Positions 1 to 64,000 of a DNA stretch of 64,000 bases are shown here, piece by piece. A program made the translations under genes and the position numbers. The notes under the pieces are model-generated. The model had not been told where the DNA came from and searched no databases. It saw only the letters and a list, made by a program, of their open reading frames with translations. Within the stretch, counting starts at the first letter, position 1. Each line of letters opens with the position of its first letter. Source of the DNA: Pseudodesulfovibrio aespoeensis Aspo-2 (GTDB taxonomy: Bacteria > Desulfobacterota > Desulfovibrionia > Desulfovibrionales > Desulfovibrionaceae); assembly GCF_000176915.2 (NCBI RefSeq), contig NC_014844.1:2294001-2358000 (forward strand). The letters are read 5' to 3'.

Positions 1-287
1 ATGACGTTGAGCTTGGGGTTGGCCATCTTGATGCCCGTGGCAAAGGTCAGGGCGCGGCCATGGGTGGTATGGACCGTGTTGAAATCCACATACACGGCCA
101 GTCGGCCCGAGCAGCCGATGCCCGCCACGATGACCACGTCGTCCTTGGGAATGGCCAGCGAGTGGATGGACCGAATCAAGGTTCCCAGCACAATGCCGTG
201 GCCGCACCCGGCACAGAGCACATGGGGGAACTTCTTGTTATGCCTGAGATATTGATGGATTATTTCGTTGCCTGTAATGTCGTTCAT
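1..287 (-). CDS. korB: 2-oxoacid:ferredoxin oxidoreductase beta subunit, partial
   Basis: This is the N-terminal part (about 95 residues) of the thiamine-pyrophosphate subunit of a 2-oxoacid (probably 2-oxoglutarate) ferredoxin oxidoreductase; the rest lies beyond the left edge. The start reads MNDITGNEII, followed by CAGCGHG and GIGCSGR, which are typical of the TPP-binding beta subunits of this family. The enzyme oxidatively decarboxylates a 2-oxoacid to its acyl-CoA and reduces ferredoxin in the cytoplasm. The ATG at 287 is only 4 bases downstream of the korA stop, so the subunits are cotranscribed in the order D-A-B. The substrate is inferred from the D-A-B subunit layout and is not proven by the sequence. 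Confidence 0.88.
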   Translation of the reverse strand, partial: MNDITGNEIIHQYLRHNKKFPHVLCAGCGHGIVLGTLIRSIHSLAIPKDDVVIVAGIGCSGRLAVYVDFNTVHTTHGRALTFATGIKMANPKLNV

Positions 288-291
288 CTGG

Positions 292-1437
292 CTACCCCTG
301 CATGATGACCTTGAGGATTTCCGAGGGAGTGACGATCTGGCCGTCGATGCGGTTGATGGTCCTGACAGCCGCCCGGCCCATGTTGACGCGCTTCACCTCA
401 CGGGACATCTGGCCCATGTTCATCTCCGGCACCACCAGGGTTCTGGCGTGGGCCAGCACCTTTTCGGTCTGCCTGCGCGGATAGGGGAACAGGGTCTTGA
501 GCTTGAGCAGCCCGGCTTTGACGCCGCTCTCGCGGGCCTGGCGCACGGCCAGCTCTGCCGAGCGGGCCACGCTGCCGTAGGCGATGACCACCACGTCGGC
601 GTCGTCGGTCTCGATGGTGTCCACCAGCTGGATGTCATAGAAGAACTGATCGATCTTGCGGTGGAGGCGCTCCAGCAGCTCGACCACCTCCTCGGGCCGC
701 TGGGTCGGGAACCCGTTGCGGTCATGGATCAGGCCGGTGACGTGAAAGCGGTAGCCCGAGCCGATGGGCGGCATGGGCGGCACCCCGCGCACGGTCTCCT
801 CATAGGGCTTGTACCACTCCGGCGGCATGCTCGGCACGGCGCGCGAGAAGACCTCGTACTCGCCGGGGTTGGGGATCTGAATCTTCTCGCGGGTGTGGGC
901 CGTGACCTCGTCGAGCAGCAGGATGACCGGGGTGCGGTATTTCTCGGCCATGTTGAAGGCCGTGATGGTCATGCTCAGACATTCCTGCACGTTGGATGCG
1001 GAAAGCACGATGATGGGATGGTCGCCATGGGTGCCCCAGCGCGCCTGCTGCACGTCGCCCTGGGCCGGGCTGGTGGGCAGCCCGGTGGATGGCCCGCCGC
1101 GCATGACGTTGACGAGCACCAGGGGCGTTTCGGCCATGATGGCGTAGCCCAGGTTCTCCTGCATCAGCGAAAATCCGGGACCGGAGGTGGCTGTCAGTAC
1201 CTTGCGGCCAGCCAGGGACGCGCCCACGATGGCCCCCATGCTGGCGATCTCGTCCTCCAGCTGGAGGAACACGCCGTCCTTGATCCTGGGCAGTCTGGCC
1301 GCCATGATCTCCATGATCTCTGACGAGGGAGTGATGGGATACCCGCCGAAAAACGAACACCCGGCCAGGAGCGCCCCCTCGACCACGGCCTCGTTGCCCA
1401 GCGCGAAAATTTCCTTGCGTTTTCTTGGTCTGGCCAT
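292..1437 (-). CDS. korA: 2-oxoacid:ferredoxin oxidoreductase alpha subunit
   Basis: The product has 381 residues and is the alpha subunit of a 2-oxoacid:ferredoxin oxidoreductase, probably the 2-oxoglutarate enzyme (KorA/OorA). Family marks include GGYPITPSSEI near residue 30, where the pyrimidine end of TPP is held, ATSGPGFSLM near residue 85, and the GGPSTGLPT loop near residue 115. The C-terminal third (about 280-375) is the transketolase-C-like domain with VPEMNMGQM. It lies between korD (3-base gap) and korB (4-base gap), so the three are one operon. Length and motifs are ordinary. The homologous 2-ketoisovalerate enzyme cannot be fully excluded on sequence alone. Confidence 0.92.
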   Translation of the reverse strand: MARPRKRKEIFALGNEAVVEGALLAGCSFFGGYPITPSSEIMEIMAARLPRIKDGVFLQLEDEIASMGAIVGASLAGRKVLTATSGPGFSLMQENLGYAIMAETPLVLVNVMRGGPSTGLPTSPAQGDVQQARWGTHGDHPIIVLSASNVQECLSMTITAFNMAEKYRTPVILLLDEVTAHTREKIQIPNPGEYEVFSRAVPSMPPEWYKPYEETVRGVPPMPPIGSGYRFHVTGLIHDRNGFPTQRPEEVVELLERLHRKIDQFFYDIQLVDTIETDDADVVVIAYGSVARSAELAVRQARESGVKAGLLKLKTLFPYPRRQTEKVLAHARTLVVPEMNMGQMSREVKRVNMGRAAVRTINRIDGQIVTPSEILKVIMQG

Positions 1438-1440
1438 GAG

Positions 1441-1713
1441 CTACGCCCCCTTGCCGACTGGTTTCTTCTTCTCCGGCTCCTTGAGCTGGTCCGCTTCCAC
1501 GAACTCCTTGTCCTGAACCACGATGGCAAAATCAGGACAGTGCAACTCGCAGAACCCGCACCGGATGCAGTCCTGCTCGCGCACCACGGTGGCCTTGCCC
1601 TGGTCGCTCAGCTCAAGCACCCTGCCGGGACAGAATTCGACGCAGATGCCGCACCCCTTGCACCAGTCGGGGTACACGGTGATCTTGCTCTTCCCTTTTT
1701 TCTTATTGGCCAT
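1441..1713 (-). CDS. korD: 2-oxoacid:ferredoxin oxidoreductase, 4Fe-4S delta subunit
   Basis: This is a 90-residue ferredoxin-like subunit with two four-cysteine sets: CKGCGICVEFCPG and CIRCGFCELHCPD. It relays electrons from the TPP site to external ferredoxin. I chose the start at 1713 (MANKKKGKSK) because GGAAGGAG lies just before it and homologues begin this way. A longer in-frame reading to 1782 would add an unlikely leader. The N-terminus is lysine rich. It is the first gene of the korDAB operon. The leader region contains a GC hairpin (CGCGGGC-N6-GCCCGCG, 1820-1839) whose role is unknown. Confidence 0.9.
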   Translation of the reverse strand: MANKKKGKSKITVYPDWCKGCGICVEFCPGRVLELSDQGKATVVREQDCIRCGFCELHCPDFAIVVQDKEFVEADQLKEPEKKKPVGKGA

Positions 1714-1863
1714 GGCTCCTTCCAACACTGAAAGACGATTTCCGGGGTTATGCCCCACGTTTGCAAACAGGCCACCCAACACACTGAGACATCAGGAAAA
1801 TCTCTTCACGTCAACAACACGCGGGCATCTGCGCCCGCGCCGGACGGATCGACAACAAAAAGA

Positions 1864-1889
1864 AGCACCTACACCGAAACACGGGTGCT
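1864..1889 (-). terminator. possible terminator after cbiC
   Basis: On the minus strand AGCACC and GGTGCT form a 6-bp stem around a 14-base loop, and the stem is followed by TCTTTTTG. It lies about 80 bases after the cbiC stop. The stem is short, so the call is moderate. The rest of the 1714-1971 spacer shows only a GC hairpin at 1820-1839 and presumably the korD promoter. Confidence 0.45.
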
Positions 1890-1971
1890 GACAGAATAAG
1901 CGTCGGCAACACCGGCCCCTCGGCGACGTTTCCCCACCCGTATACGAAGAAAAAGAATAAATCCAGGGAAA

Positions 1972-2610
1972 CTACCGGGCGAGGACGCACAGGGCGTTGA
2001 TCACGCTGGCGGCCAGGGCCGAGCCGCCCTTGCGGCCTTCGATGGCGATGAAGGGAACCTGACGGCTCATGAGCAGCGCCTTGGACTCGGCGGCGTTGAC
2101 AAAGCCCACGGGCATGCCCACGACCAGGGCCGGGGCAGCGGCTGCGGCGTCCAAGTGCTCGACCAGCCGGATGAGCGCGGTGGGCGCGTTGCCGATCACG
2201 TAGATGTCGGGCCGCAGGTCGCTCACGGCCAGATCCATGGCAGCGGTGGCCCTGGTGATGGACTCGGCCCTGGCCCTGGCGACCACGCGCCCGTCGTTCA
2301 TCAGGCACTGCACCGTGGCCCCCAGCGGCTCGAGCCTGCGCACCGGGATTCCCTGCCGGGCCATCTCGGTATCGGTGACGATCAACGCCCCTTTTCGCAG
2401 CGCAGCCAGCCCGCTGGCAACGGCATCGGGGTGAAAACGGACGAGATTCAGCAGCTCGAAATCCGCCGTGGTGTGAATCATGCGGCGCACGATCGCCCAC
2501 TTTTCATCCGCAAAAGGACGCGGTTCAGGCACCTCGGAGTCGATAATCCGAAAGGATTCGGCCTCTATTTCGTCCGGGGAAAAGAAATTCTGGAGGGGAA
2601 AACGCATCAA
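1972..2610 (-). CDS. cbiC: precorrin-8X / cobalt-precorrin-8 methylmutase
   Basis: The protein has 212 residues and belongs to the CbiC/CobH family, which moves a methyl group from C-11 to C-12 of the corrin ring to give hydrogenobyrinate or its cobalt form. Family marks are RMIHTTADFE near residue 43 (with the histidine used in catalysis), VTDTEMARQGI near residue 78, GNAPTALIRL near residue 140 and the GMPVGFVNAAESK segment near residue 165. The ATG overlaps the deoC stop by 4 bases, so translation is coupled. No other cobalamin gene is nearby and no cobalamin riboswitch was seen, so its place at the end of an ABC transporter-deoC operon is unusual. Confidence 0.9.
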   Translation of the reverse strand: MMRFPLQNFFSPDEIEAESFRIIDSEVPEPRPFADEKWAIVRRMIHTTADFELLNLVRFHPDAVASGLAALRKGALIVTDTEMARQGIPVRRLEPLGATVQCLMNDGRVVARARAESITRATAAMDLAVSDLRPDIYVIGNAPTALIRLVEHLDAAAAAPALVVGMPVGFVNAAESKALLMSRQVPFIAIEGRKGGSALAASVINALCVLAR

Positions 2611-3281
2611 AAACCATCCCCGTTTATTGCGGAAACAATGGACACGGAGGCCGACGCGCCGATGCGATTGGCCCCGGCTTCGATCATGGCAAGCGCCTTT
2701 TCATAGGTGGATATGCCGCCGCTGGCCTTGACCCCGACCCCATCACCCACGGTCCGGCGCATGAGCCGGACAGCCTCGACAGTAGCCCCGCCAGGGCCGA
2801 AACCGGTACTCGTCTTGACGAAAAACGCCCCGGAATCCACGCAGATTTTGCACGCGGCGACGATCTCATCTTCAGTCAACAGTGCGGTTTCAAGGATCGT
2901 CTTGACCGGAAAACCCTGGGCCGCCCTGACCACGGCGGCCACGTCGGCGGCCACCAGCGAGTGGTCCCCGCCCTTGAACGCGCCCAGGTTGATGACCATG
3001 TCGATTTCCTGCGCGCCCAGGTCCACGGCCTGGGCCGTCTCGAACGCCTTGACCGCCGGAAGGGTCGCGCCCAGGGGGAACCCCACCACGGACACGGGCA
3101 CGGGCGACTCGCCCGCCAGCCTGCGGCTGACATGGCCCACCAGCGACGGGTTGACGCACACCCCGTAAAAACCGAAGCGCACGGCCTGGGAGCAGAGTTC
3201 ATCCAGCTCCCGGACCGTGGCGCCGGGTTTGAGCAACGTATGGTCGATGAAGGGGGCGAGCTGCGCCGGAGCCAACGTCAT
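2607..3281 (-). CDS. deoC: deoxyribose-phosphate aldolase
   Basis: This 224-residue TIM-barrel enzyme splits 2-deoxyribose-5-phosphate into glyceraldehyde-3-phosphate and acetaldehyde. The Schiff-base lysine is in FVKTSTGF (near residue 155) and the second active lysine is in GVKASGGI (near residue 185). DHTLLKPGAT at the N-terminus is also typical. Its ATG directly follows the permease stop at 3282, and its end overlaps cbiC by 4 bases. The other genes of deoxynucleoside catabolism (deoA, deoB, deoD) are not in the window. Confidence 0.95.
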   Translation of the reverse strand: MTLAPAQLAPFIDHTLLKPGATVRELDELCSQAVRFGFYGVCVNPSLVGHVSRRLAGESPVPVSVVGFPLGATLPAVKAFETAQAVDLGAQEIDMVINLGAFKGGDHSLVAADVAAVVRAAQGFPVKTILETALLTEDEIVAACKICVDSGAFFVKTSTGFGPGGATVEAVRLMRRTVGDGVGVKASGGISTYEKALAMIEAGANRIGASASVSIVSAINGDGF

Positions 3282-3998
3282 CTAGCGATCCCTGGCCTGA
3301 TAGCGCGACAGGTGGGCCTCCATGCGGCGGCTGATGGATGTCAGCACGTAGCAGATGCAGAAATAGAGCGCGGCAATGGTGATCCATATCTCAAAGGAGG
3401 CGATCATCTCGCGGTTATCCACCTGAACTCCGGTGCGGGTCAGCTCGTTGACGCCGATGACCGAGGCCAGCGAGGTGTCCTTGGTCAGGGACACGAACTG
3501 GTTGACAAAGGAGGGGATCATGTTGCGTAGCGCCTGGGGCAGGATGACGTAGCGCATGGCCTGATACCGCGACAGCCCGGACCCGCGCGCGGCCTCCATC
3601 TGCCCGTTTGGCAGCGCCAGCACGCCGGCGCGCACGATCTCGCCGATGTAGGCGCCGGTGAAGATGATGAAGCAGGCCAGCGTGGTCGAGAACGCGGGCA
3701 GGGACCGGCCCAGCAGGACCGGGGCCAGGAAGAAGAACCAGAAGATGAGCAGCAGAAGCGGAATCCCGCGTATAATCTCTATATAAATGACAGCCGGGTA
3801 TTTGATCCACCACCTTCTGGACAATCGCATCAGACCGGCGGCAAGGCCGATCCAGAACGCGCCGATAATGCCGAAGAAGGCCAGGATGATCCCTGAAGCC
3901 ATGCCGCCCACATCGTGAACAAAGGGAAACACCCAGTCCACGGAGGCACGCCCCCAGAGGAAATAGTCGAAGTTGTCTATAACGACGTTCCAATGCAT
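3282..3998 (-). CDS. polar amino acid ABC transporter, permease subunit (second)
   Basis: The product has 238 residues with about five membrane helices and is an inner-membrane permease of the HisM/GltK type. The cytoplasmic EAA loop reads GSGLSRYQAMRYVILPQALR, the helical contact to the ATPase. It forms a heteromer with the permease encoded at 4012-4779, and with the binding protein and ATPase makes a complete polar or acidic amino-acid importer. The gene is separated from the first permease by 13 bases and touches deoC. The substrate cannot be read from the sequence; glutamate/aspartate or glutamine are the usual choices. Confidence 0.88.
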   Translation of the reverse strand: MHWNVVIDNFDYFLWGRASVDWVFPFVHDVGGMASGIILAFFGIIGAFWIGLAAGLMRLSRRWWIKYPAVIYIEIIRGIPLLLLIFWFFFLAPVLLGRSLPAFSTTLACFIIFTGAYIGEIVRAGVLALPNGQMEAARGSGLSRYQAMRYVILPQALRNMIPSFVNQFVSLTKDTSLASVIGVNELTRTGVQVDNREMIASFEIWITIAALYFCICYVLTSISRRMEAHLSRYQARDR

Positions 3999-4011
3999 AT
4001 CCGGCCTCCCC

Positions 4012-4779
4012 CTAATACCTGACCTGAATCAGGAAATGCTTGTTGTACATGGTGATGCCGAAGGACACGAAGAGCGAGATCACCAGGTAGATCAGCAGGG
4101 CTGCGGAAAAGGCCTCGAACGGCGCGCCGTGGTAGGACTCCACCTGTCGCGCCATGAACATCAGCTCGGTCACGCCGATGACCATGCACAGGGATGAATT
4201 CTTGATCAGGTTGAGCGACTGGGAGATGAGCGGCGGAATGACGATGCGCAGGGCCTGGGGCAGAATGACATACCGGTATGCCTGGGTGAAGGAGAGCCCC
4301 ACGGCGCGCGACGCTTCGATCTGGGTCTTGGGGATGGAGAAGATGCCCGCCCGGATTTCCTCGGCAATGAAGGCCGAGGTGTACACGGTCAGGGCAATGA
4401 CGCCGGTCATAAACTCGACATTGAACAGCATCCACTGACCGGCATACTCATGCCCGAACAGGGTAAAAGGACCGGGAAACCAGTAATACAGGACGTTCAT
4501 CCACTTGTTGAGCGCTTCCGGAAGGACGAAATGGGACGCGTTGTACCAGAAGAAAATCTGCACCAGAAGCGGCGTGTTCCTGAAAAATTCGGTGTATGCG
4601 AGGCTAAACCACTGGAGCAGCTTGAACGGCGTCATCCTGAAGACACAGATGACGATGCCAAGCAGCATGGCGCACAAGAGCGAGATGGTCGCTATCTGCA
4701 TGGTAGTGACCAACCCCTCCCACATCCACTGGGCTGGTTCGCCGGAGAGCATGATTTTCCAATTGAAATTGTAAGCCAA
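4012..4779 (-). CDS. polar amino acid ABC transporter, permease subunit (first)
   Basis: This is a 255-residue permease of the HisQ/GltJ type. It has an N-terminal extension (MAYNFNWKIM) and five or so helices, and its EAA loop reads ASRAVGLSFTQAYRYVILP. It pairs with the permease at 3282-3998. A strong hairpin in the mRNA separates it from the upstream binding-protein gene, which would lower permease expression relative to the binding protein. It may be a GltJ relative, but the specificity is not determinable here. Confidence 0.88.
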   Translation of the reverse strand: MAYNFNWKIMLSGEPAQWMWEGLVTTMQIATISLLCAMLLGIVICVFRMTPFKLLQWFSLAYTEFFRNTPLLVQIFFWYNASHFVLPEALNKWMNVLYYWFPGPFTLFGHEYAGQWMLFNVEFMTGVIALTVYTSAFIAEEIRAGIFSIPKTQIEASRAVGLSFTQAYRYVILPQALRIVIPPLISQSLNLIKNSSLCMVIGVTELMFMARQVESYHGAPFEAFSAALLIYLVISLFVSFGITMYNKHFLIQVRY

Positions 4780-4817
4780 GACAGTATCCGTCGGTTAGGG
4801 GTCAGACAAACGGGAAA

Positions 4818-4843
4818 GCCGGGAGTGCCGAAGCACTCCCGGC
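4818..4843 (-). terminator. intercistronic hairpin between binding protein and permease genes
   Basis: GCCGGGAGTGC and GCACTCCCGGC form a perfect 11-bp stem with a 4-base CGAA loop, 19 bases after the binding-protein stop. No T-run follows on the minus strand. This fits a partial terminator or RNA-stabilising hairpin that raises binding-protein over permease levels, as known for other ABC operons. Confidence 0.75.
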
Positions 4844-4862
4844 GGGATGACTCAGAGCGGAA

Positions 4863-5669
4863 TTACATGGGCCACAGTTCCATCTGCCAACCGGCAGGCA
4901 GATCATACCCCATCCACTTCTTGAACATGGCGTGGTAGGTGCCGTCGAGCCACATCTCGTTGAGGCACAGGTTGACGAAATCGCGGAATTTGGAATCATT
5001 CTCAGGAACGCCCAGGCCGTAAGGCTCGGAGGCGAAGAACTCGCCGACGATCTCCCACTTGTCGGGATTGTCGTCGCCAGCCTTGAGACCGGCCAGAATG
5101 CCGGAGTCGGTGGTCACGGCCACGACCTTGCCCTGCTTCAGGGCCATGAAGGCCTGCGGGTATTCGTCGTAGGAGATGACCTGGGAGGCGGGCTGGGCGT
5201 TCTTGATGTTCTTCTCGGAGGTGGAGCCCTTGACCGTGCCGACCTTCTTGTTGGCCAGATCAGCAGTGGACTTGATGCCCGCGCCCTTCTCGACCAGCAG
5301 CTTCTGACCATCCATGAAGTAGGTGATGGAGAAGTCGATCTGCTCGTCGCGGGAGAACTTGTGGGTCATGGTGGCGGCCAGGATGTCCACGGAGCCCTGC
5401 ACCAGCATGGGAATGCGGTTGCTGGAGGTGACGACCTTGAACTCGGTCTTCACGCCAAGCTTGTCGGCAATGTACTTGCAGACATCGATGTCCAGACCGA
5501 CCAGTTCCTTGGTGTCGGGATCGACAAAGCCGAACAGGTTGACGGAATCCTTGACGCCGCAGACCAGAACGCCCCTGGCCTTGACATCCTCAATCTTGCC
5601 TGCGTTTGCAGCGGCCACGCCGAACACAAACGACAGGACCAGAGCCAAAACAACAATCAAACGTTTCAT
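4863..5669 (-). CDS. polar amino acid ABC transporter, periplasmic binding protein
   Basis: The product has 268 residues. A signal peptide (MKRLIVVLALVLSFVFGVAA, cleaved near ANAG) precedes a family-3 solute-binding fold. Typical segments are GFVDPDTKELVGLDIDVCK near residue 55, LGVKTEFKVVTSSNRIP near 75 and the hinge KVGTVKGSTSEKNI near 145. I chose the start at 5669 because GAGGAGAGGAC precedes it and it gives a clean signal peptide; an in-frame ATG 30 bases upstream gives a charged leader. The protein delivers its amino acid to the two permeases downstream. The ligand is unknown. Confidence 0.9.
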   Translation of the reverse strand: MKRLIVVLALVLSFVFGVAAANAGKIEDVKARGVLVCGVKDSVNLFGFVDPDTKELVGLDIDVCKYIADKLGVKTEFKVVTSSNRIPMLVQGSVDILAATMTHKFSRDEQIDFSITYFMDGQKLLVEKGAGIKSTADLANKKVGTVKGSTSEKNIKNAQPASQVISYDEYPQAFMALKQGKVVAVTTDSGILAGLKAGDDNPDKWEIVGEFFASEPYGLGVPENDSKFRDFVNLCLNEMWLDGTYHAMFKKWMGYDLPAGWQMELWPM

Positions 5670-5713
5670 GTCCTCTCCTCCTCTCTCTGGGGATTTCACT
5701 ATGTATAACGGAC

Positions 5714-6442
5714 CTAAAGAATTTCCTTCAGGAAGTTCTTTGTACGCTCATTCTGGGGATTCTTGAAGAATTCGTCCGGCGGAGCCTGCTCCACCACCAC
5801 GCCGCCGTCCATGAACAGGACGCGGTCGCTCACCTCGCGGGCAAAGCCCATCTCGTGGGTGACGCAGAGCATGGTCATGCCCTCGCGGGCCAGATCCTTC
5901 ATGACGTTGAGCACTTCGTTGATCATCTCCGGGTCCAGCGCCGAGGTGGGCTCGTCAAAGAGCATGACCTTGGGCTTCATGGCCAGGGCGCGCGCAATGG
6001 CTACCCGCTGCTGCTGGCCGCCCGAAAGCTCGGCAGGATACTTGTGCGCCTGATCGTGGATGCCGACGCGCTCAAGCAGGGCCAGAGCCAATTCCTCGGC
6101 CTCGTCCTTGGGGATATTCTTGACCTTCAGGGGGGCCAGGGTGACATTCTTGAGAACCGTGAGGTGGGGATAGAGATTGAACTGCTGGAAGACGATGCCG
6201 ATCTCGGCGCGCAGGCTGTTGATGTTGACACCCTTGTCGTGGATGTCCTTGCCGTCAAAGAGAATCTGCCCTTTCTGATACTCTTCGAGCCTGTTGATGC
6301 AGCGGATGAAGGTGGATTTGCCCGAGCCGGACGGCCCGCAGATGACCAGCACCTCTCCCTTGTTCACGGATTCGGTAATGCCCTGGAGGACATGAAAGTC
6401 GCCATACCACTTGTGCAGCTTCTGCACTTCGATCATTGCCAT
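5714..6442 (-). CDS. polar amino acid ABC transporter, ATP-binding protein
   Basis: This 242-residue ATPase of the GlnQ/HisP/GltL family drives the amino-acid importer. Walker A is GPSGSGKST (near residue 37), the signature is LSGGQQQR (near 138) and Walker B is [12 protein letters not shown] (near 158), with the H-loop in CVTHEMGF. The first ATG (6442) has GGAGTGAG upstream; a second ATG is two codons inside. It is the first gene of the operon ATPase, binding protein, permease, permease, deoC, cbiC. About 250 bases separate it from the divergent efflux adaptor. Confidence 0.93.
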
Positions 6443-6692
6443 GTATACTCACTCCGAACGTAATTGGGCAAAAAGTATGGCCCGAAAAGCCTGCAAGCCC
6501 CTTTCCGCAACCTCTCCGGGCATCGTTGTCGCCTGTATCTTGTTATCCGAATTCGCATAAAAGTCAAGGCGCTGGTCATTTTCCAACGCCAGATCAAGCC
6601 TATGGCAGATGTTTCCAATTGCAAGAAATCCTGCGCGAGGGTAAGAAATGGCCTATGTTTTTCCCATTCATCAGTCGAAACCCGGAGTATAT

Positions 6693-7889
6693 ATGCCGCG
6701 CAACCACCATCCCCACCGTTTGACACCGACGCAGAAAAAAAATGGGCTGCGGCCCGTAGCGGGATTCCTGCTCCTGGCGTTCCTCTCCCTCGCCCTCCCC
6801 GGATGCGGCGACAAGGAGGCCAAGACGACCCGCCCGCCCGCGCCTGTGGAGACTGGACAGGCCGTGGCCAAGGACACTCCGGTGGCCCTCAAGGCGGTGG
6901 GCAATGTCAAGGCATCCAATTCCGTGACCGTCAAATCACGCGTGGACGGACACATCCTGCGCATCCATTTCCTTGACGGCGACAACGTCACGGCGGGCCA
7001 ACTCCTCTACACCATCGACCCGGAAACGTATATTTACACCCAGCAAGGTGCCCAGGCCAACGTGGCCGGAGACCGCGCCACCGCCGAACACGCGCAGAAA
7101 GACTACCTGCGCTACAAGGACCTGTTCGATCAGAGCGTCATTTCCAGGGACGAATACGAGTCGAAACTCACCGCCTACGAGACTGCCAGAAAGGCCATGG
7201 AAGCGGACGCGGCCCAGGTGGGCATCGCCAGCCGCAACGTGAAATTCACTCAGATCACCTCGCCCATCAACGGCATGGCCGGCAGCACCCTGCTCGACGA
7301 GGGCAACCTGGTGGCCGCCGACAAGGACGAACTGGTGGTCATCAACACCCTGGCCCCAGCCGACGTGCAGTTCTCGGTGCCGGGCTATGAACTGCCGCGC
7401 ATCCGCGCCGAGTTCGTGGACAACCACCTGCCCGTGCTGGCCACCCCTGCCTCGTCCGGAGCCAAACCCTCGGAGGGCGTGCTCACCTTCGTGGACAACT
7501 GGGTCAACCCGGATACCGGCATGATCAACCTCAAGGCGCGCTTTCCCAATGATGACACCGCCCTGTGGCCCGGCCAGTTCGTGACCATCGATCTCATCCT
7601 CTCGGTGCAGAAGGATGCTGTCCGCATTCCGGCCCAGGCTGTGCAGCGCGGGCCAAACGGCAAATACGTGTTCGTGGTCGAGGATGGCAAGGCGCGGATG
7701 CAGCCGGTGACCACCGGCATGCGCCTGGACGACGAGGTCGTCATCGACACGGGGCTGAAAGCCGGAGAAATCGTGGTCGTGGAGGGCGCGCTACGCCTCT
7801 ATCCCGATGCGCCCGTGGCCATCAAAAAAGGGCCGGGCAGCAAGCCTGAAGCGAACGCCAACGCCACCAAAGGGCAGGAGAACTCCTGA
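6693..7889 (+). CDS. RND efflux periplasmic adaptor (HlyD/AcrA family), lipoprotein
   Basis: The product has 398 residues and is the membrane-fusion protein that links an inner-membrane RND pump to an outer-membrane channel. A lipoprotein signal (LLLAFLSLALPGC, lipid cysteine near residue 36) is followed by a lipoyl half-motif (VKSRVDGHILRIHFLDGDNV), an alpha-hairpin around residues 105-165, and the second lipoyl and beta-barrel parts. I chose the start at 6693 because GGAG stands five bases before it; the in-frame ATG at 6648 lacks a good site. It overlaps the pump gene by one base (TGATG). No outer-membrane partner or regulator is adjacent. Confidence 0.88.
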   Translation: MPRNHHPHRLTPTQKKNGLRPVAGFLLLAFLSLALPGCGDKEAKTTRPPAPVETGQAVAKDTPVALKAVGNVKASNSVTVKSRVDGHILRIHFLDGDNVTAGQLLYTIDPETYIYTQQGAQANVAGDRATAEHAQKDYLRYKDLFDQSVISRDEYESKLTAYETARKAMEADAAQVGIASRNVKFTQITSPINGMAGSTLLDEGNLVAADKDELVVINTLAPADVQFSVPGYELPRIRAEFVDNHLPVLATPASSGAKPSEGVLTFVDNWVNPDTGMINLKARFPNDDTALWPGQFVTIDLILSVQKDAVRIPAQAVQRGPNGKYVFVVEDGKARMQPVTTGMRLDDEVVIDTGLKAGEIVVVEGALRLYPDAPVAIKKGPGSKPEANANATKGQENS

Positions 7890-10800
7890 TGCAGGTCACC
7901 GAACTCTTCATCCGGCGGCCCGTCATGACCGCCCTGACCATGCTGGGGCTGCTCTTCTTCGGCATCGTCTCCTACCTGAACATGCCGGTCAGCTACCTGC
8001 CAGCCGTGGAGTTCCCCACCATCCAGGTCACGGCCTCCATGTCCGGCGCCAACCCCACGACCATGGCCGCCAGCGTGGCCTCGCCCCTTGAGCGCGAGTT
8101 CTCATCCATCGCCGGGCTGCAATCCATGAGTTCGGTCAACTCCCTGGGTTCGACCACCATCACCCTGCAATTCGACCTCAACCGGGAGATCGACGGCGCG
8201 GCCCTGGACGTGCAGTCCGCCATCGCGCGCGCGGCCAGCGACCTGCCCGACCAGATCACCGAGGACCCGAGCTTTCAGAAGGTCAACCCGGCGGACACCC
8301 CGATCCTCTACCTTTCCGTGCGCTCGGACACCCTGCCCATGTCCACGGTCAACGACTACTCCAAGACCTTCCTGACCCAGACCATCTCCATGATCCCCGG
8401 CGTGGCCCAGGTGCTCATCTACGGCGAGAAGCAATACGCGGTGCGCATCCGGCTCGACCCGCGCGAGCTGGCCGCCCGGAGCCTGGGCATCGACGAGGTC
8501 AAGACGGCGGTCGAGCAGGCCAACGTCAACCTGCCCCTGGGCACCCTTGAAGGCACCGAGCAGTCGCTCATGATTCAGGACAACGGCCAGCTCACGTCTG
8601 CCGACCAGTACGCCGACATCATCGCGGCCTATCGCGATGGCCAGCCCGTGCGCCTGAGCGACATCGCCCTGGTGGAGGACGGGGTCAAGGACGAGCGGTT
8701 CAGCTCATGGCTCAACGACGACCACAGCCTGACCATCGCGGTCAAACGCCAGCCCGGCACCAACACCATCGATATCGTGGATTCCATCAGGCAAAAGCTG
8801 CCCTGGATCACCTCCCAGATGCCTGCCGGGATCAAGCTGGACATCGTCCATGACAACAGCAAATTCATCGAGGAGTCGGTCAACGACGTGAAGTTCACCC
8901 TGGGCCTGGCCGTGGCCCTGGTCATCCTGGTGGTCTTCATCTTCCTGCGCAACCTGGCCTCCACCTTCATCGCCTCGGTGGCCATCCCCTTTTCCATCGT
9001 CGCCACCTTTGCCGTCATGCACGCCATGGACTTCACCCTCGACACCTTCTCGCTCATGGCCCTGACCCTGTGCGTGGGATTCGTGGTGGACGACGCCATT
9101 GTCATGATCGAGAACATCATCCGCCATCTCGAAATGGGCAAGACCCCCATGCAGGCCGCCAGGGACGGCTCAAGCGAGATTGGCTTCACCATCATCTCCA
9201 TGACCCTGTCCCTGGCCATCGTCTTTGTGCCCATCATGTTCATGGCGGGCATCATCGGGCGCGTGCTGCACGAGTTCGCCATGACCATCACCGCGGCCAT
9301 CCTGGTTTCGGGCGTGGTCTCCCTGTCGCTCACGCCCATGCTCGGCAGCCGGATGCTCAAGAGCAAGAGCCGCATCGCCGAGTCAGACCCGGTCTTTGAC
9401 CGACTCATGAGCTGGTACCGCTCAAGCCTCTCCCTGTGCCTGCGCCACCGCGCCGCCACCATGGTCGCCTCGGCCCTGCTCTTCGCGGCCACGGCAGCGG
9501 CCTTCATGGTCATCCCCAAGGGGTTCCTGCCCAGTGACGACCAGGGGCTGATCATGGGCTTCACCCAGGCGCGCCAGGGCATCTCCTACGATTCGCTGGA
9601 ACGCCAGCAAAAGGAGACCATCCCCATCATCGCCGCCAATGCGGGCATCAGGGACCAGATCCAGATCATCGGCAACCCGCTCTCCAACCAGGGCATGATC
9701 GTGGCCCTGCTCAAGCCCGCCAGCAAACGCAAGAGCCTCGACGAGATCCTTGCCGAGCTGTGGGGACCGATCAACACCCTGCCCGGCCTCGAAGTCTATC
9801 TGGTCAACCCGCCCATGATCCCCATCGGCGGCAAGCAGGCCAAGGGCGACTATCTCTTCACCCTGCTCTCGCCCGATTCGGACACCCTCTACAAGAGCGC
9901 CCAGTCCTTTGATGTGGATATGCGCAAGCACCCGCTGCTGACCGGGGTCAACAGCGACCTGCAGATCAGCACCCCGCAGGTGGAGATCGACATCAACCGC
10001 GACATGGCCAGCAGCCTCGGCGTCTCGGCCAACGACATCGAGAACGCCCTGTTCACGGCTTACGGCGAGCGCCAGATATCGACCATCTACACCGTCACCG
10101 ACGAGTACAAGGTCATCATGCAGCTCAAGCCGGAGTTCCAGAAGAACGCCGACGCCCTCTCCATGCTCTACATCCGCTCCAGCGCGGGCAATCTGGTGCG
10201 CCTCGACGCCCTGGCCCAGATCCGGGAATCCACCGGGCCGGTCACGGTCAACCACACCGGCCAACTCGAATCCGTGACCTTCTCCTTCAGCGGCAAGCCC
10301 GGCACCTCCATGGGCCAGATCACCGAGGCCGTGCAGGCGCTCGCCCTGGAGAAGCTCCCCCAGACCGTCAGTACCCTGTTCGAGGGCACGGCGGGCGCCT
10401 TTGCCGAGTCCATGAACTCCCTCTACTTCCTGCTCTTCATCGCCATCGTGGCCATCTATATCCTGCTGGGCTGCCTCTACGAATCCTTCATCCACCCCCT
10501 TACCATCCTCTCAGGCCTGCCCTCGGCAGCGTTCGGCGGCCTGATCACGCTCATGCTCTTCGGCTACGATCTCGACCTCTACGGCATGGTCGGCATCATC
10601 ATGCTCATCGGCATCGTCAAGAAGAACTCCATCATGGTGGTGGACTTCGCCATCCAGGCGGAAAAGACCGGACTGACGCCAGAGGAAGCCGCCTTCCAAG
10701 GCGCGACCACCAGGTTCCGGCCCATCCTCATGACCACCCTGGCCGCCATCATGGGCGCGCTGCCCATTGCGCTGGGCTTTGGCGCGGGTGCGGAGATCCG

Positions 10801-10954
10801 CCGCCCCCTCGGCCTCGCCGTGGTCGGCGGGCTGGCCTTCTCGCAGATCGTCACCCTCTACCTCACGCCCATATTCTACACGTATATGGACGAGTTCCAG
10901 CACTGGCTCGACGCCCGCACAGCCCAGCCCGAAGCAACGGAAGGAGAGGCGTAG
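7889..10954 (+). CDS. RND family efflux pump, inner-membrane transporter
   Basis: This is a 1021-residue transporter of the AcrB/MdtB-C/MexF group, with twelve predicted helices and two large periplasmic loops. The N-terminus (FIRRPVMTALTMLGLL) and the helix-4 proton-relay segment GFVVDDAIVMIENI (near residue 400), containing paired aspartates, are diagnostic. The C-terminal half repeats the fold, with GIVKKNSIMVVDFAIQAEK where the relay lysine or asparagine residues lie. It exports drugs, dyes or metabolites using proton motive force; the substrate is not predictable. It is cotranscribed and coupled with the adaptor gene just upstream. Confidence 0.93.
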   Translation: MQVTELFIRRPVMTALTMLGLLFFGIVSYLNMPVSYLPAVEFPTIQVTASMSGANPTTMAASVASPLEREFSSIAGLQSMSSVNSLGSTTITLQFDLNREIDGAALDVQSAIARAASDLPDQITEDPSFQKVNPADTPILYLSVRSDTLPMSTVNDYSKTFLTQTISMIPGVAQVLIYGEKQYAVRIRLDPRELAARSLGIDEVKTAVEQANVNLPLGTLEGTEQSLMIQDNGQLTSADQYADIIAAYRDGQPVRLSDIALVEDGVKDERFSSWLNDDHSLTIAVKRQPGTNTIDIVDSIRQKLPWITSQMPAGIKLDIVHDNSKFIEESVNDVKFTLGLAVALVILVVFIFLRNLASTFIASVAIPFSIVATFAVMHAMDFTLDTFSLMALTLCVGFVVDDAIVMIENIIRHLEMGKTPMQAARDGSSEIGFTIISMTLSLAIVFVPIMFMAGIIGRVLHEFAMTITAAILVSGVVSLSLTPMLGSRMLKSKSRIAESDPVFDRLMSWYRSSLSLCLRHRAATMVASALLFAATAAAFMVIPKGFLPSDDQGLIMGFTQARQGISYDSLERQQKETIPIIAANAGIRDQIQIIGNPLSNQGMIVALLKPASKRKSLDEILAELWGPINTLPGLEVYLVNPPMIPIGGKQAKGDYLFTLLSPDSDTLYKSAQSFDVDMRKHPLLTGVNSDLQISTPQVEIDINRDMASSLGVSANDIENALFTAYGERQISTIYTVTDEYKVIMQLKPEFQKNADALSMLYIRSSAGNLVRLDALAQIRESTGPVTVNHTGQLESVTFSFSGKPGTSMGQITEAVQALALEKLPQTVSTLFEGTAGAFAESMNSLYFLLFIAIVAIYILLGCLYESFIHPLTILSGLPSAAFGGLITLMLFGYDLDLYGMVGIIMLIGIVKKNSIMVVDFAIQAEKTGLTPEEAAFQGATTRFRPILMTTLAAIMGALPIALGFGAGAEIRRPLGLAVVGGLAFSQIVTLYLTPIFYTYMDEFQHWLDARTAQPEATEGEA

Positions 10955-10968
10955 CCACACGACAAAAA

Positions 10969-10992
10969 GCCCCGGCTCCTTTGGAGCCAGGG
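10969..10992 (-). terminator. terminator of the GT9 gene
   Basis: On the minus strand GGCTCC-AAA-GGAGCC, extended by GCCCT/GGGGC with a bulge, is followed by TTTTT. It lies about 60 bases beyond the glycosyltransferase stop, in the convergent spacer with the RND pump. Confidence 0.7.
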
Positions 10993-11010
10993 CCGGATCA
11001 ACAACCACCG

Positions 11011-11050
11011 AGCCTCCGGCGGTCAGGGAACAGCCCTGCCGCCGGAGGCT
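11011..11050. terminator. strong inverted repeat in the convergent spacer
   Basis: AGCCTCCGGCGG and CCGCCGGAGGCT pair over 12 bp, continuing with CAGGG/CCCTG after a bulged T. It sits between the convergent pump and glycosyltransferase genes, so it can stop readthrough from either side, though it has no long T-run. Confidence 0.65.
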
Positions 11051-11053
11051 TGC

Positions 11054-12025
11054 TTATGTGTCGAGCATCGAGTTCACGGCCTCGGCCACCTGATCAACCG
11101 TGACATTGCCCACCTGCACGCCGGGCTGGCCCGACTGGACGATGCGGTGGATGGACGAAAGCGGACGCCAGCATTCAAAGGTGTAATCGGCCAGGATGGC
11201 GACCATGGGCGCGTCCACGGCAGCGGCCAGATGCATGGGACCGCTCGAACTGGTGACGAACAGGTCGCAGGTCTTGAGAAACGCCCCCAGCTCGGCCAGA
11301 CTGCCGCCGGGATAGAGTCGGCACTCGTCGCTCCAGGCAAACCCGGCCAGCAGCCCCTCGTCGCCCGGTCCGGCCACGATCCAGGTTTCCGTGTCGCGGC
11401 GCGCGCTGATGCGGCGGACCAGTTCCTCGAATCTCTCTTCGGGCCAGCGGGTGTCGATCTTCTTGGCGTTGCCGATGAACACGGCCACGCGCTTTTTCCC
11501 CTTGATCCGGGGATAGCGCGCCCGTGCCCGGTCCAGGAGCGCGTCGCCCAACGGAAAGACCATGGACCGGTCATCGCTCGATGCGCCCAGGGCCGCAGCC
11601 AGCCGGAGCTGGAGGTCGATGGTATGGTCGCCCGGCTCCTGTCTGACGGTCAAGTCATAATACTTCTCGGTCTTGCGCGCCCAGGTTCCGGCCACCAGGG
11701 GGGCGTTCAGGAACCGCGCCAGCCGCGAGGTGGTGGTTGAGACCGCGTTGAGGGCCACCACCAGATCATAGCGGCGCAATTTCAACCGCATGAAATGATA
11801 CGGCCACAGCCAGTATTGCCGGAGCGGGAAGGTAAAAAGCGTGTCGATATGCGGGTTGTCGGCCACCACGACCCGGTTGCCCGGACTGGCCACCAGGTCG
11901 ATCCTGGCGTCGGGATAGGCGGCGCGAAAGGCGCGCAGGGCAGGCGTGGTGCAGAGCATGTCGCCGATGCGGTCCATGCGCAGGAGCAGGATTTTCTTCG
12001 GCTTGAGGTCTTTTATGTTTATCAC
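11054..12025 (-). CDS. glycosyltransferase family 9 (heptosyltransferase-like)
   Basis: The product has 323 residues with the GT-B fold of ADP-heptose:LPS heptosyltransferases. The N-terminal KILLLRMDRIGDMLCTTPAL is the conserved first strand and loop. The C-terminal half holds VAVFIGNAKKIDTRWPEERF and the sugar-nucleotide loop TSSSGPMHLAAAVDAPMVAI. It likely adds a heptose or similar sugar to LPS core at the inner-membrane face. The start is uncertain: I used the GTG at 12025 because sequence upstream becomes AT rich, but it has no clear ribosome site; a TTG at 12154 is also in frame. It is monocistronic, with its own terminator. Confidence 0.85.
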   Translation of the reverse strand: MINIKDLKPKKILLLRMDRIGDMLCTTPALRAFRAAYPDARIDLVASPGNRVVVADNPHIDTLFTFPLRQYWLWPYHFMRLKLRRYDLVVALNAVSTTTSRLARFLNAPLVAGTWARKTEKYYDLTVRQEPGDHTIDLQLRLAAALGASSDDRSMVFPLGDALLDRARARYPRIKGKKRVAVFIGNAKKIDTRWPEERFEELVRRISARRDTETWIVAGPGDEGLLAGFAWSDECRLYPGGSLAELGAFLKTCDLFVTSSSGPMHLAAAVDAPMVAILADYTFECWRPLSSIHRIVQSGQPGVQVGNVTVDQVAEAVNSMLDT

Positions 12026-12211
12026 TTTAGAATTATTGTAAAATTGTTTTTGATGCGCATTGCATCGTAGGTGCGAGAGCGGGTTTGTGTCAAGACCGTT
12101 GGCGACACCGGATGACACGCCGTGTGGCCCGCAGGGGCGGATTGCCCTTTTCAAGGAACCGGGTCATGGCATATGCTGGTCAGGCACCACCGCGCACAAG
12201 GAGCCCGCCGC

Positions 12212-13021
12212 ATGGAGTATTTCGCCACCCTGTCCCCCATTGTTCAGGCCCTGCTGGCCACATTCTTCACCTGGGGGATGACCGCCCTTGGCGCGGCCAT
12301 GGTCTTTGCGGCCAAGGACATCAGCAAGCGCGTGCTCGACATCATGCTCGGCTTTGCCGCGGGCGTGATGATCGCGGCCAGCTACTGGTCGCTGCTCGCC
12401 CCGGCCATCGAGATGAGCGAACACATGGGCGCGTTCAAGTTCGTCCCGGCAGCCGTGGGGTTCGTGCTCGGCGCGGCCTTTCTGCGGCTGGTGGATCGCT
12501 TCCTGCCCCACCTGCACATCCACGCGCCCCGGTCCGAGGCCGAAGGCGTCAAGACCGACTGGAACAGCTCTATCCTGCTGGTCCTGGCCATCACCCTGCA
12601 CAACATCCCGGAAGGGCTGGCCGTGGGTGTGGCCTTTGGCGCGGTGGCCGCCGGATACGACTCGGCCACCCTGGGCGGGGCCCTGGCCCTGGCCATCGGC
12701 ATCGGCATCCAGAACTTCCCGGAGGGCACTGCCGTGTCCGTGCCGTTGCGCAGGCAGGGGTTGTCGCGCGCCAGGAGCTTCTTCTACGGACAGGCGTCGG
12801 GCGCGGTGGAGCCCATCGCGGCGGTCATCGGCGCGGCCACGGTCTTTCTGGCCAAGCCCATCCTGCCCTATGCCCTGGCCTTTGCCGCCGGGGCCATGAT
12901 CTTCGTGGTGGTCGAGGAGGTCATCCCGGAATCCCAGGCCTCGGGATACGGCGATCAGGCCACCATGGGGTGCATCTTCGGCTTCACGGTCATGATGATC
13001 CTTGATGTCGCCCTCTCCTGA
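12212..13021 (+). CDS. ZIP family divalent metal transporter
   Basis: This 269-residue membrane protein of the ZIP family (GufA/ZupT branch) has about eight helices and probably imports zinc or iron. The two metal-site helices read HNIPEGLAVGVAFG (near residue 130) and QNFPEGTAVSVPL (near 168), and YGQASGAVEPIAA follows. I chose the start at 12212 because AAGGAG lies nine bases before it; upstream in-frame ATG codons give a non-hydrophobic leader. Between helices 3 and 4 the cytoplasmic loop has LPHLHIHAP, a short histidine stretch common in this family. No linked regulator is visible. Confidence 0.88.
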   Translation: MEYFATLSPIVQALLATFFTWGMTALGAAMVFAAKDISKRVLDIMLGFAAGVMIAASYWSLLAPAIEMSEHMGAFKFVPAAVGFVLGAAFLRLVDRFLPHLHIHAPRSEAEGVKTDWNSSILLVLAITLHNIPEGLAVGVAFGAVAAGYDSATLGGALALAIGIGIQNFPEGTAVSVPLRRQGLSRARSFFYGQASGAVEPIAAVIGAATVFLAKPILPYALAFAAGAMIFVVVEEVIPESQASGYGDQATMGCIFGFTVMMILDVALS

Positions 13022-13041
13022 ACCATGGTCCGGGGCAACCC

Positions 13042-14310
13042 CTATCTGAAATCCACCCTTTGGGGACCGGTCCCCAGGTCCACGCTGGCCGCCACCTCCG
13101 GGGTGGCAGCTATCACGCGGCCCCTCCGGATGACGAAAAGCCGGGCCGGACGCAGGCGCAAGGCCTCCATCTTCGTCGTAGCCTGGAGCACGACCATGTC
13201 CGCGTTGCAGCCGGTGGTCAGGCCGTAGCCAGTCAGCCCCAAGGTCTTTGCCCCGTTCGCGGTCACTGCGTCAAAAAGCGATTCCTGCTGGGTCACGCCG
13301 GTCATATGCAGGGCGTGAGCGCCCATATGGGCCACCTCCAGCATGTCGTGGGTGCCCATGGGGTACCACGGGTCCATGACATCGTCGTGGCCGAGGGCCA
13401 CATTGACGCCGCAGGCCATCAGTTCGGGCACGCGCATCAGACCGCGCCGCTTGGGATAGGTGTCGTGACGGCCCTGAAGATTCATGTTCACCAGCGGGTT
13501 GCAGATACAGTTGATCCGCGCCTCGGCCATGAGCGGCAGGAGCTTGGACACGTAGTAGTTATCCATGGAATGCATGCTCGTCAGGTGCGACCCGGCCACC
13601 CGGCCATGCAGGCCGAGCCGCTGGGTCTCGAAAGTCAGGGTCTCTATATGCCGCGACAGGGGGTCGTCGGACTCGTCGCAGTGCATGTCCACCATCAGGC
13701 CTCGCCCGGCGGCCAGCTCGCACAGGATTCTGACCGACTCGCGCCCCTGCTCCATGGTCCGCTCGAAATGGGGGATGCCGCCGACCACGTCCACGCCCCG
13801 GTCCAGGGCCGCATGCATCAGGCGCACCCCGTCGGGCGAGCGGAGCAGGCCATCCTGGGGAAAGGCGACCAGCTGGATGTCCACCACGTCCTTCATCTCG
13901 TCGCGCACCTCAAGGAGCACATCCACGGCCATGAGGCTCGGGTCCGTGGTGTCCACGTGGGTGCGGATGGCCAGGTTACCGCGGGCCACGGACCAGGAGA
14001 GCAGCTTCATGGCCCGGGCCTTGAGGCCCTCGGCGGTCAGGTCCGGCTTCAGTTCGCCCCAGATGCGGATGCCTTCGAGCAGGGTGCCGTCCTGATTGAG
14101 GCGGGGCATGCCCATGGACAGGGTGGCGTCCATGTGGAAGTGGCTGTCCACAAAGGGCGGGGTGACAAGGTTTCCCCCGGCGTCCACCTCCTGCCCGGCC
14201 TCGCCCCGGATGGCCGGGCCGATCTCGACGATCTTCCCGTTCCGGCAGGCGATGTCCTGCGGTTCCCGCTCACCGTGGATGGCCGCGTTCCTCACTATCA
14301 GGTCAAGCAT
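13042..14310 (-). CDS. codA: cytosine deaminase / related amidohydrolase
   Basis: The product has 422 residues and belongs to the metal-dependent amidohydrolases closest to cytosine deaminase, which converts cytosine to uracil. The metal ligands are visible: HFHMD (near residue 57), HCDESDD (near 209) with the catalytic Glu, a histidine in GSHLTSMHSM and the Asp in LGHDDVMDPW (near 308). Full length and start are ordinary. No cytosine permease (codB) is adjacent. Isocytosine or creatinine-type substrates are possible for close relatives, so the exact substrate is inferred. Confidence 0.82.
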   Translation of the reverse strand: MLDLIVRNAAIHGEREPQDIACRNGKIVEIGPAIRGEAGQEVDAGGNLVTPPFVDSHFHMDATLSMGMPRLNQDGTLLEGIRIWGELKPDLTAEGLKARAMKLLSWSVARGNLAIRTHVDTTDPSLMAVDVLLEVRDEMKDVVDIQLVAFPQDGLLRSPDGVRLMHAALDRGVDVVGGIPHFERTMEQGRESVRILCELAAGRGLMVDMHCDESDDPLSRHIETLTFETQRLGLHGRVAGSHLTSMHSMDNYYVSKLLPLMAEARINCICNPLVNMNLQGRHDTYPKRRGLMRVPELMACGVNVALGHDDVMDPWYPMGTHDMLEVAHMGAHALHMTGVTQQESLFDAVTANGAKTLGLTGYGLTTGCNADMVVLQATTKMEALRLRPARLFVIRRGRVIAATPEVAASVDLGTGPQRVDFR

Positions 14311-14489
14311 GCGCGTTTCTCTCCTGTTTCAGTACCAGTGCGTAATCCCATCCCGGTCTTTCTACCCTACTGCGCGCCGAGAATAAAGAACTTGGCGGTA
14401 GCCACGGCGGATAGGCCATAAAGGCGCTGGCACAGCGAAACCCGGTGCGTGATCCGCCAAGAGTGTCTGAGCCCGCGTCGGCCAGCAAA

Positions 14490-14515
14490 AAGGCCCGCTC
14501 TTGCGAGCGGGCCTT
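14490..14515 (-). terminator. terminator of the qrc operon
   Basis: AAGGCCCGCTC and GAGCGGGCCTT form an 11-bp stem with a 4-base loop. On the minus strand it is followed by TTTTTG, 22 bases after the qrcD stop. This is a textbook intrinsic terminator. Confidence 0.92.
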
Positions 14516-14537
14516 GGGAGTGACGGGAAAACCGCGC

Positions 14538-15776
14538 CTACTTGGACTGATAGTTCAGCTTGGTCTCCAACGGGAAGACCGGCAGGTAGCGGTAGCTGAG
14601 GCTCAGGACCAGGAAGCCGTAGGCCACGATCATGATGGACGAGGCGTACTCGACCCAGTTGGGGTAGTAAAACTGCCAACTGTCAAAGGGCATGACCGGG
14701 AAGGCGATGGTCTGAACCGTGAACACGTAGCGGTTGATGCACACGCCTACGCAGGCCAGAATGGCAGCGGTGTGCAGCCAGACGGACCGGTTGCGTATGG
14801 CGGGAGTCACCAGCATGATGGCCGGGACCACGCCGCAGACGACCAGCTCGGCCCAGAGCAGCCATTTGCCGTAGATGAAGCCGTAGAACATCTGGTCAAA
14901 GGTCAGACCCACGGAGGGCAGGTAGCCGGTGGCCCAGGCCCAGGTGTCGAGGATTTTGAAGAACATGTAAACGCAGAGCATGGAGCCCGCGATTTTGCCC
15001 ATCAAAGCCTTGGTCTTGTAGTCGACCAGCTTCTTGCCCGTGAGCTTTTCCATGAAGGTGGAGACCAGGACGGTGAAGACCGGGCCGGTTCCGACAGCGG
15101 AAAGCACGAACAGGAAGAAGGTCCACGGCCAGATGAAGAAGCCCTCGCGGAAGGCATAGGGACGGCCGATCAGCACGCCGTACATGCCACCGAGAGAACC
15201 CTGGTGGAAGGTGGACAGGAACGCGCCAAGGCCTGCGAACAGGGCCATGTTGACGTGCATGTTGTGCGTCAGGGCGTGGATGAAGGGAATCTTGTTCAGC
15301 TGCTTCTGCTCCAGGACCAGCGGGACGAACTCGATGATCAGGACGGTGCAGTAGCAGGTGATGCAGAAGATAACTTCCGTCAGCATGGAGTGGACGTTGG
15401 GATGCCAGTAGCCGAACCACGCGCGGCCCGGCTGGCCAATATCGAGCGTCAGCACCAGCATGGCGCCTGAGTAGCAGATGAAACCGACGATGACCGTCAG
15501 GTTGATGATCTTCTCAAGCTGCTTGATCTTGAGGATGTACTTGAGCAGACCGGTGAAGAACGCGCCAGCGCCCAGGGCGATGACAGCGAGGTCAAAGGTG
15601 ATCCAGGCACCGAACCCGAAGTAGTTGTCCAGCCCGGTGGTGCCGATGCCGTTGTAGAGAACAAGTACGGCGGCGTACAGGCCCCAGACGAAGAAGCCGA
15701 GGATCACCGCCAGCCAGATGATAAACTGGCCAAACGAGCACCGCTGCGTCCCTTCCGGGAAGAGTTTGCTATCCAT
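14538..15776 (-). CDS. qrcD: menaquinone reductase complex, integral membrane subunit QrcD (NrfD family)
   Basis: The product has 412 residues, about ten membrane helices, and belongs to the NrfD/PsrC family of quinone-interacting subunits. It anchors the Qrc complex and provides the menaquinone site. Helices are evident at FIIWLAVILGFFVWGLYAAV and throughout to FLVLSLSYRYLP. It starts after a clear AGGAGG site and is the last gene of the qrcABCD operon, 11 bases after qrcC. The name rests on the order cytochrome, molybdopterin-like protein, iron-sulfur protein, NrfD, which matches the Qrc operon described in Desulfovibrio vulgaris. Confidence 0.9.
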   Translation of the reverse strand: MDSKLFPEGTQRCSFGQFIIWLAVILGFFVWGLYAAVLVLYNGIGTTGLDNYFGFGAWITFDLAVIALGAGAFFTGLLKYILKIKQLEKIINLTVIVGFICYSGAMLVLTLDIGQPGRAWFGYWHPNVHSMLTEVIFCITCYCTVLIIEFVPLVLEQKQLNKIPFIHALTHNMHVNMALFAGLGAFLSTFHQGSLGGMYGVLIGRPYAFREGFFIWPWTFFLFVLSAVGTGPVFTVLVSTFMEKLTGKKLVDYKTKALMGKIAGSMLCVYMFFKILDTWAWATGYLPSVGLTFDQMFYGFIYGKWLLWAELVVCGVVPAIMLVTPAIRNRSVWLHTAAILACVGVCINRYVFTVQTIAFPVMPFDSWQFYYPNWVEYASSIMIVAYGFLVLSLSYRYLPVFPLETKLNYQSK

Positions 15777-15787
15777 TGTTCAGCCTC

Positions 15788-16615
15788 CTAGCCGTGGTTG
15801 GACGGTGTGCCGTGGCCGCCGTCGCCATTGTAGTTGTCGCCCTGCAGGCGGACCCATTCGCGCTCGGAAGTGTAGTAGACCTGGGGGTCCAGGCCCAGCT
15901 TCTCAAGCAGGCGGAAGGCGTTCTTGCCCTTGGCCAGTTCGTGCACCCTGTGCTCGGGATTGTTCAGATCGCCGAAGGTGATCGCCTTGGTCGGGCATAT
16001 CTCAGCACAGGCCGTGATGTACGCGCCATCGGGCAGATCCATGGGATCATTGCCCTCGGCACGCGCCTTGTCCTTGGCGCCCAGATACCGGCTGTGGCAG
16101 AAGCTGCACTTCTCGACAACACCGCGCGGACGGACCGAGGCATTGGGGCTCAGCCCCTTGTCCATGCCTTCGGGCCAGAGGGGATCCCACCAGTTGAAGT
16201 ACCGGGCGTGGTAGGGACATGCCGCCATGCAGTACCGACACCCGATGCACCGGGGATAGATCTGCGAGACGATGCCGCCTTCCTCGTTCTTGTCCGTGGC
16301 GACGACCGGGCACACGGGCACGCAGGCAGGATGACCGCACTGCATGCAGGGCCTGGGCAGATACGCCACCTCGTGCTCCGGAAAGGCCTTCCGGTTGGAC
16401 ATCTCGTACACGTTCATCCAGGTCAGGGTCCTGAGCTTGTTGGCCGCGTCGTCGCGATCCGTGGTCAGGGCCTGCACGTAGTTATAGGGGTCCTTCTTGG
16501 TCATGGGAGCGATATTGTTTTCCACCTGGCAGCCGACCATGCAGGCCCCGCACCCGGTGCACTTGTCAATATCAATGACCATGCCCCATTTGATTTTGAA
16601 CTCTTTAATTTCCAT
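15788..16615 (-). CDS. qrcC: menaquinone reductase complex, iron-sulfur subunit QrcC
   Basis: This 275-residue periplasm-facing ferredoxin-type subunit carries four cysteine groups: CTGCGACMVGC, CMQCGHPACVPVCP, CIGCRYCMAACP, and a split set CSFC plus CAEICP. This fits three or four FeS clusters that wire QrcB to the quinone site. No signal peptide is present, as expected if it travels with the Tat-exported QrcB. The start at 16615 (MEIKEFKIKW) matches family proteins; an in-frame reading to 16663 would overlap qrcB. The C-terminus has a glycine-rich tail (NYNGDGGHG). Confidence 0.9.
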   Translation of the reverse strand: MEIKEFKIKWGMVIDIDKCTGCGACMVGCQVENNIAPMTKKDPYNYVQALTTDRDDAANKLRTLTWMNVYEMSNRKAFPEHEVAYLPRPCMQCGHPACVPVCPVVATDKNEEGGIVSQIYPRCIGCRYCMAACPYHARYFNWWDPLWPEGMDKGLSPNASVRPRGVVEKCSFCHSRYLGAKDKARAEGNDPMDLPDGAYITACAEICPTKAITFGDLNNPEHRVHELAKGKNAFRLLEKLGLDPQVYYTSEREWVRLQGDNYNGDGGHGTPSNHG

Positions 16616-16626
16616 GTCGGTTCCCC

Positions 16627-18576
16627 CTAGATTTTGGCGATGTTCACAGTGGAACCGGCCCATGTGGAGGTGCCAGTGGCAGCCTCCGAGCTCACCGTGA
16701 GGATCTTGTAGACATTATCGCCCTTGCCTTTCGAGAACTCATCGCCAACGGTGTGGCCCAGGCCCAGGGGGGCGGCCACGACGCCAGGCAGAACGCCCTC
16801 GTATATCTGAACCAGGGCCGAGCATTCGCCGCTACCGCCGGAGAGCTTGACCTTGGAGCCTACGTCCACGCCAAGTTTCTTGGCGGTGACAGAGGCCATC
16901 ATGACGACCAGGAAGTCGCCAACGAGCTGGTTGTTGCTGATGGTGCAGGGCGCATTGGGCGTGGTGGCCTGGTTGGCGGTGCCCACATTGAGCAGCGTGT
17001 AGGGGGCCAGGGCCACTGCGCCGCTACCCTTGACGGGAACGGCGGCCTTGCCCAGCACGCTGGAGGCCAGGGTGACTCCGGACAGGTCCGGGGTCTCGGC
17101 CAGAACATGGACGGCTCCGCCGACCAGCGCACGCTTGTCGGCACCGATGGCTGCGACCTTGGCATCGAGCACATCCTCGAAGGTCTCGAATCCGAGAGCG
17201 GCCAGTCCGAGGACGAAGTCGCCCGCATTCATGACGCTGACGGTCGGCTTGGAAACCGGCGCGCCAAGGGCGTATGTGGCTGCGGCCAATCCATAGGGGC
17301 TGGCAAGATCATCGAAGCGCTCAAAGGAATGCGGCGTGGGGAGCACGAGGTCCGCGGCAGCGGTGGTCTCGGTTTCCACGCAGTCAAAGGCCACGGTGAA
17401 CCCGGCCTTGACCTGCTCAGGCAGGGCGTAGGCGGGGTTGGCTTCGTAAACCAGCAGCAGATCGGCGCTCACGCCCTGGAGGATGTCCTTTTTCAGCATC
17501 TCGCTGCGGGACATGGCTCCGTCAATGGCCTTGGCGAACTCCGGCAGCACCTTCATGGCACCGCCAAGGAGCAGGTTCAGGGCAAAGGCGGCAGCGTCGG
17601 CAGCCACGGAACCGGACGGGACGACCACCGGGTTGCTCGCCGAGAGCAGCGTCCTGGCGATATCGGCCATGGTGTCGGCGGAAACGCCGGTGGCAGCCTC
17701 GACCTTGGCCGGGGTGTACCCGCTCATGACCATGGCCTTGAACTGCTCGAAGTCGGCGGCAGGCACGGACCTGCCAGCCTGCATCACATAGTAGCAAAGG
17801 CCCAGCGTGAAGGCGGCCATGCCCTCGGTCGGAACCGGCACCCACTTGCTGGTGACGGCTGCGGTGCGGGTCTGCACCGGTCCGGCAAAGAGGAACTTGC
17901 CGGACTCGTTGGCGGCAAAGGCCTTCATGTTGGCAACGGTGGGCCCCCAGGATTCCAGGGCGTCAGCACCGGCCAAAAGGACCACATCGGCGTTTTCAAG
18001 ATCATACCCGACCTGGCCGGAACCGCCCATCAGGCCGCTCCATGCCTTGTCGGCTGCCTGCATCTCGCAGGGCATGACATAGAAGGCGTCGCTGCCCTGG
18101 CTGGTCAGCAGCGCCGAGAAGACCTCGTTGATCGTGCCGGTCTGATCGCCGCTGATAACGGCGACCTTGTTGCCTGCGGCGGCCAGCTTCTCGGTGACGA
18201 GCTGTTTGGCTTCGTCCCAGGATATCTCGGCACCTTTGAGCATGGGGGCCTTGATCCGGGTGGGGCTGTTCATGACCTGGACGCCGTTGGCGCACAGGGG
18301 GCAGATGCCACCGCCGGATATCGGGTTGTCCACATTGCCTTCGGTGCCGAACGCCTCGCCAGCAACGGTACGAACCTTCACGGCACAGCCGGATTCACAC
18401 ATTTTGGACACAGTCGGCACGCCCTTGACTTCCCCGTATTTCAACGTGGGAATCCAGGGCCAGTTCTGCGTCCAGATGGACACATCGTCCAGAGCGGTCC
18501 AGACCGTCGGTGTAAAAAGGATACCGACGGTGGCGCCCACACTCATCTGAATAAAAGCTCTGCGTGCTACGCTCAT
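16627..18576 (-). CDS. qrcB: menaquinone reductase complex, molybdopterin-oxidoreductase-like subunit QrcB
   Basis: The product has 649 residues and resembles the catalytic subunits of the DMSO reductase family. A Tat-type leader with ARRAFIQ and a hydrophobic stretch opens the protein. Cysteines CESGC and CPLC (about residues 59-98) could hold an FeS cluster. For the D. vulgaris complex the family member is reported not to act as a normal molybdoenzyme, and this protein is shorter than true catalytic subunits, which fits. It probably acts as an electron-transfer scaffold between QrcA and QrcC. It lies 13 bases after qrcA and 11 before qrcC. Confidence 0.88.
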   Translation of the reverse strand: MSVARRAFIQMSVGATVGILFTPTVWTALDDVSIWTQNWPWIPTLKYGEVKGVPTVSKMCESGCAVKVRTVAGEAFGTEGNVDNPISGGGICPLCANGVQVMNSPTRIKAPMLKGAEISWDEAKQLVTEKLAAAGNKVAVISGDQTGTINEVFSALLTSQGSDAFYVMPCEMQAADKAWSGLMGGSGQVGYDLENADVVLLAGADALESWGPTVANMKAFAANESGKFLFAGPVQTRTAAVTSKWVPVPTEGMAAFTLGLCYYVMQAGRSVPAADFEQFKAMVMSGYTPAKVEAATGVSADTMADIARTLLSASNPVVVPSGSVAADAAAFALNLLLGGAMKVLPEFAKAIDGAMSRSEMLKKDILQGVSADLLLVYEANPAYALPEQVKAGFTVAFDCVETETTAAADLVLPTPHSFERFDDLASPYGLAAATYALGAPVSKPTVSVMNAGDFVLGLAALGFETFEDVLDAKVAAIGADKRALVGGAVHVLAETPDLSGVTLASSVLGKAAVPVKGSGAVALAPYTLLNVGTANQATTPNAPCTISNNQLVGDFLVVMMASVTAKKLGVDVGSKVKLSGGSGECSALVQIYEGVLPGVVAAPLGLGHTVGDEFSKGKGDNVYKILTVSSEAATGTSTWAGSTVNIAKI

Positions 18577-18589
18577 CTTCAGTTCCCCT

Positions 18590-19336
18590 TTACTTATGAC
18601 AGGTGTAGCAGGCGTTGGGCTGGCCCTTGAGGGCGTGGCACCGTTCGCACTTCCACATCTTCATGGTCATCTTGCTGTAGCCGGAGAGGACGTTCCGCTC
18701 AAAGGGCGGCGGAGTGTCGCTCTTGTCAATGTCCTTGAGGTGGCACAGGTTGCAGTTCTGCTCTGCGGGCTCATCGAACACGGACTTGTCGACCACGCTG
18801 GACAGCTCGTTCTTCAGCTCGGCCATTTCCGCGATGTCGAGAGCGGCATGGGCCTGGTGGGAGAAGTAGACGTTGTCCGGCTGATACTGGTAGTTCAGCC
18901 ACGGCACTTCCTTGCCCTGGATGAGGTACTTGACGACATACTCACGCTCGGCCTGCTTGTTCTCGTCGGACGAGGACAAGAGACTTCCCTCAATGGCATC
19001 AAGTTCGGCTTTCATGATGGCGTCATAGTCGGCGGGGTCGATACCGGCTTCGGCGATGGCTTCCATCACTTCCTCGGCTTCGACCGCGTGACAGTCCGCG
19101 CATCCCTCGTTGGAGGGAAATCCGGCGTAGGAGCCGTCCTCCCTGAAATTGTGGCAGCTGTCACACTCCATTCCCTGGTCCTCCACGTGAATGGCGTGGC
19201 TGAACCGGATCGGCTGTTCAATCTCTTCGAAGAACAGTCCGGGAATCACAGCCCACCCCAGTACACATGTGGCCAGAAAGCCGATGATGAAAGGGAGAAC
19301 CCCTCCACACCGTTTCGATGATTTTCTTTCCTCCAT
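18590..19336 (-). CDS. qrcA: menaquinone reductase complex, multihaem cytochrome c QrcA
   Basis: The protein has 248 residues with an N-terminal membrane anchor (LPFIIGFLATCVLGWAVIPG). Five canonical haem motifs are visible: CDSCH, CADCH, CNLCH, CERCH and CYTCH. It takes electrons from type I cytochrome c3, fed by periplasmic hydrogenases and formate dehydrogenases, and passes them to QrcB. From memory, the family is described as hexahaem, so the sixth site would have to be non-canonical. It is the first gene of qrcABCD. The roughly 170-base AT-rich spacer upstream, with a perfect palindrome at 19430-19441, must hold the promoter. Confidence 0.9.
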   Translation of the reverse strand: MEERKSSKRCGGVLPFIIGFLATCVLGWAVIPGLFFEEIEQPIRFSHAIHVEDQGMECDSCHNFREDGSYAGFPSNEGCADCHAVEAEEVMEAIAEAGIDPADYDAIMKAELDAIEGSLLSSSDENKQAEREYVVKYLIQGKEVPWLNYQYQPDNVYFSHQAHAALDIAEMAELKNELSSVVDKSVFDEPAEQNCNLCHLKDIDKSDTPPPFERNVLSGYSKMTMKMWKCERCHALKGQPNACYTCHK

Positions 19337-19429
19337 AACCTCGCCCCATCACTCTAATGTTTAAGTGAAAACCACACCTATTGAACAACGATCTCATACG
19401 GCACGGATTGATTTTATGTCAAGAGAATA

Positions 19430-19441
19430 TGAAAATTTTCA
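19430..19441. promoter_or_regulatory. palindrome upstream of qrcA, possible operator
   Basis: TGAAAATTTTCA is a perfect 12-bp palindrome about 95 bases upstream of qrcA in an AT-rich spacer. With its flanks (ATATGAA-N4-TTCACGA) it loosely resembles Rex half-sites (TTGTGAA-N4-TTCACAA). The regulator is not shown by the sequence. Confidence 0.35.
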
Positions 19442-19506
19442 CGATCTCCCAAACCAGAAAATAGCAATTTATAACAGCATGTTCACTGAAGAAACCCAGG
19501 CCATGT

Positions 19507-20934
19507 TTATTTATTTACACGCCCGTAGACGTCCTCGAAACGCACGATATCGTCTTCTTCGAGATACGGTCCGCTCTGAATCTCGATGATGTTGAGCGGC
19601 ACCTTGCCCGGATTGGCGAGACGGTGCTGCGACGCCTTGGAGATGTCCACCGACTGGTTCTCGACCATGACCCGGGCATGCCCGTCCACCTCGACCTCGG
19701 CGGTGCCATCCACCACGACCCAGTGCTCGCTGCGGTGGTGGTGCATCTGCGAACTCAGCCGCGCTCCCGGATTCACCTGAATGCGCTTGATCTTGTAGTG
19801 GGGGCCTTCCTCCAGCACGCAATAGCTCCCCCAGGGGCGGACCACCGTGGGATGGCTCTCCACCAGCTGGCTGCCCTGCGCCTTGAGCGCGTCCACCACG
19901 CTGCGCACCGACTGCACCCGCTTCATGGGGCAGCTCAGGGTGGCGTCGCGGGTCTGGACCATGATCATGTCCTCAAGCCCCACCGCCGCGAGCTTGCCGC
20001 CCTGGCTGATGAGCAGCGAATTGCGGCAGTCCATGGCCAGGACATCGCCCTGGATGACGTTGCCGTTTTCGTCCTTGACGCCAAGCCGGTACATGGCCTC
20101 CCAACTGCCGAGATCGTCCCAGGCAAAGCCCGCGCGCACCACGGCGATGTTGTCTATCTTCTCGACAACGCCATAGTCCACGGAAATACCTGGAATATCC
20201 CGATACCCCTGCACCAGGGGTCTCTCTTCCCGGGCCATCCACCAGTCCCACAGTTCGGGCTGGCATTTGGCCACCTGCTTCAGAAAATCCTTGGCCCGGA
20301 AAAGGAACATGCCGCTGTTCCAGTAATGGCTCCCGTGGCGCAGAAACCCCTCCGCCGTGGCCAGATCGGGCTTTTCCACGAACCCGTCCACCTCAAAGAC
20401 CCCTGTGTCCAGCGGCTTGCCGAGGGTGATGTACCCATATCCGGTTTCCGGCTTGGAGGGCTCCACCCCAAAGGTCACGAACCGCTGACGCGCGGCCAGA
20501 TGCGACGCCTTGACCAGGTCCTCGATCCACGCCTCGCCGTTGCCGATCAGATGGTCCGAGGGAAACACGGCGGCCAGCACCTTGTCATTGCCGCCGATGA
20601 AGCGGTCCAGGCCGAGCATGATGGCCGGGAGCGTGTTGCGGCTCAGCGGCTCGGCAAGCACCTGCCCATCCAGGCCCGAATGCATGGCCGATATCTGCTT
20701 GCGCACCTCGAAGAGATGCTCCTCGTTGGTGACGACCCAGATGCGCGAGGGATCGAAGGCGGCGAGCACCCGCTTCACGGTCTGCTGGAGGAGCGTCAGC
20801 TCCCCGCCCAGCACGAGGAGCTGCTTGGGCAGCAGGTTGCGGCTCAGCGGCCACAACCGCGTGCCGGAGCCGCCAGCCAGGATGATCGCGTGGCACTCCT
20901 CGGCGAACTTGGCCCTGGGCTTGAATTCGGGCAT
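19507..20934 (-). CDS. manC: mannose-1-phosphate guanylyltransferase / mannose-6-phosphate isomerase
   Basis: This bifunctional 475-residue enzyme makes GDP-mannose for surface polysaccharide. The N-terminal nucleotidyltransferase opens with ILAGGSGTRLWPLSR and has the FVEKPD segment near residue 180. The C-terminal type II isomerase cupin (from about 350) has VVRPWGSY, QMHHHRSEHWVVVDG and the metal-binding histidines. I chose the start at 20934 because GAGGAAAACTGAC precedes it; the frame is open much further upstream, but that stretch overlaps rfbC and has no homology. It is separated from rfbC by one base, so the two form an operon. Confidence 0.93.
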   Translation of the reverse strand: MPEFKPRAKFAEECHAIILAGGSGTRLWPLSRNLLPKQLLVLGGELTLLQQTVKRVLAAFDPSRIWVVTNEEHLFEVRKQISAMHSGLDGQVLAEPLSRNTLPAIMLGLDRFIGGNDKVLAAVFPSDHLIGNGEAWIEDLVKASHLAARQRFVTFGVEPSKPETGYGYITLGKPLDTGVFEVDGFVEKPDLATAEGFLRHGSHYWNSGMFLFRAKDFLKQVAKCQPELWDWWMAREERPLVQGYRDIPGISVDYGVVEKIDNIAVVRAGFAWDDLGSWEAMYRLGVKDENGNVIQGDVLAMDCRNSLLISQGGKLAAVGLEDMIMVQTRDATLSCPMKRVQSVRSVVDALKAQGSQLVESHPTVVRPWGSYCVLEEGPHYKIKRIQVNPGARLSSQMHHHRSEHWVVVDGTAEVEVDGHARVMVENQSVDISKASQHRLANPGKVPLNIIEIQSGPYLEEDDIVRFEDVYGRVNK

Positions 20935-20935
20935 G

Positions 20936-21508
20936 TCAGTTTTCCTCGTGGGTAAAGGGGGAATCGAATTCGGCAAGGAAACCCAGCCTGCGGTCCTTCT
21001 CGGACAGGACCGGCATCCGGCCATCCAGGGCCGGACTCCAGTCAAAGCCGATATCCGGGTCGTTCCAGGCCAGACCGCACTCGTGATCAGGCCTGTAGGG
21101 GGCGTCCACCTTGTAGAGAAATTCTGTGTCGGGCATGATGGTGACATAGGCGTGCCCGAACCCGCGCGGGATGAACATGCGCTTGAAGTTGGCGGCGCTG
21201 AGAATGACGTGCTGGCATTTTCCAAAGGTCGGCGACCCCTTCCTCAAGTCCACCACCACGTCGAGCACCGCGCCCCGCGTCACCCAGACCAGCTTGGCCT
21301 GGGCATGGGGCGGGAGTTGAAAATGAAAGCCGCGCAGCACGCACACATCCCGCGAATAGGCATGGTTGTCCTGCACGAATTCGCAGTCGATGCCGACCCG
21401 GCTGAACGTCTCCCGGCTGTAGCTTTCCAGAAAGAATCCCCGCTCGTCCTGGAAGACACGCGGTTCCAGGACGAGAAGGCCGGGAGATTCGGTCGAATAG
21501 ACCTGCAT
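20936..21508 (-). CDS. rfbC: dTDP-4-dehydrorhamnose 3,5-epimerase
   Basis: The product has 190 residues, a cupin epimerase that acts third in dTDP-L-rhamnose synthesis. Family marks are EPRVFQDERGFFLESY near residue 15, DNHAYSRDVCVLRGFHFQ (with the catalytic His) near 50, and FIPRGFGHAYV near 115. CVLRGFHFQ replaces the usual KGVLRGLHYQ, a small departure within the family. The start follows AAGGAGGATCGG. The other rhamnose genes (rfbA, rfbB, rfbD) are not in the window, so the operon with manC covers only part of the sugar-nucleotide supply. Confidence 0.9.
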   Translation of the reverse strand: MQVYSTESPGLLVLEPRVFQDERGFFLESYSRETFSRVGIDCEFVQDNHAYSRDVCVLRGFHFQLPPHAQAKLVWVTRGAVLDVVVDLRKGSPTFGKCQHVILSAANFKRMFIPRGFGHAYVTIMPDTEFLYKVDAPYRPDHECGLAWNDPDIGFDWSPALDGRMPVLSEKDRRLGFLAEFDSPFTHEEN

Positions 21509-21702
21509 CCGATCCTCCTTTTCACAATTTCGGGCAGTTGGTCGTATCAATTAGCCGAGTTCGAATGCAGACACAAGCCCACACCAGGGAAACCGGGTGC
21601 CAATTCCAAAAAATGTTGGTTTGCCCGGTTCCCATTTCCCCCTCAGTTTGCTAGGTGCTTCGTCAGAGGGTTCATCTTCATAAACCAGCAGGATGCGTTC
21701 GC

Positions 21703-22272
21703 ATGAATTTTCTGGACATTCTCCTCATCGGCATCGTCGCCATCTTCTTTATCCGGGGCCTCTTCAGAGGACTTGTGAAAGAGGTTCTCTCGCTCACGGC
21801 GGTCATCCTGGGCGTGTTCCTCGCCTCCCGGTACCAGCACCTGCTCGTTCCCCATCTGGAGATGTACATCAAGAGCGAGATGACCGTGGACGCCCTGGCC
21901 TATGTCAGCGTGTTCCTCGGCACCATCATCATTTTCTGGCTGCTGGCCAGATTCGTCAGGGCGGCCCTCGACATCTCCCTGCTCGGCTGGGTGGACAGGG
22001 CCGCGGGCGGCGTCTTCGGCCTGATCGAGGGCATCCTCATCGGCCTGATCCTGCTGACCTTTGTCCAGGCGTTCGCCCCGGAGTCGCGGTGGTTCAAGGA
22101 GTCCTACATCGCCCCGCGCTCCCAGCACATGGTCGGCATCGTGGTCGAGCTGACTCCCGAATCCATGCGCGAAGCGCTCCAGTCCAAAGGATTCGAGCTG
22201 CCCTCGCCGCAGGAGGCCCTGGATTCGGCCAGGGAAGCTGTCGACATTGAGGACGAGCCCGCTCCCGAATAA
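21703..22272 (+). CDS. cvpA: CvpA family membrane protein
   Basis: The product has 189 residues with four predicted helices: FLDILLIGIVAIFFIRGLFRG, VLSLTAVILGVFLA, VSVFLGTIIIFWLLA and GGVFGLIEGILIGLILL. The pattern RGLFRGLVKEV followed by a helix is typical of CvpA proteins, linked to colicin V export and envelope stress tolerance in other bacteria. The C-terminal 45 residues are hydrophilic and acidic. An AGGA site precedes the chosen ATG; the longer reading to 21655 adds a non-hydrophobic leader. It is 48 bases upstream of mazG, so cotranscription is likely. Confidence 0.85.
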   Translation: MNFLDILLIGIVAIFFIRGLFRGLVKEVLSLTAVILGVFLASRYQHLLVPHLEMYIKSEMTVDALAYVSVFLGTIIIFWLLARFVRAALDISLLGWVDRAAGGVFGLIEGILIGLILLTFVQAFAPESRWFKESYIAPRSQHMVGIVVELTPESMREALQSKGFELPSPQEALDSAREAVDIEDEPAPE

Positions 22273-22320
22273 CCCCGGCCACGGGCCGTCCGCACGGTCA
22301 GAACACAAGGAACATACGCC

Positions 22321-23121
22321 ATGAGCGGAAGAAACACTGACGCGCACGCCGCGGCCATGCAGGAACTGCTTGATGTCATCGACGCGCTGCTGGGGCCGGG
22401 CGGCTGCCCGTGGGACCAGGAGCAGACACCCGAAAGCATGTGCGACTATCTCGTTGAAGAAGCCTTCGAGCTGATCGACGGCATCCGCCGGGGCGACAGG
22501 AACGAGGCCAAGGAGGAACTTGGTGACGTCTTCTTCATCCTCCTCTTCATCGCCACCCTCTATGAACGCGCGGGCGGCTTCACCCTGACCGACTCCCTCA
22601 GGCACAGCGCGGCCAAGATGATCCGCCGCCACCCCCATGTCTTTGACGACACGACCTTCGGCTCCATCCAGGAGCTGTGGGACAACTGGGAGCGTACCAA
22701 GCGCAAGGAAAACGAGGGCTCCGACCGCAAACGCGTCTTCGACTCCCTGCCAGCCGGGCTGCCGCCCCTGCTCAAGGCGTACCGGATCAACTCCAAGGCC
22801 GCGCGCAACAACTTCACCTGGAAGGCGGACCAGGATGTTCAAATCCAACTGGAAAGTGAATGGCGCGAATGGCAGGAGGCCATGGCCGAGGATGATCAGG
22901 AAGCAGCCGAACGTGAATTCGGCGACTACCTCTTCACCCTGGTGGAGCTTGGCAGGCGCAAGGGGATCAAGGCCAACGCGGCCCTGGATTTCGCCAATCA
23001 GAAATTCCTGCGCCGGTTCGCGGCCATGGAGGAACTGGCCGAAATGCGCGGCCTGACCTTCTCAGACCTTGACCTGGACGCCATGAACACCCTCTGGGAC
23101 GAGGTCAAGACCCAAGACTGA
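22321..23121 (+). CDS. mazG: nucleoside triphosphate pyrophosphohydrolase
   Basis: This 266-residue all-alpha NTP pyrophosphatase hydrolyses NTPs to NMP and pyrophosphate and helps clean the nucleotide pool. The first MazG repeat shows GCPWDQEQTPESM, EEAFELIDGI and KEELGDVFFILLF, the metal-binding EExxE and ExxD pattern. The second repeat (from about 165) has REFGDYLFTLVELGRRKGI. Length equals the two-domain E. coli type. It follows cvpA and converges with the small minus-strand gene at 23151-23315, with only 29 bases between them. Confidence 0.93.
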   Translation: MSGRNTDAHAAAMQELLDVIDALLGPGGCPWDQEQTPESMCDYLVEEAFELIDGIRRGDRNEAKEELGDVFFILLFIATLYERAGGFTLTDSLRHSAAKMIRRHPHVFDDTTFGSIQELWDNWERTKRKENEGSDRKRVFDSLPAGLPPLLKAYRINSKAARNNFTWKADQDVQIQLESEWREWQEAMAEDDQEAAEREFGDYLFTLVELGRRKGIKANAALDFANQKFLRRFAAMEELAEMRGLTFSDLDLDAMNTLWDEVKTQD

Positions 23122-23150
23122 CACTGGCCCTCTTCAGCGTCACGGCAGGG

Positions 23151-23315
23151 TCAGCGAAGCAGCAGTCCAAGAATGGTGTACACGGCGAAACCCGCGCCGA
23201 GCGCAATATACATGAACATTCACGGCGCGCACCGGTCCCTGAATTTCCATGCCGCCAGCCCGGCCAGCCCCAGCCCGACAATGGCCGATATCACTATGTA
23301 GCCGATCTCTCCCAT
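23151..23315 (-). CDS. candidate small membrane selenoprotein with CxxU (in-frame TGA)
   Basis: Read with the in-frame TGA at 23222-23220 as selenocysteine, this is a 54-residue protein with two hydrophobic helices (IGYIVISAIVGLGLAGLAAW and MYIALGAGFAVYTILGLLL). A short basic loop KFRDRCAPU joins them. The TGA is codon 32 and falls exactly in a Cys-x-x-U pattern, the usual redox-active form in selenoproteins. The same frame stays open for 22 more codons, encoding a second helix, before a TGA stop. GAGGGGAG precedes the ATG, and a hairpin with a G-rich loop follows the TGA (23183-23199). Alternatives are a 31-residue one-helix protein, or a nonsense mutation with restart at the ATG right after the TGA. 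I do not recognise a named family. Confidence 0.55.
23183..23199 (-). promoter_or_regulatory. possible bacterial SECIS hairpin
   Basis: On the minus strand CGGCG-CGGGTTT-CGCCG forms a 5-bp stem whose 7-base loop contains GGG and begins 26 bases after the TGA. Bacterial SECIS elements lie directly downstream of UGA, with the apical loop roughly 16-37 bases away and a G at its start. The lower stem (TGTA with TACA) pairs only with a large bulge, so the structure is suggestive rather than certain. Confidence 0.45.
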
Positions 23316-23416
23316 ACTCCCCTCATACACCAGCCGCGCCCCCCTGTCACGTCCGGACGGGAGAAGGAGGGGAATGCCTCGAGCGGCCAGCTTGAACTCC
23401 TTTGACTACTTGGAAT

Positions 23417-23972
23417 GTCTTCCAATGCGCTACTCCTCATGGGCGGACAATAACCTCTCACTTCATGTCCGTCATCTCTGGACACTTCACCCTCCACCGG
23501 CCTGCTCCTGCCGGACGGCGAGTTCTGAAAGATGGTCGTGACCACGCCACTGAGGCGCGGCATGCCCCTCATCCGCTCCCGGACCGGCGACATGGGCCGC
23601 ATACTTGCGGGACAGTGCGCCTGCTCACCCCCTTTGCGCCGCCGCGATCCGCTGGTATGGAGAACCTCGGACGGCGTGAGCATCGGCGACCGCACCCTGA
23701 CGCTACGGGCGATCAGCGAGTGTCTGTATGCCCTGCCGGGTCTGGACGATTTCGCGGCATGGTTCGGGCAAGGCGTGTTGCGCATCGGGGCCTGCGGCGG
23801 CAGCGGCCTGTCGGCAGCTGTGGCTTCAGCCCTGGCCGATCTCCCGGCGGTGGTGCAGGGGCTCGTTTCAGGCGCGCTCGAACTGGAGATCGAAACACGA
23901 AGCAACGGCGCGCCAGCCATCGCGGGTCTGGGCAAACGTTGTCTGAAAATTCTCGGAGGAAAAGACGAATGA
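23417..23972 (+). pseudogene. decayed AMP-dependent CoA ligase (phenylacetate-CoA ligase-like), C-terminal remnant
   Basis: The readable part, 23532-23972, encodes MVVTTPLRRGMPLIRSRTGD, the conserved hinge of phenylacetate-CoA ligase-like enzymes, then the C-terminal domain to LGKRCLKILGG. Directly upstream the same frame reads LLLPDGEF then TGA, where intact relatives read PDGE-GE-VVTT. Still further upstream a different frame gives LSLHVRHLW. So the gene has at least one nonsense and one frameshift lesion and lacks its N-terminal two thirds. Intact relatives (the DVU_1553 type) sit beside xdhC and an NTP-transferase-HD gene, as here. Its stop still overlaps the xdhC ATG. A short free-standing C-domain protein from 23532 is possible but unlikely to be active. 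Confidence 0.65.
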
Positions 23973-24955
23973 AAGCCCTAGTACGCTCCCTGTGCGAACT
24001 CCTGACCTGCGGCGAAACCGTGGTGGTGGCGACCGTTGTGGAGAGCGCCGGGTCAACGCCGCGCTCCTCGGGCGCCAAGATGATCGTGCGGGCCAACGGC
24101 TCCATCATCGGCACCGTGGGCGGCGGCTTGGTCGAGGCAATGACCTGCCGCGACGGCCTCGCCCTGCTCCAGGCGGGCGACGGCGCGGCCCGGCTCATCT
24201 TCGTGAACCTGACCAGCTCCCTGGCCGCCGAATCGGACATGATCTGCGGCGGCGGCCTCTCGGTGCTGCTGGAGACCGTGGAGCCCGGCGGCTCGTGCGC
24301 CATTGCCTACGCGCGGCTGGACGACTGCATGCGGCGCGGCGTCCGCACGGCCCTGGAAACCCGGCTGGAGGAGGCCGACACCCTGCGGACCATGCACCAT
24401 GCGGTCCTCGACGCCCCTGCGAAAAACAGCATCGCCTTTGAGCGGCAGGCCGGGATCATGCGCCTGGTGGAACCCTTCATCCCCCCGTCGTCCCTCTACA
24501 TCTTCGGGGCCGGGCATGTGTCCCTGTTCACGGCGCGGGTCGGGGCCATGACCGGGTTCCGCACCGTGGTCCTCGACGACCGGGCCGATTTCGCCAACCG
24601 GGAACGCTTCCCCGAGGCGGACGAGGTGATCGTTCTGCCAACCTTTGCGGGCTGTTGCGACGGCCTGAATGTTTCCGGCAACGACTTCGTGGTCATCGTC
24701 ACCCGGGGACACCTGCATGACCGCACCGTGCTGGCCGAAACGCTTCGCACCCCTGCCGGATATGTGGGCATGATCGGCAGCCGCAGCAAGCGCGACAAGA
24801 TTTACGCCTCCCTGCTGGAGGACGGGTTCACCCGGCAGGACATGGACCGCTGCCATTGCCCCATCGGGTTGCCCATCGGCGCACACACGCCCGAGGAGAT
24901 AGCGGTCAGCATCGGCGCGGAGCTTATCAGCGCGCGTGCCGGGATGGGCAAATGA
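23969..24955 (+). CDS. XdhC family molybdenum-enzyme maturation factor
   Basis: The product has 328 residues. The XdhC N-terminal domain shows ATVVESAGSTPRSSGAKMIV and GTVGGGLVEA. The C-terminal Rossmann part starts at SLYIFGAGHVSLFTARVGAM and ends with MIGSRSKRDKI and GLPIGAHTPEEIAVSI. XdhC proteins bind and help sulfurate the molybdenum cofactor before insertion into xanthine or aldehyde oxidoreductases. GGAGGA precedes the ATG at 23969; the longer open frame to 23402 runs through the CoA-ligase remnant and is not used. It overlaps both neighbours by ATGA junctions. No molybdo-hydroxylase gene is in the window. Confidence 0.88.
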   Translation: MKALVRSLCELLTCGETVVVATVVESAGSTPRSSGAKMIVRANGSIIGTVGGGLVEAMTCRDGLALLQAGDGAARLIFVNLTSSLAAESDMICGGGLSVLLETVEPGGSCAIAYARLDDCMRRGVRTALETRLEEADTLRTMHHAVLDAPAKNSIAFERQAGIMRLVEPFIPPSSLYIFGAGHVSLFTARVGAMTGFRTVVLDDRADFANRERFPEADEVIVLPTFAGCCDGLNVSGNDFVVIVTRGHLHDRTVLAETLRTPAGYVGMIGSRSKRDKIYASLLEDGFTRQDMDRCHCPIGLPIGAHTPEEIAVSIGAELISARAGMGK

Positions 24956-26076
24956 GCGGGCTGGCCGCAATCATCCCGGCAGCCGGGCTCTCCTCGCGCA
25001 TGGGCCGGTGCAAGCCGCTGCTCCCTCTCGGCGGGGGCACGGTCCTGTCGCGCTGCATTGCCCTTTTTCAGGAGAATCGCATCGACCCGATCCTCGTGGT
25101 CACCGGCAAAAACAGGGATGCAGTGTCGTCCGAGGCGGTCAGGGCCGGGGTGATACCGATTCACAATAATCACTTCGAGCAGGGCATGTTCTCCTCGGTG
25201 CTGACAGGCATCGGCGCACTGCCCCCAGATGTGTCCGCGTTTTTTCTCTTGCCCGTGGACATGCCCCTGGTCAGGCCGGAGACGATCAGCCGACTGGTCG
25301 ACGAGTACCGCCGCACCGCCCCGGCCCTACTCTATCCCCGTTTTCTTGGCGAGCGCGGCCATCCGCCGGTCATCGGTCGGGAGCTGCTGCCCGATATCCT
25401 GCATCACGACGGCTTTGGCGGCCTGCGCACCGTGCTGCAACGCCACGAGGCCGACGCCCTAGACCTGGACGTGGCCGATTCGGGTACGCTCCTCGACCTG
25501 GATCATCCCGAGGACTACGAGCACGCCCTGGCCCGCTTCGACACCGCCTACCCCAACGAGCGCGAGTGCCGCCAGCTCTGGGCCATGCGCGATCTGCCGG
25601 AACACATCGCCGACCACTGCCGGGCCGTGGCCAGGGTGGCCGCAGCCCTGTGCGCCCGTCTCAACACCCGAAGCGGCGTGGCTGCGCTCAATCCGGCCCT
25701 GGTCCGGGGGGCCGCCCTCACCCACGACATTGGCAAAGGCACGAAGCGACACGAAACCGTGGGCGCGAATCTGTTGCGAACACACGGGTTCCACGCCGCC
25801 GCCGACATCGTGGCCGAACACTTTGACCTGACGCTCCCCCTGGACCAGCCCATCACGGAAAAGGAAGTGGTCTTCCTGGCCGACAAGCTCGTGCGCTGCC
25901 AATCCCCGGTCGCCCTGGACGCGCGTTACCTCGAAAAACTGGCCGCCCATCGCCACGAGCCTGGAGCCGGGCAGGCCATCCTTGGTCGCCTGGAGAGGGC
26001 CAGAAGCCTCCTGTCCCGCTTTGATCGCGAGATGGGTATTCCGGCAGAACTCCTTGCCAGGGAAGCCCTGGCCTGA
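24952..26076 (+). CDS. MobA-like NTP transferase fused to an HD domain (DVU_1551 type)
   Basis: This 374-residue protein has two domains. Residues 1-190 form a MobA/MocA-like nucleotidyltransferase with IIPAAGLSSRMGRCKPLLPL, FFLLPVDMPLVRPETI and GHPPVIGREL. Residues 205-360 form an HD hydrolase with HCRAVARVAAAL, GAALTHDIGKGTKRHE and AEHFDLTLP. MocA-type enzymes attach CMP to the molybdenum cofactor; the HD half might remove or hydrolyse a nucleotide product, but this is not established. The ATG overlaps the xdhC stop (ATGA). The fusion is the form found in Desulfovibrio beside XdhC and the CoA ligase. Confidence 0.85.
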   Translation: MSGLAAIIPAAGLSSRMGRCKPLLPLGGGTVLSRCIALFQENRIDPILVVTGKNRDAVSSEAVRAGVIPIHNNHFEQGMFSSVLTGIGALPPDVSAFFLLPVDMPLVRPETISRLVDEYRRTAPALLYPRFLGERGHPPVIGRELLPDILHHDGFGGLRTVLQRHEADALDLDVADSGTLLDLDHPEDYEHALARFDTAYPNERECRQLWAMRDLPEHIADHCRAVARVAAALCARLNTRSGVAALNPALVRGAALTHDIGKGTKRHETVGANLLRTHGFHAAADIVAEHFDLTLPLDQPITEKEVVFLADKLVRCQSPVALDARYLEKLAAHRHEPGAGQAILGRLERARSLLSRFDREMGIPAELLAREALA

Positions 26077-26393
26077 ATCGCGCACATCAGACTCGCTCCC
26101 GGAAAGACTCGCAGACCCCGTGCACTGAGGCCGACCCCGCCATCCCTCTCGCCATCGCCTGCACAAACGGCGGGACAGCATGCACCGTAATTTTCACCCC
26201 GCCCACGCCCTCCCCCTAAAGATATGCGAGTTTCTGCCGATGGAGCGAACACGGGGTATTCTTGTCCGCGTCTGCGGATGGGATTGATCCAGTACGGTCG
26301 CCGCCTATTCATGTGTGTTGATGCGTGTGAGAAATTTCCATTCGTGATGAATGGAGAGGCGTTGTTTCCGGCCAGCAGGCGGGAGGGTAGACT
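26077..26393. other. intergenic spacer, 317 bases
   Basis: No gene was seen on either strand. The only clear structure is TCCATTC-GTGAT-GAATGGA (26337-26355), a 7-bp inverted repeat about 40 bases before the next ATG. It could be an operator or a 5'-UTR hairpin. The promoter of the 96-residue gene should lie here. Confidence 0.5.
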
Positions 26394-26684
26394 ATGACCA
26401 TGGCAATCGGCGGTTTCGGGGGCGGTTCGCCCTTTGATCAGCAGACGTTCGGTGCAGCCGTGGTATCGAAGACCATGGACTACATGAACAATTCGGGCGG
26501 CAGCTCGGGTTTCGCCCCGGTGGACAAAGCCTCCACCGAGGGTTCACTCGTCAGCAAGACCCTGGATTACATGAACTCCGGGTCCTTGTTCGGCGACAGC
26601 ACGGGCATGGCCCAAAGTTACGACTTCCAGACCAGTGTCCTTGGCGCCCACGCCAAGGGCTCCATCATCAACACCATCATCTGA
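26394..26684 (+). CDS. small protein with a repeated VSKTxDYMN motif, unknown function
   Basis: I do not recognise this 96-residue protein. It begins MTMAIGGFGGGSPFDQQTF and contains the nonapeptide VVSKTMDYMN near residue 24 and LVSKTLDYMN near residue 54, a 30-residue internal repeat unit. The end, AHAKGSIINTII, is hydrophobic. It has no signal peptide or clear helix bundle, and is rich in Gly, Ser and Met. GGGAGGG lies about nine bases before the ATG. It is a single gene between a spacer and a terminator, so context gives no function. Codon use matches the neighbourhood. Confidence 0.7.
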   Translation: MTMAIGGFGGGSPFDQQTFGAAVVSKTMDYMNNSGGSSGFAPVDKASTEGSLVSKTLDYMNSGSLFGDSTGMAQSYDFQTSVLGAHAKGSIINTII

Positions 26685-26708
26685 CAGCCGGGGAATGACG
26701 CCAACAAA

Positions 26709-26743
26709 GAACCCCGCCCCCCTGAACAAGGGAGGCGGGGTTC
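26709..26743. terminator. bidirectional terminator between the small gene and the ankyrin gene
   Basis: GAACCCCGCC and GGCGGGGTTC pair over 10 bp around a 15-base centre. On the minus strand TTCTTTGTT follows, so it mainly suits the ankyrin gene; it also lies 24 bases after the plus-strand gene. Confidence 0.75.
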
Positions 26744-26836
26744 CGAGTGTTCAGGTCATACCCGTCTCACTACACACTTAAAACCGCTCCCTTTCCGACG
26801 GGGAAATAGGCCGCGGCCCGCTGCGAAATGGGTTTT

Positions 26837-28750
26837 CTACTTGGTCTTTTTCAGCCGTATCTTATTGTCGATGATCAGCATTCCCTTCTCAAGCTGCCAC
26901 TTCATGGAAGTCGGCGGAGCGTTGACAGGGTTCCAGATCATGGTGTCGCCGTTGAACGTGTACGTTCCCTTCTGCGCGGCGATTGTCTCTTTCATGGTGC
27001 CCTTGGGAAATTGTTTCATGATCTCGGGCGTCAATTTCGAATTGAAATCAAAGGTGCCGTTCTTGTTCAACACAACCGTGTACACGGCCTGCGGCATCCC
27101 ATCCTGAAATCCTTTCCATGTGCCGAGCAGCGCATCGACGATGACGCTCTTGCGGACAATGGGAGCCTCCGGCTTGACGCCTTGTGATTCGAGCAGTGAT
27201 ACGCTGCCCGTGTTGCCCGCCCGGTTGGCGTAGCTCATGACCGTTTCGCCTGCGCCGTTTGTCTTCTGGGCGTCTGCGCCCTTCTCCATGAGGAGTTTCA
27301 CGAGCTTTTGATTGCCTGCTCCGGCTGCAAGCATCAGTGCGGTTTCACCCTTGTCATTCACCATGTCGAGATTCGCGCCCTTGCTGATCAGCAGGGCAGC
27401 CCGTTCGTATCCCTGCCCGGTGTTGGACTGCTGGGCCGCGGCCATGAGCGCGGTCCAGCCGTTTGCGGCCTGGAAGTCGACGTTGCCCGGTCCGGACAAG
27501 AGGTGTTTGATGATGGCGAGGCTGTCCTTGTTCTTGAATGGATCAGGATTCGTTGCCGCTGCCACCAGCGGGGTCACGAGCACGTTCACTGGCGACTTCA
27601 CATTTATCTCCGCCCCGGCATCGACCAGAGTCTTGACCATGTCGGCATGGGCCTGATGCACGGCAAGCATGAGCGCGGTGGAGCCGGATTTGTCGAAAAT
27701 ATCGAGCTTTGCCTTGCACTTGATAAGATATTTGGCTGCGGCCACCTGGTTTGCCCCTGCCGCGTAATGCAGCGGCGTTCCGCCCGTGGCCAGACCCTCA
27801 AGGTCGATGGCGGCACCATTGTCCAGCAAGAGCTTGGCGGCATCGACAAAGCCGAACTGTGAGGCCAGGTGCAGGGCGGCCATACCTCCGCCGTTCTGCC
27901 CGATCTTTTGCAAATCGAGTTGTGGCTTGAAGGTGATGAATTTTTCCATAAATTTGAAAATTGTCTTTGAATCATCGCCGCCGAGGCTGCTGATGGCCGT
28001 CATGAGCGTCGTGCTTCCGCCATTATCCACATGGTTGATGTCCGCTCCATTGGCCACGAGGTAGTCGAGCACTTCGCGTTTCTTGTGCAGAAATACCGTC
28101 GTCAGTACGGACTTGCCGGAGTTGTCAGCAGTATTGATGGTCGCGCCGTGCGTGTGCAGGAACTTCAACGTCTCTAAGTCTTCGTATTCAGAGATGAACC
28201 AGAGTGACGACTCACCGTCCTTGGTCCGTGCGTTGATGTCGATGCCCTTTCCCTGGGTGACGAGCACCTGGATCACGTCCGCGTGGTCCCGCTGTGCGGC
28301 CTTGATGAGCGCCGTATTGCCCCGTGATTCCGGGGTGCTGTCTGTCTGATCCTTCGCGTTTACCTTGGCACCCATCCGCAACAGGATGGCAACGATGTCC
28401 GCCTGCCCTGTGTGCGAGGCGAGGATGAGCGGCGTGCGCTCCCAATCGCCCCAGGCATCATAACTCACGCTGCGTTTGTTCACGTCCACTCCGGGAGATT
28501 GCAGAATCAGCCTGGTGATGTCCGGGTTTTGGCTTCGCAGCGCCCAGCACAGCATGGAGTCGCGGTCGTATATGGCGTTGATATCGGCGCCGCGCCCTAT
28601 GGCGTCTCTGGCCTTGGCCAAATCATTCCTGTAGATGGCTTCATACAGCGGTGGCCAGGGGGCATTCTCCGAGTATGCGAGAGCCGGAACTGACGTACTC
28701 AACACCCAAAAAGCCACCACGGCGATCTGGAACACTGCCTTGACTCTCAC
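26837..28750 (-). CDS. periplasmic ankyrin-repeat protein with a C-terminal beta domain
   Basis: The product has 637 residues. A signal peptide (VFQIAVVAFWVLSTSVPALA) is followed by more than a dozen ankyrin repeats from about residue 33 to 530, for example GGTPLHYAAGANQVAAAKYL and GWTALMAAAQQSNTG. The last 100 residues (LLGTWKGFQDGMPQAVYTVV onward) form a lipocalin-like beta domain seen in small secreted proteins. I chose the GTG at 28750 because GAGGAG stands six bases upstream; the frame is open to 29014, but that leader has no signal and poor coding character. The ankyrin part binds proteins; partner and role are unknown. Confidence 0.75.
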   Translation of the reverse strand: MRVKAVFQIAVVAFWVLSTSVPALAYSENAPWPPLYEAIYRNDLAKARDAIGRGADINAIYDRDSMLCWALRSQNPDITRLILQSPGVDVNKRSVSYDAWGDWERTPLILASHTGQADIVAILLRMGAKVNAKDQTDSTPESRGNTALIKAAQRDHADVIQVLVTQGKGIDINARTKDGESSLWFISEYEDLETLKFLHTHGATINTADNSGKSVLTTVFLHKKREVLDYLVANGADINHVDNGGSTTLMTAISSLGGDDSKTIFKFMEKFITFKPQLDLQKIGQNGGGMAALHLASQFGFVDAAKLLLDNGAAIDLEGLATGGTPLHYAAGANQVAAAKYLIKCKAKLDIFDKSGSTALMLAVHQAHADMVKTLVDAGAEINVKSPVNVLVTPLVAAATNPDPFKNKDSLAIIKHLLSGPGNVDFQAANGWTALMAAAQQSNTGQGYERAALLISKGANLDMVNDKGETALMLAAGAGNQKLVKLLMEKGADAQKTNGAGETVMSYANRAGNTGSVSLLESQGVKPEAPIVRKSVIVDALLGTWKGFQDGMPQAVYTVVLNKNGTFDFNSKLTPEIMKQFPKGTMKETIAAQKGTYTFNGDTMIWNPVNAPPTSMKWQLEKGMLIIDNKIRLKKTK

Positions 28751-29111
28751 TGGATACTCCTCAAGATTTCCCTTGGTGCTGGATCGCTCTCGCTCTCCCG
28801 TCTGCCTGCCGTGGCTTTGATTTCCACGTTGGGCATCTGAAGTGAGAGTGTGCCGAGGTCGGCTGAAACATGATGGACAGACGGAGCATACCAGTTGGAA
28901 AAACTGAAGGAAGCGTTTCATGGCGTGCCCGCGGCGATTGCCGTCAAAGTCGCCTTGCTGCCTGCAACGCCCGTTTGGGAGATTTTCACGCTCGCGACTT
29001 GAGCGCAAGCACAATAACCAGTTCGAAGAGAGAAGTGATCTCGGTCCGTCGGACCACCTCTGAAATCAAATTGATTTTACATCTGTCAACGGCATGAATT
29101 TTCTCCTGCGA
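28751..29111. other. spacer upstream of the ankyrin gene
   Basis: No convincing gene. A minus-strand frame stays open to 29014 in phase with the ankyrin gene, but its translation is rich in Arg, Ser and Cys and looks non-coding. The ankyrin-gene promoter is expected here. Confidence 0.4.
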
Positions 29112-29294
29112 GTGGCATAACGAAACGCGACAAATTTCGATCTACACCACATTTTGTACCTCCATGCCAGCCACGCCAGGGCATGGAATGACACATCAAG
29201 ACGTGCCTAAAGCAACAAAAAAGCCCTCATTTTGAGGGCTTATGACACTTTGTCGTGTAAAGTGATTTCAGACTATGGCGGAGAAGGAGGGATC
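29112..29294. repeat. left direct repeat with a copy of a tRNA-Ser 3' end
   Basis: This 183-base segment matches 30112-30294 with a fixed offset of exactly 1000 bases and roughly four fifths identity, including CAGCCACGCCAGGGCATGG, a terminator hairpin (29221-29241) and GGCGGAG-AGGAGGGAT, the last bases of a minus-strand tRNA-Ser. Here the tRNA sequence stops and turns into AT-rich DNA, so this is an attachment-site-like half copy. Confidence 0.85.
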
Positions 29295-29373
29295 AGAAAA
29301 CAAAGAAAAAAATGTTTAAATTGTACCCTTTATTGCACCACTTGCAAACACGTACCCCGACAATTCACATCTC

Positions 29374-29844
29374 TTACACGCCGGTGGTTGCTATTTCTAA
29401 GATCAAAGCAAATTGCTCTTCAGCAGACTCGACTGCTTTCTTTAACTTGTGACTCTTTTTAATACCAGGCTCATCAAGCTTTTGGTTGTAATTATAAATA
29501 TGTGCCTGTTTAGAAAATGCATCTAATGCCTTTTGAGCATCTGATGATACATAGCTTTCCATGGCAGCCCCTCTTCTCAGTAATGATTCAACAAGATTTA
29601 AGTTAATATTTTCATACTTTTTCATTGAACTCATCACTACGGCAGCATCCAGCCTCACATTACGGATAAACATTGCTTTTTCAATGCGATACTGTGATTT
29701 TTGCAATTCGCCTAAGCTGTGCTGGGTTCTATAAGTAAAAAAAGCAATAGTTGCTGTAGCCATAGCGAATACTAAATTTATCACATCTCCGACTGTAAAT
29801 GATAAAAACCATTGACGAAATTCCCAAGCTTCAAGCGCTGTCAC
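29374..29844 (-). CDS. small AT-rich membrane protein of unknown function (island cargo)
   Basis: This 156-residue protein has one N-terminal helix (GDVINLVFAMATATIAFFTY) followed by a charged, probably coiled-coil cytoplasmic part rich in Lys, Glu and Gln. The start is a GTG at 29844 with GGAG upstream. Base composition is clearly more AT-rich than the rest of the window and it lies between the two tRNA-Ser-derived repeats, which argues for horizontal arrival. One-helix plus coiled-coil proteins are common in phage islands and defence loci, but I see no diagnostic motif. It has no partner gene, so function is open. Confidence 0.65.
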   Translation of the reverse strand: MTALEAWEFRQWFLSFTVGDVINLVFAMATATIAFFTYRTQHSLGELQKSQYRIEKAMFIRNVRLDAAVVMSSMKKYENINLNLVESLLRRGAAMESYVSSDAQKALDAFSKQAHIYNYNQKLDEPGIKKSHKLKKAVESAEEQFALILEIATTGV

Positions 29845-29943
29845 AGCTCACTCCATTGACCAGTCTTTTCAAATACATTTTCGCCTTTCATTCATTTCCT
29901 CAGCCTCACAACCAGCCAAAGTTAGAGCACCATCGCTATTATT

Positions 29944-30141
29944 TCAGTTCATCCAACTCATCATAGAGACATATAGGCAACCGCGGCTTTCTTTCAAACC
30001 CCTTCCCAAGCAGTGTGTGAAGTTTACATCCGAGTCGGTTTCCCAATCCAGCTCGCTTAGCCTTTCCGCAACTTCGTAGTCGAATGCAGTTCCGCGCTTA
30101 GTGTGGCCAGAGTGGTATAACAAAAAGCGACCGATTTTGAC
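29944..30141 (-). pseudogene. possible decayed coding fragment beside the right repeat
   Basis: One frame is open for 65 codons and contains HTKRGTAFDYEVAERLSEL, which has coding character but no usable ATG. A second overlapping frame gives GKGFERKPRLPICLYDELDE and also ends nearby. I cannot tell which was real; a frameshifted remnant is the simplest reading. The rest of 29845-30111 shows no gene. Confidence 0.25.
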
Positions 30142-30294
30142 TTATACCACTTTTCGTCCCTGTATGCCAGCCACGCCAGGGCATGGAATGACACATCAAA
30201 ACATGCCAAACGCAACAAAAAAGCCCTCATCTTGAGGGCTTATGACACTTCTTGACATGAAGCGATTTTTTAGAATGGCGGAGAGGGAGGGATT
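30112..30294. repeat. right direct repeat spanning the 3' end of tRNA-Ser(UGA)
   Basis: This is the partner of 29112-29294. It runs from an inverted repeat (GTGGTATAA with TTATACCAC, read on the minus strand, 30112-30150) through a terminator to the last 19 bases of the intact tRNA-Ser gene. The two copies enclose an AT-rich segment of about 0.8 kb. Confidence 0.85.
30221..30241 (-). terminator. terminator of tRNA-Ser(UGA)
   Basis: On the minus strand AAGCCCTCA-AGA-TGAGGGCTT is followed by TTTTG about 35 bases after the tRNA end. A copy with one loop change lies at 29221-29241 in the left repeat. Confidence 0.9.
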
Positions 30295-30367
30295 CGAACC
30301 CCCGGACGGGTTGCCCCGTCTCTGGTTTTCAAGACCAGCGCATTAAACCGAGCTCTGCCACCTCTCC
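30276..30367 (-). tRNA. tRNA-Ser (anticodon UGA)
   Basis: This 92-base minus-strand gene includes the encoded CCA. The acceptor stem is GGAGAGG/CCTCTCC, the anticodon arm CTGGT-CTTGAAA-ACCAG gives UGA, and a long class II variable arm (GACGGGGC...GTCC) marks it as serine. The T arm reads GGGGGTTCGAATCCC. It serves as the integration target for the adjacent repeat-bounded segment. Confidence 0.97.
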
Positions 30368-30575
30368 GTGGGGGCCGGACGGCCATTGCAGGACGCCGGA
30401 TTCAGGCAACTGGTTGTAGGAACCGGGCCGGAGAATGTCAAGAATGAATAGGCTGTCAGGGCCGGAACCGGCTGAAATGACACGGGGCGCGCCTGGCACT
30501 TGGCATTTGACAGGCTCCCCGGCTTCCCGTAAGGGAGGATGAAGACGATATTCAAACAAAACGAACGGATATAGT

Positions 30576-31013
30576 ATGAAATCTCCGCAAGAAGTGTTTG
30601 CCGACTACCTGGCTGGCAAGAATCTGAAGACGACGCCCCAGCGTCGGCTCATCCTGGACACCCTGCTCAAGCAGGGCGGCCATCTCTCTTCCGAGGAGCT
30701 CTACGCCAAGGTCAAGAAGCGCGACAGTTCCATCGGACAGGCCACGGTCTACCGGACCCTCAAACTGCTCAACGAATCCGGGCTCATCGAGCCGCTGGAC
30801 TTCGCCGACGGCGTGACCCGCTACGAGCCGAGCTATGGCGAGGAGCACCACGACCATCTCATCTGCGAGCGGTGCGGCAATAACATAGAGATCCTCGACA
30901 AGACCATCGAGAATCGACAGGAAGAGCTGGCCAAAGAGCACGGCTTCACGCTGGTGCGGCACAAGATGTACCTGTACGGCGTCTGCCCGGAGTGCCGCAA
31001 GAAAAAAGGCTAG
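30576..31013 (+). CDS. fur: Fur family transcriptional regulator
   Basis: The product has 145 residues. The N-terminal winged helix includes TPQRRLILDTLLKQGGHLS and the recognition helix IGQATVYRTLKLL. The metal-binding half has GEEHHDHLICERC and a second CPEC pair, so it should carry a structural zinc and a regulatory metal site. It may be Fur (iron) or PerR (peroxide); the HHDHL motif is shared and the sequence alone does not settle it. It lies about 210 bases beyond the divergent tRNA-Ser and is followed by the convergent PilZ gene. Confidence 0.88.
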   Translation: MKSPQEVFADYLAGKNLKTTPQRRLILDTLLKQGGHLSSEELYAKVKKRDSSIGQATVYRTLKLLNESGLIEPLDFADGVTRYEPSYGEEHHDHLICERCGNNIEILDKTIENRQEELAKEHGFTLVRHKMYLYGVCPECRKKKG

Positions 31014-31057
31014 CCTGCCTTCAGTCTGCCGGGCCAGCCTGGCTTATCGGCCCCGGC

Positions 31058-32044
31058 CTATTGGACTCTTTCCAGGAATTCGGCCAGGGCCGTCATCTCG
31101 CCCTGGAGCGACTTCCACACATAGCCACCGCCGCCCTGCTCTCCCTCTGCCGTGAACTGGATGCCCAGACCGATGGAGCCTCCCTTGCCCTTGAAACGGG
31201 TGCGGATGGTCCCGATCACCGTAAAATAGGTAAACTTTTTCGCTGATGGATTCCACACGCTCACTCGCATGACCAGTTGGCTGCCCACGGCGAGGGGCGG
31301 CAGGTGCCCCTTGGGATTGATGATCAGCAGGCGGATGCCGCCAGGCGAGATGTTCTCCACGGCAAGACGCATCTTGTCGCCGTAGTGGGCCGGATTGTTG
31401 ATGGTTTGCAGGTCGGCCTTGACCATCCAGAAACTGCCGCGCTTGCGCACATCCCACGCCTTGACGCGCACGGCCCCCTCGCGGGAGACTTTTTTGCGGT
31501 CATGCCTGCGCCGGATGATGAACCGGTAGCGGATGGGCGTGAGCAGGGTCATCGCCTTGATCACCGAGCCGCGCTTTCTGACATGGCCGACCAGGGTGAT
31601 GAAGGAGTTGAGCTTCTTGCCGGAGTAGGCGAAAGGCTTGCAGAAGCAGATGACGCGGGTGTTCTTGAGCTTCAGGCCGGTGGGCCTGGCATTGACCAGT
31701 TCGAGCTGCATCTTGCCGCCTACCACCGCCGTGATCCGAGCGTTGGTCAGGAACTTGCCCACCACGCCGCCGGAGTAGAGGAATATGTCGAGCATGATTC
31801 CCTTGGAGACAAGGTAGTTCTCGACAATGGCCTGGCTGCGGCCAGCCAGGAGATGGGAAATGAAGCGGAGAAAGGCGAACCCCACGGTGTGCCGGTAATA
31901 CCAGGCCGCCATGAGCAGCACCACCGGGCCGGCCACGACAAGCATGGAGGAGAACACCTCAAGCAGGTCGAGCCGCGACGGGCCGCTGCCAAAGGTGCGC
32001 TGCACATCGCGCAGGTAGTCCAGTTGCACAAAAAAATCGAGCAT
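31058..32044 (-). CDS. membrane-anchored PilZ domain protein
   Basis: The product has 328 residues. One hydrophobic segment (FSSMLVVAGPVVLLMAAWYY, about residues 31-50) is followed by a YcgR-N-like domain and a PilZ domain. The c-di-GMP binding signature RRRHDRKKVSR lies near residue 180 and the second motif NISPGGIRL near 230. It probably senses c-di-GMP at the membrane and adjusts motility or surface behaviour; the YcgR-like layout suggests a flagellar brake. It stands alone between fur and thiM, so its target is not indicated by context. Confidence 0.82.
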   Translation of the reverse strand: MLDFFVQLDYLRDVQRTFGSGPSRLDLLEVFSSMLVVAGPVVLLMAAWYYRHTVGFAFLRFISHLLAGRSQAIVENYLVSKGIMLDIFLYSGGVVGKFLTNARITAVVGGKMQLELVNARPTGLKLKNTRVICFCKPFAYSGKKLNSFITLVGHVRKRGSVIKAMTLLTPIRYRFIIRRRHDRKKVSREGAVRVKAWDVRKRGSFWMVKADLQTINNPAHYGDKMRLAVENISPGGIRLLIINPKGHLPPLAVGSQLVMRVSVWNPSAKKFTYFTVIGTIRTRFKGKGGSIGLGIQFTAEGEQGGGGYVWKSLQGEMTALAEFLERVQ

Positions 32045-32188
32045 TGTCCCGCCGTCAGGGGTTCAGGGATTTGACGCTGCCAGCCGATGGGCAGCGCCCT
32101 GCAATTTCAGGACCTTTTCGCAGCCGCTTTCGATTCTGATCGGTTATACGTCGCACCCGGCCCGATGGCAAGGAGTCGGGAGCGCGCC

Positions 32189-32992
32189 CTACAGCTCCGC
32201 CACCCGCAGCAGCCGCCGCACATCAACGGCATCGAGCAGGTACAGGGAATCGAGAAAATGGAGTTGCATGGTGCCCGGCCCGGTCGCCTTGACTCCGGCC
32301 ATGGCTCCGGCCACGGCCATGGCCCCCATGCCGTGGACAGCGGCCTCGAAGGGGTCGGGATTCACGGCGGCAAATGCGGCGCAGAGGGCGGTGGCCGTGC
32401 AGCCCAGGCCGGTGACGCGCGGCATGAGCCGATGGCCGCCCAAGACCCGGCAGCTCCGGCCCCCGTCAGTGACCACGTCAGACTCGCCGCTGACGCAGAC
32501 CACGCAGCCGTGCGCCCGCGCCAACGCCTGCGCCCCGCTCAGGGCCGCATCCGTGGAGCGGGTGCTGTCCGCACCCTTGGCCCCGCCGGATTCCCCGGCC
32601 AGGGTCAGTATCTCGGAGCCGTTGCCCCGGATGATGGCCGGCCTGTGGTCGCCGAGCAAGGAGAGCGAGGTGGCGGTACGCAGCCCGGATGCGCCCGCGC
32701 CCACCGGGTCGAAGACCACGGGGATGCCCTTTGCCTCGGCAGCGGCCCAGGCAGCGGCCATGGCCCGGATGTCGGGCTGATTCAGAGTGCCGATGTTGAT
32801 CACCAGCGCGTTGCTGATGGCCACGAGATCGGCGACCTCCTCCTCGGCGTGAGACATGAGTGGCGACGCACCAAGGGCCAGCAGCGCATTGGCCGTGGAA
32901 TTGGCGACCACCACGTTGGTGATGTTCAACACCAGCGGCCCGTTGGCGCGTATCAATCCGAGATCATGAAGAAATGTATCGACATTCGCCAC
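32189..32992 (-). CDS. thiM: hydroxyethylthiazole kinase
   Basis: This 267-residue ribokinase-fold enzyme phosphorylates the thiazole alcohol for thiamine salvage. Typical segments are NITNVVVANSTANALLALGASP near residue 25, PVVFDPVGAGAS near 100, RGNGSEILTLAG near 125 and the anion-hole VTGLGCTATALCAAF near 195 with the catalytic Cys. I chose the GTG start at 32992 because AGGAG stands six bases upstream; the longer reading has no site. No thiE or thiD is adjacent and no TPP riboswitch consensus was found upstream. Confidence 0.93.
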   Translation of the reverse strand: MANVDTFLHDLGLIRANGPLVLNITNVVVANSTANALLALGASPLMSHAEEEVADLVAISNALVINIGTLNQPDIRAMAAAWAAAEAKGIPVVFDPVGAGASGLRTATSLSLLGDHRPAIIRGNGSEILTLAGESGGAKGADSTRSTDAALSGAQALARAHGCVVCVSGESDVVTDGGRSCRVLGGHRLMPRVTGLGCTATALCAAFAAVNPDPFEAAVHGMGAMAVAGAMAGVKATGPGTMQLHFLDSLYLLDAVDVRRLLRVAEL

Positions 32993-33051
32993 GGTGCTCT
33001 CCTTTTCCTGGTTGTGGTCACAAGGTATACCGGCCTCCCCCAAAGCACAAC

Positions 33052-33083
33052 GCCCCGGACGCCAAGCCAATGGCGTCCGGGGC
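33052..33083 (-). terminator. terminator of rhlE
   Basis: GCCCCGGACGCC and GGCGTCCGGGGC form a perfect 12-bp stem with an 8-base loop, 24 bases after the helicase stop. The minus-strand tail is GTTGTG, so the T-run is weak. Confidence 0.75.
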
Positions 33084-33106
33084 TGAAGATGTCTGCGGGT
33101 CCGTTA

Positions 33107-34372
33107 TCAGGACGCTCGCGCCGAGCTTCTGCGGCTGCGCTGCGGGCGGCGATTCTGACTCGCCGGGACAGCGGCCCGGCCCTGGGAGCGACCGCGATCC
33201 CTGCTGCCGCCGCCACCGCCACCGCCGGGCTGGGCCTTGAAGGGCTGGTCGTAATCAAAGCCCTCGACCGTGCGCTGGTCCACGCTGCGGCGCAGCACGC
33301 GCTCGATGTCGCGCACCACGAGGTGGTCTTCGCGGGTGATCAGGCTCAGGGCCTCGCCCGTGCGTCCGGCTCTGCCGGTGCGGCCAATGCGGTGGGTATA
33401 GGCCTCAGCCGTATCGGGCGCGTCAAAGTTGATGACGTGGGAGATGCGGTCGCAGTCGATGCCACGGGCCGCGATGTCCGTGGCCACCATGATCTCGAAA
33501 TCACCGCAGCGGAACCCGTCAAGGGCGCGCTGGCGCTGATTCTGGCTCATGTTGCCCTGGAGGAAGGTTGCGCTCATCCCGCGCAGGCCCAGCCGCTTGG
33601 CCAGATTCTTGGCCCGGTGCTTGGTGCGGGTGAAGACGAGCACGCTCTCGCGCTCCATGGATCCGAGCAGCGCCTCCAGCAAACCGCCCTTGAGGTGGTC
33701 GGCCACAGGGTAGAAGGTCTGGGTCACACTCTCCACGGGCACGGTGTTGGACACCTGCACCCTGGCCGGGTCCACGAGGATGGTGTCGGCCAGCTTGCGG
33801 ATATCAGCGGGCATGGTGGCCGAAAAGAGCAGGTTCTGCCGCTTGGCGGGCAGGCGCGACAGGATCCGCTTGAGGTCGGGCATGAAGCCCATGTCCAGCA
33901 TGCGGTCCGCCTCGTCCAGGACCAGGGTGTCCACATGGTCGAGCCGGATGTCGCCCTGCTGGAGCAGGGCCACCAGCCGACCGGGGCAGGCGACCACCAC
34001 GGTGGCCTTGCGCGCGGCGTTGATCTGGGGGTTGAAGCCCACACCGCCGAACACGCAGGAGCTGCGGATGCCGGCCTGCCTGCCGAACACGTCAAAGGTC
34101 TCCTGAATCTGCAGGGCAAGCTCGCGCGTGGGGGCGAGAACGAGGCAACGGATCGGCCCCTGGCCCGTGGCGCGCGAGTCGAGCAGGCGCTGCAAAATGG
34201 GCAGGGCAAAGGCCGCGGTCTTGCCGGTGCCTGTCTGGGCCAGGCCCATGACATCGCGCCCCTTCAGGACTTCGGGGATGGCAAGGGTCTGGATGGGGGT
34301 GGGAACGGTAAAGCCACAGGACTTGATGCCTGCGTTGATGCGCAGGTCAAAAGAGAAATGATCAAAGGTCAC
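33107..34372 (-). CDS. rhlE: DEAD-box RNA helicase, RhlE type
   Basis: The product has 421 residues with a complete DEAD core. The Q motif PTPIQTLAIP is near residue 25, motif I AQTGTGKT near 46, Ia PTRELALQ, II VLDEADRMLD near 150, III SATM, V DIAARGID and VI YTHRIGRTGRAG. The C-terminal 50 residues are basic and Gly/Arg/Ser-rich (GGGGGGSRDRGR), as in RhlE proteins that act in ribosome assembly and cold adaptation. It is a single gene; the 220-base upstream spacer shows no clear structure. Confidence 0.92.
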   Translation of the reverse strand: MTFDHFSFDLRINAGIKSCGFTVPTPIQTLAIPEVLKGRDVMGLAQTGTGKTAAFALPILQRLLDSRATGQGPIRCLVLAPTRELALQIQETFDVFGRQAGIRSSCVFGGVGFNPQINAARKATVVVACPGRLVALLQQGDIRLDHVDTLVLDEADRMLDMGFMPDLKRILSRLPAKRQNLLFSATMPADIRKLADTILVDPARVQVSNTVPVESVTQTFYPVADHLKGGLLEALLGSMERESVLVFTRTKHRAKNLAKRLGLRGMSATFLQGNMSQNQRQRALDGFRCGDFEIMVATDIAARGIDCDRISHVINFDAPDTAEAYTHRIGRTGRAGRTGEALSLITREDHLVVRDIERVLRRSVDQRTVEGFDYDQPFKAQPGGGGGGGSRDRGRSQGRAAVPASQNRRPQRSRRSSARAS

Positions 34373-34592
34373 AAAATATCCTAGGGTGAAAAGAAATATC
34401 GACGACTGCGCGTGACGGCTGTCGTTTTCCGGCTGCGCCGGATTGTCATTGCAGGGCTCTGGGACGGGGTGTTGATCATATGCCCGGGTGGGGCAGAGAG
34501 GATTTTCATGCGTCCAGTCACGCTGAGATTTTCCTTATATACGCATTCGCACGCCTTTGTAAAGGGGCATCGTGCCAAAGCCCGGCGCCGCC

Positions 34593-35669
34593 CTACTCGG
34601 CGTCGAGGATGACCGAGAAGGCGTTGAACTCCACCCGCGCCCGGTCGCCCTCGCTCAGGGCTAGCCGCCTGCGGCTCTCCTCGCTGATGATGGCGCAGAC
34701 CTCCAGGCCGTCGCCAAGCACGACCACCACCTCGGTGGTCAGTGCCCCCGGTTCGACGCGGGACACGACCCCGGCGAGTTGGTTGTCGGCGCTGCTCTTC
34801 CCCGGCTCGGCGCTGGCGACGATGACCCACGGGGCCTTGACCTCCGCCATGACAAACCCGCCCTCCCGGAAGCCGAGCCGGTCGAGACTGGCGTTGGTGA
34901 TGATGGACATGATCTCGTGCCCGCCCACCGAGGCGATGCGGATGCCGGACTGGATGTCGCCGCGCGTGATGCGCGTGATCTGGCCGAAAAAGCTGTTGCG
35001 CGCGCTGGTGCGGCGGCTCTCCCTGTCCACCACACGACGCAGGGTGCTGGCCATGTCGGCATCGGAAAAATCGAGATACTCCCCGGCCAGGTTGGGCGTG
35101 GACTGGCCGAGCATGCGCTGGACCACGGGCAGGGGCACGTTCTGGCGCAGCAGCTCGATGCCCCGCGAGCGGCGGATAATCGATGGATTGACCAGCTCCC
35201 TGGGCAGGCCGCACTCGTCGGCCCGCTCGTAGAGCTTGCGCCGCAGGTGGCCCTGGTCCACGTTCAGGGGCGCGCTCTCCGTACCGCCCAGCACACCGGC
35301 CTGCACCGCGTCGAGCAGAGCCTCGCCCAGGGCGGCGGCCACGGGCACCTCGCGCCGGGTCGCGCCCTGGCCCAGGGCCAGGGTCCGGGCCTCGGCCCGG
35401 TAGTCTTGCACGGGATGGCAGGCGCACGCCTCGCCCAGCCGCGCCCCGGCATGGCGGATGAGCAGATAGAGCAGGAAAATCCTGCGCCGCGACGCGGCCA
35501 CGTCCTGCCGCCCGGCCTTTGCCACCCATTCGCCAAGGCTTTTTTCCAGGTCCGCGAGCTGGCGGGTGTCCAGGTGCTTCACATCGCCCGGCACCGAAAA
35601 AATGCGCGCAGCGGCTCCCTCGCTGCGCCGCGACCACGCCCTGGCCAGTTGCTCGAACAATGCGTCCAT
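34593..35669 (-). CDS. tunR: TunR-type tungstate/molybdate-responsive regulator (inactive integrase plus TOBE domains)
   Basis: The product has 358 residues. Residues about 40-210 have the fold marks of a tyrosine recombinase (RHAGARLGEA, PLPVVQRMLGQSTP, GEYLDF), but the catalytic His-x-x-Arg and second His positions are changed (NPSIIRRSRG, LGQS). It therefore should bind DNA without cutting. Residues about 220-358 are two Mop/TOBE oxyanion-binding domains (ARNSFFGQITRITRGDIQSG and a second copy starting VMAEVKAPWVIV). This combination matches TunR described in Desulfovibrio vulgaris. I chose the start at 35669 because GGAGGG precedes it. It diverges from a TSUP permease, with a perfect inverted repeat between them. 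Confidence 0.85.
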   Translation of the reverse strand: MDALFEQLARAWSRRSEGAAARIFSVPGDVKHLDTRQLADLEKSLGEWVAKAGRQDVAASRRRIFLLYLLIRHAGARLGEACACHPVQDYRAEARTLALGQGATRREVPVAAALGEALLDAVQAGVLGGTESAPLNVDQGHLRRKLYERADECGLPRELVNPSIIRRSRGIELLRQNVPLPVVQRMLGQSTPNLAGEYLDFSDADMASTLRRVVDRESRRTSARNSFFGQITRITRGDIQSGIRIASVGGHEIMSIITNASLDRLGFREGGFVMAEVKAPWVIVASAEPGKSSADNQLAGVVSRVEPGALTTEVVVVLGDGLEVCAIISEESRRRLALSEGDRARVEFNAFSVILDAE

Positions 35670-35787
35670 CCGCTTCCCTCCGGTCAATTACACCCGCGTT
35701 CGCCGATTCTTACGCCGACTCGCACGGCCTGCCAACCCCCTGACACCCTCTCTACCCAGGCCGCCGGGATTTTGCTTGCCCCTACTG

Positions 35788-35811
35788 ACACGATTATGCT
35801 ATCAATCGTGT
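35788..35811. promoter_or_regulatory. inverted repeat between tunR and the TSUP gene, candidate operator
   Basis: ACACGATT-N8-AATCGTGT is a perfect 8-bp-arm inverted repeat, 27 bases upstream of the permease ATG and about 120 bases from tunR. Its size and place suit a dimeric regulator, most simply TunR itself. The binding is inferred; no site was compared. Confidence 0.5.
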
Positions 35812-35838
35812 GAGTGCAAGCCGCAGGAGGATGTGGAC

Positions 35839-36780
35839 ATGTATTTTCCGGTCGCAGGCATAGAGGTTTCCCCGTGGGTTCCGCCGCTGGTGGCGATGGT
35901 GGTCTCCTTTTTCACCTCCATGGGCGGGGTGTCGGGCGCGTTCCTGCTGCTGCCGTTCCAGATGTCGTTCCTCGGCTACACCGCTCCCTCGGTCAGCGCC
36001 ACCAACCATCTCTTCAACATCGTGGCCATACCCAGCGGGGTCATCCGCTATCTGCGCGAGGGCCGGATGGTCTGGCCGCTGACCTGGATCGTGGTGGCGG
36101 GCACTCTGCCCGGCGTGCTCATCGGCGCGGTCGTCCGCGTCACCTGGCTGCCCGATGCGGACAGTTTCAAGCTCTTTGCCGCAGCCGTGCTGCTCTACAT
36201 CGGCATCAAGATGGTGCGCGACCTGACGGGCAAGGCCAAGGGATCGGGCAAGGCCGAATCCGAACGCCGCTTCCAGGAACTGGTCAGGGAACACCGGAGC
36301 AGAGCCGGAGAAGACAGAACGCTCCCGGCGGTCAGGACCATCGCCTTCAACTGGAAGCGCACCTGCTATGAATTCTATGGCGAGCGGTACGATGTTTCCA
36401 CGCCGGGCATCTTTGCCCTGAGCTTTGTCGTGGGCATTATTGGCGGCACCTACGGCATCGGCGGCGGCTCCATCGTGGCCCCGTTCTTTGTCACGGTCTT
36501 TGGCCTGCCGGTCTATACCGTGGCCGGGGCCGCGCTCATGGGCACCTTTGTCACCTCGGTGGCGGGCGTGGCCTTCTACCAGTTTCTGGCCCCGTTCCAC
36601 CCGGATCTGGCCGTGGCCCCGGACTGGCTGCTGGGCATCCTCTTCGGCCTGGGCGGCATGGTCGGCATGTATCTGGGCGCGCGCTGCCAAAAGCACGTCC
36701 CGGCCCCGGTCATCAAGTGGATGCTCACCGTCATCGTCCTGGGAACGGCCCTGAAATACGGGTATTCTTCGCTGTTTTAG
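35839..36780 (+). CDS. TSUP family (TauE/SafE) anion permease
   Basis: This 313-residue membrane protein of the sulfite exporter TauE/SafE family is built from two related halves. The first half has SFFTSMGGVSGAFLLLPFQM and APSVSATNHLF; the second has IGGTYGIGGGSIVAPFFVTV and VAGAALMGTFVTSVAG. The halves are joined by a hydrophilic loop of about 60 residues (145-205). Such proteins move sulfite, sulfonates or related anions. AGGAGG lies eight bases before the ATG. Its divergent partner is a tungstate-type regulator, which raises the possibility of an oxyanion substrate; this is inference. Confidence 0.85.
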   Translation: MYFPVAGIEVSPWVPPLVAMVVSFFTSMGGVSGAFLLLPFQMSFLGYTAPSVSATNHLFNIVAIPSGVIRYLREGRMVWPLTWIVVAGTLPGVLIGAVVRVTWLPDADSFKLFAAAVLLYIGIKMVRDLTGKAKGSGKAESERRFQELVREHRSRAGEDRTLPAVRTIAFNWKRTCYEFYGERYDVSTPGIFALSFVVGIIGGTYGIGGGSIVAPFFVTVFGLPVYTVAGAALMGTFVTSVAGVAFYQFLAPFHPDLAVAPDWLLGILFGLGGMVGMYLGARCQKHVPAPVIKWMLTVIVLGTALKYGYSSLF

Positions 36781-36823
36781 CGCCCCGCCCGCTCCCCTTC
36801 CGGCCTAGCGGCACACACAGGAA

Positions 36824-36854
36824 AAGGGCTTACGATTTTCATCGCAAGCCCTTG
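36824..36854. terminator. terminator of tRNA-Ser(GCU), also usable by the TSUP gene
   Basis: AAGGGCTT-A-CGAT-TTTC-ATCG-C-AAGCCCTT forms a long hairpin with one internal mismatch. On the minus strand it is followed by TTCC, six bases after the tRNA end; on the plus strand it lies 44 bases past the permease stop. Confidence 0.75.
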
Positions 36855-36859
36855 AAATC

Positions 36860-36953
36860 TGGCGGAGAAGGAGGGATTTGAACCCTCGTATGAGCTTTAC
36901 ACCCATAACACGCTTAGCAGGCGTGCGCCTTCAGCCAACTCGGCCACTTCTCC
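36860..36953 (-). tRNA. tRNA-Ser (anticodon GCU)
   Basis: This minus-strand gene of 94 bases includes the encoded CCA. The acceptor stem is GGAGAAG/CTTCTCC, the anticodon arm ACGCCTGCTAAGCGT gives GCU, and a long variable arm marks it as serine. The T arm reads GAGGGTTCAAATCCCTC. Its 3' end closely resembles the tRNA copy in the left repeat at 29276-29294. Confidence 0.97.
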
Positions 36954-37038
36954 ATGCCTCAACGCGGGCCGCCGGAGCGGGCCGGGTCGAGGAAGAACGC
37001 TCTACCCTTTTCACTTGTTCCTTGTCAACACGCTGGCC

Positions 37039-38532
37039 CTATTTCTCTTTCTTTTCCCGATCTTCGCGACGACGCTTGCTCTTGAGAGCCTTGAACTGGT
37101 CCTCGTGGCGGCGCGTCTTGGCCCCGCCGATGCGCTCGCGGCCAGGGCCGCGCTTGCCCATGGCCGAGATGCCCCGGTTCTTCTCCCACTCCTTCTTGTC
37201 GTGGCTGGAGCGGAAGACGACATCGACCGGCGCGGAATTGATGCCCAGCAGCTTGCGGAACTGGTTCTCCAGGTACCGGGCGTAGGATTCCTTGACCAGG
37301 GTGTGGTCGTTGCAGAAAAAGACAAAGGTCGGGACCGGCTCGTCAGCCTGGGTGACATAAAAGAACTTGGGCCTGCGCCGCTTGACCACGGGCGGCTGGA
37401 GCTTTTCCAGCACCTGGGCCAGGGCGCGGTTGAGCACGCCGGTGCCGATGCGGATCTCGCACTCGCGGCGCAGGGTCTCGGCCAGGGGGATGATCTTGCC
37501 GATGCCCACGCCCTTGTTGGCCGAGGTCATGATCAGCGGCACGTAGGGAATGATCCGCAGCTCCTCGCGAAACGCCTCCAGGGCGCGCTTGGTCTCGCTT
37601 CGCGGGATCAGGTCCGCCTTGTTGCACACGACCATGAACGGCGTCTTCTCCTTGGCCAGGAACTCGATGAGCCGCTTGTCCTGCCTGCCTACGCCCAGGG
37701 TGATGTCGATGACCAGGATGGTCACGTCCGAGCGCTTGGAGTTCTTGAGGGCGCGGATGACGCTGATCTTTTCCAGGTGTTCCTGGATGTTGGCGCGTCT
37801 GCGCACGCCTGCGGTGTCCACAAAGGTATACCGCTTGCCCTGGCGCTCGAAGGTCACGTCGATGGAATCGCGGGTGGTGCCGGCCACATCGCTGACGATG
37901 AGCCTGTCGGTGCCGATGATGCGGTTGATGATGGACGACTTGCCTGCATTGGGACGGCCCAGCATGGTCAGGCGCAGCCCGCGCTCGGTGGTGTCCTCCT
38001 CGTCGGTGTCCATGCCCAGGTCGAGGACAAAGCGGCGGACCTTCTCGCGCACCTCGTGCAGATTGTAGCCGTGGGCCGCGGAGACCGGGAACACGGGCAG
38101 CCCCAGGGCGTGGAACTCCGCCGTGCCCTGGGCCGCGACCTCGTGGCTGTCCACCTTGTTGACAAGAACCATGACCGGCTTGCCGCTGCGGCGGACGAAC
38201 TCGGCGGCCTGCTCGTCCAGGGGACTCATGCCCTGCTTGCCGTCCACCACAAAGAGGATGGCGTGGGCCTCGTTGATGGCCTCGCGGGCCTGCTCGAAGA
38301 TCTCATCCTCGAAATCCTTGCTCAGTTCGGGCGTGGCTTCGGATTCGAGAACCATGCCGCCGGTGTCCACGAGGTCGAACTTGACATCGCCCATCTGGCA
38401 TTCGCCGTAGATCCGGTCACGCGTCACGCCGGGCAGGTCGTGGGTGATGGCCCGCGACTTCCTGAGCAAGCGGTTGAACAGGGTGGATTTGCCGACATTG
38501 GGGCGTCCCACGAGGGCGACGATGGGCAGCAT
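37039..38532 (-). CDS. der: ribosome-assembly GTPase Der (EngA)
   Basis: The product has 497 residues with two tandem GTPase domains and a C-terminal KH-like domain. The first P-loop is GRPNVGKST near residue 8 with NKVD near 118; the second is GRPNAGKSS near 215 with NKAD near 330. The KH-like end has PPVVKRRRPKFFYVTQ and GTPV-like contacts. Der is essential for 50S maturation. I chose the start at 38532 (MLPIVALVGRPN), preceded by GGAG. The C-terminal tail of about 60 residues is very basic (HEDQFKALKSKRRREDREKK), longer than in E. coli. Confidence 0.95.
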   Translation of the reverse strand: MLPIVALVGRPNVGKSTLFNRLLRKSRAITHDLPGVTRDRIYGECQMGDVKFDLVDTGGMVLESEATPELSKDFEDEIFEQAREAINEAHAILFVVDGKQGMSPLDEQAAEFVRRSGKPVMVLVNKVDSHEVAAQGTAEFHALGLPVFPVSAAHGYNLHEVREKVRRFVLDLGMDTDEEDTTERGLRLTMLGRPNAGKSSIINRIIGTDRLIVSDVAGTTRDSIDVTFERQGKRYTFVDTAGVRRRANIQEHLEKISVIRALKNSKRSDVTILVIDITLGVGRQDKRLIEFLAKEKTPFMVVCNKADLIPRSETKRALEAFREELRIIPYVPLIMTSANKGVGIGKIIPLAETLRRECEIRIGTGVLNRALAQVLEKLQPPVVKRRRPKFFYVTQADEPVPTFVFFCNDHTLVKESYARYLENQFRKLLGINSAPVDVVFRSSHDKKEWEKNRGISAMGKRGPGRERIGGAKTRRHEDQFKALKSKRRREDREKKEK

Positions 38533-38577
38533 AGGACAGACTCCAGGGATGATGTGACTGCGGGCCGGGGCAGCGCG

Positions 38578-38614
38578 AAACCCGCGCCTCCCGATATGGG
38601 GGAAGCGCGGGCTT
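38578..38614 (-). terminator. terminator of the chemoreceptor gene
   Basis: On the minus strand AAGCCCGCGCTTCCC and GGGAGGCGCGGGTTT pair with small mismatches, followed by CGC. It lies about 57 bases after the receptor stop and upstream of der. Confidence 0.65.
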
Positions 38615-38670
38615 AACGTACCTTCAATCAAATGTCGAGTCTATTGTTCCCGACATCGGCTTTGCGATTG

Positions 38671-40995
38671 TCAATCCTTGGCCGACATGCGCTCGATGAC
38701 TAAATTGAGCCGGGAGGCCATGGACGCCACCTCCTGGATGGCCTGGGCCGATTCCAGCATGACCTGCGAGGTCTCCATGGAGATGCGATTGATGTCGTCT
38801 GTGGCGCGGTTGATCTCCTCGCTGGTGGCCGACTGCTCCTCGGACGCTGTGGCGATGGAGCGCACCTGATCGGCGGCATTGTCCACCCGGCTGACGATCT
38901 CCTTGAGCGCCCGGCCCGACTCGTTGGCCAGCTCGGTGCTGTGGGCCACGGCCTTGACGGCCTTCTCGGTGGCGGCCACGTTGCCCTTGGTCATGGACTG
39001 GATGCGGCTGATGGCCCCGCCCACCTCGCTGGTGGCAGCCATGGTCTTCTCGGCCAGCTTGCGCACCTCGTCGGCCACCACGGCGAATCCCCGGCCAGCC
39101 TCGCCCGCGCGGGCGGCCTCAATGGCCGCGTTGAGCGCCAGCAGGTTGGTCTGGTCCGCAATGTCGGTGATCACTTCAAGGATGTTGCCGATGCCCGCCG
39201 CCTGCTTGCCAAGCTCTTCCATGGACACCTTGAGGTTGTCCGCCTGGCTTTGCACGTCGCCCACAGCCATGATCACCTCGCCGACCTTCATCTCGCCGAG
39301 CTGGGCGTTCTCCTTGGCGGTATCCGCCTCCTCGGCCGCCTGGCTGGCGCTCTTGGCCACCTCAAGCACGGTGGAGTTCATCTGCTCCATGGCCGTGGAG
39401 GTCTCGGCCACGCGGGCCTTCTGCTCTTCCGCGCCCCGGCTGGCCTGCTCGATCTGGGCCGAGAGCTCCTCTGCCGCACTCGACAGGTATTGCGAAATCT
39501 CCTCGGCCTCGCTCACGGCCACGGCGATGCGCGCGTTCTGCTCCTCGATGAACCGTTGCTGGCTGCGGATGTCTGTCATGTCTATCCACACGCCCAGAGA
39601 GCCGAGCATAACCCCGTCCATGTCAAAGAAAGGCGTCGTGGTACGCATGATGTTCTTTTTCACGCCGCCCATGGTCTTGTACTCGACCTCTGATGAAAGC
39701 TGGCGTTTTTCCTTGATGGCTTTGTCGGCCATGGTCTCGCGCTGCTTGTCCTCATAGAAGAACTGGCCCGGTGCCATGCCGACGTAGTCCTCGGGCTTGC
39801 CGTCGCGCCCGATCAGCTCGCACATCTGCTGGTTGACCCAGAGCATCTTGTGGTCCGCGCCCACCAGGGCGCACGGCAGGGTCAGCCCCTTGAGCACGCC
39901 CTCGGAGAAGCCAAGCTTGCTCTTGAGGTCCGCCACCATGGCCTCGATCTGGTCCGCCAGCTCCTTGAATTCAAACCGGTACACCCCGCTCAGTTTCGCA
40001 TTCAGGTCGCCGCTGGCGATCTCCGAGGCATAGCCGAGCAGCCCCTGGACCGGATGGGTGACCAGCAGCCTGACAATGACCACCAGCACACCGGCCAGCA
40101 ACAGGGCCACCACCGCCCCGCCGATGGCGAGATAGGCGCGCTGGGTCAGGGCTGCAGCACCCATGTCGGATTCATACGCGCTCATGACCATGACCCAGCC
40201 GGTCCTTTCCAGGGTCTCGAAGACCATGTACTTGTCTCGCCCTTCCCAGACGTACTCGGCGCTGCCGCTGCGCTTGGACAGGGCGGTGCGCACAAAGTCG
40301 AACTCGCTCAAATCCTTGAGGTAGAGATCCTTGTTCACGGCGTGGGCGATGATCCGCCCCTTGGCATCGAGCATGAACCCGTAGCCGTTCTCGGCGATGC
40401 GGAAGGGATCAATGAACCTGGAGGTGAAGAAATCCCATTTGGGGAAGATGCCCACCCCGCCAATGACGCTGCCGTCCGGCCCGTGGACCACGCTTGCCGC
40501 CGCGAAGATGAGGTTGCCCTGGCCGCTCGCCGCCGTGAGAATGTCGTTAGACAGGTAGCTCTCATGCTGGCCGCTCAGGATGGCCTTGACGTATTCGCGA
40601 CCGCTCCGGTCCGCGCCGCTCATGTTGGCCCCGGCAGCGTTGCTCCCGGCCACCACCTTGCCGTGGGTGTCAAAAACAAATGCCGCCCAGTACCCTTCGG
40701 TGCTTGTCAGCAGATCCTTGAACAGCCAGTCCGCGCCCAGGGGATCGCGTCCCATGAGCGCATCGACCACCACCTGCTGCGAGGCGAGCATCCTGGTCAT
40801 GCTCTCGGTCTGTTCCATGTAGGCGTCCAGGGCGGTCATGGTCTGCTCGACCACGTTGTGCATGGCCACGGTCTGCTCCTTGAACACGGTCTGGTAGGTG
40901 TGGCTGCTGACCCACCAGACGCCCGACCCCACAGCGGCGACGATCACCACTGATATCAGAGCAGCGATGACTGTATTGACGCTTCGTATCTGCAT
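38671..40995 (-). CDS. methyl-accepting chemotaxis protein with dCache and PAS domains
   Basis: The product has 774 residues. A first helix (residues 8-29) and a second (288-312) bracket a periplasmic double-Cache sensor containing [16 protein letters not shown] and [25 protein letters not shown] linker follows (about 312-365), then an added cytoplasmic PAS domain (about 370-490, [20 protein letters not shown]), then the signalling domain with the hairpin tip [23 protein letters not shown]. It directs CheA in response to a small ligand; the ligand is unknown. I chose the start at 40995, preceded by GGAAAA. It is a single gene. Confidence 0.92.
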
Positions 40996-41171
40996 AGGAT
41001 TTTCCTTCTCTCTGCTAAGGTATCGGCACTCCCCAGTACCGCGTTGGTCCGCTCTTAGCCCTATCACAGAAGACTTGAAACTTGTCAAATGACAGGCCAC
41101 TGATTCCCACCCAAAGTGCCTGTATTTCCCATGCATTTTTCAGGGTAGGGACCGAAGCCCCCCCATGAGAA

Positions 41172-41199
41172 GAGCCGGACCGCCAAGGCGGCCCGGCTC
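41172..41199 (-). terminator. terminator of mtnA
   Basis: GAGCCGGACCGCC and GGCGGCCCGGCTC form a 13-bp stem with a 2-base centre and one mismatch, 32 bases after the mtnA stop. The minus-strand tail is TTCTCATGG. Confidence 0.65.
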
Positions 41200-41231
41200 C
41201 CGGACAGTCGTAACAGCCTCGCAAGCTATTG

Positions 41232-42272
41232 TCATTTATCAAAAAGCTTTCTGATGGCCTCGGTGTAGGGCGGATAGAGCACGCCTTTTTCGGTGATGAT
41301 GCCGGTGATGAGTTCGTTGGGGGTGGGATCAAAGGCGAGGTTGTAGACCTCCACGCCTTCTGGAGGAATGCGATGGTCGCCGATGTGGGTGACCTCGCGC
41401 GGGTCGCGGTCCTCGATGGGCACGTCGTCGCCAGTGGGTGTCTCCGGGTCGATGGTGTAGACCGGGGCGGCCACGTAGAACGGGATGCCGAAGCGCTGCG
41501 CCATGATGGCCACACCAAAGGTGCCTATCTTGTTGACCGCGTCGCCGTTGGCCGCGATGCGGTCCGCGCCCACCACCACCTTGTCCACCAGCCCACGCTT
41601 CATGAGCAGGGCGCAGGCGTTGTCGCAGGCCACCTTGACCGGGATGCCATCCTTGTGCAGCTCGTAGGCGGTCAGGCGCGCGCCCTGGAGAAAGGGCCGC
41701 GTCTCGTTGGCGATGACCGAGACCTTCTTGCCCTGGTCCACGGCCCCGCGCACCACGCCAAGCGCGGTGCCGTACCCGGCGGTGGCCAGCGCACCCGCGT
41801 TGCAGTGGGTCATGATGGTGTCGCCGTCGTCCATGAGCGCGCCGCCAAACCGGCCAATGGCCTCGCACATGGCGATGTCGTCCTCGTGAATCTCCCTGGC
41901 CCGGGCCAGCCAGACCGTAAGCAGCGCGTCCAGGGACACGTCCCCGGCCTCCTGCCAGACGCGGCGCATCTCGCGCACGGCCCAGCGCAGGTTGACCGCC
42001 GTGGGTCGGGCCTTCTCGATCTGGTCGAGCTTGGCGTTCAGGTTCGCCTTCCAGTCGCCGTCCATGCCCTGGACCTCGCGGCCAGCCAGATAGCAGCCAT
42101 AGGCCGCGGTCACGCCGATGGCGGGCGCGCCGCGCACCACCATGACCACCAGGGCAAAGCAGATGTCGTCCGTGGTCCGGCACTCGAACCACTCCTCGCG
42201 ATTGGGCAGATAGCGCTGATCGAGCAGGACGAGGGCGTCCTTGTCGGGAGAATACTGGATATGTTCGGTCAT
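41232..42272 (-). CDS. mtnA: methylthioribose-1-phosphate isomerase
   Basis: The product has 346 residues and isomerises methylthioribose-1-phosphate to the ribulose form in methionine salvage. Typical segments are [15 protein letters not shown] near residue 50, [17 protein letters not shown] (with the catalytic Cys) near 160, [17 protein letters not shown] near 195 and [17 protein letters not shown] (with the catalytic Asp) near 240. I chose the ATG at 42272 because GGAGG stands seven bases upstream. No other mtn gene is in the window. It follows gatB, about 100 bases away. Confidence 0.94.
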
Positions 42273-42347
42273 GAAGTCGCCTCCGGAAAGCTGTGGGTCA
42301 GGAACAAGGGGACGCCCCGGCGCAGGGCCGGTGGCGTGCCGAACAAG

Positions 42348-42376
42348 CCGCGACTGGCCGCGACTGGCCGCGACTA
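42348..42376. repeat. short tandem repeat at the gatB stop
   Basis: CCGCGACTGG is repeated twice, with a third copy ending in CCGCGACTA, which contains the gatB stop codon on the minus strand. The unit is 10 bp with three copies. Confidence 0.85.
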
Positions 42377-43807
42377 CGAGAGTTTCTGCTGGAGCAGTTT
42401 GGTCACCACACCGGGGTTGGCCTGCCCCTTGGAGAGGCGCATGACCTGGCCCATGAAGAAGCTTATGAGCTTGATCTTGCCGCCCCGGTAGGCCTCGGCC
42501 TCGGACGGGTTCTCGGCGATGACGCGGTCCACCATGGCCTCCAGCTCGCCGGTATCCGATACCTGGGCCAAGCCCCTGTCCCGGACGTACTCCGCCGGGT
42601 CGTCGCCACTGGCGCACAGGTCGCGAAAGCTGTCCTTGCCTATCTTGACCGAGATGGTCCCGTCGTCCACCAGCGCGAGCAATCCGGCCAGTCTGGCGGG
42701 CGTCAGCCGGCAGTCGCCCGCCGCGATCCCGGTCTCACCCAGAGAGGGCAGCAGGTCGCCCACCACCCAGTTGGCCACCTTTCTGGCCTCGCCGGAATAG
42801 GCCCTGACCGCGGCCTCGTAGTAGTCGGCCACGGCCAGCTCGCCGGTGAGCAGGTCGGCGTCGTAGTCGGCCAGCCCGTAGTCGGCCATGAAGCGCGCCC
42901 GCTTGGCAGCGGGCAGCTCGGGCAGCTCGGCGCGCCACTGCTCCACCCAGGCCGGGTCCAGAACGAGCGGCACCAGATCCGGGTCCGGGAAATAGCGATA
43001 GTCGTGGGCCTCCTCCTTGCCGCGCATGGAGTGGGTGGTGCCCTTGTCCGCGTTGTAGAGACGGGTCTCCTGCACCACGGCTTCGCCGTCCTCGATCAGG
43101 TCGATCTGACGAGCCACCTCGTACTCGATGGCTTTTTGGACGTGCTTGAAGGAGTTGAGGTTCTTCAGCTCGGCACGGGTGCCAAGGGTTTCCTGGCCCG
43201 CCGGGCGGATGGAGACGTTGGCGTCGCAGCGGAAACTGCCCTCCTCCATGTTGCCGTCGCAGATGCCGAGGTAGAGCAGGATGGAGCGCAGTTCCTTGAG
43301 GTAGGCCACGGCCTCCTCGGCAGAGCGCATGTCCGGCTCGGACACGATCTCGATGAGCGGCACCCCGGCCCGGTTCAGGTCCACGAAGCTGGCGTTCTCG
43401 GCGGCGGAGTGGATGTTCTTGCCCGCGTCCTCCTCCATGTGGATGCGCGTCAGGCCAATGACCTTGCGCTGGCCGTCCACCTCGATGGCCACCTGCCCGC
43501 GCTCGCAGATGGGCAGCTCGAACTGGGAGATCTGATACCCCTTGGGCAGGTCGGGATAAAAATAATTCTTGCGCGCGAACACGGATGTGAGGTTCACCTC
43601 GCAACCGGTGGCCAGCCCCATCTTGGCGGCGAATTCCGGCACCTTGGCGTTGAGCACGGGCAACACGCCGGGCATGCCGGAGCAGACCGCGCAGACGTTC
43701 TCGTTGGGCTCCCTGCCAAAGGTGGTGGAGCAGGAGCAGAATATCTTGGACCGGGTCTTGAGGTGGGCGTGCACTTCCAGGCCGATGACGGTTTCGTACC
43801 GGGGCAT
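42374..43807 (-). CDS. gatB: aspartyl/glutamyl-tRNA amidotransferase subunit B
   Basis: The product has 477 residues, the tRNA-binding and kinase-like subunit of GatCAB, which converts Glu-tRNA(Gln) and Asp-tRNA(Asn) to the amides. Segments include [17 protein letters not shown] near residue 8, [17 protein letters not shown] near 88, [10 protein letters not shown] near 125 and [20 protein letters not shown] near 150. The C-terminal YqeY-like tail ends at LLQQKLS. gatA and gatC are not adjacent. It is preceded by the DUF4254-like gene with a 16-base gap, so they may be cotranscribed. Confidence 0.95.
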
Positions 43808-43823
43808 GTCGGACTCCTTTCGG

Positions 43824-44468
43824 CTACTGGCGTTTCCTGCCGTACAGTTCCGGGTTCAAGCTCGGGTCGTTGTACATCTTGAACTGATAATAGACCTTGG
43901 GCCGCTTGGTGCCCGCAGCGTACTCGTCGATCAGCTCCAGCACAGCGGTTTCGAGGTCCGCGTGCTGACGCCTGAGCACGCCGACCTTGGCGTCGCATTG
44001 CGCCACGTGGGCTTCGTCCACGTCCCGTCGGGAGCACTGCTCCTTCATGTGGTAAATCTTGAGAGCCTGGATGGACAATCGGTCCAGGGCCGCGCCCACG
44101 GTCTCGGTGTTGTACCGCTCGGCGGCGTCCGCGGGCAGGAACGGGGCCAGGACGTCGTTGAGACAGACATCGGCCCGCTCAATCAGGTCGTTGCGTCTCT
44201 GGTTGAGCTTGTCGATGGCGTATTTGCAGTCCGCGATGACCTCGGGACTGACATCCTTGCGCCGGGCGCGGTCCTCGACATGCCAGAGTTGGAAGTTGGC
44301 CCAGTGCTGGCGGCCCACCAGCTCGCGAAAGCCGGAAATTCCGGCCAGATCACCCGGCTCGCCCTCGTACACGGGCTCGCCGAAGTGCCAGTCGGTGACG
44401 GAGCGCAACTGGTGCGCGATGGCCTCGCGCAGGGCGTCCTTGACGGTGTCGTAAGTAATGTCAGCCAT
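43824..44468 (-). CDS. DUF4254-like protein of unknown function
   Basis: This 214-residue soluble, mostly helical protein has segments [20 protein letters not shown] near residue 75 and [16 protein letters not shown] near 105, which I associate with the DUF4254 family. Its biochemical role is unknown. The ATG lies within the last 8 bases of mltA, so translation is coupled to that lipoprotein gene, and gatB follows after 16 bases. The C-terminus is basic ([17 protein letters not shown]). I infer no function from context. Confidence 0.65.
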
Positions 44469-45786
44469 TGATGAGCGCTTCTTTGCTTATGAGGAGGTAG
44501 ACGGTGGCCTCGGTCATGATGTTGCTGGCGATGGATTCCACCTGATTTCCCTCGCCGATGTAATAGTCGAGCCTCGGTCCCCGAATGGCGCTGCCCACAT
44601 CCTGGGCCAGCCCGATGCCGGTCACTGTCCGCTTGCCCACGTTCCTGCCATTCTCGGCCCTGGGAATCTCGGCCTCGAAGGCAAGCAGGCTGCCAAGCGG
44701 GAGAAGTTCACGGTCTGTAGCCAGCGAAACCATCGGCGTCAACGGCTTTCCCATGGCCCCCTCGGGCGGGGCATCCTCCATGCGGAAGAAGACATAGCTG
44801 CGGTTCTCGGCCATCAGCTCGAACATCTGCTCGGGATGGTTGACAAAGTATTCCTTGACGTGGGCCTTTGACAGCTTCGCCCACGGCAGCAGCCCCTTGG
44901 CGTGCATGACCCGTCCCAGGCTCGTGAATCCGTGGCCGTTTTTGGCCCCATAGAGCACGTTGCGGGTGGTGCCGTCGGGCAGGCGCAGCCGCCCCGCCCC
45001 CTCGATCTGCATGTAGAAGACGTCGATCGGGTCCCTGGCCCAGGCGATCTCCAGCCCGCGCCCGGTCAACACGCCCCGGACATCCACGTCGCGCCGGTCA
45101 TGATACGGCAGCACCCTGCCCCGCTCCACCCGGTAGACGGCCTGCCTGCCCCGCACCGCGCCGGAGCGCAGATCGTCCGGCACACCGTAGATGGGGTATT
45201 CATATCCGGGAATCCTGGTCAGACTGGCCGGGATTTCCGGCGTGAAATAGCCGGTCATGAGCGGCTTCTTGCGCATGCCGAACCAAACGAACCGGCTGGC
45301 CAGCAGCTCCGGGTTGCCGTCCAGATGCGGCAACAGGACAAGGAACTCCTCAAGGCTGCACACCACCTGCCCCCAGGTCAGCGACATGCCGGGCCGGGTC
45401 AGGGCCAGCTTGTCCTGGGGCATGTTCAGGGCGTATTCAAGGCTGCGCTGCACCGGCCCTTCAAGGGCGGTCCAGGAGGTCAGACCCTGGCTGGCCAGAT
45501 CGATGCGGGCGGTGCTCTCCAGCCCCTCGGTGCCGGACAGGGGAAAGAACAGGTCGCAGGCCGGGAGGGTCAGCGGCTCGATCACGGGCCGAAGGGTCAG
45601 CGAACCGGTCACGCCGGGCTGACACAGGCCGACCCCGGCGCCCGAGACCGCCCCCAGGGTCGCGTTGCCGGCCATGGCGGACGGGTCTGCCTTGGCTCCG
45701 AAAAGCGGCCCGCCCCTGGCGCAGGCGGCAAGACCGACCACGCACAGGGCGAAGAAGACAAACCTGATCGCGCGCCCGGTCTTCAT
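44461..45786 (-). CDS. mltA: membrane-bound lytic murein transglycosylase A
   Basis: The product has 441 residues. A lipoprotein signal ends at FALCVVGLAACA. The MltA domain shows LLASRFVWFGMRKKPLMTGYFTPE near residue 170, the catalytic-domain segment DPIDVFYMQIEGAGRLRLPD near 265, and the 3D domain with TGIGLAQDVGSAIRGPRLD near 395, containing the catalytic Asp. It cuts peptidoglycan with formation of 1,6-anhydro-MurNAc. The start is uncertain: 45786 gives a compact signal peptide; 45807 is also in frame. It overlaps the DUF4254-like gene by 8 bases. Confidence 0.9.
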   Translation of the reverse strand: MKTGRAIRFVFFALCVVGLAACARGGPLFGAKADPSAMAGNATLGAVSGAGVGLCQPGVTGSLTLRPVIEPLTLPACDLFFPLSGTEGLESTARIDLASQGLTSWTALEGPVQRSLEYALNMPQDKLALTRPGMSLTWGQVVCSLEEFLVLLPHLDGNPELLASRFVWFGMRKKPLMTGYFTPEIPASLTRIPGYEYPIYGVPDDLRSGAVRGRQAVYRVERGRVLPYHDRRDVDVRGVLTGRGLEIAWARDPIDVFYMQIEGAGRLRLPDGTTRNVLYGAKNGHGFTSLGRVMHAKGLLPWAKLSKAHVKEYFVNHPEQMFELMAENRSYVFFRMEDAPPEGAMGKPLTPMVSLATDRELLPLGSLLAFEAEIPRAENGRNVGKRTVTGIGLAQDVGSAIRGPRLDYYIGEGNQVESIASNIMTEATVYLLISKEALING

Positions 45787-45874
45787 GTCACGACTCTCTG
45801 ATTTCATATTCCACACTGTCATGCCGCATTGCGATCACATTCCACGAACCAAGCGGCCCACACTTTCACAACGG

Positions 45875-47641
45875 TTACCTGACGCACGAATCAATGGCCA
45901 CGTCGCAGTACTTGCCCACCCCATACTCCCGCCTGCGGAAGAACTTCTCGGCGCTGGGGCCGATGATCTGCAATTCGGGCGAGGTCTTGAGCACGTCGAG
46001 CGCGATGTGCATCTCCTTGGTGCAGCCGGTGGAGTAGGTGGCGTCCTTGCCGGTCCAGACCGGCGGCACCTTCCTGCCCATCAGCGCGAAGCTCTTCTCA
46101 ATATCGAAATGCGTCTGGAAACGCCAGACATCGATGTAGCCGCTGCGCTGCACCTTCTCCCACATGAACATCAGGTCGTCGCCGTCCATGCCTTCCTCGA
46201 AGTGCTCGCCGGGATTGATGATATGAACATCGTCAAGCTGGGAGCGCAGATGGGCCACAAAGGAGGTCATGATCTTGATGGCCGCCTTGGTCTGGCCGGG
46301 CACGCTGCCGATGATGCCGGAGTAGAACATGACCGTCTTGCCCTCGTGCTTGGCCCGACGCATCTCGGTGATGATCTCGTCCGCCTTCTCGTTGATGTAG
46401 CGCTCGCTGAACTTGTACACCCACTCGGCCTTGGGCCGGTGATAGAGGTGGAAGACGCCGGAATCGTCGCGAAAGAAGTTGACGATGTCCCGCGTGAAAC
46501 TGTGGCTGCACTGAATCAGCCGGTTGTAGAGGTCCGCCCCCCTGGCCATGATCAGGTCGCACTCTTTCCAGGCCCTGGAAAAGGTGACCGAACACCGGTA
46601 GGGGTTGAACCGCTCCCGTGTGCCCTCGGAGAGGACCACGAACTGGTGCTTGGCCATGACATTGAGCAGTTCGTTCTTGGAGAGCCGGTCCTCGCTCACA
46701 AACCAGGCGCCGTTGAAGGCGGCGGCCAGGATCGGGTCGCTGTCCCGGTCCCAGAAGGTCGGGTGCTCGAAGAAAAACCCCTCCTTGAGGGCCATGACCA
46801 CGCGGTGACCGAGCCGCAGCAGGCAGCGCACCACCTGCAGGTCGAAAATCAGACTCCCGGCCCGGCTGGGGATGTAGAGGATGCGCTTCTCGCCGTCCCT
46901 GGCCACGTTCAGGGAATCGTAGACCGGGGCGAACAGCTCGGAAGAACCCCGCAACTCTTCCTGGACACGAGGTTCGAGGAGCGCCTCTTCCACAAACCCG
47001 TCCTCGGCCCAGTTGTCGCTCAAGGTAGCCACGCGCATGAGCCGCTCCACCTCGAGCATGTCGAGGCTGAACCGCTTGGTGTCGATGCGGTCGCACGGCC
47101 CGCAGTTCTCGGCGTAGGCGTTGATCACGCCGCCAAAGGTCTGGCTGCGGACAATGGCGTCGGCCCGCCTGTTGAGACTCCTGCGGATATCCCGGTAGGG
47201 GTCGTCGATGCCGCTCTGGGACATGAAGATGGTCATGAACCGCTTCAGGAGCCGGGACGGAATCAGGATGGGCGAGGCCAGGGCCATGCGGAACTTGTAC
47301 CGGGCGAGCTGGATGAAGCGGCTCGACACGTTGCGGTCCGGACAGAAATCGCGCGAAAGCTTGATGAAGGCCCGCCACTGGAGGATGTATTCGTGCAGGA
47401 GCAGACGCGGCAGCCCCTCCTTGAGGAGCATGAGAAACATCCAGTCCGAGCACGGGGCGTAGAACTCACCCTCCCTGAGGGCCACCATGAACTTGAGCTG
47501 CTCTGCCGAGGCGTTCTTGTCCGGATCAATGGTGTATTCAAGATTGTTCTCGGTCATGAAATGCAGCAGCAGCGCGTCCAGCGAGGAGTCGCCGCCGAAT
47601 CTCACATCCAGGACAGACTGGAAGTTCCGGTTGAATCCCAT
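45875..47641 (-). CDS. ARMT1-like (DUF89-related) domain protein, function unknown
   Basis: The product has 588 residues. The middle part resembles the damage-control phosphatase/ARMT1 fold: SLNVARDGEKRILYIPSRAG near residue 240, LGHRVVMALKEGFFFEHPTF near 275, then ECDLIMARGADLYNRLI near 370. The N-terminal 200 residues are helical without a recognised motif, and the C-terminal 150 residues contain VMFYSGIIGSVPGQTKAAIK and SGYIDVWRFQTHF. I am not certain of the family. It lies one base from the nadK end, so it is cotranscribed with NAD kinase, but the link is unexplained. Confidence 0.55.
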   Translation of the reverse strand: MGFNRNFQSVLDVRFGGDSSLDALLLHFMTENNLEYTIDPDKNASAEQLKFMVALREGEFYAPCSDWMFLMLLKEGLPRLLLHEYILQWRAFIKLSRDFCPDRNVSSRFIQLARYKFRMALASPILIPSRLLKRFMTIFMSQSGIDDPYRDIRRSLNRRADAIVRSQTFGGVINAYAENCGPCDRIDTKRFSLDMLEVERLMRVATLSDNWAEDGFVEEALLEPRVQEELRGSSELFAPVYDSLNVARDGEKRILYIPSRAGSLIFDLQVVRCLLRLGHRVVMALKEGFFFEHPTFWDRDSDPILAAAFNGAWFVSEDRLSKNELLNVMAKHQFVVLSEGTRERFNPYRCSVTFSRAWKECDLIMARGADLYNRLIQCSHSFTRDIVNFFRDDSGVFHLYHRPKAEWVYKFSERYINEKADEIITEMRRAKHEGKTVMFYSGIIGSVPGQTKAAIKIMTSFVAHLRSQLDDVHIINPGEHFEEGMDGDDLMFMWEKVQRSGYIDVWRFQTHFDIEKSFALMGRKVPPVWTGKDATYSTGCTKEMHIALDVLKTSPELQIIGPSAEKFFRRREYGVGKYCDVAIDSCVR

Positions 47642-47642
47642 G

Positions 47643-48524
47643 TCATTTCTCCGTCAAAAAGCCGTGACGCTTCAGTTTTTCAAAATACGCCCGCGGCCCC
47701 ATATCGACCACGAGCAGATCGGACGGGCTGCGCCCCACGCGCACCTCGTCGCCGGTCTCAAGGGCAAAGGAGGCCTGCCCGTCCTCGGTCAGGGTAATCC
47801 CGCTGGCCGCGTCCTCCACCCGCACCGCGCACTCGCCGGTGGCCGGGAGCACCATGGGCTTGAAGCCGCTCAGGAACGGACACACCGCGGTGACGCAATA
47901 GGCGAACAGGTCGGCATGCACCAGCGGTCCGCCTGCCGACGCCCCGTAGGCCGAAGAGCCTGTGGGTGTGGCGATGATCAGCCCGTCGGCCCGGAAAGAG
48001 GCCACATCGATCCCGCCATAGGCCAAGCCGAGCCGCACCAGCCGGGCCAGCACGCCGCGCCCCACCACGATATCGTTGACGGCCAGCCCGGAGTGGACCA
48101 CGCCCCCCCCACGGACCACATCGTAGCGCAGGGCCAGCCGCGAAGAGACGGACACGCCATTGCCGATGGCGGCTTGAAGCCACGGTTTCCACCGGTCCCG
48201 GGCCAGCTGGGCAAGAAAGCCCACCCGGCCAAGGTTGACGCCCACGAACGGGACACCCAGGCCGAGCATCCCCCTGGCCACGGCAATGAAGGTGCCGTCG
48301 CCGCCCAGGACCACGACGAGATCGGGCTTATCGCCGGGTCCAGGGCCGAAACCGACGCGGTCCGACCCTGTTCCCAGGGCCGGGCAGGTGTCCGGGCGAT
48401 GCTCGCAGACAGCCGCGCGCACGCCGGATGCGGACAGGAATCCAGCCATCTCGGCCCCCAGCGCGGTCGCGGCCACGTCATTGGGTCGCGTGACGACGAG
48501 TATTTGAGCCAGTCTGTGCGACAT
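47643..48524 (-). CDS. nadK: NAD kinase
   Basis: The product has 293 residues and phosphorylates NAD to NADP. The signature GGDGTFIAVARGM is near residue 75, preceded by a strand LVVVLG, and the NAD-site loop NDIVVGRGVLARLVRLGL lies near 150; the second signature GLIIATPTGSSAYGASAGG (near 180) is complete. The N-terminus is slightly longer than average. It heads a two-gene unit with the ARMT1-like gene. The 160-base spacer upstream is shared with the divergent flgM operon. Confidence 0.95.
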   Translation of the reverse strand: MSHRLAQILVVTRPNDVAATALGAEMAGFLSASGVRAAVCEHRPDTCPALGTGSDRVGFGPGPGDKPDLVVVLGGDGTFIAVARGMLGLGVPFVGVNLGRVGFLAQLARDRWKPWLQAAIGNGVSVSSRLALRYDVVRGGGVVHSGLAVNDIVVGRGVLARLVRLGLAYGGIDVASFRADGLIIATPTGSSAYGASAGGPLVHADLFAYCVTAVCPFLSGFKPMVLPATGECAVRVEDAASGITLTEDGQASFALETGDEVRVGRSPSDLLVVDMGPRAYFEKLKRHGFLTEK

Positions 48525-48634
48525 ACCCTGAATTTGTAGCTAAAATTTTATAACCATTCAACCTTTTTCCATTTGCGCGGCGCAAAGCGCACAAGGGATT
48601 GCAACCCCTTCTGGCTTTTTTTTTGGTTTCACCC

Positions 48635-48661
48635 TAAAGTTAATTTGGCAGAAGACGATCT
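48635..48661 (+). promoter_or_regulatory. sigma-28-like promoter for the flgM operon
   Basis: TAAAGTTA, an 11-base spacer, then GACGATCT closely follow the sigma-28 pattern (TAAAGTTT-N11-GCCGATAA). It lies about 26 bases before the GTG of the first gene, with AAGGAAGGG between. Sigma-28 control of flgM is known in many flagellated bacteria. Confidence 0.6.
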
Positions 48662-48686
48662 TATCAATCAAGGAAGGGTATAAAGC

Positions 48687-49097
48687 GTGAATACATCGTC
48701 AGCCAATGTTCGCACAATGCTGCGCACCTACGGCAAGCAGCTCACGAACGCCAAGCGCCTTGCCCGATTCCGGCAGGCACTTGGAACGGCCCAGCCCGTG
48801 GACGATGTGGCCAGGCAGGCCAAGCGGCGCGAACTGGTGGAACGGATCGCGCGGGAGGTCATTGAAAACCTGATCGTCAGCTCGACCTTGTCCCCCGTGG
48901 TGGGCGCCATCCTGGGACAGATGGAACAGGAATTCGGACATGCATTCGTTTTTGACTACCCGGTTGACGGGACCGACGTTCAGATATTGCGGGAAACAGC
49001 TCAGGGCCCGCTCGAAATAACCGGCTCCGAGAGGAACCGGATCATGCGAAGGCTCTGGGAGATCACCTTGTCGAAGGTGGACGACACCATGCTTTGA
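48687..49097 (+). CDS. FlgM-associated protein (DVU0524 type)
   Basis: This 136-residue helical protein precedes flgM. Its length, basic N-terminus (MLRTYGKQLTNAKRLARFRQ) and place match the DVU0524-type FlgM-associated family of Desulfovibrio. Other segments are RELVERIAREVIENLIVSST and GSERNRIMRRLWEITLSKV. Biochemical role unknown; a function in flagellar gene timing or FlgM handling is inferred from position. The start is a GTG with AAGGAAGGG nine bases upstream. It is 26 bases from flgM. Confidence 0.75.
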   Translation: MNTSSANVRTMLRTYGKQLTNAKRLARFRQALGTAQPVDDVARQAKRRELVERIAREVIENLIVSSTLSPVVGAILGQMEQEFGHAFVFDYPVDGTDVQILRETAQGPLEITGSERNRIMRRLWEITLSKVDDTML

Positions 49098-49123
49098 CAA
49101 GGACATGGATCCGGGAGGGAAAC

Positions 49124-49435
49124 ATGGTCATAAAGAACATCCTTGGGGATATGAGCCCCTACTCCAACAAGAAGATCGAGGGCCAGCGGTCCGGAGATCA
49201 GCAGCGCAGGACAGCCGAAACAACCAGGACATCGGGCGAGACCGCCGACCGGGTCGAGCTCTCTTCCGAGGCCAGGCTGCGCGGTGCCGCGCTCCAGACG
49301 GCCAGCGAAGCGCCGGACGTGCGCCGCAAGAAGGTGGACGACCTCAAGCAGCAGATCAAGGACGGCACCTACAAGCCGGACCTGAAAAGGGCTGCCGCGA
49401 ACCTGATCCGCGACGACCTGAACCTTCTCGGATAG
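49124..49435 (+). CDS. flgM: anti-sigma-28 factor FlgM
   Basis: This 103-residue, mostly disordered protein binds sigma-28 (FliA) and holds back late flagellar genes until the hook is finished. The C-terminal binding part reads VRRKKVDDLKQQIKDGTYKP and RAAANLIRDDLNLL, the typical FlgM end, preceded by DRVELSSEARL. GGGAGGG stands before the chosen ATG; the in-frame ATG at 49094 overlaps the upstream gene. A strong terminator follows. Confidence 0.92.
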   Translation: MVIKNILGDMSPYSNKKIEGQRSGDQQRRTAETTRTSGETADRVELSSEARLRGAALQTASEAPDVRRKKVDDLKQQIKDGTYKPDLKRAAANLIRDDLNLLG

Positions 49436-49477
49436 CTGACAGCCAAGACGCAGGCTTTCAGGAAAACGCGGCGGCAT

Positions 49478-49526
49478 AACGATCAAGGCCAGCGCATGAT
49501 GCTCTCATGCGCTGGCCTTGATCGTT
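49478..49526. terminator. long perfect bidirectional terminator between flgM and fliW
   Basis: Two 22-base arms, starting AACGATCAAGGCCAGCGC and ending with the exact complement, enclose a 5-base loop. TTTTG follows on the plus strand. It lies between the convergent flgM and fliW operons and can stop both. Confidence 0.95.
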
Positions 49527-49595
49527 TTGTAGAAAATCCGTCACTCTTGAATGATTTCAACCAAGTGGACGTGCAGAAGGTGCCGTAAGCACCCG

Positions 49596-50042
49596 TCAGC
49601 CGCCGATGGGATGGAAATGGGTGGGATAGCCGCCATCTGTCTGCGGCACCTGAAGTCCTATCCTCGCCTCGGTGTTGATGACGATCGGTCCCTGGAGGTT
49701 GAGGGTGGTTTGTTCCGGCTTATTTTGCGGGATGGTCACCGTGACCAGGATGGCCAGCTGCTTGATGTTATTGATCTTGAGGGCCTTGCGGTCAAGGTTT
49801 TCAAGCTTCACGTCGTAGTCGTCGAGGAACGAGTACGGGTCGGCCACGAGCAGGCCGAGCCCCGGATCGGTGACGCACTGCAGGAGCAGGAACGGCGAAT
49901 CCCCTTCCCTGACGCTCAAGAGGGCGAATTCACGCTTGTCTTCCAGGCCGATGAGGCCGCGAGGGAAATACACGATGCCGTCCGGGCTTATTTCCCTTTC
50001 GCCCAGCCTCGTCATTATTTTTTTTGTTCTTTCTTTTGCCAT
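49596..50042 (-). CDS. fliW: flagellar assembly factor FliW
   Basis: The product has 148 residues and acts as an antagonist of CsrA and chaperone of flagellin. Typical marks are [20 protein letters not shown] near residue 25, [20 protein letters not shown] near 50 and [20 protein letters not shown] near 105. Its start lies inside csrA (28-base overlap), so the two are translated together, which fits the CsrA-FliW control loop. It is the last gene of the large flagellar operon. Confidence 0.93.
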
Positions 50043-50257
50043 AGCGCAGCCGCCGCGAGCAGGTCCTGCTGGCTTGTTTCCAGCGCCTGCCTGTTCTGTT
50101 CCTTGATCTTCAGATACACCTCTTCCCGATAGACGGTCATGTCCTCGGGAACATCCAGGCCGATCTTTATCTGCTTGCCCTGAACGCTCAGGATCTTCAG
50201 CTTGATGTTATCGCCCAGGTAAAGGCTCTCTCCCGGTCTCCGGGTAAGTATCAGCAT
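50015..50257 (-). CDS. csrA: carbon storage regulator CsrA
   Basis: This 80-residue RNA-binding regulator represses translation, here most likely that of flagellin. It shows [20 protein letters not shown], the [20 protein letters not shown] core and a C-terminal extension ([10 protein letters not shown]) that is longer than the E. coli 61-residue protein. It sits between flgL and fliW, the arrangement known from Bacillus and many other bacteria. The extension could be the part contacted by FliW. Confidence 0.95.
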
Positions 50258-50360
50258 ATTGCCACCAAATGCTCGTCCTACGGCTTGTGTCCCGCATGGG
50301 TGCGGATACTGCCTTGCCGACTACATCACGTTGGTCGGGAAGTCCAGCGGACAGAACTTG

Positions 50361-52025
50361 TTATATGAACTTGGTCAGGTTGAGCTGCATGATCATCGAG
50401 GTGGAGCGCAGCACGGCCTCATAGACCATCTGCTGCTGCACCAGATCGGTCATCAGCTCACTCACGTCGGCGTCCTCGATGGAACTGAGCAGCGCCTCCT
50501 CGTTGAACTTGAGGCCTGTGAGAATGTTCTCGGTGACGGTGAGCCGGTTTTCCCGCCCGCCGACATCGGCCAGCTTGTTCATGATATGGGACTGGGCGTT
50601 GGTCAGGTTTTCCAGCATCTGCTGGACGCCGGTCTGGTTGTTGGTCTCGGCAAAGGCCACCAGATTGCCCATGACCTCGAAGAGGTTCTTGGAAAACTCG
50701 TCGCTGCCCTGGACCGTGATGGACATGGTGGGCGCGCCGTTGGAGCTGAACACGCGGCTGGCGCTCAGGCTGCCCAGGGTGACGATGGAGCCTCCTGCGG
50801 ACAGGACCGCATCGGGGTCCATGTAGATGCCCCCGAAGATATCCTTGCCCACGTCGTTGACGCGCACCTGCTGGCTGGCCGAGATGTCGAGATTGATGTC
50901 CGCAGACCTCGGCCTGATGACGAACTGCTGTCCCGGCTGGAGCGTGTTGCCGCCGTTGGAGGTGATGGTCAGGATGCCGCCGTTGGCGATGCTCAGGACC
51001 GAGGCGTTGCTTGAAGTGTCTGCCTGGGCCACGTTGCCCGTCACCCAGCTGACGCCGCCGTTGAGGCTGTACGAGTACTGGATGTCGCCGTTCATGGCCA
51101 CCGCAGCCTCGTTGTCGATGCGCACCACGACGTTGGTGCTCAGGAACGAACCCGAGGCCGAGGCCAAGGTCGTAGAGCTGCCCACGCCGATCTTGTCCAC
51201 CTTGGGCGGGGCGTCCTTGTCGTCGCCGATGTATCTGGCCGAGGGGCGCACCCACAGCCAGGTGCCGTCGGCCACCGAGGGATCGTCCGGGTCGTTGACC
51301 TTGACCGTGGCGTCGGAGTGAAAGATCACGCTCGTGCCGCTTGAGGGCAGACTCAGGTTGGCCTGCCCGCCCGCAAAGCTCACGGCCCCGTCAGACTGCC
51401 AGGAACGGCCGCCGTCGATGCTGTAGCGCACGCCGAGGTTGGGGTCGGAAAGGTCCATGTTGCCGCCCACCGCCGTCGCGCCCGTGGTGTCGTAGAACTG
51501 GACCAGCACGGTGGTGTCCGACGAGCCCAGCACGGTGAAATCCGTATTGCCGAAACTCGTGTCGTTGGTGGTCAGCCACATGATCTGCTCATAGGCGTTG
51601 CCGTCCACCTTCTGGCCCGCGTACAGGCTCTTGCCCTCGAACTCGCTGTTGGCCAACCCGACCATCTGCTCGAAGATGCTGCGCAGTTCGTAGCTGACCT
51701 GCTCACGGTTGTCGCCGCTCACCGTGCCCGTGGCAGCCTGTCCGGCCAGCTCCTTGGCGCGGGTGATGAGGGTCGATATCTGCCGCAACGCTTCGTCGGA
51801 CGCGCCGAGCCACCCCTTGGCCGTGGAGATGTTCTCGGAGTACTGCTCCAGCGAGCGCAAGGTGTCGCGATGATCGAGAATCCGAGTCATGCCTGTGGGA
51901 TCGTCGCTCGGCTTGTTGATCTTCTTCTGCGTCTGGGCCTGGGTATTCAAATCCAGGAGCGAGGTCAGCGAGGTGTTGAGATTGTGGATGTACCTGCTGA
52001 AAAGCATCTGCTGCGATACGCGCAT
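50361..52025 (-). CDS. flgL: flagellar hook-associated protein 3 (FlgL)
   Basis: The product has 554 residues, one of the two junction proteins between hook and filament. The N-terminal MRVSQQMLFSRYIHNLNTSL and the C-terminal coiled coil (QQQMVYEAVLRSTSMIMQLN) are the conserved assembly ends shared with flagellin. The middle has about 250 residues more than the E. coli protein, with beta-rich repeats such as SVSYAGGQANLSL-like segments, which probably form surface domains. It follows flgK by 14 bases. Confidence 0.92.
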   Translation of the reverse strand: MRVSQQMLFSRYIHNLNTSLTSLLDLNTQAQTQKKINKPSDDPTGMTRILDHRDTLRSLEQYSENISTAKGWLGASDEALRQISTLITRAKELAGQAATGTVSGDNREQVSYELRSIFEQMVGLANSEFEGKSLYAGQKVDGNAYEQIMWLTTNDTSFGNTDFTVLGSSDTTVLVQFYDTTGATAVGGNMDLSDPNLGVRYSIDGGRSWQSDGAVSFAGGQANLSLPSSGTSVIFHSDATVKVNDPDDPSVADGTWLWVRPSARYIGDDKDAPPKVDKIGVGSSTTLASASGSFLSTNVVVRIDNEAAVAMNGDIQYSYSLNGGVSWVTGNVAQADTSSNASVLSIANGGILTITSNGGNTLQPGQQFVIRPRSADINLDISASQQVRVNDVGKDIFGGIYMDPDAVLSAGGSIVTLGSLSASRVFSSNGAPTMSITVQGSDEFSKNLFEVMGNLVAFAETNNQTGVQQMLENLTNAQSHIMNKLADVGGRENRLTVTENILTGLKFNEEALLSSIEDADVSELMTDLVQQQMVYEAVLRSTSMIMQLNLTKFI

Positions 52026-52039
52026 GGTCCCACCTTTTC

Positions 52040-54175
52040 CTAGGACTTCAGTGACAGGATGGTCTGAAGCATCTGGTCCGCCGTGGTGATGAGCTTGGCC
52101 GCCGCGGTGTACGACGCCTGATACCTGATCAGGTTGCTCATCTCCTCGTCGAGGTTGACGCCGGCCACCTGCTGCTGCCGCTCATTGAGATCGGTGGCCA
52201 ATGTGTTGTAGAAATTGAAATTGAATTTCGCCCGGTTCGTGTCCGTGCCGACATTGCCCACCAGCCCGTTGTAGTAATCGAGCAGGCTCGTCTTGGTCGT
52301 GCCCTCGACCACGGACGAGATGGTCACCTGGGCCTCGCGCAGGGCGTACATGGACAGGGCCGTGGTGTTGTCGCCCGCGTTCATCTCACCCGCGCCGTTG
52401 ACATGCCCGGTGGCAAGATAGTCGAGATCGCCCGACAGTTTCGCGTTGATCTGGATGTCCATGGGCGTTGATCCCTGGAAAAACGTGTTGATGCCCAGGG
52501 CGGCCATGAGCCCGGAGCTGTCGGTGCCAAAGGCAAAGGTGCGTCCCTCCTCGGCTTCGAGGATCAGCTTGTTATTGACGATGCTGGCGGAAATGGACCC
52601 GGCAAAGGTGGTGTTGATGGCAGCCTGCACGTCTTCAAGCGAATGGATTTCAGGGTTGAAGGTCGCCCCACCGCCGAAATCCAGGGAGGCCGAGGAGGCG
52701 AGAAGCCCGGTGCTGGTATTATAGACGTACATGAAGGCCGTGCCTGACTGCAGACGGCTGCCAAAGACCAGACCCGTGGAATCCGAGCCGAGCGCCTTGG
52801 TCGGATCAGACACGCCGTAGGTGCCCTCGACCACGGAAAAGGCCTGGAGGCCCGCGCCCTGGCTGTGCCTGCGGTTGGTTTCCCAGACCAGCGTCTCGGT
52901 CAGGTTTTCGAGCTTCTCCCGGTACTTGCCGATGTAGTTGTCGCGGAAGGTGAGCAGCGCGGCCAGACTGCCGCCGGTCAGGCGGCTGGTGTTCTCTTCG
53001 CCGTTGAAATGCGTCTGGGGGGTGATCTCCTGCTTGCTCGACGTGTTCTCGACCCAGTAGAGCCCCTGATGCGGGCTGATGATGAAACGATCGCCCACGG
53101 CGAACTGGCCGATCGGATCTCCCTTCGAGTCGGTGGTCGAACCGAACCAGAGCTGGAGCCCCTCGACATTGACACGCGAGTCGTAGTCGCGGGCGTAGAA
53201 CAGCTTCTCATTGCCGTCTTCATCGGCGACCCACGTCTTGCCGCCGTCCAGGGAAACGCGGTACTGCGCCGCAGAGGAGTCCGAACCCACTTCACCGGCC
53301 ACGGCAGAACCGCCGCCCGGCGACACGAACTCGATGGTGTATTCAAAGTCGTCATTACCGTCGAAGTAGATGTTCCCGGCAAAGGTGGAGGTGTTCTGCA
53401 GATCCGCGCTCTTCTGCGGGGCGAGAAATTCGAGGCTGTAGTGGTTCGCGCCGTCCACCAGCGTATGCCCGGCCTTGGTCAGGACAGTGAACTTGCCGCC
53501 ACCGCTGTCGATGGTGGTGATGTCCAGCAGCTCCGACAACTCGCGGATCTTGCGCGCCCGCTCGTCGAACAGGGCGTTGGCGTTGTTCGAGCCTTCGATG
53601 TTGTGGACCTGGATCTCCTTGTTCAGATCCGCGATCTCCTCCATCAGGGTGTTGGCTTCGGTCACCTGCGCGGCAACGGTGGTGTTGATGCGCTGCTGCA
53701 TGAGCGAGAGATCCTGGTCCACCTGGGCCAGGGTCGAGATCAGCGTGGCCGCGTCGTTGAGCACGCCCTGGCGCGCGCCGTAGTTGTTAGGGCGCTGGCT
53801 GACTTCGTTCCAGGAGTTGAAATACTGGGACAATGAATTGCTGATGCCGGTGCCGGTCGATTCGTTGAGCAGGTTCTCAACACCCTTGAGCTGCTCCCAG
53901 AGGGCGCCCCACTTGTCGCGCATGGACGCCTGCCCGACATACATGGACTCGACCATCTCGTCGAAGTTGCGCACCACTTCCTTGGCCTTGACCCCGGTGC
54001 CGAGCTGGCCCGGCGAATAGTCGATGTACGGACCTTCCTCCAGAATGGCGGACCGGCGCGAATATCCCTCTGTGTTGACATTGGCGATGTTCTCACCGGT
54101 GACCTGGAGCTGCACCTGCGATGCGAACAGGGCCCAGCGGCCCATGTCGAGAATGGAATTGGCGCCAAAAGACAT
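52040..54175 (-). CDS. flgK: flagellar hook-associated protein 1 (FlgK)
   Basis: The product has 711 residues, the first hook-filament junction protein. It begins MSFGANSILDMGRWALFASQ with the conserved QVTGENIANVNTEGYSRR near residue 25 and ends with LIRYQASYTAAAKLITTADQ. About 160 residues more than the E. coli protein lie in the centre, containing beta domains. It abuts flgN (the stop of flgN is at the base next to the flgK start), as expected for a chaperone-client pair. Confidence 0.93.
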   Translation of the reverse strand: MSFGANSILDMGRWALFASQVQLQVTGENIANVNTEGYSRRSAILEEGPYIDYSPGQLGTGVKAKEVVRNFDEMVESMYVGQASMRDKWGALWEQLKGVENLLNESTGTGISNSLSQYFNSWNEVSQRPNNYGARQGVLNDAATLISTLAQVDQDLSLMQQRINTTVAAQVTEANTLMEEIADLNKEIQVHNIEGSNNANALFDERARKIRELSELLDITTIDSGGGKFTVLTKAGHTLVDGANHYSLEFLAPQKSADLQNTSTFAGNIYFDGNDDFEYTIEFVSPGGGSAVAGEVGSDSSAAQYRVSLDGGKTWVADEDGNEKLFYARDYDSRVNVEGLQLWFGSTTDSKGDPIGQFAVGDRFIISPHQGLYWVENTSSKQEITPQTHFNGEENTSRLTGGSLAALLTFRDNYIGKYREKLENLTETLVWETNRRHSQGAGLQAFSVVEGTYGVSDPTKALGSDSTGLVFGSRLQSGTAFMYVYNTSTGLLASSASLDFGGGATFNPEIHSLEDVQAAINTTFAGSISASIVNNKLILEAEEGRTFAFGTDSSGLMAALGINTFFQGSTPMDIQINAKLSGDLDYLATGHVNGAGEMNAGDNTTALSMYALREAQVTISSVVEGTTKTSLLDYYNGLVGNVGTDTNRAKFNFNFYNTLATDLNERQQQVAGVNLDEEMSNLIRYQASYTAAAKLITTADQMLQTILSLKS

Positions 54176-54664
54176 CTAGAGTCTCCCAGTCAGCAGCCGG
54201 GCCGAGTTCGGGGCCCGGGCCAGTCGTCCCGAAGAGGCGTAGGCTCCGGTATTCTTGGGCTTGATCTGGTTGTGCATGAAGGTCAGCAGCTTGCTGCTCT
54301 GGTCAAAGAGGGCCATGGCCATCTCGTTGTTCTTGGCCGCCTGCACGCCGCACTTCTGCTCGGTGACGTCAAGCATTTCGAGCATCCGGTCAAAGGCACC
54401 CCTGGTCTCCTGGTCAAGGGTCGGGTACAGCTCGCGCACCCGGACCGCGCCCGGCATCAGGGTGCCGATCATGGCGCGCAGCGACCGCCGCTCGGCAGCC
54501 ACCTGACGCATCAGCTCCTGAATGGACAACTCCACCTGGGAAACCCCCTGGGGATTGCCCTGGTTGAGGCGGGAAAATTCTTCCTCCAACAGGACATAGA
54601 GGAGCATCATTGCCTTGTTCTGCCGGACCAAGTTTTCCTCTATCAGACGAATCATGCTCGCCAC
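54176..54664 (-). CDS. flgN: FlgN family flagellar chaperone
   Basis: This 162-residue helical protein with long coiled segments (LVRQNKAMMLLYVLLEEEFSR, RQVAAERRSLRAMIGTLM) is the usual size and shape of FlgN, the export chaperone for FlgK and FlgL. It lies directly before flgK. Two ATG codons (54664 and 54655) are close together. Sequence conservation in FlgN is low, so the name rests on size, helix content and position. Confidence 0.8.
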   Translation of the reverse strand: MASMIRLIEENLVRQNKAMMLLYVLLEEEFSRLNQGNPQGVSQVELSIQELMRQVAAERRSLRAMIGTLMPGAVRVRELYPTLDQETRGAFDRMLEMLDVTEQKCGVQAAKNNEMAMALFDQSSKLLTFMHNQIKPKNTGAYASSGRLARAPNSARLLTGRL

Positions 54665-54689
54665 CTATCTTTTTATACCGCTAAGAATG

Positions 54690-54704
54690 TTAACAAAATG
54701 TTAA
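54690..54704. promoter_or_regulatory. AT-rich inverted repeat between flgJ and flgN
   Basis: TTAACA-AAA-TGTTAA is a perfect 6-bp inverted repeat in the 67-base gap before flgN, 26 bases from the upstream ATG. The AT content is unusual for this operon, and a GGTATAAAA stretch follows on the minus strand, so an internal promoter or operator is possible. Confidence 0.3.
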
Positions 54705-54731
54705 TCTCCCCAGACACGCGAACGCTTTTGC

Positions 54732-55469
54732 TCAGCCGTTCCTTGCAAAACCCCGGCCAACTTGGTCCTGGTTCCCGGCTTCGGATTCGCGGCCATAGTC
54801 ACGGGCCTTGCCCTGGGCGCTGGCACCCAGGAGACCCTCGCGGATGCGCTCGGCATCCAGGCGTCTGGTCAGGGTTTCGAGCCGCGCCTTGACATCCACA
54901 TCCGTCATGGGCGCGTAGCCCACGGCCTGGCTCCCCTGCGCCTGGGCCCCCTGCTCTTCAGTGGCAGACGCGTCCAGGACCGACTGCGCCCCGCCCCAGT
55001 CCTCCAGGGTCTTGCCGACGCTCCTGCCCGGCAGGGCGATGGCCTCCGGCGAGTTCAGGGCGATGGGCTGCCCGGCCAGGGGCTTGATCTCCACGGAACC
55101 GTGGAGCGCGTCGCGGCTGGTTTCCTTGAGCTTCTCACTGAGCTGCTCGAAGATCATGTCGGCCAGTCCGATGCCGCCGGACTGCGCCATCTTCTCGGCG
55201 AAGTCCTTGTCGAACATGGACATGTACATGTCTTCCTGCTTGTTGTTGGTATAGCCGCCCTTGGGCACGGTGTTCTTCATCTCCTGCCAGAGCTTGCTGA
55301 TGAACACGGCCTCGAAGTTCTCGCACGCCTTGCGCAGCTGCTTGGACTGGTCGGTCGCGTCGCCGGCCATGCGCTCCTTGAGCCCGTCCATCTCCTGCTT
55401 GAAGCGGACCAGGTCCGAGGTGTCGGCCTGCTTGGCCAGAAGTTGCGGATCAATCCCTGAACCCAGCAT
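54732..55469 (-). CDS. flgJ: rod-binding protein FlgJ (N-terminal domain type)
   Basis: The product has 245 residues. The conserved rod-binding part is SKQLRKACENFEAVFISKLW near residue 63, then MKNTVPKGGYTNN and MYMSMFDKDFAEKMAQSGGI. The last 100 residues are low complexity with EEQGAQAQGSQAV, and there is no glucosaminidase domain, so muralytic activity must come from another protein, as in many bacteria. It is coupled to flgI by a one-base gap. Confidence 0.88.
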   Translation of the reverse strand: MLGSGIDPQLLAKQADTSDLVRFKQEMDGLKERMAGDATDQSKQLRKACENFEAVFISKLWQEMKNTVPKGGYTNNKQEDMYMSMFDKDFAEKMAQSGGIGLADMIFEQLSEKLKETSRDALHGSVEIKPLAGQPIALNSPEAIALPGRSVGKTLEDWGGAQSVLDASATEEQGAQAQGSQAVGYAPMTDVDVKARLETLTRRLDAERIREGLLGASAQGKARDYGRESEAGNQDQVGRGFARNG

Positions 55470-55470
55470 G

Positions 55471-56622
55471 TTAGATGACCTCCACGTCCGCGTGCAGCGA
55501 GCCCGCGGCCTTGAGTGCGCGAATGATGGATATCAGGTCGCGCGGGGTGGCTCCGATGGAGTTGAGACCGTCCACCAGTTCATGCAGAGTCGCGCCCTCC
55601 ATGAGCATGAGCGGGTTGTTCTGCTCCTCGATGGCCATGTCCGTTCTGGGCGTGACCACGGTTTGGCCGTCGGAGAAGGGACCGGGCTGGCTCACGTCCT
55701 GGGATTCGGAAATGACGATCTGCAGGTTGCCGTGGGCCACGGCCACACGGCTCAGGCGCACGTCGTGGCCCAGGACCACGGTGCCGGTCTTTTCGTCCAC
55801 CACCACGCGGGCCCTGCCATCCGGCGAGATGTCGAGATTCTCCAGCGAGGCCATGAGCGGGACCATGTTGCCAAGGTATCTTTCGGGCAGGGCCAGCTCC
55901 ACAGTGGAGATGTCCCTGGCCGAGGCAAAGCTGCCGCCCATGGTGGCGTTGATCTTGTTGACCACCTGCATGGTGGTGCTGAAATCATGCACCGAGAGGT
56001 TGAGGGTCATGGAGTCCTGGTTGTTGAACTTGAAGGGCACGTCGCGCTCCACCACCGCGCCGTTGGGAATCCGGCCCACGGTGGGGATGTTCTTCTGGGC
56101 CGTGGCCGCCTCGCCCGCCACGGTGAAACCGCCGATGGTCAGCGGCCCCTGCGACACGGCATAGACCTGACCATCAAGCCCCTTGAGAGGCGTGAGGAGC
56201 AGAACGCCGCCCAGCAGGCTCTTGGCGTCGCCCAGGGAGGAGACCGTGACATCGATGGTCGAGCCGGGCTTGGCCGAAACGGGCAGCCGCGCCGTGACCA
56301 TGGCCGCCGCCACATTCTTGGGCTTGAGCTTGCTGGGGTCGGCCTCGACACCCATCTTCTGCAGCATGTTGGACATGGACTGGAGGGTGAAGGTCGAGGA
56401 GGTGCCGTCGCCGGTCCCGGAGAGGCCGACCACAAGGCCGTAGCCCACCAGGTCGTTGGTGCGCACGCCGCTGAAGCTGGCGATGTCCTTGAGCCGGGCC
56501 GCCGAAGCCTCGCCCGGCGCGGCCACCAGGGAAACCGCCAGGACGAACGCGACGACGAGGGTGAGCGCCGTCGTCCTGACTGCGAAGCACATCGTGTGTG
56601 AATGCCGGATTCTCGTTGCCAT
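55471..56622 (-). CDS. flgI: flagellar P-ring protein FlgI
   Basis: The product has 383 residues and builds the periplasmic P-ring bushing of the rod. A signal peptide ([15 protein letters not shown]) precedes [20 protein letters not shown], then GLSGTGDG and the conserved [20 protein letters not shown] near residue 105. The end reads [21 protein letters not shown] chose the ATG at 56622 because GAGGGCGGGA precedes it; earlier in-frame ATG codons run into flgH. It lies between flgH and flgJ. Confidence 0.93.
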
Positions 56623-56674
56623 GGTTCCCGCCCTCGTGCTGTTGGTATGCATTGTCATGGTCCGGAAGTACGCC

Positions 56675-57385
56675 CTAGAAGGGATAAATGTTGTCAATGA
56701 TGCGCGACAGCCAGCCCGGACGCTGCTTGTCGGCCAGGACGCCCTGCCCGAAGATTTCGATCTGCGCCTCTGCCAGACTGGTGGAGGGGATGGTGTTGCT
56801 CGACGAGATGTCGCGCTGCCTGATCAGGCCGCGCACCACCAGGAACTGGGTCTCGTTGTTGACCCGGATGCGCCGCGCGCCTTCCACCTGCAGGAGATTG
56901 CCAGGGAGCTTGCGCACGATGCGCGTGGCCACGATGGCCTCGAATTCCGACTCCTGCTTGGTCTCGCCGTTGGACTTGAGGTCACTCACGGTGGAGGTGT
57001 CGAGAGACGTGCCCACCTTGGCACCCAGGGTGCCCGCCAGCGGGAGGTTGCCGATGAGGCCGGTCTCGGGCATGGCCGACACGGACAGGGTGTTGGAGTT
57101 GTCCCTCTTGGCCTTGGTCTCGGACTTGATGCGCGAGTTGGATTCCTCGGCCACCTGGACGAGCACGATGTCGCCCACCCGGCTGGCCCTGTTGTCGTCA
57201 TAGAGGAACTCGGACCTGTTGGAATCGAACAGCGAGCCGGGGTTGGCGGCGGGGTTCTGCTCCTCATAGACAGGCGGCGTCAGGACGGGCATGGGCATCT
57301 CCTCGTATTTGTTCGCACATCCTGCGGTCAGTACGAGCGAGGCCAGCATGACAGCCGCCACCGCGATCAAAAAATACCGTCTCAT
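56675..57385 (-). CDS. flgH: flagellar L-ring lipoprotein FlgH
   Basis: The product has 236 residues and forms the outer-membrane ring. The lipid-attachment site is [15 protein letters not shown]. Conserved segments are [20 protein letters not shown] (near residue 50), [15 protein letters not shown] and the C-terminal [20 protein letters not shown] plus ADAQIE-type end ([13 protein letters not shown]). It follows flgA by 14 bases and precedes flgI. Confidence 0.92.
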
Positions 57386-57399
57386 GACTTTCTCCTTGG

Positions 57400-58416
57400 C
57401 TACCTGACCATGACCGTGTTGTTGCCCACGACAGTCGCCAGAATCACCTTGTTGCTTTGCAAGTTGCGCACCGACACCTGCTGGCCCATGTCAGCCTCTC
57501 CCAGCGCCTCGGCCTTCATGGAGAGTTGCACCCTCTGGCTCTGAAAAACCAGGTTGACCCGGTCGCCCTTCTCGATCAGCGGCACCCGCTCCAGGTGCGA
57601 CATGGAGAACGGCTGGTTGCGGCCCAGGGTGCGGGCCATGCGCCACGGGCCGCCGACCCCGTCCCACAGGTCCGGATTGTAGGCCAGATTCATCCGCATG
57701 AAGGTCACGTTGTCGGTGGTCACCCGCTCAAAACGGTTGAGCGGCTTTGCGGCCACGGGCACGGCCTTCCAGATATCGACAAAGACCGTACCCGCCTTGG
57801 TCGACAGGGCCCGCCCGTCGGGCGAGACGCCCTTGAGCCGGATCACGTTGCTGCCGGGCTTGATGTCGCCGTCGATCTCCACCGCCAGGGTGTCGTAGGC
57901 GTTGGGGAAAAAATAGTGCATGGGCAGCCTGAGATTCCTGAACTCGAAATCCTCGCTCAGATCCCTGGCCCTGGGCGTCAAAAAGGCGACGACAGCACCC
58001 TCCAGCTCCTCGCCCGTGACCACCCGGCCCCCGGTCTGCACCGTGAGCTGGCTGGGCAGCACCAGATTGCGCACCTTGTCGCCCATGTAGTAGCGCAGCA
58101 CGCTGAGCAGCTTGTCGCGATCTATGGTCACCGGGCGTCCGCGCCGGTCCGAGGCCTTCCACAATTTGACCCCCTTGAGGGCCTGCAAGGTGCGCGGGTC
58201 CACAGAGCCTACAGGGTCGGCGATCTCGCCCAGCAGAACGTCCGGCCCCTGCACGCAGGCCGCGCTCCTGACGAGCATTTTCCAGTTGCCGTCCTGAACC
58301 GGACCCGTGCCCGCGCCGGGCATGGTGGCCGCACCTGCGACCAGAGCAACCGCCAGCGCCAGTGCGCGGACGATTCGTCCGAAGCGATTGATCCATGTCC
58401 GTGTCGTGCCTGCCAT
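57400..58416 (-). CDS. flgA: flagella basal-body P-ring chaperone FlgA
   Basis: The product has 338 residues with an export signal (ALALAVALVAGAATMPGA). The C-terminal SAF domain (about residues 215-338) reads KPLNRFERVTTDNVTFMRMN and ends in QQVSVRNLQSNKVILATVVG, the typical FlgA end. It assists P-ring assembly in the periplasm. The protein is about 120 residues longer than E. coli FlgA through an extra N-terminal region. I chose the start at 58416, preceded by GGAAGGA. It lies between flgG and flgH. Confidence 0.9.
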   Translation of the reverse strand: MAGTTRTWINRFGRIVRALALAVALVAGAATMPGAGTGPVQDGNWKMLVRSAACVQGPDVLLGEIADPVGSVDPRTLQALKGVKLWKASDRRGRPVTIDRDKLLSVLRYYMGDKVRNLVLPSQLTVQTGGRVVTGEELEGAVVAFLTPRARDLSEDFEFRNLRLPMHYFFPNAYDTLAVEIDGDIKPGSNVIRLKGVSPDGRALSTKAGTVFVDIWKAVPVAAKPLNRFERVTTDNVTFMRMNLAYNPDLWDGVGGPWRMARTLGRNQPFSMSHLERVPLIEKGDRVNLVFQSQRVQLSMKAEALGEADMGQQVSVRNLQSNKVILATVVGNNTVMVR

Positions 58417-58451
58417 GATTCCTTCCTTTCCTGCCGGGAGCCGCACCCAGG

Positions 58452-59234
58452 TTAGCGCTTGATATTGATGGCCGTCTGAAGCATGCCGTCCGAGGTGGTG
58501 ATGGCCTTGGAGTTGATCTCGTAGGCGCGCTGGCCCACGATGAGGCCGACCATCTCGTCCACCATCTCGACGTTGGACCCTTCCAGGAATGCCTGGGCCA
58601 GGGTGCCGAAGTTCTCGTCGCCCGGCGTGCCTGCCACCGCGTCACCAGACGCCTCGCTTCCGCGGTAGAAGTTGCGCCCGATGGCGGTCAGGCCAGCCGG
58701 GTTCTGAAAGCGGTAGATATCAATATCCGTCTCGGCCAGGGCCGCGCCGTCCTTGTCCAGGGCGGATATGTGCCCGGTCTCGGTGATCACGACGCTGACG
58801 GTCTCGGGCGGGATCGTGAACTCGGGCTGGAGCACATGGCCCCCGGCGGTGACCACCCGGCCCTCGTTGTCGAGCTTGAACGAGCCGTCGCGGGTGTAGA
58901 CATCCTCGCCGTTCATATCCACGAGAAAGAACCCCTCGCCCTCAATGGCAATGTCGAGCGGGTTGCCCGTGTTCTTGAAGTCGCCCTGGGTGAAGAACTT
59001 GTGGACCGAAACCGGACGGACGCCCATGCCGACCTGCATGCCCACCGGCAGCCTGCCGCCGGATTGGGTCTCTGTCCCGGCGATCTGGAGCGTCTGGTAC
59101 ATGAGATCCTCGAACTCGGCGCGGCTTTTCTTGAAACCCGTGGTGTTCACGTTGGCCAGGTTGTTGGAGAGGGTGTCTATATGTGTCTGCATGGCGACCA
59201 TGCCGGTCGCGGCAGTCCAAAGGGAGCGCATCAT
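58452..59234 (-). CDS. flgG: flagellar distal rod protein FlgG
   Basis: This 260-residue protein builds the distal rod. It has MRSLWTAATGMVAMQTHIDT, then LSNNLANVNTTGFKKSRAEF, and the C-terminal QAFLEGSNVEMVDEMVGLIV and QRAYEINSKAITTSDGMLQT, all diagnostic. Length equals that of E. coli. It follows flgF by 20 bases. Confidence 0.96.
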   Translation of the reverse strand: MMRSLWTAATGMVAMQTHIDTLSNNLANVNTTGFKKSRAEFEDLMYQTLQIAGTETQSGGRLPVGMQVGMGVRPVSVHKFFTQGDFKNTGNPLDIAIEGEGFFLVDMNGEDVYTRDGSFKLDNEGRVVTAGGHVLQPEFTIPPETVSVVITETGHISALDKDGAALAETDIDIYRFQNPAGLTAIGRNFYRGSEASGDAVAGTPGDENFGTLAQAFLEGSNVEMVDEMVGLIVGQRAYEINSKAITTSDGMLQTAINIKR

Positions 59235-59254
59235 TGGCTATAACCTCCTGGTTG

Positions 59255-60028
59255 TCATGAAATTTTTCCGACCTTGGTGATCATGTTCCTGTCAAGACTG
59301 TCCGTGCCCTGCAAGACCTTGGCGTACATGTCGAAAGCCCGCTGGGTCTCGATCATCTGCACCATTTCCGTGACCACCTCGACATTGCCCTTCTCAAGGA
59401 ATCCCTGCTGCACGGTCAGGTCTTCTGGCTCGGCCTCGGCGGCATCGCCGGGAGCGCGGTAGAAGTTGCTGCCCACCCGCTCCATGCCTCCGAGATCCTC
59501 GAAGGTAACAAGGTCGAACGCCCCGGCAGGCTCGCCGTTAATGGAGATCATGCCGTCGCTCTCCACAGTCATGACAGCTCCGGGCGGCACTGACAGCGGC
59601 CCGCCCTCCACCATGACAGGATGGCCGTCCTGGGTGACCAGGGTGCCGTCAACGTCCACCAGGAAGTTGCCCGCCCTCGTGTACAGTTCGTCGCCGCCCA
59701 CCTGGGCCTTGAAGAACCCCTCCCCGGACAGGGCAAAATCGAGCTGGTTGCCCGTCTGATGCATCCCCCCCTGGGAGAAGTCCACGGTCTGGTCCGAGAG
59801 GCGCGCCTTGGCCATGATCTTGGGGTCCGGGAACAGGTCCTGGTCGCGAAGAAAGGATTTCGTGGTCACCACGTAATCGTGGGCAAAACGCGTGAACACG
59901 TCGTGGAACGCCATGTGGTCCTTCTTGAAGGCCGTGGTGTTCACGTTAGCCAAATTATTGGCGATGGATGACATCCTCATTTCATTGGACAAAGCCCCGA
60001 ACAAGGCGCTCAAACTACTGTCTCGCAT
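59255..60028 (-). CDS. flgF: flagellar proximal rod protein FlgF
   Basis: The product has 257 residues with the flagellar rod fold: MRDSSLSALFGALSNEMRMS, then IANNLANVNTTAFKKDHMAF, and a C-terminal LEKGNVEVVTEMVQMIETQRAFD. It is the first gene of a continuous operon of eleven genes to fliW. AGGAGG precedes its ATG and a sigma-54-like promoter lies 31 bases upstream. Confidence 0.95.
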   Translation of the reverse strand: MRDSSLSALFGALSNEMRMSSIANNLANVNTTAFKKDHMAFHDVFTRFAHDYVVTTKSFLRDQDLFPDPKIMAKARLSDQTVDFSQGGMHQTGNQLDFALSGEGFFKAQVGGDELYTRAGNFLVDVDGTLVTQDGHPVMVEGGPLSVPPGAVMTVESDGMISINGEPAGAFDLVTFEDLGGMERVGSNFYRAPGDAAEAEPEDLTVQQGFLEKGNVEVVTEMVQMIETQRAFDMYAKVLQGTDSLDRNMITKVGKIS

Positions 60029-60058
60029 GCTGCGATCCTCCTGTCTGCCGGGTCGGTT

Positions 60059-60075
60059 GCACTATGCATGCCAAC
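60059..60075 (-). promoter_or_regulatory. sigma-54-like promoter for the flgF operon
   Basis: On the minus strand TTGGCATGCATAGTGCA has GG and GC dinucleotides ten bases apart, the strict -24/-12 spacing of sigma-54 promoters. It ends 31 bases before the flgF ATG, leaving room for the ribosome site. Sigma-54 control of rod and hook genes is common in this class. Confidence 0.65.
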
Positions 60076-60122
60076 GATTGGGCTCGGCGCGCGGCCAATT
60101 TTCACGCCCTGCTCGCCCCCTG

Positions 60123-60151
60123 TTGACATTCGCATGTGTTGTGTATAAATA
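60123..60151 (+). promoter_or_regulatory. sigma-70-type promoter for tRNA-Gly
   Basis: A perfect TTGACA (60123-60128) is followed by TATAAATA at 60144-60151, with a spacer of 15 to 17 depending on the -10 register, about 14 bases before the tRNA. It may also serve rimP-nusA-infB. Confidence 0.75.
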
Positions 60152-60164
60152 GGCTCGTTTCCAA

Positions 60165-60240
60165 GCGGGTGTAGCTCAGTTGGTAGAGTACAAGCTTCCC
60201 AAGCTTGGTGTCGCGGGTTCGACCCCCGTCACCCGCTCCA
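60165..60240 (+). tRNA. tRNA-Gly (anticodon CCC)
   Basis: This 76-base gene includes the encoded CCA. The acceptor is GCGGGTG/CACCCGC, the D arm GCTCAGTTGGTAGAGT, the anticodon arm CAAGC-TTCCCAA-GCTTG gives CCC, and the T arm is GCGGGTTCGACCCCCGT. It stands first in the rimP-nusA transcription unit. Confidence 0.96.
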
Positions 60241-60289
60241 ACGCCTTTCGCAGGGTCCATTGCCGGACCCTGCGGGGTTCGCACAACTG

Positions 60290-60313
60290 GGTGAGCTCGG
60301 GCTCACCTTTTTT
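60290..60313 (+). terminator. terminator between tRNA-Gly and rimP
   Basis: GGTGAGC-TCGG-GCTCACC is followed by TTTTTT, 20 bases before the rimP ATG. It resembles the terminator downstream of metY in the E. coli nusA operon and may let only part of the transcripts enter rimP. A second hairpin (CAGGGTCC with GGACCCTG, 60251-60272) precedes it. Confidence 0.85.
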
Positions 60314-60332
60314 ATTGGCAGCAGGAGAGACC

Positions 60333-60803
60333 ATGCGTCCGACGTTCGAGGATACGCTCGCGGATATTATCCGCCCCGAGGTGGAAGGCCTCGGCTGCAC
60401 CCTGTGGGGACTCGCCTCCCCGTCCAAGGGGGAGCGCCGTATCATAAGGATATACATCGACGGCCCGGACGGCGTGACCATCGACCAATGCGCCAAGGTC
60501 AGCCGCCAGGTGAGCCTGCTGCTCGAAGTGGAGGACACCATTCCGGGCGCCTACATCCTTGAGGTCTCGTCGCCCGGCCTGGACCGGAGGTTCTTCTCCA
60601 CCGCCCAGATGGCCGACTTTGTGGGCAAGCAGGTCACCGCCCTGCTCTACGAGGCGCGTGACGGCAGGCGCAAGGTGACGGGCGTGCTCAAGAGCATCGG
60701 CGCGGACGCGGGCCAGGAGTCGTTCACCCTCGACGAGGGCGGACAGGATGTCACCCTGGCCTGGAACGACCTGAAAGAAGTCAGGCTCGTGCACGAATTT
60801 TAA
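60333..60803 (+). CDS. rimP: ribosome maturation factor RimP
   Basis: The product has 156 residues and helps 30S subunit maturation. Typical segments are RRIIRIYIDGPDGVTIDQCA near residue 35, CAKVSRQVSLLLE, and EVSSPGLDRRFFSTAQ near residue 80. The C-terminal SH3-like part ends in LAWNDLKEVRLVHEF. GGAG precedes the ATG. It is followed by nusA after 88 bases, the usual gene order. Confidence 0.93.
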   Translation: MRPTFEDTLADIIRPEVEGLGCTLWGLASPSKGERRIIRIYIDGPDGVTIDQCAKVSRQVSLLLEVEDTIPGAYILEVSSPGLDRRFFSTAQMADFVGKQVTALLYEARDGRRKVTGVLKSIGADAGQESFTLDEGGQDVTLAWNDLKEVRLVHEF

Positions 60804-60891
60804 GGTCTGTCAGACGACAGACCATGACCATAGCAGCAATCTTCACCGGGACGGCAACGGGCCTGAATCCGGACGAAGCGGAGGTTTCATC

Positions 60892-62292
60892 ATGTCGGAG
60901 CTGAAAAAAGCCATCGACCAGATAAGCAAGGACAGGGGCATCGACCGCGACCTGCTTATCGACACCCTTGAAGAGGCCGTGCGCTCCGCCGTTGCGCGCA
61001 AGCACGGCGAGACCATGGACATCGAGGTCGCCTTCAACGAGGACAGCGGAGAAATCGAGGTCTTCGAGTTCAAGGTTGTCGTGGCCGAAGTCCATGACCC
61101 CATCAGCGAGATATCCCTGGAAAACGCGCGCGAGCACGACCCCAACGCCCAGCTTGACGACGAGATGGGATTTCCCGTCAGGATCGAGGACCTGGGCCGC
61201 ATCGCCGCCCAGTCCGCCAAGCAGGTCATCATCCAGCGCATGCGCGACGCCGAGCAGGAGATCATTTTCGAGGAATACAAGGACCGCTTGGGCGAGATCA
61301 CCAGCGGCATCGTCCAGCGGCGCGACCGCACCGGCTGGATCATCAACCTTGGCCGCACCGAGGCGCTCCTGCCCAAGGATGAGCAGATCCCCCGCGAGCG
61401 CTATAAGCGCGGCGATCGCGTCCAGGCCTACATCATCGACGTGCTCAAGGAATCCCGCGGCCCGCAGGTGGTCGTGTCGCGCTCCCACCCGGACTACATG
61501 ATCGAGCTCTTCAAGCGCGAAGTGCCCGAGGTGGCCGACGGCACGGTCAAGATCATGGGCGTCGCCCGTGATCCAGGCCTGCGCGCCAAGGTGGCCGTCA
61601 TGTCCCGCGATCGCGATGTGGATCCGGTGGGCGCCTGCGTCGGCATCCGCGGCTCGCGCATCCAGAACGTGGTCCAGGAGATGAAGGGCGAGCGCATCGA
61701 CATCGTGGTCTGGAGCCCGGACATCGCCATGTATGCCCAGCACGCCCTCTCCCCTGCCGTCATCACCCGGATCACCGTGGACGACGAGGAAGAGGCACTC
61801 GAAGTGGTCTGCCCCGACGACCAGCTCACCCTGGCCATCGGGCGCAAGGGACAGAACGTCAAGCTGGCCGCCAAGCTTCTGGGCTGGAAGATAGACATCT
61901 TCACGGAATCCCGCTACGGCGAACTCAACGCCTCGCGCAAGGGCATGGACCAAGTTGCCAGCGTGGCCGAAATCCCCATGGAGAGCTTCTTCAACGCGGG
62001 CTTTGAATCCCTGGAATCCATCGTCCGGGCCACCAACGAGGAACTGCTGGCCATCAACGGCCTGACCAAGAGCAAGATCGGGGACATCCGCTTCGCCATC
62101 AACATGATCTCTCCGGAGATCGCAGCGGCAGCCGCTGCGATCATGGAAGAAGAGGCCAATGCGCTTGAAGACGCGGCGACCGCAGCGGCAGCCGACGCCA
62201 AGGCTGTCGAGGCAACGGACGGCGAGGACATCGGCGAGGCCGATGCAGACGACGACACCAAGACTCCCGCCAACGGCGAGGAGTTGCAATAG
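60892..62292 (+). CDS. nusA: transcription termination/antitermination protein NusA
   Basis: The product has 466 residues. An N-terminal RNA-polymerase-binding domain (1-125) is followed by an S1 domain (RRDRTGWIINLGRTEALLPK, about 140-200), two KH domains (VGACVGIRGSRIQNVVQEM near 245 and LAIGRKGQNVKLAAKLLGW near 320) and a C-terminal segment with one HhH-like motif (LAINGLTKSKIGDIRF). A low-complexity acidic tail of about 50 residues ends the protein. It controls pausing and termination. GGAGG precedes the ATG. Confidence 0.96.
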   Translation: MSELKKAIDQISKDRGIDRDLLIDTLEEAVRSAVARKHGETMDIEVAFNEDSGEIEVFEFKVVVAEVHDPISEISLENAREHDPNAQLDDEMGFPVRIEDLGRIAAQSAKQVIIQRMRDAEQEIIFEEYKDRLGEITSGIVQRRDRTGWIINLGRTEALLPKDEQIPRERYKRGDRVQAYIIDVLKESRGPQVVVSRSHPDYMIELFKREVPEVADGTVKIMGVARDPGLRAKVAVMSRDRDVDPVGACVGIRGSRIQNVVQEMKGERIDIVVWSPDIAMYAQHALSPAVITRITVDDEEEALEVVCPDDQLTLAIGRKGQNVKLAAKLLGWKIDIFTESRYGELNASRKGMDQVASVAEIPMESFFNAGFESLESIVRATNEELLAINGLTKSKIGDIRFAINMISPEIAAAAAAIMEEEANALEDAATAAAADAKAVEATDGEDIGEADADDDTKTPANGEELQ

Positions 62293-62318
62293 AGACCGGG
62301 CGGCACGGACGCGCAGGC

Positions 62319-62567
62319 ATGATGGTGACCGACATGGAACCCATCCGCATGTGCGTCGTGTGCCGTGAGCGGTTCCCCAAGGGGGAGCTGGCACGGTACA
62401 TCTGCCCGGACACCATGCTGGAACTGGAAACGGACGGTCCGGTTCCGGACCCGGAGAAGATCAAGCCGGGACGTGGTTTTTACGTATGCGTCCAGGCCCG
62501 GTGCAGGGAAGTTTTCCCAAAAATGATCAGGGGCCTGATGAAGAAACGCAAGGGGGAAAGTAGATGA
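62319..62567 (+). CDS. ylxR: YlxR family RNA-binding protein
   Basis: This 82-residue basic protein of the YlxR (DUF448) family is found between nusA and infB in many bacteria. Its signature is IRMCVVCRERFPKGEL near residue 8 and GRGFYVCVQARC near 50. It may bind RNA or nucleoid proteins; its role is not settled. The start at 62319 has a weak site; the internal ATG at 62334 is also possible. The stop overlaps the infB ATG (ATGA), so translation is coupled. Confidence 0.88.
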   Translation: MMVTDMEPIRMCVVCRERFPKGELARYICPDTMLELETDGPVPDPEKIKPGRGFYVCVQARCREVFPKMIRGLMKKRKGESR

Positions 62568-64000
62568 CGGCACAGGTTCGGGTAGAAGACTTGGCTGCGG
62601 AGCTTGGACTCAGCACCAAGGAGACCATACAACACCTCCGCGAGATCGGCGTCCAGGCCAAAAGCCAGATGACCGCTGTCGATGCCGAGGATGTGGACCG
62701 CCTCAAGGCGGCACTGAAGAAAAGCGGGACCGCGCGCGAGGAAATGCGCCGCGTGACCGACTCCGGCGTCATCGTCCGGCGCAGGCGCACCAAGGCCTCG
62801 GATGCCGACGCCGAACCTCCTTCCGTCGAGATGGCCGACGACACGATCAATGCCGCGGGCATCCTGGCCGCCGAGGCGACTGGAGAGGCTTCCGCCACGC
62901 CGGTCGAGTCCAAAGTGACCCCCCCTGCCGACGCAGCCGCGAAGTCCGCCGAGGAACCGGTCGAAAAGCCTGCCAGAAAGCCCAAGAAGGCCGAACCGCA
63001 GGTCAGGATCATCCGGCCCGCGACTGAGGCGACTCCCGCCCCGAAAGCGGAACCGGAAATCACGACCGTTCCCGACGTGAAAACCGTGGCAGAAGAGGCC
63101 GCCCCCGAACCCGCGCCCAAAGAAGCCGCGACCGTTGCGACCGCATCCGAGAAAGCCGTGTCCGAAAGCGCCAAGTCTGAGACGCCCTCCCCCGCGCAGA
63201 CGACCGAGCCGAAGCCGTCCGAGGATGCCGAAGCCGACGACGAGGCACAGGCCGATTCCGACGAGCCGAAAAAGAAGAAAAAGAAGAAAAAGAAGGAGCC
63301 TGAAGCTCCCAGGGTCAAGATTATTTCCATGCCCGACCCGGTCGAGGTCAGGGCTCGCGAGGCGGCCAAGGTCGCTGCCGAGAACGCGCCGCGCCCCGCA
63401 AGGCCGTTTTCTCCCGGCGGTCCTGGCGGTCCTGGCGGTCCTGGCGCGCCGCGCCCTGCCGGCCCGCGCCCGACCAGCCCACGTCCGACCAGCCCGCGTC
63501 CGGCCAGCCCCAGGCCCGGCGGCTTTGCCGCTCCTCCTGCCCGCGACGATTCGCCGCTGCCCGATCCGTCCATGGCCGATGGCCGCAGCAAGAAGAAAAA
63601 GGGCAAGAAGGACCGCCGCGTGGTCGAGTTTGCTGCCAGCGGCAAGACGGACCGCGGCGGCCAGTTCAACGACGGATTCCCCCAGGGACGCAAAGGGCGC
63701 AAGGGACGCAAGGGCCAAAAGCCCCTGCTTCCCGACCAGAAGCAGGCCCAGCCCATGAAGGCCGCCAAGCGCAAGATCCGCTTCGACGAAGCCATCCGGC
63801 TGGCCGACATGGCCCACCAGATGGGCGTCAAGGCCCAGGACCTGATCAAGACCCTGTTCGGCATGGGCGTCATGGCCACCATCAACCAGGCGCTCGACCT
63901 CGACACCGCCTCGCTGCTGGCCACCGAGTTCGACTACGAGGTGGAGAACATCTCCTTTGACGAACAGGAGTTCCTCGTTCCCACCGAGGCCGACAAGGCC
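62564..64000 (+). CDS. infB: translation initiation factor IF-2, N-terminal part
   Basis: The first 479 residues of IF-2 are present; the GTPase core lies beyond the right edge. Residues 1-50 are an IF2_N domain (RVEDLAAELGLSTKETIQHL). A linker of about 350 residues, rich in Ala, Glu, Pro and Lys, includes a KKKKKKKKE run near residue 240 and a Gly/Pro-rich stretch of about 40 residues (284-322). A second IF2_N-like domain begins near residue 402 (IRFDEAIRLADMAHQMGVKA). Linkers of this kind are known to vary widely in length. Confidence 0.95.
   Translation, partial: MTAQVRVEDLAAELGLSTKETIQHLREIGVQAKSQMTAVDAEDVDRLKAALKKSGTAREEMRRVTDSGVIVRRRRTKASDADAEPPSVEMADDTINAAGILAAEATGEASATPVESKVTPPADAAAKSAEEPVEKPARKPKKAEPQVRIIRPATEATPAPKAEPEITTVPDVKTVAEEAAPEPAPKEAATVATASEKAVSESAKSETPSPAQTTEPKPSEDAEADDEAQADSDEPKKKKKKKKKEPEAPRVKIISMPDPVEVRAREAAKVAAENAPRPARPFSPGGPGGPGGPGAPRPAGPRPTSPRPTSPRPASPRPGGFAAPPARDDSPLPDPSMADGRSKKKKGKKDRRVVEFAASGKTDRGGQFNDGFPQGRKGRKGRKGQKPLLPDQKQAQPMKAAKRKIRFDEAIRLADMAHQMGVKAQDLIKTLFGMGVMATINQALDLDTASLLATEFDYEVENISFDEQEFLVPTEADKA

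Follow-up and report, generated by a model that had tools for sequence, protein, structure and literature searches.

Does a very small reading frame of Pseudodesulfovibrio aespoeensis Aspo-2, interrupted by an in-frame TGA, encode a selenoprotein, or is it what is left of a broken gene? The frame lies in the 64,000-nucleotide stretch of DNA analyzed here (the window), which locates to the single chromosome of 3,629,109 bp, and direct reading of the minus strand from 23315 to 23151 gives MGEIGYIVISAIVGLGLAGLAAWKFRDRCAP-TGA-MFMYIALGAGFAVYTILGLLLR-TGA. An earlier note on this DNA had described a minus-strand frame of 54 codons with TGA as codon 32, a CxxU pattern and a hydrophobic half on either side of the TGA in one common frame, and all of these are seen in the window sequence. 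As judged from the sequence and its homologues, the putative selenoprotein gene (23151-23315, minus strand, as are all features of this gene) would specify 54 amino acids, its final three bases being the terminal TGA. The internal TGA (23220-23222), kept in relatives and across the phylum, is read here as selenocysteine U32; it is directly preceded by RDRCAP and, based on the sequence and the family, completes a C29-A-P-U32 motif (23220-23231) at the junction of the loop and the second helix. The ribosome site of the earlier note can be recognized as the purine-rich AGGGGAG (23317-23323), a possible ribosome-binding site by its sequence, although the gap of one base to the ATG at 23315 is closer than usual. 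The candidate SECIS hairpin, CGGCGCGGGTTTCGCCG (23183-23199), does begin 21 bases past the TGA, with a G in loop position 2 and the loop starting 25 nt after the UGA, but it is weak alone (-6.0 kcal/mol). By itself the window locus is not above chance, a single in-frame TGA in a frame of 54 codons being unremarkable; it exceeds chance because both the TGA and the protein are conserved among homologues.

The earlier note had proposed to look for homologues with Cys or TGA at codon 32. A six-frame, stop-tolerant search with the read-through protein as query, covering 148 genomes (the window genome and its relatives) at E<=0.001, returned 52 matches, 51 of which carry TGA at the same codon, in 50 genomes including that of the window; the 52nd is a stop-free paralogue adjoining a member of the family. 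Similarly, when 395 genomes of the phylum, again including that of the window, were searched with a profile, TGA occurred once in each of the 16 matches, two of which (G000 and G063) were those already known. TAA and TAG were likewise read through and counted, and the result for TGA was therefore not forced by the method. The TGA half of the expectation was thus borne out, while the Cys half was not, as no Cys homologue was found among the matches at E<=0.001 in either the 148 relatives or the 395 genomes of the phylum. To our knowledge nearly all selenoproteins have Cys homologues, which is usual rather than obligatory.

The family was further collected in two ways. By profile, 55 members were extracted from the window together with 57 further stretches, and the sole match above 25 bits that lacked C..U was the paralogue (L055). 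In addition, a TGA-bearing DNA pattern, which recovers 44 of these 55 known members, was run on named genomes and yielded 80 loci; 78 of them were members by profile, and the remaining two (L147 and L164) were dropped. Since this pattern required TGA, it contributes taxa and not evidence for the TGA. A single-protein locus search, the patterns of which read the Sec codon as Cys, found nothing. The titles of the pattern loci include Desulfobulbaceae, Desulfobulbus, Desulfogranum, Desulfurivibrio, Pseudodesulfovibrio, Desulfonatronum and Desulfonatronospira, among others, as well as one Myxococcota metagenome-assembled genome (MAG) and three MAGs from Clostridia. When the phyla of the Syntrophomonadaceae MAG and the Myxococcota MAG were searched, the centre genome alone was found (1/398 and 1/377, respectively), indicating that the family is rare there. 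From a total of 132 frames, after removal of identical copies and without two more distant ones, namely L164 and another frame in L089, 130 members were retained; 62 came from the DNA pattern and 68 did not. The script admitted only frames with Cys at -3 and U, and in the 62 the pattern predetermined further positions; conservation is therefore stated for the other 68, in which Pro-1 is found in 64, Tyr+4 in 64, Gly+8 in 66 and Gly+10 in all 68. The core of the family is accordingly C-x-P-U, followed by Y and GxG within the helix that comes next. Members are mostly 51-54 residues long (36-58 overall), lengths that are approximate since start codons were chosen by rule.

According to one alternative, the TGA is a true stop, and the second half is either a remnant or re-initiated at the following ATG, giving a broken gene or two peptides. 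The window copy offers some ground for this, as the codon directly after its TGA is indeed ATG and a one-helix peptide of 31 residues would be a plausible product. Across the 130 members, however, the residue after U is Met in just 14, the others having L (92), I (13), V (9), R (1) or A (1). Furthermore, the internal TGA is kept across the phylum, whereas the terminal stops are mixed (TAA 48, TAG 43, TGA 39), and the frame past the TGA is conserved as protein. In 54 sequences the mean majority identity of the coding frame after the TGA is 0.57 with stops in none, as opposed to 0.39 and 0.40 in the other two frames, which meet stops within 18 codons in 38/54 and 6/54 sequences, respectively. 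The pooled pN/pS is 0.55 after the TGA and 0.67 before it, ratios that are only indicative because pS is near saturation (0.67-0.68). Nor do the homologues end at the first helix, since in 117 of the 130 members the frame continues for 21 or 22 residues past U. Two observations that would have spoken for a broken gene, namely homologues ending at the first helix and random substitutions after the TGA, are thus absent, the latter in view of a pN/pS of 0.55 and of a single frame being conserved and stop-free. We consider the broken gene or pair of peptides highly improbable.

Reading an internal UGA as selenocysteine would involve SelB with Sec-tRNA, and the sel genes that the earlier note had asked about are all present in the window genome: selA (E 2.3e-180), selB (E 3.1e-111), selD (E 3.1e-97) and tRNA-Sec (82.3 bits, above the cut-off). 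The selD match itself carries one in-frame TGA, an internal sign of UGA decoding in this genome. Among the relatives, tRNA-Sec is above the cut-off in 138 of 148, and its presence or absence therefore gives no discrimination. Of nine genomes checked, seven have tRNA-Sec above the cut-off; these include the Myxococcota MAG and two of the three MAGs from Clostridia. None above the cut-off was seen in the remaining Clostridia MAG (G541, 1.7 Mb, with a short form of the protein) or in the genome of the discarded locus L164 (G543). The kept TGA, the frame-specific conservation and the presence of the sel genes strongly support the contention of the earlier note that this is a selenoprotein and not a broken gene, and the locus almost certainly represents a genuine one.

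A SECIS-type hairpin with its loop about 20-28 nt downstream of the UGA would direct the insertion of Sec. The bacterial SECIS (bSECIS) model, as given in the available part of its source, asks for a loop of 3-9 nt with G in the first two positions and a stem of 4-16 bp, located 16-37 nt after the UGA and with a free energy of at most -7.5 kcal/mol (PMC13188914). It is satisfied by 86 of the 130 members, compared to 11% of 2,600 shuffles, in which the protein was preserved and codons were drawn according to local usage; of 650 windows taken in flanking ORFs, 6% qualify. Among the pattern-free members the count is 40/68 vs. 12.4% of 1,360 shuffles. A simpler stem score gave a mean z of 1.54 with 43% of members at P<=0.05, the respective values for 260 control windows being 0.04 and 5.0%. 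The commonest loop is AGGT (32/130), the loop begins 20 nt after the UGA in 62 members, and the best hairpins occupy several registers across the family. Codon choice also departs from the local background. Ala+9 is encoded by GCG in 44, GCA in 30 and GCC in one of 75 cases, while GCC accounts for 51% of Ala codons at the same loci, and Ile+7 is ATA in 29/48 vs. 16% in the background.

For an 8-pair helix in 66 distinct sequences, standard pairs amount to 82.6%, compared to 78.1% in shuffles and at most 58.0% when the helix is slid, and two-sided changes occur in 27 cells vs. 9.9 in shuffles. However, there was no excess over shuffles in pairs with two-sided changes (3 vs. 3.5) or in further pair types (13 vs. 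14.7), and RNAalifold returned an empty consensus on two alignments (55 ungapped sequences; A4). Conserved-looking stretches past the stop in three loci (L113, L119 and L174) are most simply explained as the beginning of an overlapping frame that follows. Regarding the window copy, its best model hairpin has -8.4 kcal/mol, with 4/100 shuffles equally good; CGGCGCGGGTTTCGCCG is outscored by an overlapping hairpin that has its loop 28 nt after the UGA, and the region can fold in further SECIS-like ways. The 48 nt from the TGA show no excess over dinucleotide shuffles (z +0.34, 123/200 at least as good). Within the genus of the window the strict model is satisfied by 13/31 members vs. 13% of shuffles, and outside it by 73/99 vs. 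11%. The SECIS element proposed in the earlier note is therefore well supported for the family, by 86/130 members against 11% of shuffles, and moderately for the window copy, where -8.4 kcal/mol stands against a z of +0.34.

In the 124 two-helix members, hydrophobic stretches extend from about -28 to -10 and from +1 to +17 relative to U, separated by a loop (-9 to -1) with a mean net charge of +1.87 that is positive in 108/124. In 113 of the 124 there is no further Cys. A hairpin of two membrane helices is quite probable on these grounds, and the product is very likely a membrane-located selenoprotein of putative selenium content. According to the positive-inside rule, positively charged loops lie on the cytoplasmic side, and the loop with C-x-P-U would thus face the cytoplasm. 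Some members depart from the common plan. The three Clostridia MAG forms have 36, 38 and 38 residues, with CPPU followed by a single helix. A divergent frame, L209 (G566:C1:20544-20606), reads V-S-P-U and retains Pro-TGA and the following helix; with Val in place of Cys, it indicates that the Cys is not universal. The member L100 (G012) has a second in-frame TGA in its first helix and some altered conserved residues, and this copy is perhaps decaying. In L089, a frame at about 6131-6247 (G116:C9), right behind the member at 5952-6119, encodes one helix, CPPU and six residues, and is a possible tandem second mini selenoprotein.

What could such a protein do? In the mechanism that we propose, the short positively charged loop would end in Cys-x-Pro-Sec where the second helix begins, and the pair, lying at the membrane surface and facing the cytoplasm, would form a reversible selenenylsulfide. 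This site might reduce a membrane partner or a lipid-soluble oxidant and be regenerated by a thioredoxin-type reductant of the cytoplasm. To us the most likely role of C-x-P-U, albeit a tentative one, is that of a thiol/selenol redox site anchored in the membrane, as also suggested by the earlier note. The motif has CxxC-type spacing, stands where a hydrophobic segment begins and contained Sec wherever the family was found. The selenoprotein may also be real and C-x-P-U a binding or transport site for metal(loid) or selenide instead of a redox relay. A ligand site could consist of little more than a two-helix hairpin whose Cys/Sec pair lies at the face of the membrane, and the selenoproteins in the available part of the catalogue include a putative mercuric transport protein that contains Sec and has C/SxxU (PF02411; PMC13188914). 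However, PF02411 was not among the 25 of 38 Pfam families listed for 53 members, and no recurrent metal-handling neighbor was recognized in the loci compared, and we regard such a site as somewhat unlikely.

The loci were indeed variable in gene content. Downstream of the selenoprotein gene, on the opposite strand, a MazG-like gene is found in 26 of 55 loci, followed by CvpA-like, dTDP-sugar-isomerase-like and sugar-nucleotide genes; in the window, mazG, cvpA and the isomerase were confirmed by Pfam. In five of the 55 loci, belonging to another family, the gene sits between genes that we take from their sequences to be der-like and dnaX-like. In 37 of 76 further loci the selenoprotein gene is preceded on its own strand by a presumably TypA-like GTPase gene, its name being equally our reading of the sequence; among 25 listed examples, 19 have an upstream frame with a TypA-like end, and in these the gap is 5 to 133 bases. 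The association was observed in Desulfobulbaceae-type loci, e.g., L151, L172 and L190. Beside the window gene there are also an XdhC/CoxI-family protein (23402-24955, plus strand) and a MobA-like NTP transferase joined to an HD domain (24856-26076, plus strand), neither of which is among the 25 largest neighbor clusters of the 55 loci. A 96-residue protein starting with MTMAIGGFGG (26394-26684, plus strand), without a Pfam family at E<=0.001, occurs near the selenoprotein gene in 20/55 loci, and a long ankyrin-repeat protein (26837-29014, minus strand; Pfam Ank_2, E 3.5e-78) was also seen in the window. These contexts are housekeeping in nature, shift between clades and are not informative on function.

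The neighborhood also bears on a further possibility, namely that the selenoprotein is a small accessory subunit packed within a larger complex of the membrane, in which the Cys-Sec pair would sense redox state. Its small size and the G-x-G kept in helix 2, which is suited to helix packing, are consistent with this, and so is a tandem two-helix paralogue (A2) adjoining the gene in 21 of the 148 genomes, all of the genus of the window but not the window genome itself. A2 has about 62 residues, ends in ...YYILNVVFGSGRTGWP with a kept C-terminal GR(T/I)GWP, and immediately precedes the selenoprotein gene on the same strand, e.g., in L055 (5991-6176, minus) and L071 (5647-5832, plus). It aligns with the selenoprotein profile over 53 columns (probability 96.9%, E 1.5e-10), whereas it lacks CxPU and ends in an ordinary stop (TAG, TAA or TGA). 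Pfam and NCBIfam gave weak membrane-type matches for 19 A2 paralogues, the strongest being AA_permease_2 (12/19, best E 2.8e-5), and no known family was recognized by these two databases. Nevertheless, no conserved complex genes adjoin the selenoprotein gene in the loci compared, and we judge an accessory subunit to be unlikely.

Comparison with databases points to a family of its own. In NCBIfam release 20.0 (June 2026), searched with 53 members at E<=1, there was no match for the window protein and no selenoprotein model among 25 of the 29 families listed; the best match elsewhere was a Loki-CTERM sorting domain (E 6.7e-4, eight members). At the same threshold, Pfam gave no meaningful family for the 53 members among 25 of the 38 listed, the others being weaker and confined to single members, and over both databases the window protein and the 53 members had weak membrane-type matches only. 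PDB sequences contained no relative (best E 0.45), and plasmid sequences no match. A catalogue of bacterial selenoproteins from 2026 counts 119 families, and no tiny CxPU membrane entry was recognized among them in its available part (PMC13188914). The deep-Sep method, as described in the accessible portion of its report, retains a candidate if it has a known Sec homologue or two or more Cys homologues, and for Salidesulfovibrio onnuriiensis IOR2 (3,886,744 bp) it lists 10 known and no new genes (PMC12013277). One of our genomes (G023), apparently this same strain, bears a member despite that count. A description of the family was not found in the portions available of the literature, including PMC9312934, PMC2398784, PMC1914089, PMC1794560 and PMC8318568. 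This is apparently a new, uncatalogued family of putative selenoproteins, with prior mention in supplements being possible.

We lean toward the view that there is an overlooked class of Sec-obligate micro-selenoproteins. Its first clear case would be the CxPU family, a membrane hairpin or single helix of 36-58 residues that occurs throughout Desulfobacterota and now and then in MAGs of Clostridia and Myxococcota. Such proteins would have escaped notice because discovery depends on annotated proteins and on the existence of Cys homologues, and the family exposes a blind spot of discovery by Cys/Sec pairs. Its architecture is unusual, comprising little beyond two membrane helices and a Cys-Sec pair. 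Given that no Cys form was found, the family marks a function for which selenium may have no substitute; if true, this would be a membrane-embedded selenol redox site where sulfur does not suffice.

Finally, the family can be set beside known systems. With the putative mercuric transport selenoprotein, the profile of which (PF02411) is absent among 25 of the 38 Pfam families listed for 53 members, the others being weaker single-member matches, it shares the character of a small membrane protein with a CxxU-like site. The known CxxU selenoproteins, such as SelW-like, GrdA and AhpD-like proteins as they appear in the available part of the catalogue, are similar in the UGA within a motif of redox type, the Cys three positions earlier, the downstream SECIS-type hairpin and the SelB-bearing hosts (PMC13188914). 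In contrast to them, the family described here has no match among the NCBIfam and Pfam families listed and no Cys form found, and its two hydrophobic segments make a protein that is probably too small for a thioredoxin domain. There was no profile match to the thioredoxin superfamily among the listed NCBIfam and Pfam families, the members consisting of two hydrophobic segments only. The active site of thioredoxin is CGPC, and such CxPC sites share with the family the C-x-P-(C/U) spacing and the Pro before the C-terminal chalcogen; the resemblance is one of motif only, as the family probably places it in a membrane hairpin without a thioredoxin domain.
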